Virus record (IMG/VR): IMGVR_UViG_3300042883_000878
Location: 1-49,332 of that record
Strand: one strand, 5' to 3'
DNA length: 49,332 nucleotides
From: a virus
The position numbers were made by a program, and so were the translations under genes. Below the pieces are notes generated by a model. That model did no database searches. It was not told the origin of the DNA and was given only the letters and a program-made list of their open reading frames with translations. Shown piece after piece: positions 1 through 49,332 of this stretch. Within the stretch, counting starts at the first letter, position 1; the number at the start of each line of letters is the position of its first letter.

Positions 1-1199
1 GTTTTTTGGAGATTGGTTTGAAATTCTTCTAACTTCTCATGCTCAGTATTTCTGTTTGCAAGGTTTTGGGTAATAGTTTGAATTTCAGATTCAAGGTCTC
101 GGATTTGTCTCTGGTTGAGGGAAATCCTAGTATTGTTTTGAGAAATCTCATGATTGAGTTTCGTAATCTCCTTAGATAGAACTGTGAATTGACGCTCTCG
201 TTCTTGTTCTAACTTTATAGTCTCCTCAAGTTCCTGAAAACCTTTCTGGAGTTCCTTTGCTTTATTTTGAGCGTCTGTAATTCTATTTAACCGAAACTCT
301 TCTTCAATTGTTTGAGTGCAAGTGGGGCAGACCGTATTTTCGGTAAAGAACTTATGTTCTTTAGTAATGACAGATACTTTCTGCGAGATTTTACCCTTAA
401 GATTGTTTAGTTTTACTAACTTATCATCAGCACCAATGAGATCTTCCTGATCTTTAGTGTAGGTAAAAATTTGCTCTTCGGTTTTGGCACTTTCGGTCAT
501 ATAAACGCCAACTTCAGCGTCTAAATTGGCAATCTTTTCTCTGTTGGCATTGATATTGGCATTACCACGATTTTCAAGTTCTTCAATAAAACTTTGTTGC
601 ATCCTCATCTTGTCCTTAAAAGTTTCCTTCTTAAGTTCAAGAGATTTAATCTGATCTTTTTTCTCACGAATCTTATCCTTAATCAGATTATTCATCGCAG
701 AGAAAATACGAATATCCAAAAGATCTTCAATCACTTCTCTACGATTTGCAGTAGTCAACTGCATAAAAGGAACAAAAGTACTACTACCCAGAATCACAAT
801 CTGAGTAAAAGACTTGTAGTTTACCTTGAGAATATTCTCTTCTAGAATTCTTTGATTGGCACGGTCATCTGCTTCTTTGTGAAGAGGAATTCCATTCACC
901 ACAATATCGAAAATATTTGGTTTAATGCCACGGCGAACAAGATAATCTCGATTATTTACAGAGAACTCAATCTCCACAAGACAATCTTTTTCATTTACAC
1001 TATTAACCAACATTGGTTTATTAATGCGCCTAAAAGGTTTATTAAAAAGAACAAATGTTAATGCATCAAGTACGGTAGATTTCCCTGCCCCATTTGTCCC
1101 AATAATTAAATTTGTATGGTGTTTTTCAAAATTAACTTCTGTAAAATGCTGCCCGGTGGAAAGAAAGTTGCGCCATTTAATTTTATGAAATACTAACAT
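1..1199 (-). CDS. 46: gp46 recombination endonuclease subunit (SbcC/Rad50-type ATPase), 3' end cut by window
   Basis: Large subunit of the gp46/gp47 nuclease that processes DNA ends for recombination-dependent replication and host DNA breakdown. I translated the open frame by hand: it starts with MLVFHKIKWRNF at an ATG at 1199 and stays open for 399 codons to the window edge. The Walker A motif GTNGAGKST is at residues 34-42. A zinc-hook CPTC at 291-294 sits between Lys/Glu-rich coiled-coil stretches, and the frame ends inside the second coiled coil. T4 gp46 is about 560 residues, so the C-terminal ABC half (signature, Walker B) lies beyond position 1. The start overlaps the end of the DUF3110 gene by 17 bases. 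No Shine-Dalgarno sequence is visible (the upstream CCTCCT is the wrong strand sense). It forms one unit with gp47 and gp55. Confidence 0.95.
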   Translation of the reverse strand, partial: MLVFHKIKWRNFLSTGQHFTEVNFEKHHTNLIIGTNGAGKSTVLDALTFVLFNKPFRRINKPMLVNSVNEKDCLVEIEFSVNNRDYLVRRGIKPNIFDIVVNGIPLHKEADDRANQRILEENILKVNYKSFTQIVILGSSTFVPFMQLTTANRREVIEDLLDIRIFSAMNNLIKDKIREKKDQIKSLELKKETFKDKMRMQQSFIEELENRGNANINANREKIANLDAEVGVYMTESAKTEEQIFTYTKDQEDLIGADDKLVKLNNLKGKISQKVSVITKEHKFFTENTVCPTCTQTIEEEFRLNRITDAQNKAKELQKGFQELEETIKLEQERERQFTVLSKEITKLNHEISQNNTRISLNQRQIRDLESEIQTITQNLANRNTEHEKLEEFQTNLQK

Positions 1200-1452
1200 T
1201 TTTAGGAGGAATTACAATGTCATTAGGGGTTATGACTGCATACTTATAGTTGTAAAGTTTACAAGTCTTTATTGCAAGGTCGTCGTCAACTTCAACAACG
1301 TCCATTTCAGTTTCTTCTTGGTCTTCTAGCATCAAAGCATAGCGAGTAGCATCATCTTCCTCTTCAAAGAGAAATAAAACTTTATGTCCATATTGATCTT
1401 GGACGGCATATGCACCATCGTCTTTTCTATCTTTGAGAGTAAGAAGAAACAT
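1183..1452 (-). CDS. DUF3110-like small protein between genes 47 and 46
   Basis: An 89-residue protein whose core (QYGHKVLFLFEEEDDATRYA, then LEDQEE and VVEVDDD) matches the cyanobacterial DUF3110 pattern, in which a short strand region is followed by F-E-D/E-E-D-D-A-x-R-Y/F-A. DUF3110 is a small, mostly cyanobacterial and plastid family of unknown role, so this supports a cyanobacterial host and perhaps transfer from it. It starts immediately after the gp47 stop and overlaps the gp46 start by 17 bases, so it is translationally locked into the nuclease operon. T4 also has small ORFs at this spot, but I see no resemblance to them. The acidic middle and hydrophobic C-terminal segment show no catalytic motif. 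Function unknown. Confidence 0.75.
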   Translation of the reverse strand: MFLLTLKDRKDDGAYAVQDQYGHKVLFLFEEEDDATRYALMLEDQEETEMDVVEVDDDLAIKTCKLYNYKYAVITPNDIVIPPKNVSIS

Positions 1453-2493
1453 TTATTCTACCTCGCAAGATTGTTGGTAAAGGTCTTGGAATATCCCCTT
1501 GATTACATTCTTATCAAGGTTAAATTCTGCCTCATCAATATATCTATTCAAAATTGAAATAGTACTCTCTTCTTCATCAATCTCAAAATTTTCACTTTCT
1601 TGAATGTCAAAATTCTCAACAATCTTGAGTTCTTGAATACCTGCAGTATAAAGTTTGTCGATAAACTTTTCAAAATCTTTTGGTTTTGATTTTTTGCGAA
1701 CAATTACCTTAACAATTTTATTTTCATACTCGGATGCATTAAACAACTGGTATGGAGTGTCCTCATAATAAATGTTATAGAACAATTTATAGGGATTGTT
1801 AATTGGAGTATGTTCTAAAGTTTCTGTATCAAAAATATGAAATCCGCGTGTGTCATTCACATCTGTCCAGTACATTTCATAAGGATTACCGAGATAAAAA
1901 ACCTTACCGTTATTGGAACGAGTGTGATAGTGCCCAGAAAATACTTTAGTAAATTTATCAAAAATTTTTGGATCTGTTCCGTGTTCTTCCATAATCAAAT
2001 TACGATTCACACGAAAACCTTGAAGTTCCAAGTGCCCCATAGCAATTTTTGCTTTGGATTTTTTAATTTGTTCTAGAGTTTCATCGTAGTTTTCACTACA
2101 AATCCACGGCACCATCATAATGTCCAAACCACCAATTTTTGCAGTTTGAGGAGAACTATAAGTTTTTATGTTTGGATAATCTTTCAGCAAAAGTTCTGGA
2201 GCATTTATTTCTGTAGAATTGCGAAGAAAAATATCATGATTTCCAACAATTATATGTGTCTCATACTTTGACAATGGATCCAACACAACTCTACGAGTCC
2301 AATCAAGTCCCCAAAAATCAATACTCTTACGATTATCAAAAGCATCTCCCATATGAATGACTGTAGTAATTCCTTCCTTTTCTAAGGTAGGAAAAAATAC
2401 ATTCTTATAGAAAAGTTCAAAGTAGTCATGAAGATGCCTAGAAGCTTTCCTGGCACTCCAATGAGTGTCTGTTAAAACTGCGATACGAGTCAT
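1453..2493 (-). CDS. 47: gp47 recombination endonuclease subunit (SbcD/Mre11-type phosphoesterase)
   Basis: Nuclease subunit that partners gp46. At 346 residues it is close to T4 gp47 (about 339). The calcineurin-like metallophosphoesterase motifs are all present in order: DTH at 9-11, GDAFDNR from 49, GNHD at 84-87, GHLE from 153 and GHYH at 187-190. These supply the two-metal site expected of an Mre11-type exo/endonuclease. The acidic C-terminal region (about 280-320) probably contacts gp46. Its ATG overlaps the gp55 stop (ATGA, 4 bases) and its stop abuts the DUF3110 gene, which indicates co-translation. Nothing is truncated. Confidence 0.96.
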   Translation of the reverse strand: MTRIAVLTDTHWSARKASRHLHDYFELFYKNVFFPTLEKEGITTVIHMGDAFDNRKSIDFWGLDWTRRVVLDPLSKYETHIIVGNHDIFLRNSTEINAPELLLKDYPNIKTYSSPQTAKIGGLDIMMVPWICSENYDETLEQIKKSKAKIAMGHLELQGFRVNRNLIMEEHGTDPKIFDKFTKVFSGHYHTRSNNGKVFYLGNPYEMYWTDVNDTRGFHIFDTETLEHTPINNPYKLFYNIYYEDTPYQLFNASEYENKIVKVIVRKKSKPKDFEKFIDKLYTAGIQELKIVENFDIQESENFEIDEEESTISILNRYIDEAEFNLDKNVIKGIFQDLYQQSCEVE

Positions 2494-2969
2494 CGATTTC
2501 CGTTTCTGTATTGGATGTTGTCCTTCATCGTGTTGTAGTCTGAATTACTACCAGAAAGCAATCCATCATCAACGGTCATAACTTCATCAAAACCAGTGCG
2601 TTCGATAATTTTAGTCTTAATTTCCAATTGTTTCTTTTCTTTTTGTATTCTTCTCAGAAATGCATAGTGAATGATTTGTGTAAAATAAGCAAAAGGATTT
2701 TGAGACTTCTCTGGATTGAAATTATGAATATACTGCACACAATTTTCAATACCATCAGAAATCATATCCTCACGGAACATATAATTAACAAAATTTGGTT
2801 TATATGATAAATGAGTCGCAATCTTTAGAAAACACTCTCCCAAGTAATTTGTAATACGTGGTTTAGGAAGACCTGCTTCTTTAGCAGCAGCAACCTTAGT
2901 ACGATATACAATCAGTGCTTCTAATAATTCTTTATTATTTACATAGTGTTCTGATTTCTTCTTGGGCAT
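2490..2969 (-). CDS. 55: gp55 sigma factor for late transcription
   Basis: Small divergent sigma factor that, with host RNA polymerase and the sliding clamp, recognises T4-type TATAAATA late promoters. The central part resembles T4 gp55 and sigma region 2: NPFAYFTQIIHYAFLRRI followed by a Lys-rich stretch, preceded by a helical segment ending EDMISDGIENCVQYIHNFNP. I place the start at the ATG at 2969 (MPKKKSEHYV), giving 159 residues. A TTG six codons upstream at 2987 is in frame but less likely, because the ATG yields the usual short basic N-terminus. The only good host-type promoter found in the window lies directly upstream, so gp55 is probably made before the late genes it activates. It overlaps gp47 by 4 bases. 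Confidence 0.93.
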   Translation of the reverse strand: MPKKKSEHYVNNKELLEALIVYRTKVAAAKEAGLPKPRITNYLGECFLKIATHLSYKPNFVNYMFREDMISDGIENCVQYIHNFNPEKSQNPFAYFTQIIHYAFLRRIQKEKKQLEIKTKIIERTGFDEVMTVDDGLLSGSNSDYNTMKDNIQYRNGNR

Positions 2970-3001
2970 AGCATCGGACTCATTCAATATATGATTTACT
3001 T

Positions 3002-3030
3002 ATTATACCATAGATTTGGGGGCTTGACAA
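3002..3030 (-). promoter_or_regulatory. Host sigma70-type promoter upstream of gene 55
   Basis: On the minus strand, TTGTCA (3030-3025) is separated by exactly 17 bases from TATAAT (3007-3002). This is a one-mismatch -35 box and a perfect -10 box at the optimal spacing. Transcription would start near 2995, about 25 bases before the gp55 ATG at 2969. It lies in a 109-base non-coding gap between the Sm-like gene and gp55. The position fits early or middle expression of gp55, 47, DUF3110 and 46 by the unmodified host polymerase. Confidence 0.8.
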
Positions 3031-3078
3031 GATATGAAAATATGTGTAGACTAGGTTTGTCCCCGTTGAAGATAGGAA

Positions 3079-3492
3079 CTAGCTTTCTTTAAGACCTTTA
3101 AAGAGATCTTCAAGTTTCTTGCGAGCATCTTCTACTGAAGATATGTATCCCATCTTTTCAGACGGTTTAACAGCACCACTACTAGGTTTATAGACTTCAA
3201 TTGAATCATTATCCTCAGAGAGATATTGATTATAAAGTTCTATAATTCTTTCATCTTTAGATTCAGTCATTGTTATAACCTTATCAAGTTTAATTAAAAA
3301 GATATCATCATTTGCTATTTCCATCCAGGGTTTAATCTTCACATAAGATGTTGGACCATCGTGAATCACCTTCATTGTGATAGGATTTTGTAGCACTATA
3401 ATAGGGTCTCCATCGTTCTCATCTACAGATACTAGAGAGAATATTTCTTCGCCTGATATAAGTTTTATGATAGAGTAAAATTCGTCTCCCAT
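3079..3492 (-). CDS. Sm-like (LSm/Hfq-fold) protein of cyanophage type
   Basis: A 137-residue protein. Residues 5-60 have the look of an Sm fold: IIKLISGEEIFSLVSV (Sm1-like beta strands with a Leu-x-x-Gly-Glu turn), a variable loop, then IIVLQNPITM and a YVKIKPWME strand. An Sm-like fold has been described structurally for a protein of putative cyanophage origin from marine metagenomic data, and this looks like that family; the link is from memory. The C-terminal third is charged and helical (EDARKKLEDLFKGL). It is translationally coupled to uvsW (TAATG) and precedes gp55. RNA binding, for example regulation of viral or host transcripts, is an inference only. Confidence 0.6.
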   Translation of the reverse strand: MGDEFYSIIKLISGEEIFSLVSVDENDGDPIIVLQNPITMKVIHDGPTSYVKIKPWMEIANDDIFLIKLDKVITMTESKDERIIELYNQYLSEDNDSIEVYKPSSGAVKPSEKMGYISSVEDARKKLEDLFKGLKES

Positions 3493-4955
3493 TAGTTTTT
3501 AAGAGGTATGTTTATAATATCGTAATTAAAGTTTTCTTCATTATAAATTTTAATTCTTTCTATTAAGTGATTGAGGGTATAATTCTTTCTTGATTTATAA
3601 CTAATATCATCGGCAATATCATATAGAGTTGCCTTTACTTTGTTCTCACCTTTTCTGAGTACTCTTCCGATGGATTGGAGATTTCTGATTCTTGATTTAC
3701 TAGGGGAAGCAAAGACGACATTATGTAGATTTCTAATATTAATACCAGTAGAAAAAGTACCATAAGAAGCAACGATGATTGCATTATTTTCTTTTTCGGT
3801 TACTTCACGAACCTTTTCTCGTTCTTGAGTATCCACTCCACCATGAACGAAAAATACATAACGGTCATTATGCTTATTATTATTTATGAGATCGTATAGC
3901 GGTTGCCCGTGACCTTCAACTCTTGAAAATAAGACCAGAGTATTACCTTTAAGATCAAGGGCAAGATTCTTGATAAACTTATTGCGTTTTTCGTGGTTGA
4001 TGATATATTGAACTTCATCTTCAAAAGTCTCAAACTTATTCGGTGGGTGCTTCAATAGAAGAATATTGATGTCCAGTTTGGCAACATGACCTTTCTGCAT
4101 CAGTTCATCTGTGCGAATAATTTTATAAGAAGGTCCAAATAAACCTTCCAGAACCCACTTATGTGTTTGACTACCATCCAATGTTCCGGTAAATCCAAAG
4201 CGATATTTTGCATCACAAAGTTTCGTCATTATAGATATTAATGACTTGGACTTAAACTGGTGTGCCTCATCTCCTACGACTACATTAAATCTGGAAAAAT
4301 ACTGCTTAGGCAATTTGTAAATGCTTTGCCAAGTGGTAATAATGACTTGAGAATCTGTTTCTCTTTCCTTTCCAGCGTAGATCTTGTGGCAAAATGAACC
4401 AACATCCCATCCATAATCTGCAAAATCTTTATACATTTGTTCTACAAGGGAAGTCGTTGGGACAACTATCAAAATATTTTGCTGCTTCTCAACATAATAT
4501 CTCACAACAGAATATATCATCAACGACTTTCCAGAAGCAGTTGGAGATATCAATAACTTTCGATTATGTCGCAAGGCGTCGTATACTCCCTCAACTTGGT
4601 AGTCGCGTGGGGCGTGTCTACTAATTGCAGTCATATAATCTTTCACACCTTCCTTTGAGATTCCTTCATTTACCTCAAAAGGAAGACCATAAAACTTATT
4701 ATTTGTGAACTCATATGTATATTCATGATCCTCACAGAATCTGATAATTCTATCTAAGAGACCAATATAAATTTCACCAGTCTGTGTATTAAACAAACGA
4801 ATTTTTCCGTCCCAGTACTTGTTGCGATACTGAGGACTGAATTTTGCATTAGGAACCTCAAATGTAAACTGATCTGCTAGTTCATAATAAATGTGAGGTT
4901 CTGCTTTAATATGCAGATATACTTCATTCTTTTTTGATATAATCAAATGACTCAT
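3492..4955 (-). CDS. uvsW: UvsW RNA-DNA and DNA-DNA helicase
   Basis: SF2 helicase that unwinds R-loops and branched DNA. In T4 it drives the switch from origin-dependent to recombination-dependent replication. It has 487 residues against about 500 in T4. Motifs in order: a Q-like RDYQ at 117-120, Walker A SPTASGKS at 137-144, PTTSLVEQ (Ia) near 166, DEAH at 229-232, FTGT (III) at 255-258, and IGRVLRKGENK (VI) near 430. The N-terminal 100 residues match the small N-terminal domain that precedes the helicase core in UvsW. A late-promoter core (4979-4986) and a terminator for the preceding gene lie just upstream, so uvsW starts its own late transcript, as in T4. Its stop overlaps the next start as TAATG. 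Confidence 0.95.
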   Translation of the reverse strand: MSHLIISKKNEVYLHIKAEPHIYYELADQFTFEVPNAKFSPQYRNKYWDGKIRLFNTQTGEIYIGLLDRIIRFCEDHEYTYEFTNNKFYGLPFEVNEGISKEGVKDYMTAISRHAPRDYQVEGVYDALRHNRKLLISPTASGKSLMIYSVVRYYVEKQQNILIVVPTTSLVEQMYKDFADYGWDVGSFCHKIYAGKERETDSQVIITTWQSIYKLPKQYFSRFNVVVGDEAHQFKSKSLISIMTKLCDAKYRFGFTGTLDGSQTHKWVLEGLFGPSYKIIRTDELMQKGHVAKLDINILLLKHPPNKFETFEDEVQYIINHEKRNKFIKNLALDLKGNTLVLFSRVEGHGQPLYDLINNNKHNDRYVFFVHGGVDTQEREKVREVTEKENNAIIVASYGTFSTGINIRNLHNVVFASPSKSRIRNLQSIGRVLRKGENKVKATLYDIADDISYKSRKNYTLNHLIERIKIYNEENFNYDIINIPLKN

Positions 4956-4978
4956 AATTTATATCATTCTGATACAAA

Positions 4979-4986
4979 TATTTATT
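4979..4986 (-). promoter_or_regulatory. T4-type late promoter core for uvsW
   Basis: The minus strand reads AATAAATA, ending 24 bases before the uvsW ATG and directly after the uvsY terminator. It matches the T4 late consensus TATAAATA in all but the first base. Confidence 0.65.
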
Positions 4987-4992
4987 GGCAAT

Positions 4993-5014
4993 AAAAAAGA
5001 GGCATTTCTACCTC
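4993..5014 (-). terminator. Rho-independent terminator overlapping the end of uvsY
   Basis: The minus strand reads GAGGTA-GAAA-TGCCTC followed by TTTTTT: a 6-bp stem with one G-T pair, a GNRA tetraloop and a U tract. Its 5' arm contains part of the uvsY stop codon. It separates the uvsY transcript from the uvsW late promoter immediately downstream. Confidence 0.8.
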
Positions 5015-5444
5015 AATTAAATCCTGATTGGAACTTGTGCCATTCTATGCTGTTCTTGATTTGATAAGTTCTGTTAGAAACCGTTTTAATAATTTCTTCT
5101 AAGAACTTAAGCGTAATGTCATAATATCTTATCTTCAAATCTATTTTAGATAGTCTCTCATCGGCACTCATATACCTCTCTATGGCATCCTTTTCCCTTA
5201 CCTTATACGGAAATGGTTCTTCAACATAAACCTCTGCTGGTGCCTTTCCTGTGTAGTAGTTATAGCGTTCTAGACGTACTCTGTTGTAGGTTTCCCGCGC
5301 TTTCTCACGCAGAAGAGTAATTGTATTGTAGATTGTGTAATACTTGGAATGTAATTGGGGAATTTTTAGGGATTCATCGTGTAGGTTGTCGGGGTCAATG
5401 ACAGAATCTCTCTGCCACATCTCCTGGATTTCATCAAGATTCAT
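5013..5444 (-). CDS. uvsY: UvsY recombination mediator
   Basis: Mediator that loads the UvsX recombinase onto single-stranded DNA covered by gp32. At 143 residues it is close to T4 UvsY (137). Alignment from memory: N-terminal LDEIQEMWQRDSVID matches the T4 LEDLQEELKKDVFID region, RLERYNYYTGKAP matches the T4 LDYYSGR segment, SADERLSKIDLKIRYYDITL matches LSADKDVLKVDTSLQYW, and the SNRTYQIKNSIEWHKFQSG end matches the T4 C-terminus. It overlaps the preceding gene by ATGA and ends in a terminator. The position before uvsW is the T4 order. Confidence 0.92.
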   Translation of the reverse strand: MNLDEIQEMWQRDSVIDPDNLHDESLKIPQLHSKYYTIYNTITLLREKARETYNRVRLERYNYYTGKAPAEVYVEEPFPYKVREKDAIERYMSADERLSKIDLKIRYYDITLKFLEEIIKTVSNRTYQIKNSIEWHKFQSGFN

Positions 5445-6007
5445 GTACTTGTAAATGGATAAAGTGGTTTACCGTCCATACCTAGTATATCATAGATTGT
5501 ATACTTAAAGGACACCTCTGCCGTAAAGTAATTGATATCCATAACGGTTGAATCAAAATCTAAAGAAGTTAAAGATACTGGAAAAAGATTTTTAAATTTT
5601 ACAATTGCTGTTGAGCTATAACTACTGTTCAAAACGTAAAGTGATCCATCACTATATGCTCTATTATAATCTACCGTTCCATTTTGATCTTTGATTAAAA
5701 CTCCATATTCCTCAAGACTTCCTGAACCACCAAAAGCAGTAATCCAGTTATGGATAATCATATAATTTTCTAGATTTTCATCAACAAGAAATCTTAAATT
5801 TAAATCGCCAAAGGTCATTTTTCCACCAGGTTGTGGAATATCATTTAGATAATTTGGTTGAATTAATGTATTAAGAGTTATTTCTGGTATCTTAATAGAA
5901 TTGCAAAAGAAAGCAACCTTTGGATATTTTGCTAAAGTAAATTTGAATCCAGTTGGAGATAAAAAATTGCGATTAGAAATCTGATTAGCAAGTGCATTTG
6001 TTGCCAT
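5441..6007 (-). CDS. Tail-tube-superfamily protein (gp19/gp54-like fold; slot often annotated gp3 in cyanophages)
   Basis: A 188-residue protein that looks like the T4 gp19 family: an N-terminal FLSPTGFKFTL strand, an SIKIPEITLNT strand, then GKMTFGDLNLRFLVDENLENY and IIHNWITAFGG, the helix-containing hallmark of tube-type subunits, and a C-terminal YFTAEVSFKYTIYDIL strand. The genuine tube protein is at 12356-12946, so this paralogue is likely a tail terminator/completion protein (gp3) or a tube initiator (gp54). In cyanophages I recall gp3 being placed between gp23 and uvsY. Sequence alone cannot separate these roles. Coupled to uvsY by ATGA. Confidence 0.65.
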   Translation of the reverse strand: MATNALANQISNRNFLSPTGFKFTLAKYPKVAFFCNSIKIPEITLNTLIQPNYLNDIPQPGGKMTFGDLNLRFLVDENLENYMIIHNWITAFGGSGSLEEYGVLIKDQNGTVDYNRAYSDGSLYVLNSSYSSTAIVKFKNLFPVSLTSLDFDSTVMDINYFTAEVSFKYTIYDILGMDGKPLYPFTST

Positions 6008-6008
6008 T

Positions 6009-6554
6009 TTAGTACCTTCCGTACATTAAACCTTTACTTGGAGTTATTTTTGGTGCAGGTGGTGGGGTCGTTCTTACATAAATCTTTTGCTTTCCAAATT
6101 TTTGTGCAGATATATTTTGATCTCCAGAAACATCTCTTGCTGTTTGTAATGCAAGATCGTAACTTGTGGATTTATTATAGTTCCCTGCAGGGCCAAAATT
6201 TCCAGTGTCTGAAACTCTTGTGGTGGCAACTGGGGCTTTTGTTCCAGGAGCCCTAGTCATTTGAAGACTAGTTCCAAATGGTGTTGATGGTTTAGAACTT
6301 GTTGCTGATTTGTATGGAACAGCAACTAATCGTTGCTTATCATTAAATTTTTCTCCACTTGCAGTTAATGATCCTGGAGTATCTGCTTTACTATAAGAAC
6401 TTACGTTTACTGGTTTCCAACCATAACGTTTTTGCTCTTTATCGGTATGGGATCTTTGCGTAAATTTACCAGTAGATTTGTTTAAAGTTCCGGGTTTATA
6501 ATTTTTGTATGCAAGAACTTCTGTTTCGGTTATAAACTCCTTAAACGTCTTCAT
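6009..6554 (-). CDS. Putative capsid-targeted protein with RlpA/3D-like double-psi beta-barrel signature
   Basis: A 181-residue protein. The first ten residues, MKTFKEFITE, match the T4 capsid-targeting sequence MKTYQEFIAE of internal proteins at 7 of 10 positions and end in the gp21 protease consensus I/L-x-E. Cleavage after Glu10 is expected. Residues 62-162 follow the RlpA/3D double-psi beta-barrel pattern: LTASGEKF (63-70), LVAVP, PFGT (92-95), RVSDTGNF (113-120) with the Asp-Thr-Gly expected near the active site, YDLA (132-135) and a closing KIYVRT strand. RlpA-like domains bind or cleave peptidoglycan. If both readings hold, this is a packaged wall-active protein. It is the first gene after the gp23 terminator and has its own late promoter core. 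The Pro-rich tail is unassigned. The barrel call is the weaker of the two. Confidence 0.6.
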   Translation of the reverse strand: MKTFKEFITETEVLAYKNYKPGTLNKSTGKFTQRSHTDKEQKRYGWKPVNVSSYSKADTPGSLTASGEKFNDKQRLVAVPYKSATSSKPSTPFGTSLQMTRAPGTKAPVATTRVSDTGNFGPAGNYNKSTSYDLALQTARDVSGDQNISAQKFGKQKIYVRTTPPPAPKITPSKGLMYGRY

Positions 6555-6565
6555 CGTTTTATTTC

Positions 6566-6572
6566 TATTTAG
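6566..6572 (-). promoter_or_regulatory. T4-type late promoter core for the capsid-targeted protein operon
   Basis: The minus strand reads CTAAATA (within TATCTAAATAG). It lies directly after the gp23 terminator and about 11 bases before the ATG at 6554. Close proximity to the ATG implies a very short leader. Confidence 0.6.
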
Positions 6573-6574
6573 AT

Positions 6575-6601
6575 AAAAAAAGACCCCCCTGATGGGAGGT
6601 C
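6575..6601 (-). terminator. Rho-independent terminator after gene 23
   Basis: The minus strand reads GACCTCCC-ATCA-GGGGGGTC followed by seven T. This gives an 8-bp GC-rich stem with one T-G pair and a 4-base loop. It lies 20 bases after the gp23 stop. It is the strongest terminator in the window and fits the need to end the abundant capsid transcript. Confidence 0.9.
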
Positions 6602-6621
6602 TGGAGAAATGTGAGCAGAAC

Positions 6622-8007
6622 TCACATCAGGTTTGCAACTTTAACTCTTCTGTAGTAGTTATTTGCATTGGTGGTAAGAGCACCTGCGCCAGCGTCAAGA
6701 CCCTGAGCGAATGGGTTAGCAACCATTCCGTAACGGGTCTTAAATCCAATCTTAGGTTGGAAGGTGTTCTCTCCAACTGCACGAACCATCTGAAGAGGAA
6801 CGTATGGGCAGTAGAAAATACCTGCGTCATAAGGAGAAGAACCCTTATATCCAACAACGTAGAACTGGTTAGCTTGTACGTTTGCAGAATATGGATCGAT
6901 ATAAACGCGATACTTACCTTGGAGAACACCAGCGAAGGTGTTGCCAGTGTCATCAACGTTCAGGTTAGCGTTGAGTGCAGGGGTGTAATCGAGAACGCCA
7001 GCCATTGCAAGTGCTGAAGCAACGTCAGCAGAGCAAAGGATGGTGTTACCCTTCCCTCTACGAGTTTGCTGTGCAATTGCGTTTGCATCGCGCTCGATTT
7101 GGAAGATAAGACCCTTGAACTTCTCAACAGACCAACGACCGTTGGAGTCAACGTCGAGGTCGAAAGTACCAGCAGTAGCGGTATTTACTTGAGCACCAGG
7201 TTTAGCAACCTTATAGATTGTTCTGATGACTTCGCGGTTAATTTCAGCAAGAATCTCAGTTGAGAGAATGTTTGCTAATTCCGCTTCAGCATTCAGACCG
7301 TGGATTGCCTTGAGGTCTTGAGCGAGTTCAAGTGAGTACTCGGCTTTCAGAGCTCTTGACTTAGCGGTTACAGTGACTTTCTCGATCGAGAATGCCATCT
7401 GGTTGAACTGCTCAGATTCGCCAAGCGATTCTGCGTCGTCAGTTCTCATACCCTGACCAACGTTATAAGCTTGTTGGTTAGCGTTGGTTGAGTCTAGGAT
7501 TGATGGGTTAGATCCTGCCTGAGCAGTAGTACCCATACCAACAGCACCATTGGTCCAACCATTGGTATTGTTGAATGCACTATCTTGACCAGAGAATGCT
7601 GAATCTACTTCGTTATAGAAGGTTTCAGTGCCACTCTGAGTCTTATAACGTGAACGCATCGCGAAGATGAGTCCGGTAGGACCATTCATTGGTTGAACGC
7701 CACACAGATCATAAGCGATCAGGTTAGGCATTGAGCGTCTGATCAGTGAGATCAGAACGGGGTCGAAACCTTGGAGAGCACCAGTTCCTGAACCACTTAA
7801 ACCAGTACCTGTTCCAGTCGATGTGCTGGTAAAGTTGGTTGGTGCCTCATAAAGGAACTCACGCTCTTCGCGGATTGTTCTCTCTTGGTTTTCGAGCAGG
7901 ATTGCGGTTACAGCTCTACGATGTGAATCTTTGATAGGATCAAGACCTTCGTAGTCTAACAGTGGGGACCACTTCTCCTGCAATTGCTCCGTATTGAACA
8001 TTTGCAT
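6622..8007 (-). CDS. 23: gp23 major capsid protein precursor
   Basis: Major head subunit. It has 461 residues against 521 in T4, within the cyanophage range. Recognised regions include WSPLLDYEGLDPI near the N-terminus, PNLIAYDLCGVQPMNGPTG, SRALKAEYSLELAQDLKAIH and YRVYIDPYSAN, all close to T4 gp23. FLYE at 51-54 followed by Ala55 matches the T4 maturation site FLTE/AE, so gp21 should remove the first 54 residues. I chose the first ATG at 8007 because AGAGGT lies 8 bases upstream; a second ATG is two codons later. It is followed by a strong terminator. No intron or homing endonuclease interrupts it. Confidence 0.98.
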   Translation of the reverse strand: MQMFNTEQLQEKWSPLLDYEGLDPIKDSHRRAVTAILLENQERTIREEREFLYEAPTNFTSTSTGTGTGLSGSGTGALQGFDPVLISLIRRSMPNLIAYDLCGVQPMNGPTGLIFAMRSRYKTQSGTETFYNEVDSAFSGQDSAFNNTNGWTNGAVGMGTTAQAGSNPSILDSTNANQQAYNVGQGMRTDDAESLGESEQFNQMAFSIEKVTVTAKSRALKAEYSLELAQDLKAIHGLNAEAELANILSTEILAEINREVIRTIYKVAKPGAQVNTATAGTFDLDVDSNGRWSVEKFKGLIFQIERDANAIAQQTRRGKGNTILCSADVASALAMAGVLDYTPALNANLNVDDTGNTFAGVLQGKYRVYIDPYSANVQANQFYVVGYKGSSPYDAGIFYCPYVPLQMVRAVGENTFQPKIGFKTRYGMVANPFAQGLDAGAGALTTNANNYYRRVKVANLM

Positions 8008-8055
8008 TTGTTTTTACCTCTAAAAGTTTTAGTTTGATTGATTATGATTTAAAAA

Positions 8056-9219
8056 TCACTTTTTAGAAACTCTTTGCAGAGTCTGAAGATATGCACTCAT
8101 AGTGCCACTAACTGATTGAATATTCATATCAGTCTCTTCAGATAGGTTTTCACTAGCGTTTCTTTGAGTACCAGCAGTTCTGGTTGGGAAATAAGACTCC
8201 CTCAGGGTTACCAGTTTCTCACGATAGTTTGCTTCACTATCAAACTCAACATTTTCGGCAAGAGAAGCGAGTTTGTCCTTCTGAGAAAGTGCAAGACCCT
8301 CAGCGACATCTGCAAAAATTACATCAGCAACCGACTCTGCCAATCTTCTATTTAGAGCAACGTTTCTTTCGATTTGCTCGTTGAGTTTTTCTTCCATTTC
8401 ATCAAGTTTATCTACCATACTCTCGATTACATCATATCTATCTTCAGGGATTGATACATAATGATCTTCAAAAAGACCTCTCATTCCTTGAAGGAACGAT
8501 TCAGTCATTTCGGTCTTAAGACCGTGCTCAACTGAGAGTGCATTTTCAGCAATCCACTCGTCAGCAACATACTCAAGATAAGCATCAACACGGTCGGTAA
8601 GACCTTCTTTGATTGCTTCAATTTCTTCTACAAGTGCAACTTCATATGATGCTTGTAGATCTTCCTTAATTTCAGCAACTTTCGATCTGATTGCTGCTTC
8701 AAAGATGGTGCGTGCTTTTTCTTGGAATTCCTCAGAAAGTTCTTCACCTTCAAGAAGAGCATTGACATCTTCTTCGATGTCGAATTCTTCTTTCATTTCA
8801 TCTTCTTCGTCCTCTTCTTCCTCTTCTTCCTCTTCGTCTTCTTTCTTTTTACCTTTCTTAGGAGTCTTAGGAGTTTCTTCTTCGTCTTCGTCAGCAGCTT
8901 CGGAAACTACTTCATCCTCATCGGTTTCTTCGAGAATTTCATCCTCGTCTTCAGTTTCCTCTTTTACACTTTGCATGGGCATAGCGGCTGCAGCTCTAGC
9001 ATTCACCACATCTTTGACCTGAGCAAGGGTTGCTCCTGGAGTCTTGATAGTTGCCGACTCATCATCGGGCCTATAGTTTTCTGGAGTAGGACCTCCGAGA
9101 TCTTCCCAACCACCAGTTTGACCAGGAGTTGCCCCAGTCAGTTTGTGCATTGGCTCGGCAGGTGCAGCCCCTTTGGTTACTACGTTTTCCATTTCTTGTA
9201 AATTGCTACCAACGGACAT
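8056..9219 (-). CDS. 22: gp22 prohead core scaffold protein
   Basis: Main scaffold of the prohead core, degraded by gp21 during maturation. It has 387 residues and lies between gp21 and gp23 as in T4. Residues 87-150 form an extreme Glu/Asp tract interrupted by a basic KTPKKGKKK segment. The rest is largely predicted helix and coiled coil (for example residues 160-300, with DKLDEMEEKLNEQIERN). Several L/I-x-E sites suit gp21 digestion. The acidic block recalls the separate acidic core proteins of T4. A TATAAATA late promoter precedes it. No good Shine-Dalgarno sequence is visible before the ATG at 9219. Confidence 0.88.
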   Translation of the reverse strand: MSVGSNLQEMENVVTKGAAPAEPMHKLTGATPGQTGGWEDLGGPTPENYRPDDESATIKTPGATLAQVKDVVNARAAAAMPMQSVKEETEDEDEILEETDEDEVVSEAADEDEEETPKTPKKGKKKEDEEEEEEEEDEEDEMKEEFDIEEDVNALLEGEELSEEFQEKARTIFEAAIRSKVAEIKEDLQASYEVALVEEIEAIKEGLTDRVDAYLEYVADEWIAENALSVEHGLKTEMTESFLQGMRGLFEDHYVSIPEDRYDVIESMVDKLDEMEEKLNEQIERNVALNRRLAESVADVIFADVAEGLALSQKDKLASLAENVEFDSEANYREKLVTLRESYFPTRTAGTQRNASENLSEETDMNIQSVSGTMSAYLQTLQRVSKK

Positions 9220-9250
9220 TTGTTTTAGATTCTTGTATTTAATCTATATT

Positions 9251-9258
9251 TATTTATA
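9251..9258 (-). promoter_or_regulatory. T4-type late promoter core for genes 22 and 23
   Basis: The minus strand reads TATAAATA, part of TATAAATAAATATAG, 31 bases before the gp22 ATG. An overlapping AAATA repeat and a second TTAAATA-like core nearer the gene (about 9237-9243) could be extra starts. Confidence 0.8.
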
Positions 9259-9260
9259 AT

Positions 9261-9911
9261 TTATAGATTTGAAAGAAATTCGTTGAAGAGATCTAGTTTG
9301 TGCTCTTCAAGTTTTCTTTGATCTACAAGGGTATTAATTCTTCTTTGAGTCTTGAATGCAAGTTGTTCACGAAGAATTCCTCCATCCCAAACCCACTCCT
9401 TACCTTCCATAATTCCCTGAACAAAAGCATCAGGGGCAGAAGGATCGGCAACAATGTCAGCAGCAGTTGCTAACATAAAATCTTCACCAACAATTTTGTG
9501 ACCTTCATTGGTCATCTTGAGTGAACCAACACCACGAGAAGAAACACCAAGGCAAACACCAGATTCTAGAAGATTTTTTGCGATCTTACCCATAGGGGTT
9601 TCAAGAAGTTGTGCTTTACCTCTAAAATTTGTTCCTTCTGCAGTTAAAGAAACAATCTTATGAGAAACACGATCAAGGTTTACGGTTGGACCATCTGGGT
9701 GTCCAAGTTCTCCAAGGGCACGACCTTTATTGACGAATGATTCAGTGTATCTCTTTACTTCACGGGAAAGAGTTTCCATTGGATACATTCTTCCGTTACG
9801 GTTGCAAATATCACCTTGAAGGAAAATACCTTCAATAAACATGGTTTGTTTACCATTTACCTTTTCGGTAATGAATTGTACTTGTGAGACTTCTTCTGTG
9901 ATGAGTTTCAT
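9261..9911 (-). CDS. 21: gp21 prohead core protease
   Basis: Serine protease of the T4 gp21 (U9/S80) type that digests the core and trims gp23 and internal proteins. It has 216 residues against 212 in T4. Catalytic-type motifs: GELGHPDGPT with His71 and GVSSRGVG with Ser124 or Ser125. The conserved NRNGRMYP segment is at about 37-44. The N-terminus contains two LITE/FITE sites (residues 3-6 and 13-16) that look like self-cleavage sites matching its own consensus. Located between the prohead core genes and the scaffold, as in T4. Confidence 0.95.
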   Translation of the reverse strand: MKLITEEVSQVQFITEKVNGKQTMFIEGIFLQGDICNRNGRMYPMETLSREVKRYTESFVNKGRALGELGHPDGPTVNLDRVSHKIVSLTAEGTNFRGKAQLLETPMGKIAKNLLESGVCLGVSSRGVGSLKMTNEGHKIVGEDFMLATAADIVADPSAPDAFVQGIMEGKEWVWDGGILREQLAFKTQRRINTLVDQRKLEEHKLDLFNEFLSNL

Positions 9912-9912
9912 T

Positions 9913-10440
9913 TTATTCGGAAACTAATTGGACTACTTCTGTGATACTAACGTTTGTTGTATTATCAAGAGCAAGGGCTGAAACCCTTACACTTCTAGAA
10001 AGAGTTGCGCCAGCCGCAGTAATTACTCCTACAATTGCTGATGTATTTGCTGCAATGGTAACTGTGGAATCAGTTGCTGCAGTTATCAATCTATGAACTG
10101 TATTAATTCCTGCAGGTTGAGCATTTTCAATTGTTACATAATCTCCAACTAAAAATGGATTGCCTGCATTATTATCAAAAGTAACTGTTGTTGAAGCGCC
10201 TGTAGTAATTCCTACGATTTGCTGTTTAGCAAGTCTCTCTTTTAATACTTCATTGCCAAAGGGTGAAATTAAAAAGGAGTTAACTGTAGCCACAGGTTCT
10301 CCTCCAATTTCTACATACACTGCTGTCGATGCGCAAGCAACTCTAAGGTATCCACTTTTTAGTGCAATTGGAGCACTTGTTGCAGCTACCGAAACAGTGG
10401 GAGAAATTCTATTTACATTCTGTACTACTTTTACTGCCAT
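9913..10440 (-). CDS. Unknown virion-cluster protein, beta-rich
   Basis: A 175-residue protein I cannot assign to a T4 gene. It occupies the gene 68 slot between the core protein gp67 and the protease but has no similarity to the small basic gp68. The sequence is Thr/Val/Ala-rich, beta-type and without Cys apart from one near residue 36. An N-terminal block (SGYLRVACASTAVYVEIGGE) looks like a beta sandwich. A C-terminal segment (VGDYVTIENAQPAGINTVHR) resembles the recurrent Gly-x-x-Val module found in the giant tail proteins of this window. Coupled to gp67 by TAATG. A head decoration or core role is guessed from position only. Confidence 0.7.
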   Translation of the reverse strand: MAVKVVQNVNRISPTVSVAATSAPIALKSGYLRVACASTAVYVEIGGEPVATVNSFLISPFGNEVLKERLAKQQIVGITTGASTTVTFDNNAGNPFLVGDYVTIENAQPAGINTVHRLITAATDSTVTIAANTSAIVGVITAAGATLSRSVRVSALALDNTTNVSITEVVQLVSE

Positions 10441-10631
10441 TATTCTTGGTCCTCGGTATATTCTTCATCATCAAATTCATTTTCAATTTCATTATTAAAC
10501 ATTGCTGAAGCGACATAAGGGCGAGCATCATCTACTCTCTGTGCCGCTTTTGTATAGAGAAGTTCTTTAATCCTGCTGGAAATATCCGAAGGGGAACTGT
10601 CAGTCGCAATCAAATCGATAAGTTCTTCCAT
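10440..10631 (-). CDS. 67: gp67-like prohead core protein
   Basis: A 63-residue protein with a short N-terminal MEELIDLI helix, a middle DDARPYVASAMFNNE and a strongly acidic C-terminus (DDEEYTEDQE). T4 gp67 has the same plan: a short helix starting MEGLIEAI, a middle RNFLIEGEE-like segment and a long acidic tail. It sits directly after the portal gene as in T4. The acidic tail is much shorter than in T4; the long acidic tract in gp22 may compensate. A TATAAATA promoter overlaps the end of gene 20 just upstream. Confidence 0.75.
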   Translation of the reverse strand: MEELIDLIATDSSPSDISSRIKELLYTKAAQRVDDARPYVASAMFNNEIENEFDDEEYTEDQE

Positions 10632-10655
10632 AAAATTGTTTTATTATTATAAGAT

Positions 10656-10663
10656 TATTTATA
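10656..10663 (-). promoter_or_regulatory. T4-type late promoter core containing the gene 20 stop codon
   Basis: The minus strand reads TATAAATA and its TAA (10661-10659) is the stop codon of the portal gene. It lies 24 bases before the gp67 ATG and would drive the 67-(unknown)-21 genes. Confidence 0.8.
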
Positions 10664-12326
10664 TCTTCCCACCTTTGGGATCTTCAGGAACTTCGGGTGC
10701 TGCTGGTTCCATTGGAACTTCTCCCATCGCAGGTTGCTCTGCTCCTTCTGGAATTGGATTGCCCATTTCATCAACCGGAGCATTAGGATCTGGAAGAATA
10801 CCTTTTTGAATCTCATCTTCAATCTGCTCATCGATTTCGATAATTTCCGAATCAGTTTGACGAAGAACTTTTTTGCGAACATACTCAGTAGAGTAATACT
10901 TACCAACATAAGGTTCCATTTGAGTCATTAGAGTCAAACGATTGGTAATCAGTTCTGCCTCTTTGAGTTCTGCAAAATGATTATCATATAGGAAATCATA
11001 TTGAATATGATCGCTCATTTTATCCCAATCTTCTGGAGATACAATATTCTTGAGAAGAAGTTGAGTACGAAGTAAGTCATTGAACATATTTGCAAAACGC
11101 TTTCTTAGGCGTCCTACAAATTTGGAGAACTTGAGTTCATCTCTTAAGATTTCTGATGAACGACCAAGATTGAATCCATCTCCTCCACCAGCAATTCTGG
11201 TTTCGGGAACTGCAAGTGCTCTATAAAGTTTTTTCTGGAAATATTCAATATCAGAAAGTTCACCAAGATTCTGACCGCCAGGAAGAGTTGTGATTTCTGT
11301 ACCGCGACCACCTTCACGGCGAGGAAGCCAGAAATCTTCCATCATACTCATGAATTTGCGATCGTCACGAACCTCACCAGTGTTTGCATCATATACCAGT
11401 TTATTACGATAACGACTCATAACATCTTTGAGGTATTGTTCTGCTTTTACCTTAGGGAGATTGCCAACGTCAATATAGAAGATTCTTCTTTCTGGTGCTC
11501 TTGATAATCTATAAATTACCAGAGAATCCTCAATCATTCTCAATTGATTGAGTGCTTTGATTGCTTTATGGAGATATGATAGAACTGTCCCTTTGTTCCT
11601 ATCAATCAGTCCTGATGTACAATATGTGATAGAATCCTTAGCAATTTTTACACCACCTTTTGCTGATCCAGTGATTGTTCCTGATGGGTAATTTGGATTT
11701 GGGCTATAAATGAAATACTCTTCAATTTCTGAAAAATTAGTCTGCTCGTTACTAAAGTTCCCACTCATAATGGTTTTATTAGTCAGAAGAGAATTTCGGT
11801 CATTTGGATCCGCCTTCTTTTCTTGACGAACGTGCTTCATCTTCATTGGATCAATATACCTGAGTTCCTTAATTCCTTCCTCAGGTTTTTTTAAATCAAT
11901 AACTTTTAAATAAAAAACACGACCATCTACATACCAATTTCTAAAGATTTCATGGCACTTCTTATCGAAGTCCATAATTTCTTTAATATATTTAAATTCA
12001 TCTCTGATAATTTTCTTTAACTTATCACTAGCGTTTAAGTTTGATAATTCAATCTCTACTGGTGAATCATAAAGATCACTTACAATTGCTTCATTGACGA
12101 TATCTTCAATTGCAGAATCACATTCTGGATGCAAGGACATCTCTCGATATCTACGAATCAAATCGTACTCAGTTCTGTAGACACCTTCAATATCTACATA
12201 CTGACCATAAAACCCAGATTGAATATAATAATCAACCCCGTCCTCATTGTTAGGAGGTACGGGGGAAACTATAGATTTGGATTTTTTTTCATTATCCTCA
12301 ATCGAAAAACCAAAAAGTTTCGCCAT
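10659..12326 (-). CDS. 20: gp20 portal vertex protein
   Basis: Dodecameric portal, the DNA entry and neck attachment site. It has 555 residues against 524 in T4. Features: GFYGQYVDIEGVYRTEYDLI near residues 37-57, YREMSLHPECDSAIEDIVNE, the stem-region segment with ALNQLRMIEDSLVIYRLSRA and PERRIFYIDVGNLPK, and the GGRGTEITTLPGGQNLGEL loop, all typical of T4-type portals (this region is the classic g20 marker of cyanomyoviruses). The C-terminal Pro/Glu-rich tail is variable. Preceded by a CTAAATA core overlapping the gp19 stop. Confidence 0.98.
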   Translation of the reverse strand: MAKLFGFSIEDNEKKSKSIVSPVPPNNEDGVDYYIQSGFYGQYVDIEGVYRTEYDLIRRYREMSLHPECDSAIEDIVNEAIVSDLYDSPVEIELSNLNASDKLKKIIRDEFKYIKEIMDFDKKCHEIFRNWYVDGRVFYLKVIDLKKPEEGIKELRYIDPMKMKHVRQEKKADPNDRNSLLTNKTIMSGNFSNEQTNFSEIEEYFIYSPNPNYPSGTITGSAKGGVKIAKDSITYCTSGLIDRNKGTVLSYLHKAIKALNQLRMIEDSLVIYRLSRAPERRIFYIDVGNLPKVKAEQYLKDVMSRYRNKLVYDANTGEVRDDRKFMSMMEDFWLPRREGGRGTEITTLPGGQNLGELSDIEYFQKKLYRALAVPETRIAGGGDGFNLGRSSEILRDELKFSKFVGRLRKRFANMFNDLLRTQLLLKNIVSPEDWDKMSDHIQYDFLYDNHFAELKEAELITNRLTLMTQMEPYVGKYYSTEYVRKKVLRQTDSEIIEIDEQIEDEIQKGILPDPNAPVDEMGNPIPEGAEQPAMGEVPMEPAAPEVPEDPKGGKI

Positions 12327-12352
12327 TTTATAAATTTAAACTGTTATTTTAC

Positions 12353-12359
12353 TATTTAG
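12353..12359 (-). promoter_or_regulatory. T4-type late promoter core containing the gene 19 stop codon
   Basis: The minus strand reads CTAAATA and its TAA (12358-12356) is the stop codon of gp19. It lies 26 bases before the portal ATG at 12326. Confidence 0.7.
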
Positions 12360-12946
12360 TTAATATCTTCACCACCAGCTTTTTCTGATGTTCCCTTCAT
12401 AGCTTCCCACCAGAGAACTTGCATTTCTACACTAAACTCTTGAATTGAGTCAGTTCCGTAGTCGAGAGCAATATTGCTGATGCTTGTTGGGAAAATATCA
12501 TAGAAATGATATGCTCTTAGAGTAGAACCATCACGGTCTAATTGATAGACAAATGCATCTGCCTGATATGCTGCTGGATCAGTTTCACCAGTATTATCAG
12601 AAACTCTGTTAATTTTGTTCATCCAATTCTCAAATGCGGAACGGATTGCAAAATCAGTATCGTTTAGAACACCAATTGTCCAAGATTCGAATGTACGATC
12701 TCCAGCAAGTTTTAAAGTTCTTCCTCTGAATGAAACTTCCAGAGGAGCTACATTCGATGCTGGGAGTGCTGCAGACTTAACGAGCAATCTTGATTTATCA
12801 AGAGTATTAACGTCTGTAGGAGCTACGTCTGGGAAAGAAAGAACAACTTCAAATAGGTTGCTTCTGGTGCCGCCACCCGACAGTTTACTCTTGAAGTCGG
12901 TAATCTTCCTTAAAGGGGGTGGATTTAATTGTTGTCTAGTTGCCAT
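12356..12946 (-). CDS. 19: gp19 tail tube protein
   Basis: Subunit of the rigid inner tail tube. It has 196 residues against 163 in T4. Typical elements: RSNLFEVVLSFPD (first strand), LLVKSAALPASNVAPLEVSFRGRTLKLAGDRTFESWTIGVLND and a closing SVEMQVLWWEA. The N-terminus is about 25 residues longer than in T4. The gene follows the sheath gene, with a Shine-Dalgarno AGAGGT 11 bases before the ATG, and probably shares the gp18 transcript. Confidence 0.95.
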   Translation of the reverse strand: MATRQQLNPPPLRKITDFKSKLSGGGTRSNLFEVVLSFPDVAPTDVNTLDKSRLLVKSAALPASNVAPLEVSFRGRTLKLAGDRTFESWTIGVLNDTDFAIRSAFENWMNKINRVSDNTGETDPAAYQADAFVYQLDRDGSTLRAYHFYDIFPTSISNIALDYGTDSIQEFSVEMQVLWWEAMKGTSEKAGGEDIN

Positions 12947-12965
12947 AGTTGTTTAAACCTCTAAA

Positions 12966-15413
12966 TTAAAAGTTTCCGATTACTTCTTCAAAATCAACAC
13001 CAGTCTTGGTGGCAACGAAGGTAAGACCAATGAAGTTGATTGATCTTGCAGGTTTGATGTAAATGTCAGCAACAAATTCATTATTATCTATCACAGCAGC
13101 GGTGTTATTTGTTTCATCGCAAATAACAACATAATCATAAATACCCCTCTTTGCCTGGACATCGCGAAGGAAAGGTTCGATTGTATTTACAAAGTTAGTT
13201 CTTGTAAGTTCATCGTTGAATTCAAAGAGTTGATCTTTTGCTGCTTGAGAAATTGCATTCTCAAGATAAACAAACAGACGACGAACGTTGATTCTATCAA
13301 ATGCTGATGCCTTACCATATCCAGTCTTATCACCGAACAGAATGATTCCTGCACCAGGTGAGAATATAACTGGGTTAATTCTGTTTGAATAGAGACGGTC
13401 TCTTTGTGCCTTAGTCGGATTGTAGGCCAGTTTGACAGCATTGAGGATTGTACCTCTTGCAGTTCCTGCAGGTGAGTACCAGGGGAAGTTATTGATGTCG
13501 TTGCGAGCACAAAGACCTGCAATATCACCATTTAGAGGAACATATCTAAAAGTATTTGCAAATCTATCGTACATATACTTATAACTACTATCAAAGACTG
13601 TATAAGTTGATGATGTGATTGGGGCATAGAAACTGATTACATTATCAGTAATATCTGCTGCTGAATTGACTGTTACTGCAGTTTGTGATGAAGTATCCGT
13701 AAGAGCAGCACCTCTATATGGTGAGATGAATGCAAGTGCATCTTTTCTCAGTTCAGCAACAGAAATCAGTTTATTTGCAAGTGCTTGTGCAGTTTCCTTT
13801 GCATATCCAGCAGAACCCATTAATAGGAAATCTACCTGGAAGTTTTCTGTACTTTCGAACAGATCATAACCTGCTGAGAGTTTTGCGAGACTTGAAGTAA
13901 GTGCCCCAGGTGTTGTAATATCTGTTCCACCACCATAGTCCTTACCGCCACCTAATGCGTTGCTTGAAGATCCAGCAGCACCAAAAATTACCCCACCAGT
14001 TCCACCATCGGCAGTTTGATCCCATCCATAGTCCGCTTCTGGAGTAAATCCTGAACTGAATCCTGTAGTTACAATACCCGCAGGTGCTCCACCAGCAAAG
14101 ATATATTGTGAATTGGTTGCAATATACTTTCTCCAGTATGATGGACTTCCTACTGAGAATTCTGCATCAGTTGCTTTGGAAAGACTCAAATGCTTTTCTA
14201 AGATAGTTCCAGCATTTCCAGTTACATTTCCAAGAGAGTCAATAACTACAACGTGAACTTCATCAAATCTTGCATTTCTTGCAGCAGCAAATGCCGAAGT
14301 TCCAGGTCTTGGAGCAATATTATTCCAAGAAATTGTTGATAATGTTGTTAATCCAACTGTTTGTTGATCGAACCAATCTAACGTTGATGATACTGCAGTA
14401 CTGCCATATGGAGATGTTTGATTAGTAGAAACAAGTCCTACCGAACCTGCATTAAATGACCAAACTCCTGATGATTGATAATCAACGGTAGTTTCGGTTC
14501 CTGCAGAAGAAACATGTGTAAGAACCTTTACTGCAACTTGTTCAGAACCAACTTCAGTAATAATACCTTTTAAATAACCATCTAATGTTGCGGTTGTTCC
14601 TGCACCAGGATTAACTCTACCTACTACGGATTGAGTAACGCCATATCCAACTTGCAATGCTGCAGTTGTTGTCGTAGTAGAATAACTACCGAAAGATAAT
14701 TGGACATTATCAAGTGCAATTGTATTTGAAGTTGCTGGACTAATATAAACAGTTCCTACACCAATAGCAGTGACAGTTACACCAGATCCAATGATTCCCG
14801 TTAGTTCTTTTAATGTTTGTCCAACAGCAATAATATTCCCAGCAGCGTTAGTGGATATGCCAGTGATTATTGATGTTGTAATACCGAGATCACCATTTGA
14901 TGCGGTTGCTACTCCAACAAAAGTAGTATTGGTAACTGCGGAAGTGCTAACACCAACCAGGATTTGATCTGCTTTACCATCGATAATTGCTACTCTGAGT
15001 CCATTCGACCAAGAACCAGGATTCTTAGCAGCGACTACTACACCATCAATGGTGGTTTCGTCATAACCAAGTTGATTATAATGCTCCAAACTCTTAATTT
15101 TTACGGTAGAAGCAGTTCCCACAAATCCATTTCTTAAACCGTCATCATCTGCTCTTACAACTCTTGCAGAACCACCATAAGCAAGATAAGATGAAGTAAC
15201 TAACCAATGCTCATAATGCTTATCTGTTGCATATGATTTTCCAAAAGTTGTTAGTAAATCATTCTCATTTTCTACCAAAGTTGGGGAATCTACAGGTCCT
15301 TGTGCAAAAGGTGCAACAATAGCACCAACTTTATTTGATGAAGGTGTAGCTCTTCCAATTGTTAAATCAACTTCCCTTACTACAATTCCAGGAGATGCTA
15401 AATTTAGCGGCAT
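12966..15413 (-). CDS. 18: gp18 contractile tail sheath protein
   Basis: Contractile sheath subunit. It has 815 residues against 659 in T4. The N-terminus LASPGIVVREVDLTIG and the C-terminal SFDRINVRRLFVYLENAISQ-like core (read as AFDRINVRRLF), FEFNDELTRTNFVNTIEPFL and QAKRGIYDYVVICDE are diagnostic sheath motifs. The extra length is a Gly/Thr/Val-rich insertion at about residues 130-340, with recurring VGVSTS/GITTS-type peptides, presumably surface-exposed loops. A TATAAATA late promoter lies 36 bases upstream and the message likely continues into gp19. Confidence 0.97.
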   Translation of the reverse strand: MPLNLASPGIVVREVDLTIGRATPSSNKVGAIVAPFAQGPVDSPTLVENENDLLTTFGKSYATDKHYEHWLVTSSYLAYGGSARVVRADDDGLRNGFVGTASTVKIKSLEHYNQLGYDETTIDGVVVAAKNPGSWSNGLRVAIIDGKADQILVGVSTSAVTNTTFVGVATASNGDLGITTSIITGISTNAAGNIIAVGQTLKELTGIIGSGVTVTAIGVGTVYISPATSNTIALDNVQLSFGSYSTTTTTAALQVGYGVTQSVVGRVNPGAGTTATLDGYLKGIITEVGSEQVAVKVLTHVSSAGTETTVDYQSSGVWSFNAGSVGLVSTNQTSPYGSTAVSSTLDWFDQQTVGLTTLSTISWNNIAPRPGTSAFAAARNARFDEVHVVVIDSLGNVTGNAGTILEKHLSLSKATDAEFSVGSPSYWRKYIATNSQYIFAGGAPAGIVTTGFSSGFTPEADYGWDQTADGGTGGVIFGAAGSSSNALGGGKDYGGGTDITTPGALTSSLAKLSAGYDLFESTENFQVDFLLMGSAGYAKETAQALANKLISVAELRKDALAFISPYRGAALTDTSSQTAVTVNSAADITDNVISFYAPITSSTYTVFDSSYKYMYDRFANTFRYVPLNGDIAGLCARNDINNFPWYSPAGTARGTILNAVKLAYNPTKAQRDRLYSNRINPVIFSPGAGIILFGDKTGYGKASAFDRINVRRLFVYLENAISQAAKDQLFEFNDELTRTNFVNTIEPFLRDVQAKRGIYDYVVICDETNNTAAVIDNNEFVADIYIKPARSINFIGLTFVATKTGVDFEEVIGNF

Positions 15414-15448
15414 CTTTATTCTCCGTACTATCCAGAATTATCTAAAAG

Positions 15449-15456
15449 TATTTATA
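15449..15456 (-). promoter_or_regulatory. T4-type late promoter core for genes 18 and 19
   Basis: The minus strand reads TATAAATA, a full consensus match, 36 bases before the gp18 ATG in the 64-base gap after gene 17. Confidence 0.85.
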
Positions 15457-15477
15457 AATTCCTACGACTTCACAGAA

Positions 15478-17175
15478 CTATCTATAATCCCACATATAAG
15501 ATCGATCTCCATATTCATCAACATTCCATATTTCGGTGCTTTCTAATTGATTTTGAGCATTTGCAAATACCCACCTATCTCCCGTTTCCATATCTACAGT
15601 CACTTCCGCATCATCTAAACCATCAACAATAAAACCAAAGGGTGACATATCTTGTTCTATCTGATTTTTCTGCTCCTCATAAATTCTTTTACGAACATCG
15701 TTGTTCGTCATTTCTTTGAAATAATCTTGAGCAACTAACCAAGAAAAAATGACCAAACACATTGCCAAATCATCATTACATCCTTCTTCTGCCTCAAATG
15801 AATTCTTTCTTTGAATAAAAGTCGTTAGTTCTGAAATAATATCATAATCCTTTACGAGTAACTTATCATCTTCAACTAATGTTCTTAGGTTGGAACACCC
15901 CAACTTTTTCACGGCAGCAGTCATACGAACTCCAAGTTGGGATTTCTTACCACTAAATCCAGAACCCACAATCTGACCAGCACGACCTCTCATTGCACAC
16001 ATTAACACATTATCATATTCCAAATCAAAGTGTAAGATACTCGCCACCTGATCTCCAATATCATTCACTTCAATCAATAACCAAGCATCATTATAACCCT
16101 TTGCTACTTCATGAATAATACTTGGAAATAGCATTGGTTTAATTTCATTATTTTTATATTTTGCTACAATCCTGTATGGAAAATTGGTAATATCAAAAAC
16201 AATAAATGCGGAGTAATCATTACCAATACCACGAGCAACGTCTACTGTGATTAGATAATTATTTTCCTCTTTCGGATGCTCATAAACGTCTAGTCCAGCA
16301 TTTCTTTTAAGTGGATCATCATAGACAAGAGTTCTTAATTTTGCTGCATTAATTAATGTATCGACAGATCCTAAGAATTCGCATTCAAATTCAACCTTGA
16401 ATTGTTGCTCACTAGTGTTTGCAATCGTCTGCTCTTTCCATTTAGCGTCTCTACCAGGCACTTCAGACCAATGGACATCTGTGGGCACATATTCGTTCTT
16501 GCCCCTCTCAGAGTCATGCCACATGCGGTAGAAGTGGTTCATACCGCGAGGTGTAGAAACAATAATTACCTTTGTGCTTTGACCAGAAGAAATAGTAGGA
16601 TAAACAGAGGCAAAGAAGTCATCAGCAATGTGATTCGGGATGAACGCGAATTCGTCCAAAAAGATGACATTATAGGATCCGCCTCTGACAGCAGATGAAG
16701 AAGTAGAGTTTGATGAAATTTTTGATCCATTTTCTAATTCAAGTGATCCTTTGTTCCAAGATATAATGCCCTGTTGCATCCACTTGGGTAGATTCTCATA
16801 AGCAAGTTGTAATCTTCCAAGAAGGTCCCTTGCAGTGGATGCTTTGTTCGCTAGGATGGCAATATTAACATTATCGTTAAAAACGGCGTAGTGAAGCAGG
16901 TAGGACACGCAGGTGGTTGATTTACCAGTCTGCCGTGGCATCTTACAAATGTTAAATCTATTCTCGTGGAAGTTTCTTACAAGTTTCTCTTGAAATGGAT
17001 ACATCTCAAAAGGAACAAGACCGTGATCCAGAGAAACGATCTTAATATAGTTTTTTGCGAAATATACAGGATCTTCTTTACACTTCAAGAACTCAATAAT
17101 TTGTTCTTCTGTGAATTGAATCTGAGTATTTGCTCTTTTTAGGTTGGGATTGCCTAAGTAAATATTGTCAGACAT
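15478..17175 (-). CDS. 17: gp17 terminase large subunit
   Basis: DNA packaging ATPase and headful nuclease. It has 565 residues against 610 in T4. ATPase centre: Walker A KMPRQTGKSTT (RQTGKST at 81-87), Walker B IFLDEF at 171-176 and the coupling motif STPRG at 207-211. The nuclease domain begins around YLITVDVARG (Asp312). Further acidic residues of an RNase H-type site are visible in LLIEVNDIGDQV and in EEGCNDDLAMCL. Start at the ATG at 17175, with an AGGT sequence 8 bases upstream. No intein or intron. Confidence 0.98.
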   Translation of the reverse strand: MSDNIYLGNPNLKRANTQIQFTEEQIIEFLKCKEDPVYFAKNYIKIVSLDHGLVPFEMYPFQEKLVRNFHENRFNICKMPRQTGKSTTCVSYLLHYAVFNDNVNIAILANKASTARDLLGRLQLAYENLPKWMQQGIISWNKGSLELENGSKISSNSTSSSAVRGGSYNVIFLDEFAFIPNHIADDFFASVYPTISSGQSTKVIIVSTPRGMNHFYRMWHDSERGKNEYVPTDVHWSEVPGRDAKWKEQTIANTSEQQFKVEFECEFLGSVDTLINAAKLRTLVYDDPLKRNAGLDVYEHPKEENNYLITVDVARGIGNDYSAFIVFDITNFPYRIVAKYKNNEIKPMLFPSIIHEVAKGYNDAWLLIEVNDIGDQVASILHFDLEYDNVLMCAMRGRAGQIVGSGFSGKKSQLGVRMTAAVKKLGCSNLRTLVEDDKLLVKDYDIISELTTFIQRKNSFEAEEGCNDDLAMCLVIFSWLVAQDYFKEMTNNDVRKRIYEEQKNQIEQDMSPFGFIVDGLDDAEVTVDMETGDRWVFANAQNQLESTEIWNVDEYGDRSYMWDYR

Positions 17176-17180
17176 AAAAA

Positions 17181-18782
17181 TTACCTACTAATTTCTTCCC
17201 AGTCCATTGATGCATGAATATCTGCACCATTGGCATCAGAAGCACATACGATAGAAAGTTCATAAGATGTTCCAGTTAGTGCATTTCTTTCCAATTGAAA
17301 CTTGAATAATGCCTCTTTAAGAATATCTACTGATGATGAACCTTGATTGGAACCATACGTATATCCAGATGCTAATATTCTTCCACCAGTATAAGTTCCT
17401 CCACCAATCTTATATTCAACAGCACTATCGCCACCAGCATCATTCCAAGTTCCACCATTAGATGTCCCACTTGCTCTTACTTGCCAGTTATAAGTTGCAT
17501 TGTTTGTAATACCTAAAATAGAAAGTGCAGTTAGAATTACGATTGCATCTAATCTATTTGGTGTTGCTTTAAGACGAATTGATGCGACTGTATAATATGT
17601 TCCTGCCGTTGTTAAATCAACTGGTGTTTGAACTGGTGTTCCTATTGCTTGTTGTAATCCACGAAGTTCATATCCACCCTCTGAAATTACAGTAGAACAA
17701 ACTTGTTTAAGTGTGCTTGCACTGGTTGTAATTCCAGTATTTGCAATCTCATATCTTAATGGTAGTGATGCTGTTGTGATATAAGTTGATGTAATTAAGT
17801 TTGCGTGATGGAATGAATGACAATGAATAAACTTTCCATCAACTACAAAACCCAATCTAACTGTTCCAAGTCCTAACCATTCAATATCCATCCACATAAT
17901 CTGTGCTTTGGAAATATCTAATGTGACACCAGATGGATTGAGATGCCCAGGTCCAAGCATCGTATCAACATTCCATTCGTGTTGAGATTTTCTAGTTTCT
18001 GTTAAAACACCTGGAACATAAGTTCTTTCTACAAAATATAAAGTATCTCCATTAAGTTCTAGATACATCCCATTATCTGCACCATAGTATCCTACTCTTT
18101 GGCGAAGATTTGCTTTTGCTGGGTTCATTACAAATGTATTCAATACCTGTAATGATTTTCCTGGTTGGTAAGAGAATACTTTTGTGGTTTCTCTAATGAC
18201 TGATGCAGTGCTTCCTACACCAACAGTCATGTTAATCAAACCTTGTGCTGTTGAAAATCCAACTGTTGAACCAGTACCAACAACTAAACCACTCCAAAGA
18301 TTATTGTCTCTATATCTGTGAGATGAATCAAAGAGAGTGAGTGGAGTAGACATTCTTTGTCTACCAAATGCATCAGTTGCTATTGGTGGTAATTCAATAT
18401 CAACTGATCCAGTAATCGGAAATGGATTTGTGGTGCTGACTGGTGAATTGTTGAGGTTGATTGATACTTGCCCTGTGGTGCCAATACCTACAGTATTCAG
18501 TAATGTAGAAATACCGACTGGAAGATACGGAGTTGTTAATGTTCCACCTGTCCCAACTTCAACTATGTGATTATGAATTGGATTATCTGGAGTGCTTGTA
18601 ACGGTTACTATTCCTGGAATTGTAATACTACCATTAATAGTAATATTGGAACTTCCAAGAGATACTGGAAATGGATTATCAATAGTAACTACTTCGCCAT
18701 TCTTATTGGCAATCATATTGACTTCAAAAAGGGTCCTTTCTTGATTCAGAAAGTCCTGGTCATTCTTATTAAATTGTGCCAT
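17181..18782 (-). CDS. Unknown cyanophage virion-type structural protein
   Basis: A 533-residue protein with no T4 counterpart, inserted between the terminase genes. It is Gly/Thr/Ser/Val-rich and beta-type, with VGIGTTGQ, GTGSTVGFST and VGVGSTAS peptides like those in gp18 and the giant tail proteins. The centre (residues about 140-330) has an aromatic, probably globular region around DAFGRQRMSTPLTLFDSSHR and ADNGMYLELNGDTLYFVERT, which recalls a lectin-like or capsid-decoration fold but without a motif I can name. The C-terminus has a further beta domain. Short gaps on both sides place it in the same transcript as genes 16 and 17. A surface role on head or tail is an inference. Confidence 0.7.
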   Translation of the reverse strand: MAQFNKNDQDFLNQERTLFEVNMIANKNGEVVTIDNPFPVSLGSSNITINGSITIPGIVTVTSTPDNPIHNHIVEVGTGGTLTTPYLPVGISTLLNTVGIGTTGQVSINLNNSPVSTTNPFPITGSVDIELPPIATDAFGRQRMSTPLTLFDSSHRYRDNNLWSGLVVGTGSTVGFSTAQGLINMTVGVGSTASVIRETTKVFSYQPGKSLQVLNTFVMNPAKANLRQRVGYYGADNGMYLELNGDTLYFVERTYVPGVLTETRKSQHEWNVDTMLGPGHLNPSGVTLDISKAQIMWMDIEWLGLGTVRLGFVVDGKFIHCHSFHHANLITSTYITTASLPLRYEIANTGITTSASTLKQVCSTVISEGGYELRGLQQAIGTPVQTPVDLTTAGTYYTVASIRLKATPNRLDAIVILTALSILGITNNATYNWQVRASGTSNGGTWNDAGGDSAVEYKIGGGTYTGGRILASGYTYGSNQGSSSVDILKEALFKFQLERNALTGTSYELSIVCASDANGADIHASMDWEEISR

Positions 18783-18785
18783 TAA

Positions 18786-19094
18786 TCATTCACTCCACGA
18801 TAATCTTTCTGGTCTATATCTTTGTGCGTTTTTGATTTTTATAGAAGTAGATTCTACTGGGTATATATTATGAACAATCGCTCCAGGATATTCTCCTTGT
18901 AGTTGCTCTGCAAGTTGATTTTTATCCATCATTTTTCCTTCAACTTCCATACGATATAATCTTCCTTTCCAAACTACATCAGCAAGAAAAGATTCGTTTG
19001 CCGTTTCTGGTTCGGAAGAATTCATATAAAGATTGCCGTTAAAATCACCGGCAATATTGATGCTTTCTGAAATAAACTGTTGAAATGATTTCAT
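18786..19094 (-). CDS. Small putative capsid-targeted (internal) protein
   Basis: A 102-residue protein. The N-terminus MKSFQQFISE matches the T4 capsid-targeting sequence MKTYQEFIAE at 6 of 10 positions, with the hydrophobic and charged pattern preserved and an I-x-E end expected to be cut by gp21 after Glu10. The remaining 92 residues include DVVWKGRLYRMEVEG and a QLAEQLQGEYPGAIVHNIYP block that suggest a small alpha/beta domain. I cannot assign a function. It is one base from the multi-domain basic protein gene upstream, and the two may act together inside the head. Confidence 0.7.
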   Translation of the reverse strand: MKSFQQFISESINIAGDFNGNLYMNSSEPETANESFLADVVWKGRLYRMEVEGKMMDKNQLAEQLQGEYPGAIVHNIYPVESTSIKIKNAQRYRPERLSWSE

Positions 19095-19095
19095 T

Positions 19096-20490
19096 TTAGT
19101 TACAGTTCCAACGACGAAGTGCTTTATTGATTCTTGAATCTGGATCTCTTGCAGTTTTTGCAGAAGTGAGTTTATCCTTCATCCCAGACATGCGCCGGCA
19201 GAATGAAGCACGACGCTTTGCTCTTTTACCTTTTGGTTTCTTTTCAGTTACAGCAGTTTGGAGTTTTGAACCAGGATTCTCACGACGATATGCTTTAACC
19301 GCAGCAGAACTTAATCCATCAGTTTTGTCTTTGCGATTGACTTTTTGCCAGTCTTCAGATAATCCAAAATCTGATCTCCAGTTTGAGTATTCTTCTGCTT
19401 TCATTTCACCACTATCAACATAATCTGCAGCACTATCCAGGTAATCTGCTGCTTTTGTAATTTTTGATTGTACCCATGCCTCAATATTACCTTCTCCCTT
19501 CATTTTTTTGCGAAGTCTCTTGGCAGCAGAAACGATTGTGGACAGTTCTGATCTTGCCATAGAGTGCTCGTGATCATATCCTTCATTGGCAGGATGAACT
19601 TGTGCAATATCATATTTCATTTGATTTGTAGTCAACATAGATGGTGTTGAATACAATGCCCAGAACTTTGGACCATATTTACATTCGGACTGAGTTTCGT
19701 CTTTTTTACACTTTGGACAATATCTAAGCATTACTTGCTCCTCTTTTACTGGTACACAATTTGGGACAATTTTTTTACCTTTCTTTTTCATACCTTCTTG
19801 CTTATATCCGTCCCAACAATCTTCCGACTTTGTTCCCCAGTTAGCAGCACCAACTTTACGACACTTAACCAGTGCTCCTGATGCATATGCACTAGGCCAA
19901 ACATCATATCTAGACTTTACTTTACTATAGCAAGCATCTTTTTTGCCACTACCCTTTCCTTTAATGTCTTTTTCTTCGTTCATTTTTGGTTTATCGGTAG
20001 AAACATAGGTTGGTTTTTCGGCACCAGATTTTGATTGTTGTCCTGGATCTGCTGCTTTTTTTCTTCTTGATGCAGAGCGTCTTTCAGCAGGAGTCATACT
20101 TGCTCTTTTTGCAGAAGAAACACATTTTGGAGTTCCTTCTCCAGGTTCATCACTCGCGCAAGTTCCCCCAGTTACAACATTTACCCATCCAGGTTTTCCA
20201 TCTTCTGAACTGGACTTATTGAACCATTTGTGTAGATTTCCTTCTTTCACATCTTTAAATTTTTTATGATGCTTTTTGGCATCTGCTTCCATTTTTTTCA
20301 AACGTGTATAATAATCTGGAATCTCATCCAAATGTTGAAGAGCAATTTCAGTTGCCAATTTTTGATTTTTTGTATGCTCGTGTTCAATTGGAGCACCCAT
20401 ATCAAGTTGTTTCTGAATAAACGAAACTTCAAGACGATGCTTTTTAGCAATCTCTTCCACTGTTTTATATGGTTTCAATTGCTCATTCAT
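19096..20490 (-). CDS. Basic, Cys-rich multi-domain protein (DUF5661-, DUF6321-, DUF5872-like segments)
   Basis: A 464-residue mosaic located between genes 16 and 17. Segments in order: residues 7-68 with IEHEHTKN and HLDEIPDYYTRLKKME (DUF5661-like); 86-167 with LHKWFNKSSSEDGKPGW, a Cys pair and DPGQQSKSGAEKPTYVST (DUF6321-like); 184-225 with ACYSKVKSRYDVWPSAYASG (DUF5872-like); a CxxC plus Cys cluster at 258-270 (YCPKCKKDETQSEC) that could bind zinc; a helical segment 308-375 (MARSELSTIVSAAKRL, VQSKITKAADYLDSAADYVD); and a basic C-terminus ending RRMSGMKDKLTS and SRINKALRRWNC. The domain names are from memory. Very high Lys/Arg content suggests nucleic-acid contact, perhaps packaged with the DNA. 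No enzymatic motif is seen. Confidence 0.7.
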   Translation of the reverse strand: MNEQLKPYKTVEEIAKKHRLEVSFIQKQLDMGAPIEHEHTKNQKLATEIALQHLDEIPDYYTRLKKMEADAKKHHKKFKDVKEGNLHKWFNKSSSEDGKPGWVNVVTGGTCASDEPGEGTPKCVSSAKRASMTPAERRSASRRKKAADPGQQSKSGAEKPTYVSTDKPKMNEEKDIKGKGSGKKDACYSKVKSRYDVWPSAYASGALVKCRKVGAANWGTKSEDCWDGYKQEGMKKKGKKIVPNCVPVKEEQVMLRYCPKCKKDETQSECKYGPKFWALYSTPSMLTTNQMKYDIAQVHPANEGYDHEHSMARSELSTIVSAAKRLRKKMKGEGNIEAWVQSKITKAADYLDSAADYVDSGEMKAEEYSNWRSDFGLSEDWQKVNRKDKTDGLSSAAVKAYRRENPGSKLQTAVTEKKPKGKRAKRRASFCRRMSGMKDKLTSAKTARDPDSRINKALRRWNCN

Positions 20491-20503
20491 TGGTTAAAAC
20501 TTA

Positions 20504-20926
20504 TTATTCTTTATTATTTAGAAAACCTTGCTTCAGTAATTTTGAAAGTTCTGAAGTTGATCCAACAAATACTGCATTATTAGTTACATTATTGGTAGTT
20601 TTTACAGTATCTTCCTCAACATCTTTAAGTTTCTTTTGAAGGTCGATCAATTTATCTGTCGTATCGGCAACACTTTTAATTAATTGTCCGGCAACTTCAT
20701 ATGCTCTTGGTGATCCTCCTTCTCCGGCAAGTTCCATAATCCCATTAATTGCTTCTTGACCTTTTTCAATTAATGAATAAAGATTAGCGCGAGTATATTC
20801 ATAATCTTTTTGTATGTCATTAGACTTTGCTGGAAGAATATCCAGTTTTTCTGCAGTTTTTTCTACTTCTACAATACTGCTTTCAATATTCAAAGCACTA
20901 TCCAAACCTTCATAATTATTTTTCAT
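20504..20926 (-). CDS. 16: gp16 terminase small subunit
   Basis: Regulatory terminase subunit that binds DNA and stimulates gp17. It has 140 residues against 164 in T4. The central helices (DYEYTRANLYSLIEKGQEAI, then SPRAYEVAGQLIKSVADTTD and KLIDLQKKLKDVEED) align with the T4 coiled-coil core, and the C-terminal NNAVFVGSTSELSKLL matches T4 NATVFMGSPTELM. It lies between gp15 and the accessory gene upstream of gp17. The accessory insertion separates the two terminase subunits, which are adjacent in T4. Confidence 0.92.
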   Translation of the reverse strand: MKNNYEGLDSALNIESSIVEVEKTAEKLDILPAKSNDIQKDYEYTRANLYSLIEKGQEAINGIMELAGEGGSPRAYEVAGQLIKSVADTTDKLIDLQKKLKDVEEDTVKTTNNVTNNAVFVGSTSELSKLLKQGFLNNKE

Positions 20927-20932
20927 AGTCTG

Positions 20933-21730
20933 TTAAATATCCGTTTGTTGTGTGGGACTCCAAGTCTTGGAGTCATTGAAGAATTCCCAATTTTCACTAA
21001 ATCCAAAATCATCATCTGGTCCAGCATCAATTGGATCTGGTTCGACTGTGTATCTCATTTCCCTCTTCGCAGTTGTTCTGTTAGTATCAGCATAAACATC
21101 AACCTGAACCTTACGAATCAGACCATCGGTACTATCTGCAACGGGACCAAACAGATAAGTCTTTGCCGTAAAGTTAAATGTATAAATCATAGTTCTTCTT
21201 GTTGAAAAATCACCTTCATAATCGTCAGTAAATGAAACATTGTCTAAAGTTATTGGAATATCTCTTTTCTCTCCAATCGAATCTACTAAATCTATGGTTA
21301 AGGTAAATGCTGGTTGAAAATATGGAAGAATTTGCTCAACTACTTGAAGAGCATCATCTTGAAGTTTGGTCATTAAATTTAATTGAAATCCAATGTTATA
21401 TGGGACAGGAAGATATACTTTTTTCAGATTAATTCCATCGGATGCTTTAAAGGTCTGAGTCACATTTGCCTTTCTTGTAGCATCATATTGAATTGTCATC
21501 ATTTCAAATGATAGTCTAGGAAGAGTCATTGCGACTGGTTTATTTAACTCTGCTTGCTGTTCAATTCTTGCAAGAAACTTTTGAGTAGGACCATATGCCA
21601 AGGGAACTTTAATTTCACTAATACTATTTCCAGTGGAATCTTTATGTCTAATGTAAATGTCATTAAACAAAGTTCCGAAAGAAATAACGGTTCTTCTGAT
21701 AATTTCGTGATAAAAATAAGTCCCTAGCAT
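20933..21730 (-). CDS. 15: gp15 tail sheath stabiliser / tail terminator
   Basis: Caps the tail and joins it to the neck. It has 265 residues against 272 in T4. N-terminal motif GTYFYHEIIRRTVISFGTLFN is characteristic of gp15, followed by PLAYGPTQKFLARI, LPRLSFEMMTIQYD and a C-terminal FTAKTYLFGPV. The Asp-rich tail (DPIDAGPDDDFG) is variable. It overlaps the gp14 stop by one base. Confidence 0.95.
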   Translation of the reverse strand: MLGTYFYHEIIRRTVISFGTLFNDIYIRHKDSTGNSISEIKVPLAYGPTQKFLARIEQQAELNKPVAMTLPRLSFEMMTIQYDATRKANVTQTFKASDGINLKKVYLPVPYNIGFQLNLMTKLQDDALQVVEQILPYFQPAFTLTIDLVDSIGEKRDIPITLDNVSFTDDYEGDFSTRRTMIYTFNFTAKTYLFGPVADSTDGLIRKVQVDVYADTNRTTAKREMRYTVEPDPIDAGPDDDFGFSENWEFFNDSKTWSPTQQTDI

Positions 21731-23121
21731 TAATAAGTACCAAATGGATTAGATTGTGAAAAGTCTATAAAAGTATCTGCTTCGTCTTCTATTTCAATAT
21801 TTTCACTATATTTATCATAAAGATCCCAACGGTCATATGACTGGACAGAATAAATTGCACTAGATGCAGATCCAACAATAATTTCTCCAGGATAAAATCC
21901 CCGAGTGGCAGCACTATCTACAAAAGAAACTTTAAGAATCTTAGTATCGGCGTCCCAAGATTTAACTCTTGCCGTTGTTCCTGAAGTTGACCCAGTAACA
22001 ACTTCATTGTATAGATATGTACCTATTCCAACTAGAACTACTGGTGGTGCAATGGTGACTGTTGGAGCAACTGTATATCCTACTCCGGGATTTACAATTC
22101 TAATAGAAGTTATAGTTTGTCCAGTTCCGACAATTGCCTTTCCTACAGCAGTTTGTCCAGTTCCAACAGAACCTGTGATCGTGACAACTGGAGAAGATGC
22201 GTATCCATAACCACTGGAAGATAGTATAAAATTAGAAACTCCACTTCTACTTGTTTCTATGGAGCAAGTTGCTGCAGCACCATAACCACCACCTCCAGAA
22301 ATTGTAATTATTGGTGCAACAGTATATCCAGCACCAGCATTGGTGAGTACAATAGATTCAATTGAATAAACACCTGCACTTGATGTAGTTATTGCAACTG
22401 CAGATCCATTAATTCCACCACTTGGTGCTGATGTAATTCCAACCGTTGGAGTTGACTTGTAACCATATCCATCATTATTTAAGAATATTTGTCGAATGTA
22501 TCCGGTAGATATTGATGCAGTTGCAGCAGCAACCGAACCTGATCCAAACAATTGAAGAGTTGTAATATACCCTTGATCTTCGATCTGTGTATCAATTTCA
22601 TCAATCGTAGTATCAATAACTTCATCCTCATACTCGAAGAGTTCACATTTCAACTCATAAACGTATAGTTTTCCTAATTGATAAAAATTAACCTCATGCT
22701 CAACAAATTTCACTTCAAATATTCTTTGTCCAAGTGGGAAATAAACTAAATCGCCCTCTCTAGGTCTAGAAGATAATACAATTTCATTATCATCACCAGA
22801 TTCTAAAAATGGAGAAATAAAGTCTTCAAATCTTTCTTTTGATATAATCAAACTTAATTCATCTTTTAAACTCATACCAAATTTTGTCAGAATATCACCC
22901 TGTCCACTATATCCTTCAAAATTATTGATATAAGCTTCAATTGCAAAATTATCATCAAATTTTGATGATTGAATTTCTTTAATAATAGATTGCTTTCTTA
23001 CAAATTTTCTTGGAATATAGACAACATCTATACCATAAATTTTTAATTGTTCATTGATTAAATCTTGAACAAGTCTCTGCTCGCCGGGAGAACCTTGTAA
23101 GAAAAACGGATTGAGTGCCAT
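21730..23121 (-). CDS. 14: gp14 neck protein with beta-repeat insertion
   Basis: Neck protein that joins head and tail with gp13. The T4 protein has 256 residues; this one has 463. The N-terminal (ALNPFFLQGSPGEQRLVQDLINEQL, YIPRKFV) and C-terminal (SAIYSVQSYDRWDLYDKYSE and DFSQSNPFGTY) parts are clear gp14. In between, about residues 204-345, lies an inserted array of Gly-Tyr-x-x-x-Pro-x-Val-x-Ile repeats. The array is a module shared with other virion proteins here and probably projects from the neck. Coupled to gp15 by a one-base overlap. Confidence 0.93.
   Translation of the reverse strand: MALNPFFLQGSPGEQRLVQDLINEQLKIYGIDVVYIPRKFVRKQSIIKEIQSSKFDDNFAIEAYINNFEGYSGQGDILTKFGMSLKDELSLIISKERFEDFISPFLESGDDNEIVLSSRPREGDLVYFPLGQRIFEVKFVEHEVNFYQLGKLYVYELKCELFEYEDEVIDTTIDEIDTQIEDQGYITTLQLFGSGSVAAATASISTGYIRQIFLNNDGYGYKSTPTVGITSAPSGGINGSAVAITTSSAGVYSIESIVLTNAGAGYTVAPIITISGGGGYGAAATCSIETSRSGVSNFILSSSGYGYASSPVVTITGSVGTGQTAVGKAIVGTGQTITSIRIVNPGVGYTVAPTVTIAPPVVLVGIGTYLYNEVVTGSTSGTTARVKSWDADTKILKVSFVDSAATRGFYPGEIIVGSASSAIYSVQSYDRWDLYDKYSENIEIEDEADTFIDFSQSNPFGTY
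22050..22510 (-). repeat. In-frame GY-x(3)-P-x-V-x-I repeat array inside gene 14
   Basis: At least four imperfect copies in gp14 of about 35-45 residues: GYGYKSTPTVGITSAP, GAGYTVAPIITISGGG, GYGYASSPVVTITGSV and GVGYTVAPTVTIAPP, separated by Ser/Thr/Ile-rich linkers. Similar units occur in the gp7-like giant (for example 34500-34690, 35750-35930 and 42330-42540), gp8 (33060-33230) and the DUF4815 protein (26700-26910). Confidence 0.85.
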
Positions 23122-23123
23122 TA

Positions 23124-23966
23124 TTATCCAATAAAATCGTAAGGTGGTAATTCGTATTCTAAAGTCATTCTCTGCTTTAAATCTTCTAGTTCTCGTTCAG
23201 CATCTTCATAAAGTTCTCTACCGTTCAATTCAATTCCTCCAGGAAGTTTCACTCCTCTAAATTTAATTAGATTTTGACCCCACTGCTTTTTCATTAGGGC
23301 GGTTAAATATTTTTTGAGAAAACTGTCATTATAAACTTTGGTAAAATCATTTGGATCTAAAATTCTATAACAATCTATGACAATAAAAGTATCTTTACTT
23401 TGAGAATTCCAGTCAATATCAAGATACATTCTATTTTGTCTTTTATTAAATCTAATTTGTTTATCTGTAGTTAAAAGGAAATCAATATCTTCTAGATAAC
23501 TTTTAACCATCGCATATTGTAGCAATTCAACGGAGTTGAAATAATACAGGTCATTTAGAAATAATTGATATTTAATGCTGAACATTCCGCCAGAGATGGA
23601 ACTGGTATCAAATTTAAATACTTTTTCAATTCCAATTACTGAATCTGGAACTTGAATAAAATTTGAAGATTCGTAAAAATTAAAACTAGTCGTTCCAATT
23701 CCGCTAATATTTGCTGTTCCGGTTGTCGTTACAATTCCTACGCCATTTGTACCTTTAGCTCTTCCTCTATTAATATCTTCATCAGTAAGTTTATATTTTA
23801 AAAACATTCTTTCGACACCATCAAAGTGCCTTTCATGAAAATATTGCAATGCGTCGTCAACTAGATCATCAATTTGATCATCATCAATATTAATTTCGAG
23901 TACTGGAGCACCTAAACGTCTCAAACAATAGTCAATGAGTGCTTGCCTTGTTGCTGGTTTTGACAT
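23124..23966 (-). CDS. 13: gp13 neck protein
   Basis: Head completion/neck protein. It has 280 residues against 309 in T4. Diagnostic N-terminal CLRRLGAPVLEINIDDDQIDDLVDDALQYF, then FIVIDCYRILDPNDFTKVYNDSFLKKYLTALMKKQWGQNL and the C-terminal ERELEDLKQRMTLEYELPPY. A short VGIVTTTGTANISGIG insertion at about residues 75-95 is cyanophage-like. Its start overlaps the stop of the fibre-like gene by one base (TGATG). Confidence 0.96.
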   Translation of the reverse strand: MSKPATRQALIDYCLRRLGAPVLEINIDDDQIDDLVDDALQYFHERHFDGVERMFLKYKLTDEDINRGRAKGTNGVGIVTTTGTANISGIGTTSFNFYESSNFIQVPDSVIGIEKVFKFDTSSISGGMFSIKYQLFLNDLYYFNSVELLQYAMVKSYLEDIDFLLTTDKQIRFNKRQNRMYLDIDWNSQSKDTFIVIDCYRILDPNDFTKVYNDSFLKKYLTALMKKQWGQNLIKFRGVKLPGGIELNGRELYEDAERELEDLKQRMTLEYELPPYDFIG

Positions 23967-24424
23967 CAGTATGATCCCCCATCTATTGAATTGGACCAGA
24001 TTGGAATTCCGGAATTATCTGTTGTTAGTATATAGTTACTATAATCAATACTAGAACTAGTTGCTCCTGTAGAAACCATTAATCCAGAAGAATTGAAATA
24101 TGCCACTCCACTAGTATTATAGTTTGGATAATAAAATGAAGTAATAGTAGCAATACCAGTTATATTTGCATTTCTGGCAGTAAATTCGTCAAATCTTAAA
24201 TCATCTCGAATATAAAGATCGCCACCAATGTAAACATCACTATTAAAAGTTGCAATTCCAACAAATGTCGATACTCCACTAACACCTAGTTGAGATACGG
24301 ATGCAATACCACCAATAACATTTACTGAATTGGTCGAATTTACTGCAAAATCCGATCCTCCGGAAAGGGAAGAAATAACCTTAATTGAATTTTGTTGACC
24401 AACTCTTACCTTTATATCAGACAT
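23966..24424 (-). CDS. Small fibre-like virion protein
   Basis: A 152-residue protein with a repetitive Val/Ile/Gly/Asn/Ser pattern such as SVSQLGVSGVSTFVGIATFN and DVYIGGDLYIRDDLRFDEF, typical of trimeric beta-helical shaft segments. Similar GVSTF and YIGGDLY stretches are frequent in cyanophage fibre proteins. It lies in the T4 whisker position (wac, just before gene 13) but has no coiled coil. Coupled on both sides by one-base overlaps. It may be a neck fibre or small tail fibre; receptor binding is not shown. Confidence 0.65.
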   Translation of the reverse strand: MSDIKVRVGQQNSIKVISSLSGGSDFAVNSTNSVNVIGGIASVSQLGVSGVSTFVGIATFNSDVYIGGDLYIRDDLRFDEFTARNANITGIATITSFYYPNYNTSGVAYFNSSGLMVSTGATSSSIDYSNYILTTDNSGIPIWSNSIDGGSY

Positions 24425-24768
24425 TATCGAGTAACTCCTTCTCTTACGAGAACCATTCCCTCAACAACTCTATTTTTAGATCCGGATAAATCTGTAATTA
24501 TAATGTCATAAACATATCTTCCAGGTTTAATTGTTGATGTTTCTGCAGCAGTCAATCTAATAAAAATTTTTCCAGAATTTGATGGTGGTATAATACTAGA
24601 GGTAAATTCTATCGCAGTAGAACTTCCTGCCCATTTTCTCATTTGGGCAGAAACAGTATAATTTGACAAATTAAGTGGAGAATTTGTATCCGACCCTTCT
24701 AATGTGAATGTCTGAGTAAAATCTACGCCAGCGTTTATAACTAGATTATTTACATATACTGCTGCCAT
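24424..24768 (-). CDS. Small BppU/Ig-like virion protein
   Basis: A 114-residue protein whose layout resembles the N-terminal beta-sandwich of baseplate upper protein BppU: GVDFTQTFTLEGSD, PLNLSNYTVSAQMRKWAGS, a middle IFIRLTAAETSTIKPGRYVYDIIITD, and a closing VVEGMVLV strand. This fold is common in small baseplate and adhesin proteins. No enzymatic residues. A TATAAATA promoter overlapping the previous stop codon begins its transcript, which runs on to gp13. Function as a structural connector is inferred. Confidence 0.7.
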   Translation of the reverse strand: MAAVYVNNLVINAGVDFTQTFTLEGSDTNSPLNLSNYTVSAQMRKWAGSSTAIEFTSSIIPPSNSGKIFIRLTAAETSTIKPGRYVYDIIITDLSGSKNRVVEGMVLVREGVTR

Positions 24769-24791
24769 CTATTTTTTTTATCTCTACTTTT

Positions 24792-24799
24792 TATTTATA
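24792..24799 (-). promoter_or_regulatory. T4-type late promoter core containing the NblA-like gene stop codon
   Basis: The minus strand reads TATAAATA and its TAA (24797-24795) is the stop codon of the 58-residue gene upstream. It lies 23 bases before the BppU-like ATG. Confidence 0.85.
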
Positions 24800-24971
24800 T
24801 CCCCAGCGCACTGAGAGAATTTATTACCTCTTGTTGCTTAAGATACAATTTACAATATAATTTTGCAAATTTTTTGAGTTCTTCAAAATCTAATTCATCA
24901 ATTGTTCTTGAATGTTTTTCAAATTCAAATAATTTATCAATTGATTCCAGTTCTATATCATTTGGTTCCAT
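24795..24971 (-). CDS. 58-residue small protein, NblA-like (phycobilisome degradation adaptor) candidate
   Basis: A short gene found by reading the minus strand between two known genes. It starts MEPNDIELESIDKLFEFE and ends QQEVINSLSALGI. The start is strongly supported by AAGGAG seven bases before the ATG, and it overlaps the upstream gene by 14 bases. The pattern F-E-x(3)-R-x-I/L-D-x-L-x-x-E-E-L followed by a second helix ending Q-Q-E-V-I-x-x-L resembles NblA, the small two-helix protein that directs phycobilisome breakdown; phage-encoded NblA is known. Against this: such short helical motifs occur by chance, and the gene lies among tail genes. Alternatives are a small coiled-coil assembly factor or an unknown protein. 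That it is a real gene is much surer than its identity. Confidence 0.7.
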   Translation of the reverse strand: MEPNDIELESIDKLFEFEKHSRTIDELDFEELKKFAKLYCKLYLKQQEVINSLSALGI

Positions 24972-25161
24972 TAACTAACTCCTTAAGTAATGATTTTATT
25001 TCATCAATATCTTTTTTCATATTATCCAATTCTCTTTTTTGAGAATCGCGATTATTAATACTATTTACATATTGAGTATAAGCATAATTATCGCAATTAA
25101 TAATGGCACCTGTCTGTTCATCTCGATACAAATTTGGGTGACCTTTTACTGGAATCATCAT
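24958..25161 (-). CDS. Small coiled-coil cyanophage protein of unknown function
   Basis: A 67-residue protein. The N-terminus VKGHPNLYRDEQTGAIINCD looks like a small beta hairpin with a Gly-rich turn. The C-terminal half (QKRELDNMKKDIDEIKSLLK) is a heptad-type coiled coil, probably trimeric. Such proteins act as adaptors or chaperones in phage tails. It overlaps the giant gene upstream by ATGA and the NblA-like gene downstream by 14 bases. I recall similar proteins as conserved hypotheticals in cyanomyoviruses. Confidence 0.75.
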   Translation of the reverse strand: MMIPVKGHPNLYRDEQTGAIINCDNYAYTQYVNSINNRDSQKRELDNMKKDIDEIKSLLKELVNGTK

Positions 25162-28100
25162 CTAATTGCAATACTTCTCAAGTCTTTGAATCTTGGTGCA
25201 TATGCTTGATTGGTCCCTGCCATCACAATTTTAATTGTATATCCAGTAAAGTCTCCCAAATTGTTGGCATTAAATTCATATTCGAGGAATTGATTATCCA
25301 AACTTGGAGGAACAAATGTATCTGGTAATCCATTATTTTTTGAAAAATCAATTACATCTGGATATCCATCTTGATTACTATCGATTGTCAAATTAGTATA
25401 ACCTGGGAATAACTCAAATGCCTGTTCAATTTCACTAGAATCTGGTCTAATCAAACTGTATAGAACTCTAAAGTCTGCAGATGCTGGTCTATAAGCTCCA
25501 ATAATCACTTTAAGTGCCGTTGCTGGTTGAGACAACCTCACTGTGTTTGAAACATATACGGCAGCGTGGGGGTCATCGACTAGGGAATTAACTCTACCAT
25601 CATTAACAAAATCTGTAATTGGATTATTAAGTCTGCTGCTTAATAGTCTCACCGAAGAATTCTTCCAGAAAATCATTGGGGATAGATTTGTGTCCGTAGT
25701 GGTTAGATTTACCTTTGTTGTTAGTGATTTATTTCTCAACAAACCACCAAGATAAGTTTGCTCATTAACGTTTGAACAAATAATTCTTGTTGAAGGTAAT
25801 TTATTTTCAGAACCAATTTCAACATTTTCATATCCTTGATCCTGGAAAGAAATTTCTGTGCCATCAATACTGGTGCCACTTACGCTTCTAATTTGTGCGG
25901 TTATTTCTGTTGAAGATCCTGGAACAATACTTGCAATTTCTGGAGCAATAGTATCATACTGAATGTTCTGTGTTGCGTTTACATCACTTCCACCACCAGT
26001 AGATTCTGTATTGAATGAAAGTTGTGGTGTAGAAGTCAGACTTCCATCCGTAGATCTGTTTGTAGTATTTGAATCCAAATTAGATCTATTAAATTCGATA
26101 TAGTATGAGTCAATGTCGTTTCCAGTATCACTAATGTCGTGAGTTGTATTCAATCTTCTTAGAGAAACACCACTGAGTTCATACTTATAAACCATAGTAT
26201 TGGCAGTATGATCTAAAACCAAAGTAGAATCAATTCCTCTGGTGATCGTGAGTAACTGTCCAGTTCCTACAGATTCATATTTAATGAGTTCATCCTCAAT
26301 TTTAACATATCCTGGATTAGATCCACTAACAGCAATTCCCTCAAAAGTTGTGAAGTTTGAAGTTGAAGCAACACTGATTGAAGTATCATTAGATAAAAGA
26401 GTATTGGATAAGGTTGTCGGTTGAATATTAGATTCAATATTGCTTAGAGTTAATTTATTGTTTGCAGCATACATTCCATGATAGAAATGATTGACTTTCA
26501 TAAAGTTTCCAGAATAAACTCCACCAACTGGTGTTGATGATAGAACCGTTGTTCCTGCGAGAGACACTGCTGTTCCAGAATTGTCATAATAGACAAGTGT
26601 AGAAACTCCGACAGTAGTAAATGATTCTGCCTGAACATTGGAAAGATATAATGTATCGACACCACTAATTGCAGAAATGGTGATTCTTGCATCTCTTCCC
26701 GATGCTGGAGACACAGTACTAGTTACAATACCTACAACATCTCCAACCGAATAACCATTTCCGGGAGTTGCTACAGTTAATGAAGTTATAGACGATGTTA
26801 CTCCAGAAACACCAGTAATATTGACTTTTAATCCACTACCATTACCAGTAATTGCATATGTGGAAACATTCGATGTTGGAGTGTAATTAAATCCTCCTGT
26901 AGTGATTCCTACGGTGGCAACTGAACTACCCGTACCAACAATATATCCATAATTATATGGTTTTATAGTATCGCCAATTTTTCTTCCAGTTGTAAGAATA
27001 CCAACTAGGGTACTATTAGTAATAGTACTTACGCCAACGGCAAATTTTTTGGGAAGAGTTGTTAGTGGATTTCTAGATAGAACGGGAACATATCCATTAC
27101 TCTGGTTAAGTGTTGGATTTTGGAAGAATACACTACCAGTTTTTGAAGTAAACTCTGCTTTGTATAACTTAAACTTCAGATCTTGATATTGGTTGGCAGT
27201 CCAAATAGATCCATTTTGAGATTTAAATAGACTACCTAGAGCAAATTGTCTAGTATAACGAACACTCTCCGCATCTGGTAGTGATGCAGTATTTACAGTT
27301 TTTTCACCCATTTCGGCAATCCAGACCTCATATTGATCTGATTGTGGTGCAAGAAGTACAATAGCATACTCAAGACCAGGAGCAAGATAAATTGGATAGT
27401 CAAATGTTACATTTGTGGCAACTAATGCATTTTGTGAGATATTAATATCTGATGGTTTTAGTGTTACTGGATTTCCAATAACAGTTCTTGTAGGAGTTCC
27501 CAGTTCAACGGTCCTAACTTCAACAGTAAGAGGTGCATTATCTGGATCTTTGGATGCAAAGAATAAATCAACAGCAGTTAGATATGCGCCATTGGAATCG
27601 TCATTGGGCGAATTTCCATTTAGATCTTCTACATTTCCACCAACTGAAAATGATTGTGCAAGAGGATCAACAAAATAAACAGTATTGTTGGTTGTTGTTA
27701 CTCTCTGTCTTTGTTCCCAAGTTCCTTCTGCCTTGTAAATTGTTTCTGCAGATGAAATTAGTTTACTTCCTGGTAGTGGCGTTTGATTGCTGGAACTTGA
27801 AGATAATTTATAAACCTTAGAACCGGTTGCAATTCTGACAGGAGGTGTTGGGTTTGATAGTGGGTCTCTCAGGAAGAAAGATCCCTGAAGATCGCCATAA
27901 TTATCAGAAATAAGTTTCAAATCTTTTACATAGGCAACTACACCACTTGTTTGTCCGACAAGTTTCATTCCAGTAACAACATAACCAGAATAGAGACCTT
28001 GTGCTTCTGCACACAAACTATTAATATCTACATTGAGAATCTTTGAAGATGCACTGTAAGATGAAGGAATATCTTCAGATTTTAAATATGGGTTGATATT

Positions 28101-31100
28101 ATAAGTTACTGATGGTGAATTGAATGCACCTTCTTTATGATTTGGTACTGCAACTCTGAAATTGATTAGATTTTTTCCATTATAGGAACCAATTACAGTT
28201 TCACCAATACTAAATGCTCCCGATGCACCATAATTACTTAGAGTGGAATCTGATGAAATCTCAATAAGTTTTGGAATAAAGTCTACTTCACTATTACCAT
28301 CAAGAAACTGATAAATTCTAGTTAGTGGTTTTAGATTTACTACATTAAATCCAGTATTTCTGGATCTCATATAGAGTTCTGTGCCAGATGCTAAAAGTCT
28401 ATCCTCAACAGTTGTTGTTGATTCCTGACCAACGACTTCCCATCTTCCAGTTGCCCTTAACCAAACCCAGTTCGTTTGATTGATATTTACATCTTGTGAT
28501 CTAATTGTTCTAACCCAACTATCACTCGAAGGATTGAGTTTTACTGTACCGTTATATGAAACAACGTGGAATGGATTTACATTTTCAACCTTTGTTGCGA
28601 GTGGTTGTTCAATCCAACCAATTGAATCATATTTTAGGGTAATTACATCATTAGTTTTTTGTACATTTGAGTCATATAATTGGATGTTGTTTACCAGTTC
28701 AAGATTTTCATCAGTAAATGATTCTGCATAAACTGGAAGCAGATTAAGACTATTTCTACTAATTCTTGGTGTTAGTTCTTTATTTACTGTATCAACTTCA
28801 ACAGTTGAAAATTGATTATTAATGAGATCACTATTTTTAAAATCATCTACAAAGAAACCAGTTTTAAATCTATTAAATCCTTGAGCATCTTGAATCTGTA
28901 AAGTCTGAGTATTCAGTTCTAAAAGAGTTAATGAAGTTACTCTCTCAAGATTTTCTACGCGATCTTCAATAAGACCAATATCCCTCATTGTATATCTTCT
29001 ATTATCCGATAGTGATACTGCAATATCCTTTGGATTATAAAGATATGGGGGCAGTGTAATGGTTGCAATTTCCATTACATCATCTGGTTTTGATGGTGCT
29101 TTTGGATTTATTGTAGGAATACCTTGAAGAACAATAAAGTTACCTAGTTTATCAAGATAAAGCTTATCAATTCTACCAAGATAAAAATCATATCCAACTA
29201 AAGAACTTTCTTTTGGTGAAAGAATTAATTTAGGTTCTGAACCGAATGTTCTTGAAGAAAAGTCGAATGGTGAAGAAGTAGTACTATTGAATACTGATAC
29301 TCTTGGTCTAAAATCTAAGGTATCAGATGCTCTCACACTATTTTTGCCAATAGATGGAATATCCTCAGAGAATCTTGACGATTCATAACTATTGACTGTA
29401 AATAGATCACCAGTGTCTCCAGAAGGAACAGAATAATAATCAAATACTACAAGTAGTTTCCTTGTTGGCGAATCTTCACCACGGTTTCTTACAAGTCTTG
29501 AATAATCATAATATTGTTCTTTTTGCCCCTTATCAAGACTGAACTTCTCTGTGACATTTTTATAACTTCCTGGGATAATAGAAATGAGGGAGGTATTAAT
29601 ACCAGATTCTTCGAAAGAAATATTTTCACCAACAACAAAACGATTCGTATTTAAATAGACAATACCTAAAGTATTTGAGGAAGGTTTTGTTACGATTCTT
29701 GCAATCGCCTTACTTGCCCCACCAATAATATTTTCTCCAATGATGGCATTAGTATTAACATTGGCAATTGAACTGAACGTAACATAATCAAGCACTGGTT
29801 CTGAAGTATTTAAAGATTCATAAACGGCAATAATCTTTGCTACATCTGGATAATTTAAACAAATTTCTTCATCCTGAACTCTCAACCCATAATATGGATT
29901 ATATGTTAATCCATCATTAATAGAAGTACTAATTCCTGTTCCAGACTGTTGATATTTTGATAAATTGACATTAATTGTATTACTACGATTAAATTGTTTT
30001 ACTTTACTTTGAATACCATTTTTAATAAATGTTGCATTAATTGCTGCAATATTTTTGTTTGAAATATCACTAAAAGTTACTTGATTACTTGATATGGTTA
30101 CTTTATCAGAAGTCAGAGCATCAATTGTACCATCAGCATAATGTATTGAATATCTTTCTTCATCAAATACTTGGAATAGTGAAAATGATGAACTAATTCC
30201 AAGATCAAAGTTAGATGTAGATACGGTAAGTGTATTGCTAGATGGAGTGAATGTTACATTCGATTGTGCCCTAAATGTTAAAATAGATGAACTTAAATTA
30301 GTTGTGGCAACATTTGAATCTGGTAGTCGTGCGTATAAATATCCTTCTTGCTCATTTCTAATTTTAGGAGTACCTAGAGAAAATGTTGTACTTGTCTGGG
30401 ATGCTGGAAGTGCTCCATCACAAACACCAGAAACACTAGCAATGCCTGATAAAGTCATTGAAGTTCCATCTGCAGAAACTGACAGAACTCTATTATATGT
30501 TTCTGTCAAAAATCCAACTCTTTGATAACGAATGATTGAATCGGATGAAATTCCACTGAATAATTTTCCCGATGCAGTAACTGAACCACTAGATTGAATC
30601 GTGATAACATCCGTTGGAGAAAATCCGAATGCAGTAGTTCTATCTAATTGTGTATCGGCAACAAATGAAGTTGAGAATCCTGTGGATTGGAATACTGAGT
30701 TAATATCTTGACTTGAATATGATCTTGTGCTTTTAATTGTTCTTGAGAATAATTCGACACCATTAATGAGTATTTGTTCACCAACGATAAATGTTCCGGA
30801 TGTTTGTCTCAGAAAAATTGTATCAGAACCAGTACCAGCAGATGTTACATAACCACTTGCACCACTACTCTTTCCTTTAATGAATGAGGTTGCTGGTAGT
30901 TCTGCGTCAGAAATACCTTGATTTAAGACTAGTTGTGTGTATGTTTGAATATCATAGAGATATAAATCCCAATTTGTTCCAGCATTTGAGTAAGCAGAAT
31001 CGGTAACATTGAATGCATATACTCTTGCATCTCCAATTTTTGTACCTGTGGCAGATGTGGTTGAAGATTTTCTTTGATTATAAAGGTCAACAGTTGTTTT

Positions 31101-32342
31101 TTGTTTTACACAACCAGAAACATTGTTTACTCTGATAAGATTACCCATCTCAAATGGGATATTCACATTTGATATAGTTTGCGTTGTTCTTGGTTTAGGA
31201 ACATCAACAATTTCAATTCCAGTTTTATCAATATCATAACCCCTAACATATGCTTTCCCTGGGGAAAGTTTAATACACATCAAGTCATCTGACGGAGTAT
31301 TACCTTGATCAGTTTTTTCATTACTAAAGAAGATTCCATCATTACCAAGTCTGTTATTTAAAGAATTATTGATCGAAAATTCAAAGGGATCTACAACATA
31401 ATCGCCAGATTCGTCGTAGGTTCTTTGGGCAAGATAGTCTTTAATTAATGAATATTGTGATTTGGTTTCAATTTTTTTAATTGCACCATCTTTGACTCTT
31501 AAGAGTTCAACAAAATCAGTATCATTGTCTACATCACTTATCAGTTTTTTTGTTAATATTAGAGAAATCTTAAATCTATCTGCACCTGGTGCAGCATAGT
31601 TACTAAATCCCTTGGCATTATCATACAGCGTTGAATCGTCCTTTGCTGTAATGATTTGCTCATTAATTCTGAGACCTACACGGTATGATGGGGTATTGGT
31701 ATAATAGTCGAGAATAATTGTTTGCTTTGGTACTCGTACAAATGTACCTCTAATAAAATAAACACCTTCCCCTATTGAAGCAGCAGATCCAGTAGAAGTT
31801 GCATTTGAAGAAATGGTAGTTGCAAAAGATGTGCCAGCATTAATTGTTGTGCCACCATAAACTACATTTTCACTTGCCGATAAAGATTCGCCATTCTGAA
31901 ATTCATTAAATGTGAAATTATTATCAGAATCTTGATATTTTACATATATTGTTACATATTCTACTTCAGAGTTTGGAAGTTGAACTAATTGAATAGTTGC
32001 AGTTGTTCCTGAAACTTGGCCAGTTATTTTTTTCCCTACAAAGTTTTGAATATAAGATGTAATATTAACCCCAAATGCTGTTAGGTTTAATTTTACAGCA
32101 TAAAGTTGATTATCAAAAGCAATATTTCCAGGGATCACCATTGACCCTTCTTTGAATATATGACTACCAAACGACTCTACCTGATCTTGTAATATTGATT
32201 GAAGAGTGTTTAATTCTCTTGCCTGTACAGGTCTTCCTGGATTGAATAGAACTTTATAATAGTTTTTATCTTTAGCGCCAATATCACGCTCATTAAAATC
32301 ATCATAATATGGGTTTACATTGAGATTTGTTTTTTGAGCCAT
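25158..32342 (-). CDS. Giant DUF4815 baseplate/tail structural protein in the gene 9-12 slot
   Basis: A 2394-residue protein. The N-terminus (YYDDFNERDIGAKDKNYYKV, LFNPGRPVQARELNTLQSIL and SHIFKEGSMVIPG) is the DUF4815 signature of large phage structural proteins. It replaces T4 genes 9-12 between gp8 and gene 13. The middle is Ser/Thr/Ile-rich and beta-type. Around residues 1480-1610 is a WEQRQRVTTTNNTVYFVDPL and VDLFFASKDPDNAPL region. Residues about 1810-1880 carry the GY-repeat module (NYTPTSNVSTYAI, GNGYSVGDVVGIV). Residues about 1980-2060 carry an IEDELIKYESVGTGQLLTI-type module. The C-terminus (SLDNQFLEYEFNANNLGDFT, YAPRFKDLRSIAIR) looks globular. It probably links the baseplate rim to fibres. 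Confidence 0.88.
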   Translation of the reverse strand: MAQKTNLNVNPYYDDFNERDIGAKDKNYYKVLFNPGRPVQARELNTLQSILQDQVESFGSHIFKEGSMVIPGNIAFDNQLYAVKLNLTAFGVNITSYIQNFVGKKITGQVSGTTATIQLVQLPNSEVEYVTIYVKYQDSDNNFTFNEFQNGESLSASENVVYGGTTINAGTSFATTISSNATSTGSAASIGEGVYFIRGTFVRVPKQTIILDYYTNTPSYRVGLRINEQIITAKDDSTLYDNAKGFSNYAAPGADRFKISLILTKKLISDVDNDTDFVELLRVKDGAIKKIETKSQYSLIKDYLAQRTYDESGDYVVDPFEFSINNSLNNRLGNDGIFFSNEKTDQGNTPSDDLMCIKLSPGKAYVRGYDIDKTGIEIVDVPKPRTTQTISNVNIPFEMGNLIRVNNVSGCVKQKTTVDLYNQRKSSTTSATGTKIGDARVYAFNVTDSAYSNAGTNWDLYLYDIQTYTQLVLNQGISDAELPATSFIKGKSSGASGYVTSAGTGSDTIFLRQTSGTFIVGEQILINGVELFSRTIKSTRSYSSQDINSVFQSTGFSTSFVADTQLDRTTAFGFSPTDVITIQSSGSVTASGKLFSGISSDSIIRYQRVGFLTETYNRVLSVSADGTSMTLSGIASVSGVCDGALPASQTSTTFSLGTPKIRNEQEGYLYARLPDSNVATTNLSSSILTFRAQSNVTFTPSSNTLTVSTSNFDLGISSSFSLFQVFDEERYSIHYADGTIDALTSDKVTISSNQVTFSDISNKNIAAINATFIKNGIQSKVKQFNRSNTINVNLSKYQQSGTGISTSINDGLTYNPYYGLRVQDEEICLNYPDVAKIIAVYESLNTSEPVLDYVTFSSIANVNTNAIIGENIIGGASKAIARIVTKPSSNTLGIVYLNTNRFVVGENISFEESGINTSLISIIPGSYKNVTEKFSLDKGQKEQYYDYSRLVRNRGEDSPTRKLLVVFDYYSVPSGDTGDLFTVNSYESSRFSEDIPSIGKNSVRASDTLDFRPRVSVFNSTTSSPFDFSSRTFGSEPKLILSPKESSLVGYDFYLGRIDKLYLDKLGNFIVLQGIPTINPKAPSKPDDVMEIATITLPPYLYNPKDIAVSLSDNRRYTMRDIGLIEDRVENLERVTSLTLLELNTQTLQIQDAQGFNRFKTGFFVDDFKNSDLINNQFSTVEVDTVNKELTPRISRNSLNLLPVYAESFTDENLELVNNIQLYDSNVQKTNDVITLKYDSIGWIEQPLATKVENVNPFHVVSYNGTVKLNPSSDSWVRTIRSQDVNINQTNWVWLRATGRWEVVGQESTTTVEDRLLASGTELYMRSRNTGFNVVNLKPLTRIYQFLDGNSEVDFIPKLIEISSDSTLSNYGASGAFSIGETVIGSYNGKNLINFRVAVPNHKEGAFNSPSVTYNINPYLKSEDIPSSYSASSKILNVDINSLCAEAQGLYSGYVVTGMKLVGQTSGVVAYVKDLKLISDNYGDLQGSFFLRDPLSNPTPPVRIATGSKVYKLSSSSSNQTPLPGSKLISSAETIYKAEGTWEQRQRVTTTNNTVYFVDPLAQSFSVGGNVEDLNGNSPNDDSNGAYLTAVDLFFASKDPDNAPLTVEVRTVELGTPTRTVIGNPVTLKPSDINISQNALVATNVTFDYPIYLAPGLEYAIVLLAPQSDQYEVWIAEMGEKTVNTASLPDAESVRYTRQFALGSLFKSQNGSIWTANQYQDLKFKLYKAEFTSKTGSVFFQNPTLNQSNGYVPVLSRNPLTTLPKKFAVGVSTITNSTLVGILTTGRKIGDTIKPYNYGYIVGTGSSVATVGITTGGFNYTPTSNVSTYAITGNGSGLKVNITGVSGVTSSITSLTVATPGNGYSVGDVVGIVTSTVSPASGRDARITISAISGVDTLYLSNVQAESFTTVGVSTLVYYDNSGTAVSLAGTTVLSSTPVGGVYSGNFMKVNHFYHGMYAANNKLTLSNIESNIQPTTLSNTLLSNDTSISVASTSNFTTFEGIAVSGSNPGYVKIEDELIKYESVGTGQLLTITRGIDSTLVLDHTANTMVYKYELSGVSLRRLNTTHDISDTGNDIDSYYIEFNRSNLDSNTTNRSTDGSLTSTPQLSFNTESTGGGSDVNATQNIQYDTIAPEIASIVPGSSTEITAQIRSVSGTSIDGTEISFQDQGYENVEIGSENKLPSTRIICSNVNEQTYLGGLLRNKSLTTKVNLTTTDTNLSPMIFWKNSSVRLLSSRLNNPITDFVNDGRVNSLVDDPHAAVYVSNTVRLSQPATALKVIIGAYRPASADFRVLYSLIRPDSSEIEQAFELFPGYTNLTIDSNQDGYPDVIDFSKNNGLPDTFVPPSLDNQFLEYEFNANNLGDFTGYTIKIVMAGTNQAYAPRFKDLRSIAIR

Positions 32343-32345
32343 TTC

Positions 32346-33929
32346 TTAAAATTCCAGGATAATTTTAACGTCTTCTTTTTGTCTAGAACTTCGTGTTACT
32401 ATAGGTCTATTATCAATGTAGATTATATCACCTGACTTATTATTTATCTCTGGATTTGCAAGACCATTTGTAAATTGAACTCCAAGATTTATAATTTTAT
32501 TAGAAATTGTGGTTGTAATGCCGATAAATGAACTATCTACACTAGCATTAAATCCCCCACCAACCTTAGAAACTTGGTTAGATGAATTAAATTGCAATAC
32601 TTTTCCAGATGTTGATAGTCCAACATAATCTGTTTGATTGTAAGTTGTTGGATTGAAGTATAAAGATCTATCTTGATAATATTTTAAAACCTTAGTTTCC
32701 GAATCATATGATGCAACATATCCAACAGCAGTTCCCCCAGTAACAGATTGTTGAATTTTATCTCCAACAGAGATACTTCCAGTTGGTGTACCACCAAATT
32801 TCATTGCATAAACTGCAGAAAATTCACTGGAAGTAAATTTAGAAGTATTAATTCCTGTAGAGTCATACACTGTTGGGTTTTTTAAAATTCCAACTTGCGA
32901 AAATTTAGTATCTACTGGGAAATCTTTTGTTGAATCGTCAAATCTTGCATAAATTAAAACTTTATCTGCCCCAAGTTCTCTATAAACATCAAATCCATGA
33001 CCCTTGGATGGTGGAATAATGGGAATTAATTGTGCATATATTCCAGGATTTCCAGTTGTCCCTAAATCTACAAGAGCATATGTGTAATTCTTTCCGCCAG
33101 AAGTTACTGTAGCATCAGTAATTCTTCCAGAAGTATCTACATCCAAAGATACTGTTGCTCCACTACCGTCACCAATAATATTGCAAGTTTTCCCTGATGT
33201 GAGAGTATATCCTAGACCCCTATTTTGAATATATACTTTTTTCAACTGATTATCATTTAAAGTTGAATCACCATTTTCTCTAACTGCATTTATCTGAGAA
33301 TCTGTGGTAGTTTGCCAATCATTTGGAACAGTAATATATTCGATAGAATCAAATTTAATAATATCACTTGGAGAAACGGTATATAAGTATTTCCAGATAT
33401 AACCATCACCACTTTCACCCGCTCTTGAAGGTTCCAAATCGGTAAAGGTTGGTTGATCTTGAGAAGAATTTCCTGTCGTATTAATTCCAGATGAACCATT
33501 ATCAATACAAATATAGACTCTATAATCGGAATTAATTACATAATAATTGGCATCATATAATCTCATAGCACCTGTAATTGGTGAGGGATTTACAACACTA
33601 TAATCGGGTCTATACATCTCATATTTTGTACCTTCAACCCAATCTATCTTTCTAATTACTCTTCTAATATTTGCACTTGTAATTTTTTTACCGAAAAGAG
33701 CAGTACTTTCATAATGATTTAAATAATCAATATTATCTGTCGGATTTGGAGGTGTAGTATTCCAATTAGAATCCCTACCAAATCCATATGCTGCTGGACT
33801 AGATCCAGAAACTGGTCCTGGATTAGATAATCCTACAAAAACATAATATGAATTTGTAGAATCCTGAACAGAATCTATAAAATTAGATGCATTCAGAATC
33901 CTAAATTGATCTGTTACAAGTGCAGACAT
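32346..33929 (-). CDS. 8: gp8 baseplate wedge protein
   Basis: Baseplate wedge component. It has 527 residues against 334 in T4. The N-terminal half follows T4 gp8: VTDQFRILNASNFIDSV, YYVFVGLSNPGP, PPNPTDNIDYLNHYESTALF, SGDGYIWKYLYTVSPSD and FDSIEYITVPNDWQ. The remaining part is an added beta-rich domain with a GY-repeat-type segment (NRGLGYTLTSGKTCNIIGDG) and a GHGFDVYRELGADKVLIYAR region. A TATAAATA promoter precedes it, so it starts a transcript separate from the gp7-like giant. Confidence 0.92.
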   Translation of the reverse strand: MSALVTDQFRILNASNFIDSVQDSTNSYYVFVGLSNPGPVSGSSPAAYGFGRDSNWNTTPPNPTDNIDYLNHYESTALFGKKITSANIRRVIRKIDWVEGTKYEMYRPDYSVVNPSPITGAMRLYDANYYVINSDYRVYICIDNGSSGINTTGNSSQDQPTFTDLEPSRAGESGDGYIWKYLYTVSPSDIIKFDSIEYITVPNDWQTTTDSQINAVRENGDSTLNDNQLKKVYIQNRGLGYTLTSGKTCNIIGDGSGATVSLDVDTSGRITDATVTSGGKNYTYALVDLGTTGNPGIYAQLIPIIPPSKGHGFDVYRELGADKVLIYARFDDSTKDFPVDTKFSQVGILKNPTVYDSTGINTSKFTSSEFSAVYAMKFGGTPTGSISVGDKIQQSVTGGTAVGYVASYDSETKVLKYYQDRSLYFNPTTYNQTDYVGLSTSGKVLQFNSSNQVSKVGGGFNASVDSSFIGITTTISNKIINLGVQFTNGLANPEINNKSGDIIYIDNRPIVTRSSRQKEDVKIILEF

Positions 33930-33948
33930 TTGAATATAGTTTTTTCTA

Positions 33949-33956
33949 TATTTATA
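33949..33956 (-). promoter_or_regulatory. T4-type late promoter core for gene 8 and the DUF4815 gene
   Basis: The minus strand reads TATAAATA (in GTATAAATATAG), a full consensus match 19 bases before the gp8 ATG, in the gap after the giant gene. Confidence 0.85.
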
Positions 33957-33961
33957 CTATG

Positions 33962-36900
33962 TTACAGAGTCTTTTTAATTGGACCAATATTTCTTAAACC
34001 ATATCCTCTTCTTTGGATAGTTGGGAAAGTTGATAATCCAGCGTCAACATTATAAGCAGAAACTGCAATCGAAATAGGTGATGTTGATCTTGTAAATGTA
34101 GGTCCAGATAGTTTACCCCAAGAGAATTTACCCACAGAAGATCCAGTTGTTGCAATCCCAACAATGGAAGAATTTGAATGAATATTGCAAGTAATAATTC
34201 CTATTGAACTATTGAATGCACTGATATTGTAAATATTATCCAAGAAAGTAGTTCCAACTCCAACTCTTGCTGAATTGGTTGTATAAATCGAAGTTACGCC
34301 GTTTCCAACTGAGGTATTGAAGATATAAATTGGTTGACCAACCACTAAATCTGTAAATGGTGCGAGAGATGGATCTAATGTGAATCTAATCGCAAGATCA
34401 GTACTAATTCCAACTGTTGTTCCAATTCCAGTAATGTTTCCAGAGAATCCTTGTAAAATAGTTACATTAGAAATATTTTCATAAGTAGGATCTGGTAAAG
34501 GAACAAGAACCTGTGGAATACTTGATGATGTATATCCATATCCAGGATTTGTAATTGTGACTACCGATAGTGATCCATTTACAATAGAAACAGTTGCAGT
34601 AGCAGTGGTTCCAATACCAACACCAATTGATGGTGGTGCAGAAATACTAACCGTTACTGCTGCTCCAATGTATCCACTACCAGCATTACTAATTGTTAAT
34701 GACTGAATAGTACCTCCAGCAGAAACAGTCGCTGTAATAGCAGCAGAAACTGGGTCTGGAGAACCAGAAACAATAAGAGCATCAAAATCAATGCTTCCTG
34801 GGGATTCACCTTCATAATTAAAGAATTGTGCATTATCAACGTAAATTTCTTTGTCCGATGCTGAAATATTTCTAATAACCTTTGCAGTTGGATAAATCTG
34901 GGACTCGATAGAATCTCTAGATTTGGAAACCACATTACCTTCAATAATTTTGTCTACCTTTTGTTTAGTCCAATTTACTGGTTTGAAATTTTGAGTATCA
35001 ATTCCCTGTAAGGTATAGAGATTTGTTTGAACTTTATCTGCTGATGAAATATCAGTAATAATTCTCAAATCTTGAGTTGTTGTAATTTCCAATAATTGAT
35101 TATTACTATAAACTTGTAAATCATCACCTACCTTAAGAGTTTCATTGACATCTGCACTACTACTATCAGAAGAACTTCCTCTATAGAAGAAAATATCAAC
35201 ATTATCTCCCGATTTGGGTGCTTCAGTAAAGGTGAATGATGTTCCACCATTAAATTGATATGATAATTTTGGTTGTTGCAAAATTCCATTGATAAAAATT
35301 AGTAGTAAGGCATCAAAATCTATTAATTGCGAATCTTGATTGGAAGGATTTCTTTCAAAACTTAATAATTGTGAATTGTAGTAAAGTGGGAAACGAGTTC
35401 TTGAACCATCCTGATAATTTTTAATTGAATCAATATAATCAAGTTCTCCAAATTGCCACGCTCCAAATGAATCTGTAAACGTATCTAAAACAGTGAGTTC
35501 AAAATCTAGAGCAGGTAAAGATAGACCATACGCAGTTACTAATCCTACAGGTTTAAATACATCACCTTTTTTAAACCCATATCCAGGTCTTGTAATATTA
35601 AACCTAGTAACTTCAAATAAAGTAGATCCAACACCTACAGTAGAACTAGATCCTACTTCAACATTAAGAAGTAATCCAATTCCAGTATCAGTTGTTGTGC
35701 CAATACCTAATCTAGATACGCCAGTTACTGATAGATTTTCATAATTTGGAGGTGAAATATTAATAGTTGGTCTGTTATAACCTGTACCTCCTCCCACAAT
35801 TGTAAATGATAAAGTTCCGCCTGCACCAACTAAAGCAGTAATTGTAGCGGCAGCACCCATATGTCCACTTTCAGTTACTGCTATGGAAACTGGGCTTCTA
35901 TATCCAGAACCATAATTTCCAGTTGTGCCAATTCCAATCGATACAATAGAACCTCCAGAAATAATGGCAGTTACTGAGGCACCTACAAGTGGAGCATATC
36001 CAAGACCTGGAGTAGATCCTAATGATACAATCATTCCACCTCTAGGTAATTGATTCATATTAACATCAGATTGAGAAATTACAATAGACCCATTAGTGGA
36101 TGTAATTCCGGAAAATACAATACTACTAATTCCAACAGACGTATTTTCAATGATATTGTAGTTATTATTTGTATTATTTTGAGTAGTTGGTGTTTGAAAG
36201 ATTCCATTGATGAACACAATTCCATTTCCACCTGTAGATCCTAAACCTACTGTACCAATTCCTTGAGAGGATAGTGTGTAGGTTTGTCCAATTCCAGTAA
36301 ATCTTTCGGAAATATTATCATATACTTGGTTTGTTGTGTAATCGTTTCTCAGGAAAACTCTACCATTAAAGTATGCTCTTTCCTCATCCAAATTATCTAA
36401 ATCGGAACTTAACTGATCTTCAAGACTTCCTTGTGGTGCATCAGTGAAATAAATTTCATTACCCACAATGTTAAATGATCCCCTATAGACATTTACCGTA
36501 GAAAGGTTATTATGAGTAGTTGAAGAAGACCCAACAAATCCTCTAGTAACTTCAACTAATGGAATTGCTCCACTAAAGGTAATAGGTCCAATTGTAGTGG
36601 TTCCTAATCCAACATTGTTTACTCTCATATATTCATTATCAATCTTAAGAATATCTCCAAGAGATACTGAAGAAATTCCACTTAGAGCAAATGTAGTAAG
36701 TCCTGCTCCAATTTGAGATTGATTATTGAGAGTGTGATTAATTAGAGAATATGCTATTGGATATTGGACAACATTATTAATAGAAATGATAGATTTTTCA
36801 TTTTTCTTAACCATTTCAAGTTGATGGGCATTTCCTTGACCCACAGAGGTGAATGTTACACAGATTCCCGAAAGTGCATAGTCTTTTCTTGTAGATAATT

Positions 36901-39900
36901 TAAACTTATCATTATTAATTTTATAAGCATATACTGTTCTTGGTAGACGATTTGTAACTAGCCCAACAGAATTTAGAGTTGACCCAATACCTACGGATGT
37001 TGCACCAATTCCCAAGAATGTTGAAGTTGGTGTATAAATTAATTCTTCTCCAGTACTAAAGAAATGATTGGTTAAAGTAAATTCTCCAGTTGCAAAATCT
37101 AATACAGAACTATCTGAAGGATTAAAAGACTTCATAAAAATTGGATATCCTTGATAGTTTAATTCAAAGTTTAGTCTATTAATACTATTGCTATTTGGGG
37201 AATAATATCTAGAAGTTTTAACAGATTCGATAATACTTGCATACTGTAGATCTGATGGTGTATTGAATTCATCAATCTCAGTATAGAACTTTTCATTAAA
37301 TGATAAAATCTCAAATGTTCCTAATAATGAAGAATCTGGATAAAACTTTAGACTTGCTGTTGATCCAGAAATTTCTCCACCAAATGTTCCAATACCCATA
37401 GTGCTTCCAACAGATAAGAATGGATATTGAACAGTGTAAGTTTCATTAGAATCTGAAATCATCATTACTTGATGTAATGCACTAGTATTACCAATACTAA
37501 CTTTTATTGTTGATTTCACTGAAGTGAAATCATTAAGATCTAATGATATTACAGTAGAAGCTGAAGAGACATTCGAATAGTTAGAAACGTAATTTACAGT
37601 TCTTTCATATCCATCAAGTTCTCCAGATTCTTTAAATCTATATGTTCCAATTCCTGCTGCAGTCGTATTAAATACAATATTCTTACTTCTAACTATAATA
37701 TCATTTGATGAAGTATTTGTGTAGTTTAATGTGAGAACCCCAGCAGAAATTGATGCACCAAACGACCCTATAAAATTACTACTCAATTCCTCATTAGAAT
37801 CAAAATAGAATTCAGTGATATTTGTATCAGTTCCATCATGATCTACATATACTTCTACATAATTCATTTCATTTGTAGTAGTATCAAGAATATGAATATT
37901 AGAATATACAGACTCTAATGATGACGTATTTTGAGAAATTAATGCTGTCGTAATTCCTGAAGATACTGAAGCGTTAGATCCAATTAAATTTACAAATCCT
38001 ATTGATGTTGTTCCAATTCCACTAAAGAATGTTGAGAAATTAGTATTTAAAATTTTAATCTTATAATCTTCACTGTAGGGATCAATAGGATTAAATCTTA
38101 AATAGAAATTATCCAAATCGTCTATAAATCCAGAAATATCTCCAATTTGATCATCAATATTTGTTATACTGGATTTTTCTAAAGTGTAAACATTGGTGTC
38201 ACTATTAATTACTACTACTTCAGTAAATTGAATTTTTGTATAATCATTATTTGTTATTTGAATCAAATATCTATTATGCTTTTGTAAAGGAGAAATCGAT
38301 AATAGATTTGCAAAATTATTAATAGTAGAATCAGAACTTGAAAATTCTGAACTAATATCATCAATTTCCAAAACTCTATTTGTACGACACTCAATATAAT
38401 CGGCAAGTTTTCTATTTTTAAGATTCAAGAATTTAGAGGTATCATTAATTGTGTCTACATCAACCACTAAATCAAAATTATTGATAGTATCAACTCTACG
38501 TTCATCAATAATATTGTAAAGAATATTCGTAAATACTCCTACAGTGGTAGTTCCTACTCCAACATTTTGTGCAATTGTAGTATCTGCAAAATTCTTTAGT
38601 CCACTTGGATGGAGAATACTATTGACTGGTGTAACAATGTCCACCCATTCCCGATTACTCTTGATAGAGTATGAAAGATTTTGATAATAATCATTGTCTG
38701 GAATAACTTGATTATCCTCATCCAATTTCCCAACATCATCAGACCATCCAAGTTTTTGACTTGATCCATATCCTACTTCAAATTGTCCTGTGGTTTTTTC
38801 TACCGCATTAACAGTTGCTAAATTTCCTGATTGTACACCACGAATTATTTCATTTGGTGATAATTCATATTTTCCTGATACTTTAATATAATTTTCATTA
38901 TACTGAACTATCCTTAAATCTTGAATATCAAATTCAGTTTCATTCTGTACTGATAAAGTTTCACCAATAGTAAATGGAGAGTATGTTTGTGATACTTCAA
39001 ATTTTGGATAATTGTTATAATTAACAATGGATCCATAAGATTCTTGTATAGTTTTTGCTATGCCAACATTCGTAGACAATCCAACAAGACTATATTCTAG
39101 TTTTCTTGGGAGAATAGTTGCAGAATTTTCATAAGTTATTACATCAAAAAAGTCATATCCATAGTCCTCAGAATTAAATCCATCACCATCTAAACTATAC
39201 TTTTGAATACCTTCAACATAGATTTTATCTCCTACAGAAAATGGTTCTGTAGAAAAACCGCTAAGGGGAGTTACAAGATAGCAAGTTACTATTCCTGAAG
39301 AAGATGATAAAATAGTTTGAATTCCAACACCATTACTATTGTTTATTGATTTAATTTCTACGATAGATGATGGCAGTCCTTTTGGTTGTTGTAGGACATC
39401 AACGGAAACTATTCCGGATCCAAATATATTGGATGATAAATATCCAGAATCTATACGCTCCTTTGAATCACTATCTACAATAATTAAATCTGGGGCGCTG
39501 GTATAATTTTTTCCACTATCAAGAACTGTTACTTTCGAAATTGTATTAGCATTTTCAATTGTAACTAATGTTGGGATTGCTGCTGTTGGGCGTAAGGTCT
39601 TATCTGAAGAATACTCAAATCCTTCATTTAAAATTCTTGTTTCATTGATTTTTCCAATACCATCAGATTTTGTAATTAAATATGCACCTTGACCATTTGC
39701 AGAATCTGTTCCTTTAAAAATGGGAATTTTATTAAAACCAACTCCAGAAGAAATTGTTCTGATTTTAGAAATTCCACCAGAAGCAGTTCTAGAATTTGTT
39801 GTGTACTTTAGAACTTCACATTCAGAAAAATCATAAGATAATTTTTCTGGAATATATTGAAGAGATATATTAAATGTTGTTGTACCAACACCGGAAATGG

Positions 39901-42900
39901 AATATTCTCCATTATAATAACTATCTACAAGAGTAATCTGGGAATAATTATTTACCTCAGTATCTGCAGTACTAATATATCCAGATTTCTCTAACGCATA
40001 AAAAAGTTGCGAAGGTAATTGAGAACTATAATTGATTGTAAGCGAAGCATTTGTAGAAACACCAACTGTTCCAACACCACTTACTGAGAAACTATTTGTA
40101 GATCCTGTGGAAACAAATTCATCCTTAAAATCTTTATCATAAAAGATTTTAAAATTATATCCAGATAGAGAAGAATCACTTAAATCAAATATAAGGTTAT
40201 TATTTTTAACTGACGCTAATGGTGGATTAATTGGACCTAATTGATGCGTTGAAACGGAGGCATTTGTAATATTGGTAGTTAATGGAGGATTTGAGGTAGA
40301 ATCCTTTAAAGTTTCACATAATTTAAATATGTTTTTATCGACTTTATAAACATAGTATGTTCCAGTAGATAATCCTGTAGCAACAGTTGATGCAGTATAA
40401 ACTACTTTTTGTCCTGTCTCTAAACCGTGATCAGGTATAGTTATTTGGTCTGTTAAAGTATTAATTCCTGATGAAGAAAATTGGAGTGAATTTATTAATA
40501 GTTTTTTTCTTGTGGAATCATATTTAACTCTAACCGATGTTGATGTTCCAATTCCTACGGATAGATTTGGTTTAACAGTAAGATTTATCGTATCACCCGA
40601 GATGAGATTGTGTGATGTCGATAGTGAAACTTGTGTTTTAATTTTTTCAACATCACCTTTTACTTGTGTAAAGTTTGATTGTAAAGAATATTGGTAATCA
40701 TTAGAACCATTAGACTGGAAGAATAAACCCTTTGTTGAAGTTGTAAGACCAACTTGTGTGACAATGCCAATATGATCTACAGATTGGTTAATAATATATA
40801 CTATCTGACTATCTCCACTTGATGGCAAATTAAACGCTGCACTACCAGAGGTATTTGCTACAGAAATAGCGGAAGTTCCTGATGGTTTTGAGAATATTAC
40901 TGCCTGATTTGTTTTAAATTGATGATTTGGTAGGTAAATTGATTGAGTTGGGATTGAAATTACATTATTAGTTTGAACACCAACATTATATGTAACCGCA
41001 ATTCCAATACCAGAAGTTGTACCAACACCAACAGATTGAGTTGGATTAAAATATACTAGATCATTAATTTTGGATTCAAAATAATCTACTGATTTATTAA
41101 TAGTAAACGTATCTGGAGCAAAATAAACTGGTGTGGTTGCAGTATGAGCAGTTCCTGTTGTTTCTCTAAGAACTCTTATGATATTATTAAAAATATTTAA
41201 AACCGATAGTGTTTCTGACTCAATTGCAATAGAACTACCAATTGAAATATTTTCTGGAATGCTTGTGATGTAAATATCAGTTACGATACCTGCGGCAGAA
41301 TATGCAGGAATTTGTTGAATGAGAGTTGAAGTATATGAAGTTACTCCAATTTGTTGAAAACCATTTAAAGAACTTAATGAGGATGAAAATCCTGATACAT
41401 TTACATAATCAAGATTCTCTAAACTATGTTTTGGAGAAACTGTAACCTTAATTTCTTGACCATTATTCCAAGTAAAAATGGCATCGTTATAAAAATTATT
41501 TGTGGATTGTAGGTCTACAATATCTTTTCCGGTAATTGCTGAAACTTGTGCTGATAATCCAGACCCTCCAGTATTTGATTGATCAAATACCAAATTATCA
41601 CCTACTTTATATCCATCACCTGCATTAATAATATTAAATTCTTCGACCGAACCTGTAGTTACAGAGTCTACAATCGTTAATTGATTGATAACCTCATTTG
41701 ACTCTACAATAAAATCATTTCCAGCATAGTCTTCATTTACTTTATATGGTAGTGTATTTCTGATAAGATTTGATTTATTGAAATCAAATGTCTGATCTAA
41801 AGAAATATTTTCTGAAATAAATTTGGACCTATAACTTTCTCCGATAAAATATGGGAATTGTCCTACCAAGTTGCCAAATACATCTTCAACACAAGTTGCA
41901 AAATATGCGTAGACTCCGTTTGGAAACTCTGGGGTTTTACAATATCTTCCATTGTATTCATCCAAATCTCCAGAATTTGTAAATTTATAATCCTTTATGA
42001 AGAATCCACCATCAAATCCGGAGGGTCTATTTTCAATATTGGAAGTGTTTAAAGTATATCCAGAAACTAATCTCTTAATTTGAGAATTATCATCTTCTGG
42101 ATCTGAATATCCATAAGAACCGTAGATTGGATTTCCATCATATGCCCAACCAATAATTGGTGAATGGGACTCTCCACTATCATTCAATTCATCTTGAATT
42201 TTTTGGGAATATCCACAAACACTGTACTGTAAATTATTTTTAGAAGAAGTGATTAATTCATTTGAAATTTCTCTACTATCTTTCTCTTCTCCATATAGGA
42301 AAGTTTTATTGGCAGATATTGATCTTACTTGTGGATCTAATATTGCATTTTTGCCAGCAGGTACTACTGATATTGATGTATTTGTATTACTATATCCAGA
42401 TCCAGGATTTACAATTACTGCATCAACAATTTTATTATTAACAATTACTGGTCTAATTGCAGCACCAGTTCCACTACCAGTTACTACTATATCTGGAGTA
42501 GAATAATACTCTGATCCTCCATATTGAATGTTTACATCTTCTATCCTTCCATTTATAACTATTGGGATAAATTGGGCATTTTTTCCATTTTTTATAACAA
42601 CTTGCGGTTTCTTGTGAACGTTAAGAATGTTAGATCCATAGTCCAATCCTTGCTCATAAACATAAACATCAGTAATCTCCCCTCTTATCACAGGAGTGGC
42701 AACGATAGATCCAATAATCTGGGTACTACCAACACCTACAGAACTATAAGTTACAGATAAAGAAATTTCCGGATAATTGAAAATTTGATATCCAGATCCC
42801 ACACTCTCAAACTTAACATAATTTCTTCTTTGATAATTTTCTATGGATGTTCCAGCAATACCTGCATTGGCAAGTCTGAAAGTACTATCGTCTAACTTAA

Positions 42901-45835
42901 GGATATGGTATTGATTTGTTGTAGATAGACCACTAATTCCAGAAGTTTGATAAGTATAATTTACCAGTTCTCCATCCAAAAATCCGTGATTGGTAAAGGA
43001 AACCGTACTGTCAACTGTAGATATTCCAATGGGATTTACTCTTAATTTTCTATTTTGATAATTTGAACCTGGATTTATAATTTTAATATCAGTTAAGGTC
43101 TTCTTTGGTTCTGTTTTAAATTTGTGTGTTCCAGAAGTACCAATTGTGGTAAAACCTACTGTATTAATTCCCGATCTATAATCAGATAATTTTTGATAAA
43201 TTTGAATCGTAGTATCACTAATATATTTTGTATAGTAAGTAGCACCAGTTTTCAGTGTTAATCCTGTGTTGGCATTCGATCCGGCATAGGTTCCAATTCC
43301 TAATGGAGAGTTATTTCCAGAATCGTAAATGATTGGTTGCCCATTTACTAAACCGTGAGAGGATGGGAATGTAATCGTCTCAAATGTAGTATCTACTCCT
43401 CCACCAAACCCAAGTTGTTTAGCGTCAAATTCTATTTCTCTTCTTCTTGTAACAATTACTGGTTCAAATGATGATCCTTTCCCATTTCCTCCAGTAAGTG
43501 ATATGGAAATTAAAACATCAATATCAAAATCCTGGGGATTTACATAAATTTTTTCAACAGAACCTTTAACGACAGGTTGTAAAAGAGATGATCCGGATGA
43601 TGGTGAAACTAATGGTGGATTAATTACATCATAACTTGTTCCACCATTTAATACATTAACCCCAGTTAATGGTCCATAATAAATCTTATCATCTGTCTTA
43701 TAACCACTAATTTCAACACCATTGATCAGCATACCAACCGATCCTACTGGTGTTGGATCAGATTTGCCATCAGAAATATTTACATCAAGTGGAAACTTTC
43801 TTAAAAGTGTTTGTGCTGATATTAGATTTTGTTTTTGAGTATTAAGAGTAAAAATATGTGTGCCTGATGTCAATTCGCCAAATTCAATATAACTATTAGT
43901 TCCGACAAAAGATCTTGATGCATACAAACGAATCTGAGTCTTATCATTAATTACTTCAACGTAATAAATTCTTTCAGACAATCCAGAAATGGGAGAATCT
44001 GAGAATGAATAGTATATTTCTGAACCAGTAAAAAAGGATACTTTTTCAGAAAAATTTAAGATTGAATATTTTCCAGTATCAGAATCTTGTCCAGACACTG
44101 AGAGTGCATCATACTTGAAGATATTTTTATCAATCTCATATGATGGTAATGAGTTTGAAGCAACATACATATACTCATCATTTTCATTATATACATTTTG
44201 AATATCTGATGTTAAAGAGTTATATTCAAGAGGAACAGTCAAACTAGAACATACATTTAATTTTCTTCTGATATCATAATCAAATGATGAATTTAAAGCA
44301 AAAGAACCATCAGTAGTAACTTGATTGTTATTGATTTGAGTTACGACTAATCCAGAAAAAATTATAACCTCACTATTTCTATTTAAAATATCAATCGTAT
44401 CACCAATCTTTAGACTTGATTTATCAATTGAACTCTTGATATTTACCTGAGAGATTAATCCTGAAGAAAAACTATCTATTTGATATCTGGAACTTGTATT
44501 ATAAATCCAACTATTTGCAAAAATTTCTTTAAAAGTTTTGTCTTGATCTGGATTTTCAATAACTTCCCCAAGATTTCTGATCCCAATTTCTTCTCCAATA
44601 TCAATTGAAGAACCTTGCGAGATTACTTTAAAATTGGATAGTACTCCAGTGAGTCTTAATTCAACTTTATTTGATACATCTCCATTTTCATATCCATAAT
44701 AAGTTTCATCAGATCTAATAATATCTGTTGGATTCAGTTGCTCAACAATTCCAGAACAACCAAAAAATTGGTTAATACTCTTACTTGTATATGTAATAGT
44801 ATTATTTCCAGAATATAAGGTTCCTGATTCTGGAAATCCAATTGTAGAATCTACAGTAATAATTTCAGAACCAATTAATTCTGTATGAATTACTTTTGTA
44901 CTTCCAGTAATATTGAAAGTTCCTGTTATAGTTGGAAAAGAATCATCATATCCAACAAATAAGAGTAATTTATAATATGTTTTTCCACCTCTTCGAATTA
45001 TTTCAACTTCCGAAACAGAAGCACTGGTATTATCATCTGTGCTTTTTTTGATAGTTTGTCCAGAAAGAAGTAAAGGATTCCCAGAAATTCTTTCTGCAAC
45101 AACTACTTCTCTTCTAATAAATGTTGCAGAAGATGGTTTGATTAAGAATTTTTCTAAATCAATAACTTTTGGCGTCTCTCCAAATAAGATATTGAAAAGA
45201 ATTCTAAATGATTCTTCAGTTCCTTTTGACTGATATAATGTTTTTGCTTCTCTAATGAAGTTGCCTACATTTAGATCGGAGACAAAATCTACGCTCTCTA
45301 GTCCTGGGGTTAAAGAATATTTGAGTTTTTTATAAAATTCTTGTAGAAAAAGTGCGCTTAGATTCTCTACATTAGCACTATCATTATGTTCTGAAGCACT
45401 AGATTGTGAAAAAACTAGATCTTCTGAATTTAATTCTTTATGATAATTCGTGATCGCACTAAATCCGCGAATACATCCAGTAAATGTAGTTGCTGTAAGT
45501 CCAGTATATGTAATTATTTCATCATTAATCTTCAATAATCCATAAGTTGCTGGAAATCCCTTTGTACTTTCAACAGCAATAGTTGTGGATGTAGATGAAA
45601 TATTCCCAACCAAAGTTGTAGACCCTACTACAACTTCTGGAGTTAAACTATCTAATTTTAGATATTGATCTAAATTCTCCCCAATATCAACGGGTCCTCC
45701 CTGATATTCTTGGGAAATGTAGTATTGCTTTAGAAATTCAGCAGCCTTTGGACTTTCATCTAAGATAAATTCTGGAAGTTGATTGTCAATAATTTGCTGA
45801 ACTTTTACCCTAGATTCAAAACCAGTTTGTATCAT
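33962..45835 (-). CDS. 7: Giant gp7-like baseplate wedge protein (3957 residues)
   Basis: Occupies the gene 7 slot between gp6 and gp8 and is nearly four times the T4 length (1032). The N-terminal 330 residues resemble the T4 gp7 C-terminal module: LPEFILDESPKAAEFLKQYY, FYKKLKYSLTPGLESVDFVS, LYQSKGTEESFRILFNILFG and KFLIKPSSAT, compared with T4 STKGIEASYKFLFKVLYNEE. A short module repeated elsewhere (GFPATYGLLKINDEIITYTG) is inserted in it. Then come many beta-rich modules: HG-x-x-x-G-x-x-V-Y modules, GY-repeat units, an SHSPIIGWAYDGNPIYGSYG segment (YHYH-like, about residues 1215-1258), and ING-x-x-Q-x-P fibre-type units near 3200-3540. Preceded by GAGGT 8 bases before the ATG. Likely forms the baseplate periphery and perhaps fibres. 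Confidence 0.85.
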   Translation of the reverse strand: MIQTGFESRVKVQQIIDNQLPEFILDESPKAAEFLKQYYISQEYQGGPVDIGENLDQYLKLDSLTPEVVVGSTTLVGNISSTSTTIAVESTKGFPATYGLLKINDEIITYTGLTATTFTGCIRGFSAITNYHKELNSEDLVFSQSSASEHNDSANVENLSALFLQEFYKKLKYSLTPGLESVDFVSDLNVGNFIREAKTLYQSKGTEESFRILFNILFGETPKVIDLEKFLIKPSSATFIRREVVVAERISGNPLLLSGQTIKKSTDDNTSASVSEVEIIRRGGKTYYKLLLFVGYDDSFPTITGTFNITGSTKVIHTELIGSEIITVDSTIGFPESGTLYSGNNTITYTSKSINQFFGCSGIVEQLNPTDIIRSDETYYGYENGDVSNKVELRLTGVLSNFKVISQGSSIDIGEEIGIRNLGEVIENPDQDKTFKEIFANSWIYNTSSRYQIDSFSSGLISQVNIKSSIDKSSLKIGDTIDILNRNSEVIIFSGLVVTQINNNQVTTDGSFALNSSFDYDIRRKLNVCSSLTVPLEYNSLTSDIQNVYNENDEYMYVASNSLPSYEIDKNIFKYDALSVSGQDSDTGKYSILNFSEKVSFFTGSEIYYSFSDSPISGLSERIYYVEVINDKTQIRLYASRSFVGTNSYIEFGELTSGTHIFTLNTQKQNLISAQTLLRKFPLDVNISDGKSDPTPVGSVGMLINGVEISGYKTDDKIYYGPLTGVNVLNGGTSYDVINPPLVSPSSGSSLLQPVVKGSVEKIYVNPQDFDIDVLISISLTGGNGKGSSFEPVIVTRRREIEFDAKQLGFGGGVDTTFETITFPSSHGLVNGQPIIYDSGNNSPLGIGTYAGSNANTGLTLKTGATYYTKYISDTTIQIYQKLSDYRSGINTVGFTTIGTSGTHKFKTEPKKTLTDIKIINPGSNYQNRKLRVNPIGISTVDSTVSFTNHGFLDGELVNYTYQTSGISGLSTTNQYHILKLDDSTFRLANAGIAGTSIENYQRRNYVKFESVGSGYQIFNYPEISLSVTYSSVGVGSTQIIGSIVATPVIRGEITDVYVYEQGLDYGSNILNVHKKPQVVIKNGKNAQFIPIVINGRIEDVNIQYGGSEYYSTPDIVVTGSGTGAAIRPVIVNNKIVDAVIVNPGSGYSNTNTSISVVPAGKNAILDPQVRSISANKTFLYGEEKDSREISNELITSSKNNLQYSVCGYSQKIQDELNDSGESHSPIIGWAYDGNPIYGSYGYSDPEDDNSQIKRLVSGYTLNTSNIENRPSGFDGGFFIKDYKFTNSGDLDEYNGRYCKTPEFPNGVYAYFATCVEDVFGNLVGQFPYFIGESYRSKFISENISLDQTFDFNKSNLIRNTLPYKVNEDYAGNDFIVESNEVINQLTIVDSVTTGSVEEFNIINAGDGYKVGDNLVFDQSNTGGSGLSAQVSAITGKDIVDLQSTNNFYNDAIFTWNNGQEIKVTVSPKHSLENLDYVNVSGFSSSLSSLNGFQQIGVTSYTSTLIQQIPAYSAAGIVTDIYITSIPENISIGSSIAIESETLSVLNIFNNIIRVLRETTGTAHTATTPVYFAPDTFTINKSVDYFESKINDLVYFNPTQSVGVGTTSGIGIAVTYNVGVQTNNVISIPTQSIYLPNHQFKTNQAVIFSKPSGTSAISVANTSGSAAFNLPSSGDSQIVYIINQSVDHIGIVTQVGLTTSTKGLFFQSNGSNDYQYSLQSNFTQVKGDVEKIKTQVSLSTSHNLISGDTINLTVKPNLSVGIGTSTSVRVKYDSTRKKLLINSLQFSSSGINTLTDQITIPDHGLETGQKVVYTASTVATGLSTGTYYVYKVDKNIFKLCETLKDSTSNPPLTTNITNASVSTHQLGPINPPLASVKNNNLIFDLSDSSLSGYNFKIFYDKDFKDEFVSTGSTNSFSVSGVGTVGVSTNASLTINYSSQLPSQLFYALEKSGYISTADTEVNNYSQITLVDSYYNGEYSISGVGTTTFNISLQYIPEKLSYDFSECEVLKYTTNSRTASGGISKIRTISSGVGFNKIPIFKGTDSANGQGAYLITKSDGIGKINETRILNEGFEYSSDKTLRPTAAIPTLVTIENANTISKVTVLDSGKNYTSAPDLIIVDSDSKERIDSGYLSSNIFGSGIVSVDVLQQPKGLPSSIVEIKSINNSNGVGIQTILSSSSGIVTCYLVTPLSGFSTEPFSVGDKIYVEGIQKYSLDGDGFNSEDYGYDFFDVITYENSATILPRKLEYSLVGLSTNVGIAKTIQESYGSIVNYNNYPKFEVSQTYSPFTIGETLSVQNETEFDIQDLRIVQYNENYIKVSGKYELSPNEIIRGVQSGNLATVNAVEKTTGQFEVGYGSSQKLGWSDDVGKLDEDNQVIPDNDYYQNLSYSIKSNREWVDIVTPVNSILHPSGLKNFADTTIAQNVGVGTTTVGVFTNILYNIIDERRVDTINNFDLVVDVDTINDTSKFLNLKNRKLADYIECRTNRVLEIDDISSEFSSSDSTINNFANLLSISPLQKHNRYLIQITNNDYTKIQFTEVVVINSDTNVYTLEKSSITNIDDQIGDISGFIDDLDNFYLRFNPIDPYSEDYKIKILNTNFSTFFSGIGTTSIGFVNLIGSNASVSSGITTALISQNTSSLESVYSNIHILDTTTNEMNYVEVYVDHDGTDTNITEFYFDSNEELSSNFIGSFGASISAGVLTLNYTNTSSNDIIVRSKNIVFNTTAAGIGTYRFKESGELDGYERTVNYVSNYSNVSSASTVISLDLNDFTSVKSTIKVSIGNTSALHQVMMISDSNETYTVQYPFLSVGSTMGIGTFGGEISGSTASLKFYPDSSLLGTFEILSFNEKFYTEIDEFNTPSDLQYASIIESVKTSRYYSPNSNSINRLNFELNYQGYPIFMKSFNPSDSSVLDFATGEFTLTNHFFSTGEELIYTPTSTFLGIGATSVGIGSTLNSVGLVTNRLPRTVYAYKINNDKFKLSTRKDYALSGICVTFTSVGQGNAHQLEMVKKNEKSIISINNVVQYPIAYSLINHTLNNQSQIGAGLTTFALSGISSVSLGDILKIDNEYMRVNNVGLGTTTIGPITFSGAIPLVEVTRGFVGSSSTTHNNLSTVNVYRGSFNIVGNEIYFTDAPQGSLEDQLSSDLDNLDEERAYFNGRVFLRNDYTTNQVYDNISERFTGIGQTYTLSSQGIGTVGLGSTGGNGIVFINGIFQTPTTQNNTNNNYNIIENTSVGISSIVFSGITSTNGSIVISQSDVNMNQLPRGGMIVSLGSTPGLGYAPLVGASVTAIISGGSIVSIGIGTTGNYGSGYRSPVSIAVTESGHMGAAATITALVGAGGTLSFTIVGGGTGYNRPTINISPPNYENLSVTGVSRLGIGTTTDTGIGLLLNVEVGSSSTVGVGSTLFEVTRFNITRPGYGFKKGDVFKPVGLVTAYGLSLPALDFELTVLDTFTDSFGAWQFGELDYIDSIKNYQDGSRTRFPLYYNSQLLSFERNPSNQDSQLIDFDALLLIFINGILQQPKLSYQFNGGTSFTFTEAPKSGDNVDIFFYRGSSSDSSSADVNETLKVGDDLQVYSNNQLLEITTTQDLRIITDISSADKVQTNLYTLQGIDTQNFKPVNWTKQKVDKIIEGNVVSKSRDSIESQIYPTAKVIRNISASDKEIYVDNAQFFNYEGESPGSIDFDALIVSGSPDPVSAAITATVSAGGTIQSLTISNAGSGYIGAAVTVSISAPPSIGVGIGTTATATVSIVNGSLSVVTITNPGYGYTSSSIPQVLVPLPDPTYENISNVTILQGFSGNITGIGTTVGISTDLAIRFTLDPSLAPFTDLVVGQPIYIFNTSVGNGVTSIYTTNSARVGVGTTFLDNIYNISAFNSSIGIITCNIHSNSSIVGIATTGSSVGKFSWGKLSGPTFTRSTSPISIAVSAYNVDAGLSTFPTIQRRGYGLRNIGPIKKTL
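42060..42190 (-). other. YHYH-like domain within the gp7-like giant
   Basis: At about residues 1215-1258 the protein reads ESHSPIIGWAYDGNPIYGSY and continues GYSDPEDDNS. The Gly-x-Ala-x-Asp-Gly-x-Pro-Ile-Tyr-Gly core is the signature of the YHYH family. The role is unknown. It is a discrete insertion within otherwise repetitive beta modules, with sharply different composition. Confidence 0.65.
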
Positions 45836-45836
45836 A

Positions 45837-47759
45837 TTACGACCTCGTTAATTCCCCGTTCGAATAGCTTGATCTATAAGAGTCTTTTGAAAATACCACA
45901 CCCGATATATCATCGCCAGATGCAATAACATCCTTAATCATATTTATTGTGCTTTTAGAAACATCAAATGAAATATACAGATCCTTAAGACCTATAACAT
46001 CGTTTGATTCTGGGAACGCTTGGATTTCAATAATATCCCCATCCAAATCAGTTGAAGTAATATTTAAAGCACCAAGAAGAATCTCACCAGTTTCATAATC
46101 GACTGTTCCAGCAGATTGAACCACAACTGGAGTTTTCATTACCGAAGTTGTACCAACACCAGAAATTACTGGATATGGTTTTACAATCGAAATTATTCCA
46201 GTTTTTAAATCTTCATTAGGAGTATCTGTAAAATATACCGTATCCACTTCTCCGGAAATTTTAAATCCAGTTGACTTAATATTTTTTCCTGCAGAATTTA
46301 CGTGAAACTTATTCCCATAGCAAATTTCATATTGGGTTGATTGATTAATAAGTACTTTTAGATCTCTTCTAATTCTAACCTTAGTAATGTTAGATGTGAT
46401 CGCAATATCAGTATTATCAATAACTTGAAGAACTTTACTATACTTAAATCTCCCACCAAAAGTATTTAAATTGGTAGATTTTGAGTATGTTGTGAGGGAA
46501 TTCTCAACTTTTGTTTTTAAGTCTTCTATACTACCAATTTGGGAGTAATTATAATAAACTGATGAATCAATCTCAACATATAGAGATTTTAAATCTATAA
46601 TTTCGGGAGTAATTCCTGCAACAGTATATTGCTTTAATTTATTTTGAATTTGTTGTTTATTAAAATCTGAAACATAGGTTCCATTTTTTGGTTTAATACT
46701 AATTAAGACCTTACCAAATTGTGGTGGAGATAATTCTTCACCACCAACAACAGAAACTGTCTCAGTATCTGGATAAACTTTTGATTTGATAATCGCCTCA
46801 TAATCTCTGGCAGTAACTGCTCTATATTGTGAAGAATATATTCTTGGTGCAAAATACTTAATCGAATCTATCCCTTCAACATCGCCACCATTTTGGGATC
46901 TTTGATTTGTGGTTATTGTAATTGTATTTGTTGGAACAATAATAATGCCACTAGCATCTTGCAAAGTTCCTGAAAATGAAAATGTGTCGGCACCATTTCC
47001 ATCCTTACCATCAGTTACAATGTAAGTAACGGTAATAATTGCACCATTATCTAATTTCTTACCGAAGTATCCATCGCCAAAAAGAAGTTCATATTTTTCA
47101 TCTTGAACTTCTTGAATTAGGTAAATTTCTGAGGTTGAATTGATATCAAAAATATTTTCTGCTAAAGAGTATACTCTACCCAATCCAGTGTCGCTTGTAC
47201 CTTTAACATATACAGTAATTGTTGAAGTATCAATAAATGAATTGTTTAGAATAAATCTCTGATCTAAAGAACCATCTACTGTAAATTGTTTTGTTAAAAA
47301 TGTTCCTTCTTTAATCTTAATATTGCTAAATGTTGCCGTTCCATTCACAACATTGGTAGAAACATTAGATGGTGAAGAAAACACATACGACGAACCACTA
47401 ACGCTTCCTACACACACTAGACCCGCCCTTAAAGTTAATGTGGGGGTTGTTGTGGTAGTATTTACGGAAAATGTAACTTCCGCCGTAGAGGCGGTTCTGG
47501 AGCGTGGTACATAACCAATATTTCTTGCTAAGGAAACTACATTTTCTCTAACTGTTGCAGAATCCAAAAAGGATTCATTGACAGTCATATTAGAATTAAA
47601 TGCTGTGATATATGTATTATATGCTAAAGTGTCAATCAGAACAGAAAAATTAGACCCCTCAAAATCAAAATCCGTGAAGGTAGAATTTGCACGGAGATAA
47701 TCTTTGATAGAGGTCTTTATTTGATCAAAATCTAAATTAGCGAACTTTGTAAAAGGCAT
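45837..47759 (-). CDS. 6: gp6 baseplate wedge protein
   Basis: Wedge protein that forms the inner iris of the baseplate. It has 640 residues against 660 in T4. N-terminal FDQIKTSIKDYLRANSTFTD, DFEGSNFSVLIDTLAYNTYI, ESFLDSATVRENVVSLARNI and GYVPRSRTAS are diagnostic. The middle has YAPRIYSSQYRA-like FAPRIYSSQYRAVTARDYEA, a gpJ-type baseplate motif. The start follows the gp25 stop by one base. Full length with no oddities. Confidence 0.97.
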   Translation of the reverse strand: MPFTKFANLDFDQIKTSIKDYLRANSTFTDFDFEGSNFSVLIDTLAYNTYITAFNSNMTVNESFLDSATVRENVVSLARNIGYVPRSRTASTAEVTFSVNTTTTTPTLTLRAGLVCVGSVSGSSYVFSSPSNVSTNVVNGTATFSNIKIKEGTFLTKQFTVDGSLDQRFILNNSFIDTSTITVYVKGTSDTGLGRVYSLAENIFDINSTSEIYLIQEVQDEKYELLFGDGYFGKKLDNGAIITVTYIVTDGKDGNGADTFSFSGTLQDASGIIIVPTNTITITTNQRSQNGGDVEGIDSIKYFAPRIYSSQYRAVTARDYEAIIKSKVYPDTETVSVVGGEELSPPQFGKVLISIKPKNGTYVSDFNKQQIQNKLKQYTVAGITPEIIDLKSLYVEIDSSVYYNYSQIGSIEDLKTKVENSLTTYSKSTNLNTFGGRFKYSKVLQVIDNTDIAITSNITKVRIRRDLKVLINQSTQYEICYGNKFHVNSAGKNIKSTGFKISGEVDTVYFTDTPNEDLKTGIISIVKPYPVISGVGTTSVMKTPVVVQSAGTVDYETGEILLGALNITSTDLDGDIIEIQAFPESNDVIGLKDLYISFDVSKSTINMIKDVIASGDDISGVVFSKDSYRSSYSNGELTRS

Positions 47760-47760
47760 T

Positions 47761-48162
47761 TTATCTTGTTGCCTCTAATATGAATGAGAATTGCTGAGTT
47801 GGAATTTCTTGTCCAATAATATTGAAGGTAATAGTAACTTCAAATTCATTTGTATCAGGTCTGGGATCGACATCAACGATTACATCATTAACTCTAGGTT
47901 CGTAGTTCTGAATACAAATAATAATTTGGTCTCGAACTGTTGATGCCGTACCATAATCAACAAATCCAAATAAACTAGAACGAACATTTGAACCGATTGT
48001 AGAATTAAAAAATCTTTCGGTCGGAATTGTTTCAACTAAATTGCGAATTGATCTTATAATCGCATTTTGATCCTTCAAAATTGGCAAATCCTTAGTAATA
48101 GGATGAGGTTCAAAGGATAAACTAATATCTTTGAAGGATCTAGATATCCTAGTAATTGCCAT
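47761..48162 (-). CDS. 25: gp25 baseplate wedge protein (lysozyme-like fold family)
   Basis: The conserved wedge core subunit of contractile tails. It has 133 residues against 132 in T4. Motifs: SRSFKDISLSFEPHPITKDL, ILKDQNAIIRSIRNLVETIP, TERFFNSTIGSNVRSSLFGF, and the closing IQNYEPRVNDVIVDV. The EPR motif that contacts the sheath initiator is present. A double ATAAATA core lies upstream. It heads the wedge operon 25-6-7. Confidence 0.97.
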   Translation of the reverse strand: MAITRISRSFKDISLSFEPHPITKDLPILKDQNAIIRSIRNLVETIPTERFFNSTIGSNVRSSLFGFVDYGTASTVRDQIIICIQNYEPRVNDVIVDVDPRPDTNEFEVTITFNIIGQEIPTQQFSFILEATR

Positions 48163-48179
48163 CGGACATAAAATTTCTT

Positions 48180-48190
48180 TATTTATTTAT
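48180..48190 (-). promoter_or_regulatory. T4-type late promoter core (tandem ATAAATA) for genes 25-6-7
   Basis: The minus strand reads ATAAATAAATA, two overlapping ATAAATA cores, 17 bases before the gp25 ATG. This matches the T4 late consensus from its second base. Confidence 0.75.
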
Positions 48191-48192
48191 GT

Positions 48193-48435
48193 TCATTTCC
48201 AGGGAGAACCATAGACTGGTTCAGTTCCATATGACCAATCATCATAGTCTGTATCATTTCTAATTTTTTCATGCAATTCAACTTGTTTTCTGAAGTCATG
48301 TTTTGGTGCCAAGTCGTGCATAACCTCTTGAATTACTCTTTTTGGAGGTTCCTTATCATAATCTGTAATTAATTTAGTGGTTCCCCACATTTCTCTCATA
48401 TAATTATTGTCTCGATCTACTGGCAAATTAGACAT
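48193..48435 (-). CDS. Small unknown protein upstream of gene 25
   Basis: An 80-residue protein that I do not recognise. It is charged and hydrophilic with one MREMWGTTKLITDYDKEPPK segment, a HDLAPKHDFRKQVELHEKIR helix, and a Tyr/Trp/Asp-rich C-terminus (DYDDWSYGTEPVYGSPWK). No membrane segment or signal. The start at 48435 is supported by AGGAG five bases before the ATG. The leader holds an 8-bp inverted repeat just before this ribosome site. The gene lies between speD and the wedge operon, so an assembly role is possible but unproven. Confidence 0.75.
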   Translation of the reverse strand: MSNLPVDRDNNYMREMWGTTKLITDYDKEPPKRVIQEVMHDLAPKHDFRKQVELHEKIRNDTDYDDWSYGTEPVYGSPWK

Positions 48436-48443
48436 TTTAGCTC

Positions 48444-48464
48444 CTGTTTTAATGAATAAAACAG
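48444..48464 (-). other. Perfect 8-bp inverted repeat in the leader of the 80-residue gene
   Basis: The minus strand reads CTGTTTTA-TTCAT-TAAAACAG. The 3' arm ends beside the AGGAG ribosome site, sharing its first bases. No U tract follows, so it is not a classical terminator, although the 5' arm carries TTTT. It may be a translational control hairpin or a weak bidirectional terminator. Confidence 0.5.
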
Positions 48465-48499
48465 AACTTTTATGAAGGAGGTTGCTATCTCCTATTGTC

Positions 48500-48506
48500 T
48501 ATTTAA
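48500..48506 (-). promoter_or_regulatory. Late-promoter-like TTAAATA containing the speD stop codon
   Basis: The minus strand reads TTAAATA and its TAA (48505-48503) is the speD stop. The first base departs from the consensus and the distance to the next ATG is about 65 bases, so it is weaker than the others. Confidence 0.45.
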
Positions 48507-48829
48507 CGATCTACTTCTCTAAGAGAATAGTTATCAGAATTCAAGTATTTGAGTAACTCTAATGCAATTAGTTTTGGATTCCCTTCTCCACAAGTATAAA
48601 CATCAATCGCAATGCACCCATTCTCTGGCCAAGTATGGCAAGAAACATGACTTTCTGCTAGTGCAATGACGATGGTGCAACCCTGAGGAAGAAAACAATG
48701 AGAAAATGTGTTCAAAATCGTCATTTTTGCACGATTTATCCCCCTAATCATGGCATTTTGAAGTAATTCTACGTCATTAATTGCTTCAAAATTAACATCA
48801 TACACCTCTAAGAGCAGGTGTTTACCCAT
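48503..48829 (-). CDS. speD: S-adenosylmethionine decarboxylase proenzyme (SpeD/SpeH type)
   Basis: Decarboxylates S-adenosylmethionine to give the aminopropyl donor for spermidine synthesis. It is a pyruvoyl enzyme made as a self-cleaving proenzyme. The signature ALAESHVSCHTWPENGCIAI contains the processing site Glu59-Ser60, with His65, and Cys80 in DVYTCGEG. These correspond to the Ser, His and Cys of the class 1B bacterial enzyme. From the ATG at 48829 the protein has 108 residues, shorter than the usual 120-130. A TTG ten codons upstream is in frame but would lie at the predicted transcription start, so I prefer the ATG, where MGKHLLLEVYDV matches the family N-terminus. speD is a known auxiliary metabolic gene of cyanomyoviruses. 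It has its own late-promoter-like core. Confidence 0.93.
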   Translation of the reverse strand: MGKHLLLEVYDVNFEAINDVELLQNAMIRGINRAKMTILNTFSHCFLPQGCTIVIALAESHVSCHTWPENGCIAIDVYTCGEGNPKLIALELLKYLNSDNYSLREVDR

Positions 48830-48865
48830 TGAGTATTGTTCCAATTCAGGTTTCAGCAAAAAATT

Positions 48866-48872
48866 TATTTAT
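48866..48872 (-). promoter_or_regulatory. Late-promoter-like ATAAATA upstream of speD
   Basis: The minus strand reads ATAAATA and contains the TAA stop (48871-48869) of the upstream gene. It lies 36 bases before the preferred speD ATG. Confidence 0.55.
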
Positions 48873-49332
48873 TTCGTATTTTGATCTGCTTCCCAAAAAT
48901 ATTCTTCGGTATGTCCTAGATATTCATTATATTGACCAGTTTCAGTCGTAAAATGCCTTGTTGAAACAAGAAAATCTGGTTTTTTGAGTATTTTTGGAGT
49001 TAAACTCTCATCTTTCCATCTACACCGATTATTTGGATAGAGACCAATTTGACCATTTGGGAGAATAATACAGTTATGTGACTTATGTTCTTCTGCAAAT
49101 TCGGCAAATGTTAGATCTGGGATGTTTCTATCCCGATGAGAAGCATCAATTGTGAACAAATATCTACCACCCTCTGAGATATAACCTGATCTATGCTTAA
49201 CTTCGACACTCATCGTGTATAAAAATTGCTTTTCAACAATCTCAGAGTCGTAATCGAAGGAATCCCAATACTGAAGATCGGGTAATGGTAGATCTTTTTC
49301 AAGTATCCTTGGTTTATCTGGATGGTCACTTT
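48869..49332 (-). CDS. Unknown protein, 5' end beyond the window
   Basis: An open frame of at least 153 codons ending at a TAA at 48869. An internal Met at 49213 could look like a start, but the frame continues open upstream to the window edge with protein-like sequence (for example LPLPDLQYWDSFDYDSEIVE), so I call it truncated. Visible features: hydrophilic, aromatic, with the segments SGYISEGGRYLFTIDASHRD, NCIILPNGQIGLYPNNRCRW and GQYNEYLGHTEEYFWEADQN. No recognised family, membrane segment or catalytic signature. Located upstream of speD. Confidence 0.75.
   Translation of the reverse strand, partial: SDHPDKPRILEKDLPLPDLQYWDSFDYDSEIVEKQFLYTMSVEVKHRSGYISEGGRYLFTIDASHRDRNIPDLTFAEFAEEHKSHNCIILPNGQIGLYPNNRCRWKDESLTPKILKKPDFLVSTRHFTTETGQYNEYLGHTEEYFWEADQNTK

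Follow-up and report, generated by a model that had tools for sequence, protein, structure and literature searches.

The window, by which we mean the whole 49,332-base stretch analysed here, is the virus record of a T4-like cyanophage. Between two of its structural genes lies a gene, termed CTS-DPBB below, that combines a capsid-targeting leader (CTS) with a predicted double-psi beta-barrel (DPBB). It occupies positions 6009–6554 of the minus strand (ATG at 6554, stop codon at 6011–6009) and encodes a protein of 181 amino acids. The gene for the major capsid protein gp23 (6622–8007, minus strand) lies immediately upstream, and that for a homologue of gp3, the tail completion or sheath-stabilising protein (5441–6007, minus strand), lies downstream. 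The cognate gp21 prohead protease homologue (9261–9911, minus strand), assigned by synteny with the prohead protease of the complete relative DSL-LC03, and the gp22 core protein (8056–9219) are both encoded in the window. A terminator-like hairpin with a run of T residues, read from the sequence, follows gp23 (6575–6602, minus strand), and the motif CTAAATA (6566–6572, minus strand) lies 11 bases before the CTS-DPBB start codon. CTAAATA is depleted in the window, with four copies, all on the minus strand, against 14 expected by chance. Two of the copies lie shortly before the CTS-DPBB gene and gp20; in relatives the motif also precedes gp3, whether the CTS-DPBB gene is present or absent. We regard it as a candidate late-promoter box.

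Searches with this gene define two related families of about 100 loci each, the W family, to which the window gene belongs, and the R family, which carries a clear Pfam DPBB_1 domain. Loci of both families are mostly found in the slot between gp23 and gp3 and include many environmental relatives. The window protein comprises four parts: the CTS MKTFKEFITE (residues 1–10; 6525–6554, minus strand), a W-specific block delineated by alignments and containing strands in the structural model (residues 12–48, VLAYKNYxPG...EQKRYGWKP; 6411–6521, minus strand), the barrel core (residues 49–162; 6069–6410, minus strand) and a basic tail, disordered according to its low pLDDT, that ends in KGLMYGRY (6012–6068, minus strand). 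Neither RlpA nor the R family has the W-specific block. In its mature form the protein is lysine-rich, with a pI of 10.1.

The codons for KGLMYGRY (6012–6041 in the window, and their counterparts in relatives) share bases with the conserved gp3 leader, its ribosome-binding region, and the tail codons are near-identical at the DNA level because the last of them run into this leader. We considered the tail as a protein module swapped between the W and R families and rejected that reading, since silent sites are conserved as well; a similar gp3 DNA leader in two loci that lack the gene (L235 and L236) counters it further.

The preliminary description of this DNA, made from the sequence alone, had likened the N-terminus to the T4 capsid-targeting peptide MKTYQEFIAE, and a direct count bears out the identity of seven residues in ten. 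For packaging in T4, the ten N-terminal residues of IPIII are enough; residues 4 and 7 serve mainly in targeting and residues 8 and 10 in processing, and an Asp at position 10 stops processing while leaving targeting unaffected (PMC9026906). The window leader has an aromatic residue at position 4 and F7, and it closes with the gp21 cleavage consensus L/I-x-E in the form I8-T9-E10, as had likewise been proposed. The predicted prohead-protease cut falls after E10 (I-T-E|T), where the gp21 homologue of the same phage would remove the CTS; gp23 of this phage has a candidate cut site of its own, LYE|A, at residues 52–55. PHROG families of internal virion or head proteins match residues 1–40 and 1–20, weakly (E 0.02–0.04).

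The T4-type character of the leader holds across the relatives. Our first locus scans had included MKTFKEFI as a search pattern, and the loci were rescanned with the barrel alone; these barrel-only scans still recovered a CTS leader in 79/80 R loci and 71/80 W loci, which shows that the leader is not an artefact of retrieval, the figures being counts of non-independent events as many IMG/VR loci are near-duplicates. Among the W loci without a CTS, one is clipped by a contig end and six have a DUF3008-like leader. Among 77 distinct leaders, 66 have F and 11 have Y at position 4, and 51 have E and 16 have D at position 10; F7 is invariant but was built into the search pattern, and it counts as evidence only through its high frequency among barrel-retrieved loci. 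About 10 of the 77 leaders lack an obvious cut site. A second I/L/V/M-x-E site occurs further downstream in 23/27 W members without the site at 8–10, compared with 3/10 that have it, a difference that is only suggestive, as longer leaders give more room for such sites. Instead of a CTS, several W members (L202, 4641–5510, and L213–L216) have a DUF3008 domain (PF11450) together with KKxLKEFMGFF, which may serve as another kind of packaging leader.

The CTS is not confined to barrel proteins and is also found on unrelated proteins at the same locus and at nearby loci. In DSL-LC03 five ORFs begin with the motif M[KR][TS][FY]..F, compared with 0.0095 expected from composition. The window itself encodes a second CTS protein of 102 amino acids (18786–19094, minus strand; MKSFQQFISES..., phrog_1742) with homologues in DSL-LC03 (118339) and in phage S-SZBM1 (S-SZBM1_191). 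Unrelated CTS proteins also lie between uvsY and uvsW in four relatives (L069, 7406–8200; L009, 7491–8270; L015, 4968–5456; L090, 7427–8110); that of L069 weakly matches DUF3990 and may be related to ADP-ribosyltransferases, in which case it would be a parallel to T4 Alt.

Published virion proteomes of cyanophages allow this motif to be set against proteins detected in particles. The proteome of S-CREM2, reported with coordinates, comprises 52 virion proteins (PMC10665884). Of the 219 CDS of this phage (OR473000), five match a relaxed CTS pattern on T4 positions 4, 7, 8 and 10, and all five are in the virion proteome (52/219 CDS; Fisher p 6.5e-4), a p-value that is optimistic in that the pattern was chosen post hoc, after the S-CREM2 virion N-termini had been seen. 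After shuffling, 0.008 matches are expected, and the strict T4 pattern retrieves a single CDS. The five (loci L309–L312) are annotated as a SAM hydrolase, an APH-like kinase, a cytidylyltransferase and two hypothetical proteins. A Cas9-annotated protein detected in the same virions has RFASFMAEA close to its start. Two further virion proteins begin in a similar manner: the NMNAT of S-SCSM1, detected by mass spectrometry (PMC9602691), with MKSFLQFLKEA, and the cytidylyltransferase of S-SZBM1 (PMC9146016) with MRFRQFIIEA. The CTS protein S-SZBM1_191 is not among the proteins of the small S-SZBM1 virion proteome. By homology and on the strength of these proteomes of other cyanophages, the CTS-DPBB protein is likely to be packaged in the head, and the CTS may serve as a predictor of injected enzymes across cyanophages generally.

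The second half of the preliminary description concerned the fold, for which it had listed the motifs TASGEKF, PFGT, RVSDTGNF and YDLA in the order seen in RlpA/3D barrels; all four are present in that order. Single-sequence searches gave no barrel, and profile and fold methods were therefore needed: the window protein alone has no Pfam match above cut-off (it does not reach the DPBB_1 gathering score, and Pfam 3D is not matched), no NCBIfam match and no PDB sequence match, the W-family profile alone has no match among PDB sequences, and PHROG returns an RlpA-type 'lipoprotein precursor' at E 0.0018. The AF2 model, built from 43 sequences (pLDDT 86.3, pTM 0.73), predicts a double-psi beta-barrel with the CTS as a short helix. 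In Foldseek searches of PDB and BFVD this model matches PA4485 (4avr; E 1.4e-6, TM 0.82 on target) and the hub protein of cyanophage A-1(L) (8kea; E 3e-6), followed by kiwellin, expansins and cerato-platanin, all of them double-psi barrel proteins; a papain inhibitor of the same fold is also found. The R model has the same top two matches, with LtgG and MltA lower. Profile–profile comparison (hhalign) of the W and R cores, with leader and tail removed, gives a probability of 91 and E 1e-6, and R-family members L014 and L015, which share both leader and locus with the window protein, score 39 bits against DPBB_1 (cut-off 28.8 bits). The predicted fold thus agrees with the RlpA/3D-class barrel proposed from the letters. 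As neither a SPOR domain (Pfam/NCBIfam) nor a signal peptide or lipobox is present, the N-terminus being the CTS, the window protein is not an RlpA orthologue.

Three residues of the barrel can be matched to the active centre of lytic transglycosylases. In MltA D308 is catalytic, D297 touches the substrate and T99 orients D308, the YuiC counterparts being D162, D151 and T91 (PMC4499186); in Pseudomonas aeruginosa RlpA the catalytic residue is D168, and E. coli RlpA, which has Ser there, is inactive (PMC9712689). In the window protein Asp133 (6156–6158, minus strand) aligns with the catalytic Asp of all three (MltA D308, YuiC D162, PaRlpA D168), Asp116 (6207–6209, minus strand) with MltA D297/YuiC D151, and Thr64 (6363–6365, minus strand) with MltA T99/YuiC T91. 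All three are invariant in 43/43 aligned members (35 of the rows belonging to W) and in a second set of 15 W and 52 R members. Two of the three aspartates of the MltA/3D signature are matched in the window protein. The two aspartates are 11 residues apart in R and in PA4485 and 17 apart in W, which carries an insert; the W/R set is variable at the Glu that follows TASG and at the His found in secreted RlpAs. From alignment and spacing, D133, D116 and T64 would be the equivalents of the MltA/RlpA centre. The glycan-cleaving centre thus looks to have been kept, the W form (DTG) being apparently nearer to MltA/3D and the R form (DRGP) to RlpA.

The gene is an optional one. Phages whose gp3 is 88–93% identical to that of the window (L231–L234) have the hairpin, the CTAAATA box and gp3 with no gene in between, and the contigs tested (fragments, the longest of 140 kb) yielded no barrel at any other position. 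In other phages the slot holds different CTS genes or genes that lack a CTS, for a halogenase, an oxygenase or a carbamoyltransferase. The slot of seven loci (L270, L273, L277, L281, L288, L292 and L306) contains another, distinct CTS gene, which has a Cys-containing motif, CPDGKYWCFTDKKCKKIPRGY, and also an N/G-rich repeat. Where present, the CTS-DPBB gene has a dN/dS between relatives of about 0.1–0.18. It is thus an optional cargo gene under purifying selection, like those of the T-even internal proteins, which are diverse and defence-related and have only the CTS in common (PMC3012670). Broken copies are found in L144, with a TAG codon in the leader, and in L013, with a frameshifted core, in line with optional cargo.

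No cellular relatives of W were found in the genome collection searched. In most of the RlpA-like proteins encoded by other cyanophages, the N-terminus is hydrophobic and signal-like and the Glu and His are retained, and one gene with such an N-terminus lies near a putative lysin. DSL-LC03 and contig G009 each hold a CTS-DPBB gene together with a separate RlpA-like gene, which in DSL-LC03 is shorter than the CTS-DPBB gene. The head-cargo form is accordingly distinct from the secreted form, given the signal-like N-termini and retained Glu and His of the latter and the occurrence of both in DSL-LC03. The preliminary description had known of no cyanophage internal protein of this kind, which is consistent with our searches of open-access papers, none of which reports such a protein; annotated relatives are listed as hypothetical.

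Several known systems share individual traits with the CTS-DPBB protein. The T4 proteins IPI, IPII, IPIII and Alt likewise have a ten-residue CTS, aromatic at positions 4 and 7 and ending in a gp21-type site (positions 8–10), a basic mature part and the status of optional, variable cargo; in contrast to them, the putative cargo described here is a double-psi barrel and is encoded between gp23 and gp3. With RlpA (DPBB_1, PA4485) W has in common the barrel, the S-Y, TASG, D and D-L motifs and the position of the catalytic Asp, whereas it lacks the signal peptide, lipobox and SPOR domain, does not conserve the Glu of TASGE, lacks the His of AH, reads DTGN in place of DRGP and has the extra N-terminal block. 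MltA and YuiC (3D) belong to the same barrel class, with a Thr and two Asp that can be matched, and W shows the D-T-G motif; however, there is no 3D sequence match, and MltA appears low in Foldseek and with the R model only. The A-1(L) hub (8KEA), also a cyanophage virion protein, carries an RlpA-like barrel that hydrolyses Anabaena host cells in vitro (PMC10966104), but there the barrel is a tail-hub domain whereas the CTS-DPBB protein is predicted head cargo. T7 gp16 is an internal head protein that delivers a transglycosylase domain to the envelope of the cell (PMC8954989); its fold is unrelated, and it is a large ejectosome subunit of a podophage.

Taken together, we favour with measured confidence a reading in which the CTS-DPBB protein is packaged in the capsid, processed by the prohead protease and delivered on infection as a glycan enzyme or binder of the RlpA/3D type. 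We infer its packaging, cleavage, ejection, place of action and catalysis as follows. The protein would be made late, the N-terminal CTS would draw it into the prohead core, and gp21 would trim it after the I/L-x-E site. The lysine-rich mature protein, with a pI of about 10, would be stored in the head with the DNA and ejected through the tail on infection. At the entry site the delivered RlpA/MltA(3D)-type barrel would most likely cleave or bind the glycan strands of peptidoglycan, its delivery being analogous to that of the T7 gp16 transglycosylase from the head. A barrel whose centre looks intact argues for glycan as the target, and the conserved residues matched to the catalytic Asp and its partners make an action on peptidoglycan plausible. 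The T4 internal proteins with an established role work in the cytoplasm, which contains no peptidoglycan sacculus, and contact with the wall would therefore need a periplasmic release. Related phages moreover carry annotated tail lysozymes, which speaks against the favoured reading and makes the barrel unlikely to be the sole wall enzyme.

The strongest alternative is that the injected protein inhibits a protein of the host: the barrel would be packaged and injected just the same and would act in the cytoplasm as an inhibitor or anti-defence protein, in the manner of T4 IPI against a restriction enzyme or of kiwellin against chorismate mutase. The diversity and defence-related roles of the T-even internal proteins, with the CTS alone in common (PMC3012670), the patchy presence of the gene, as for anti-defence cargo, the loss of the RlpA Glu and His, and the kiwellin and papain inhibitor among the Foldseek matches all fit such a role. 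Pure binding, however, would not require the Thr and both Asp that are invariant across W and R, and we hold a cytoplasmic target to be unlikely, though a serious contender. The retained active-site residues and the optional status of the gene in close relatives tell against an internal head protein for DNA condensing or head assembly with the barrel as a recycled, inactive scaffold; the lysine-rich composition (pI about 10) and the effect of T4 IPIII on head assembly (PMC9026906) agree with this role, which we nevertheless find improbable.

A lysis or wall-remodelling enzyme of the producing cell, packaged incidentally, would recall the RlpA-like genes of other cyanophages with their signal-like N-termini, one of them close to a putative lysin; W and R proteins, however, bear a CTS and lack a signal peptide, and DSL-LC03 and contig G009 each carry a separate RlpA-like gene besides CTS-DPBB, so that we give this explanation little credence. 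Least credible of all is an accidental likeness of the leader on an ordinary cytoplasmic protein: the PHROG N-terminal scores are weak, as it would predict, but it has to contend with the leaders of 79/80 and 71/80 barrel-retrieved loci, the five CTS ORFs of DSL-LC03 where about 0.01 are expected, and the S-CREM2 virion proteome.

Beyond the single protein, we tentatively suggest, as a possibility somewhat short of an even chance, that the two distantly related families W and R form a dedicated and widespread group of wall enzymes, packaged in the head and matured by the protease, that share one optional slot and are injected to act on the host wall while the DNA enters. Such a group, if real, would give myoviruses an equivalent of T7 gp16 and belong to a broader set of CTS-tagged injected enzymes in cyanophages. 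If the barrel acts on peptidoglycan, T4-like phages would deliver wall enzymes from both head and tail. A short leader motif, moreover, predicts which hypothetical genes encode packaged proteins, and it fitted five of five in one phage proteome, with a pattern set post hoc. The analysis thereby provides a concrete set of candidate injected proteins for the abundant cyanophages, about whose early takeover of the host little is known.

Follow-up and report, generated by a model that had tools for sequence, protein, structure and literature searches.

The locus described here raises the question of what function a gene for a 58-residue protein might have in the middle of the tail gene cluster of a T4-like cyanophage, and, specifically, whether it encodes a highly divergent NblA expressed late in infection, as proposed in a preliminary description of this DNA. 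NblA, a homodimer that forms a four-helix assembly, is a trigger of light-antenna breakdown. The window, that is, the entire stretch of 49,332 nucleotides that was analysed (IMG/VR record IMGVR_UViG_3300042883_000878), is a 49-kb virus record whose minus strand carries structural genes of the T4-like cyanophage type, encoding baseplate wedge subunits, neck proteins, gp15, the terminase, tail sheath, tail tube and portal, along with the protease, scaffold and major head protein.

The preliminary description recognized a short gene with an AAGGAG ribosome site and a 14-base overlap with its neighbour, and all these features are present. The ATG start codon stands in the context TTACTTAAGGAGTTAGTTA-ATG, with an SD-like match (under a permissive pattern) preceding the gene in 52 of 54 distinct loci, and among the 77 loci that extend 220 nt or more upstream, the window counted in, the overlap with the upstream 67-aa gene is 14 nt in 73, 20 nt in three and 26 nt in one. 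Strong purifying selection acts on the gene, with pN/pS of 0.20 and dN/dS of ~0.11 (588 pairs, 54 distinct sequences), the latter value being approximate because dS is near saturation. Relatives were confirmed in IMG/VR, 252 in a first scan and at least 568 in a second. Given these hundreds of relatives, the conserved start, overlap and ribosome site, and the low dN/dS, the gene is real beyond chance, and the notion of a chance open frame or decaying remnant, which the shortness of the ORF and its lack of a profile of known function might suggest, is refuted.

Placement in a tail gene cluster was likewise borne out, the neighbours being a baseplate wedge subunit, a 2394-aa protein, neck proteins and the tail sheath stabiliser gp15 (Table 1). 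Five copies of TATAAATA, the T4-type late promoter sequence, lie on the minus strand (9251-9258, 10656-10663, 15449-15456, 24792-24799 and 33949-33956); all five are 20-36 nt upstream of a gene start, and several overlap the end of the preceding gene. The zone 10-45 nt 5' of the 35 starts used amounts to ~2.6% of positions, and the total number of copies in the window is not above chance (6 found vs 6.94 expected), so that the placement of the motif, not its number, is the telling feature. Among relatives, 53 of the 54 distinct loci have [ATC]ATAAATA between -8 and +60 nt relative to the end of the gene, where the overall frequency of the motif would give 0.014 per 68 nt. Because late-promoter motifs frame this unit, the 58-aa gene appears to be the last cistron of a putative late unit running from 33929 to 24795 and comprising the baseplate wedge, 2394-aa, 67-aa and 58-aa genes. 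Late expression, as previously suggested, is supported by this operon layout and is thus probable.

Table 1. Coordinates of the 58-aa gene, its neighbours and the associated signals in the window
Feature	Position	Strand	Evidence
58-aa helical-hairpin protein gene, phrog_27081 (cyanomyovirus 'NblA' family)	24795..24971	-	ORF, profile match, fold model, dN/dS
Ribosome-binding site region AAGGAG, just 5' of the 58-aa gene start, within the end of the upstream 67-aa ORF	24975..24981	-	sequence
67-aa virion structural protein, phrog_473; overlaps the 58-aa gene by 14 nt	24958..25161	-	profile match, locus comparison
2394-aa protein, relatives annotated VrlC / structural protein; upstream, same unit as the 58-aa gene	25158..32342	-	relatives' annotation
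527-aa baseplate wedge subunit, phrog_438; first gene of the putative late unit ending with the 58-aa gene	32346..33929	-	profile match
Late-promoter-like copy of TATAAATA, 20 nt 5' of the baseplate wedge unit	33949..33956	-	motif scan
TATAAATA late-promoter-like site overlapping the stop codon of the 58-aa gene; precedes the next gene	24792..24799	-	motif scan
114-aa protein, phrog_3304 (named L-shaped tail fiber protein assembly); first gene of the next unit	24424..24768	-	profile match
152-aa protein, similar to baseplate wedge / fibre repeats	23966..24424	-	profile match
Neck protein gp13, phrog_211, head-tail adaptor	23124..23966	-	profile match
Neck protein gp14, PF11649	21730..23121	-	profile match

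The window also encodes, beside the small terminase gene, a conserved 464-aa protein (19096-20490, minus strand; phrog_727, E 2.3e-100), and a 114-aa ferredoxin-like auxiliary metabolic gene (48869-49213, minus strand; phrog_3704, E 1.3e-35) lies a few hundred bases off the baseplate wedge genes, another metabolic gene beside the tail block. The earlier remark that a metabolic gene among virion genes would be unusual is weakened by this ferredoxin gene.

The window protein matches phrog_27081 (E 6.9e-18), annotated as of unknown function and matched by all 23 of the 23 aligned members, and the window gene is found by the family profile at E 5.6e-30. The family consists of hairpins of 54-66 aa with a near-invariant core, KLYxKQQE, to which the window protein conforms. 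Its consensus produced 34 matches in all, among them 25 phage records at E <= 1e-7, which represent 19 distinct genomes after removal of six RefSeq duplicates. Matches to Shewanella and Pseudomonas phages (E 0.5-3) and to P-SSM4 (E 0.027, 12 positions) were treated as chance, a hit to Pfam nSTAND_NTPase4 (E 0.014; 16 bits vs a cut-off of 27) as noise, and PDB profile matches to a CTPR repeat protein, AcrIIA15 and AfpA (best E 0.027) were partial or repetitive and at chance level.

The closest named relative is a 58-aa protein of the freshwater Synechococcus phage S-SRM01 (QPX48163.1 / YP_010670173.1), with 74% identity over the full length; its gene occupies the same slot with the same 14-nt overlap, its product is annotated as hypothetical only, and NblA goes unmentioned in the accessible portion of the S-SRM01 genome paper. 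The second informative relative is ORF237 of S-SCSM1 (QFG06501.1, 'phycobilisome degradation protein (nblA)'), which shows 54% identity over 88% of the query and shares equal length, the hairpin motif and the KLYxKQQE core with the window protein, but its gene is flanked by those for a virion protein and a helicase, next to 2OG oxygenases, whereas the window gene is in the neck/tail slot. Thus, the NblA idea for this family is not new, being already in print for S-SCSM1: in its available text, PMC9602691 assigns ORF237 to NblA from HHpred, extends the assignment to one freshwater phage unnamed there, cites a 2019 prediction of nblA in S-TIM5 (Nadel et al.), and presents a tree in which these phage genes group with picocyanobacterial nblA. 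No nblA passage was found in the accessible parts of PMC8557907, PMC10452541 and PMC10665884. The literature searched, insofar as its text was accessible, yielded no description of the tail-operon position of the gene and no experiment on the cyanomyovirus family. The group of Nadel et al. is said to have produced a later study of viral NblA.

Several further relatives came to light. A genome scan for the KLYxKQQE core recovered none in a cyanobacterium and a single relative (56% identity to the query; contig L179, 4001-4162) in a MAG labelled Euryarchaeota, the contig in question being most likely of cyanophage origin and binned with the MAG. The freshwater Synechococcus phage S-CRM01 encodes a diverged member (AEC53054.1; L235, 986-1246; E 6.8e-6) between an RlpA-like gene and tRNA genes, its tail locus being without the gene. 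AGH31732.1 of S-SKS1 (L008, 3264-3677) comprises ~80 unrelated residues fused to a full family member starting at an internal Met, so that it is either a two-domain protein or a gene with the start called too far upstream. Diverged members of the family are unannotated in the GenBank records of Sf-CH8 (L012, 3501-3668) and Sf-CH5.

The genomic places of these genes bear on the possibility that the protein is a small tail structural or assembly component, for example, one that chaperones the large structural neighbour or pairs with the 67-aa coiled-coil protein. Such a role would fit the lineage of the window: 80 loci were retained from the first IMG/VR scan, of which three had no upstream sequence, and in the remaining 77 of 77 the gene lies between structural genes with the 67-aa gene directly upstream, in line with the conserved 14-nt overlap with a structural gene and the position at the end of a late unit. 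The best non-family scores of the family profile also include 67-aa coiled-coil proteins, at chance level (6.6-7.1 bits). However, a fixed linkage to tail genes does not extend to the wider family. In the second IMG/VR set, 64 of 80 loci could be located by regular expression, the other 16 being dropped; the 67-aa neighbour is present in 40 of these 64, absent in 20 and unjudgeable in four, and 15 of the 20 loci without it contain none of the structural queries.

Named phages show the same variation. The tail slot holds the gene in S-SRM01, S-SM2, Bellamy and SynMITS9220M01, and the gene is unlinked from tail genes in S-SCSM1, S-SKS1, S-TIM5, S-B43, Sf-FS3 and DSL-LC03. It adjoins the terminase in S-SCSM2R, precedes the helicase and 2OG oxygenases in S-SCSM1, adjoins 2OG oxygenases in Sf-FS3, lies near plastocyanin (petE), transaldolase (talC) and tRNA genes in S-TIM5, and is found among small genes in S-SKS1, S-B43 and DSL-LC03. 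Against a tail role, the gene is missing from an otherwise retained tail neighbourhood in S-SCSM1 and S-SKS1 and lies 23-178 kb away (record coordinates) in these phages, and P-SSM2, P-SSM5, P-SSM7, S-PM2 and S-CRM01 have the 67-aa gene with no family gene alongside. Moreover, the S-SCSM1 virion study, which reports 45 virion proteins and singles out three as non-structural, does not name ORF237 in the text available. Because its places vary and tail loci without it exist, the gene behaves as an accessory gene, not a tail part, and a structural or assembly function is unlikely. Since S-SCSM1 and S-SKS1 carry both genes far apart, packing of the protein with the adjacent coiled-coil 67-aa protein is unlikely as well.

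The host range of the family was informative to a limited degree. All 25 phage records matched at E <= 1e-7 are Synechococcus phages, and no Prochlorococcus record is found among the 34 consensus matches. The preliminary description had set phages of Synechococcus against those of Prochlorococcus, a host without phycobilisomes, and conservation across the two host genera is indeed unequal, with 0 of 8 Prochlorococcus phage records matching the family profile at E <= 0.01, a comparison of low power. The 67-aa neighbour is present in 18 records named Prochlorococcus; if 25 of ~340 Synechococcus/Cyanophage records carry the gene, finding it in 0 of 18 has a chance probability of ~0.25. The distribution among Synechococcus phages thus fits a phycobilisome target, and the absence from Prochlorococcus phages could be due to chance because the gene is rare in sequenced Synechococcus phages. 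S-SCSM1 is reported to infect both genera.

At the level of sequence, the profile search suggested in the preliminary description went against an NblA assignment. PF04485 does not match the window protein at E <= 10, any of the 23 family members, or any protein in the 31 records holding a family member. Of the two findings that the preliminary description would together have taken as refutation, lack of a profile match and equal conservation in phages of phycobilisome-free hosts, only the first is thus seen. As a control, the same profile detected true NblA in 6 of 42 records, three podoviruses among them, with five over the 25-bit cut-off, podoviral NblA scoring 24-28 bits. The podoviral NblA used for comparison came from S-TIP37, S-SRP01 and KBS-P-1A. 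In S-TIP37, the match (L180, 1501-1668; 28 bits, over the cut-off) overlaps the end of an exonuclease gene and is unannotated, and S-SRP01 and KBS-P-1A have genes called hypothetical at the corresponding place.

Profile-profile comparison of the family with authentic NblA yielded probabilities of 0.4-4.8% and scores of 9.5-15.8; the probability was 0.4-1.4% when 39 or 120 sequences of the family were used and 3.2-4.8% for 179, compared with 96% and a score of 47 for a positive control in which NblA (9 sequences) was aligned with podoviral NblA. The references comprised three PDB sequences or fragments (2qdo dropped as a duplicate of 2q8v), six from IMG/VR and three podoviral; the divergent nblA-like gene reported for marine Synechococcus WH8102 (PMC7439483) and other cyanobacterial NblA genes fall outside this set. 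With helix information added, 5 of 200 column shuffles reached the profile-profile score, a marginal result, and with the 39-row profile the true score fell below the best of 300 shuffles. When an NblA profile was run over 356 small ORFs, family members ranked 18 to 199, among unrelated ORFs, and no NblA was listed when PDB sequences were searched with the family profile. Nor is the invariant KLYxKQQE core a signature of NblA. Sequence homology to NblA is therefore not reproduced here, opposite to the published HHpred result.

The predicted fold is closer to NblA. The two helices noted earlier are recovered by AlphaFold2 (39 sequences; pLDDT 92.5), which places them at 11-25 and 29-55, the short first and long second helix being the anatomy of NblA. 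A true NblA encoded on an IMG/VR contig (L184), which shares 88% identity with the matched part of NblA 1ojh, was modelled as a control and has helices at 8-22 and 26-55, so that the helix-loop-helix lengths of the two predicted models are 15-3-27 for the family vs 15-3-30 for NblA. The best ungapped profile diagonal, at offset 3, superposes the helices (5.99 vs 0.61 for the next); its score was reached by 3 of 1000 free or within-segment shuffles and by 160 of 1000 shuffles that keep the hydrophobic pattern, from which it follows that the likeness is one of the amphipathic plan of the hairpin. Of the NblA-like residue pattern claimed in the preliminary description, the hydrophobic pattern and the N-terminal I.L....F stand, and the profile match does not. 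Foldseek listed no NblA for the family model, nor for the model of the true NblA, and hence gives no judgement on NblA; its matches to AscX, vaccinia A6, Shedu and others all had E >= 2 and probability <= 0.21. Overall, the family resembles canonical NblA (PF04485; PDB 1ojh, 2q8v, 2qdo and 3cs5) and podoviral NblA in size, predicted hairpin, N-end I.L....F and register, but differs from both in the lack of a PF04485 score and of profile-profile homology, in the core of helix 2, and in having no conserved C-terminal extension.

If the likeness extends to the short amphipathic hairpin only, the protein could be an accessory host-takeover protein with another target, either another adaptor for a protease or a protein that binds a component of transcription, translation or photosynthesis. 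This strong rival, close behind the NblA-like reading, is a serious possibility: homology to NblA is not demonstrable in the sequence, the family has a near-invariant core of its own and no cyanobacterial relative in the genome scan for that core, and mobile, accessory behaviour suits any host-directed gene. The close match in hairpin lengths, the published HHpred result, as given in the text seen, and the fact that the matching isolates all infect Synechococcus nonetheless speak for NblA.

The best reading, and in our view the single most likely function, at a little under an even chance, is that of an accessory, host-directed, late NblA-like adaptor. A host-directed role is suggested by the accessory nature of the gene and its several genomic places, some beside auxiliary metabolic genes. 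The NblA name is supported by shape, hosts and gene mobility, not by sequence, and the earlier proposal of a divergent late NblA accordingly holds for the predicted hairpin, the Synechococcus hosts and the late layout and fails in the PF04485 and profile-profile tests; because of these profile tests, the gene would not be filed under PF04485. In the NblA-like scenario, a small dimer of the 58-aa protein would dock on phycobilisome proteins and hand them to the host ClpC protease, to which it would putatively bind, and the resulting breakdown would, late in infection, free amino acids and dim the antenna. Because its gene comes last in the putative late tail-gene transcript and is presumably coupled in translation with the 67-aa structural gene, the protein would be made at the same time as virion proteins. 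More tentatively, the family might represent a separate class of phage antenna-degradation adaptor that acquired the NblA hairpin by extreme divergence or convergence, and that in this and similar lineages is locked into a late tail transcript, with phycobilisome breakdown timed with virion assembly.

Beyond the published assignment, the present analysis shows that within one large lineage the gene has a conserved position in a late operon, and it offers a calibrated measure of the weakness of the sequence evidence for the NblA name. If the family is not NblA-like, the label spreading in GenBank (S-SCSM1, S-SCSM2R) is wrong, and these proteins are an uncharacterised host-takeover family. If it is NblA-like, hundreds of contigs of uncultured T4-like cyanophages (252 stretches confirmed in the first IMG/VR scan and 568 or more in the second) would carry a phycobilisome-degrading protein invisible to PF04485, so that antenna breakdown would be undercounted in surveys based on that profile, and one large lineage would have the gene fixed in a late tail operon, with antenna breakdown timed to coincide with virion assembly.
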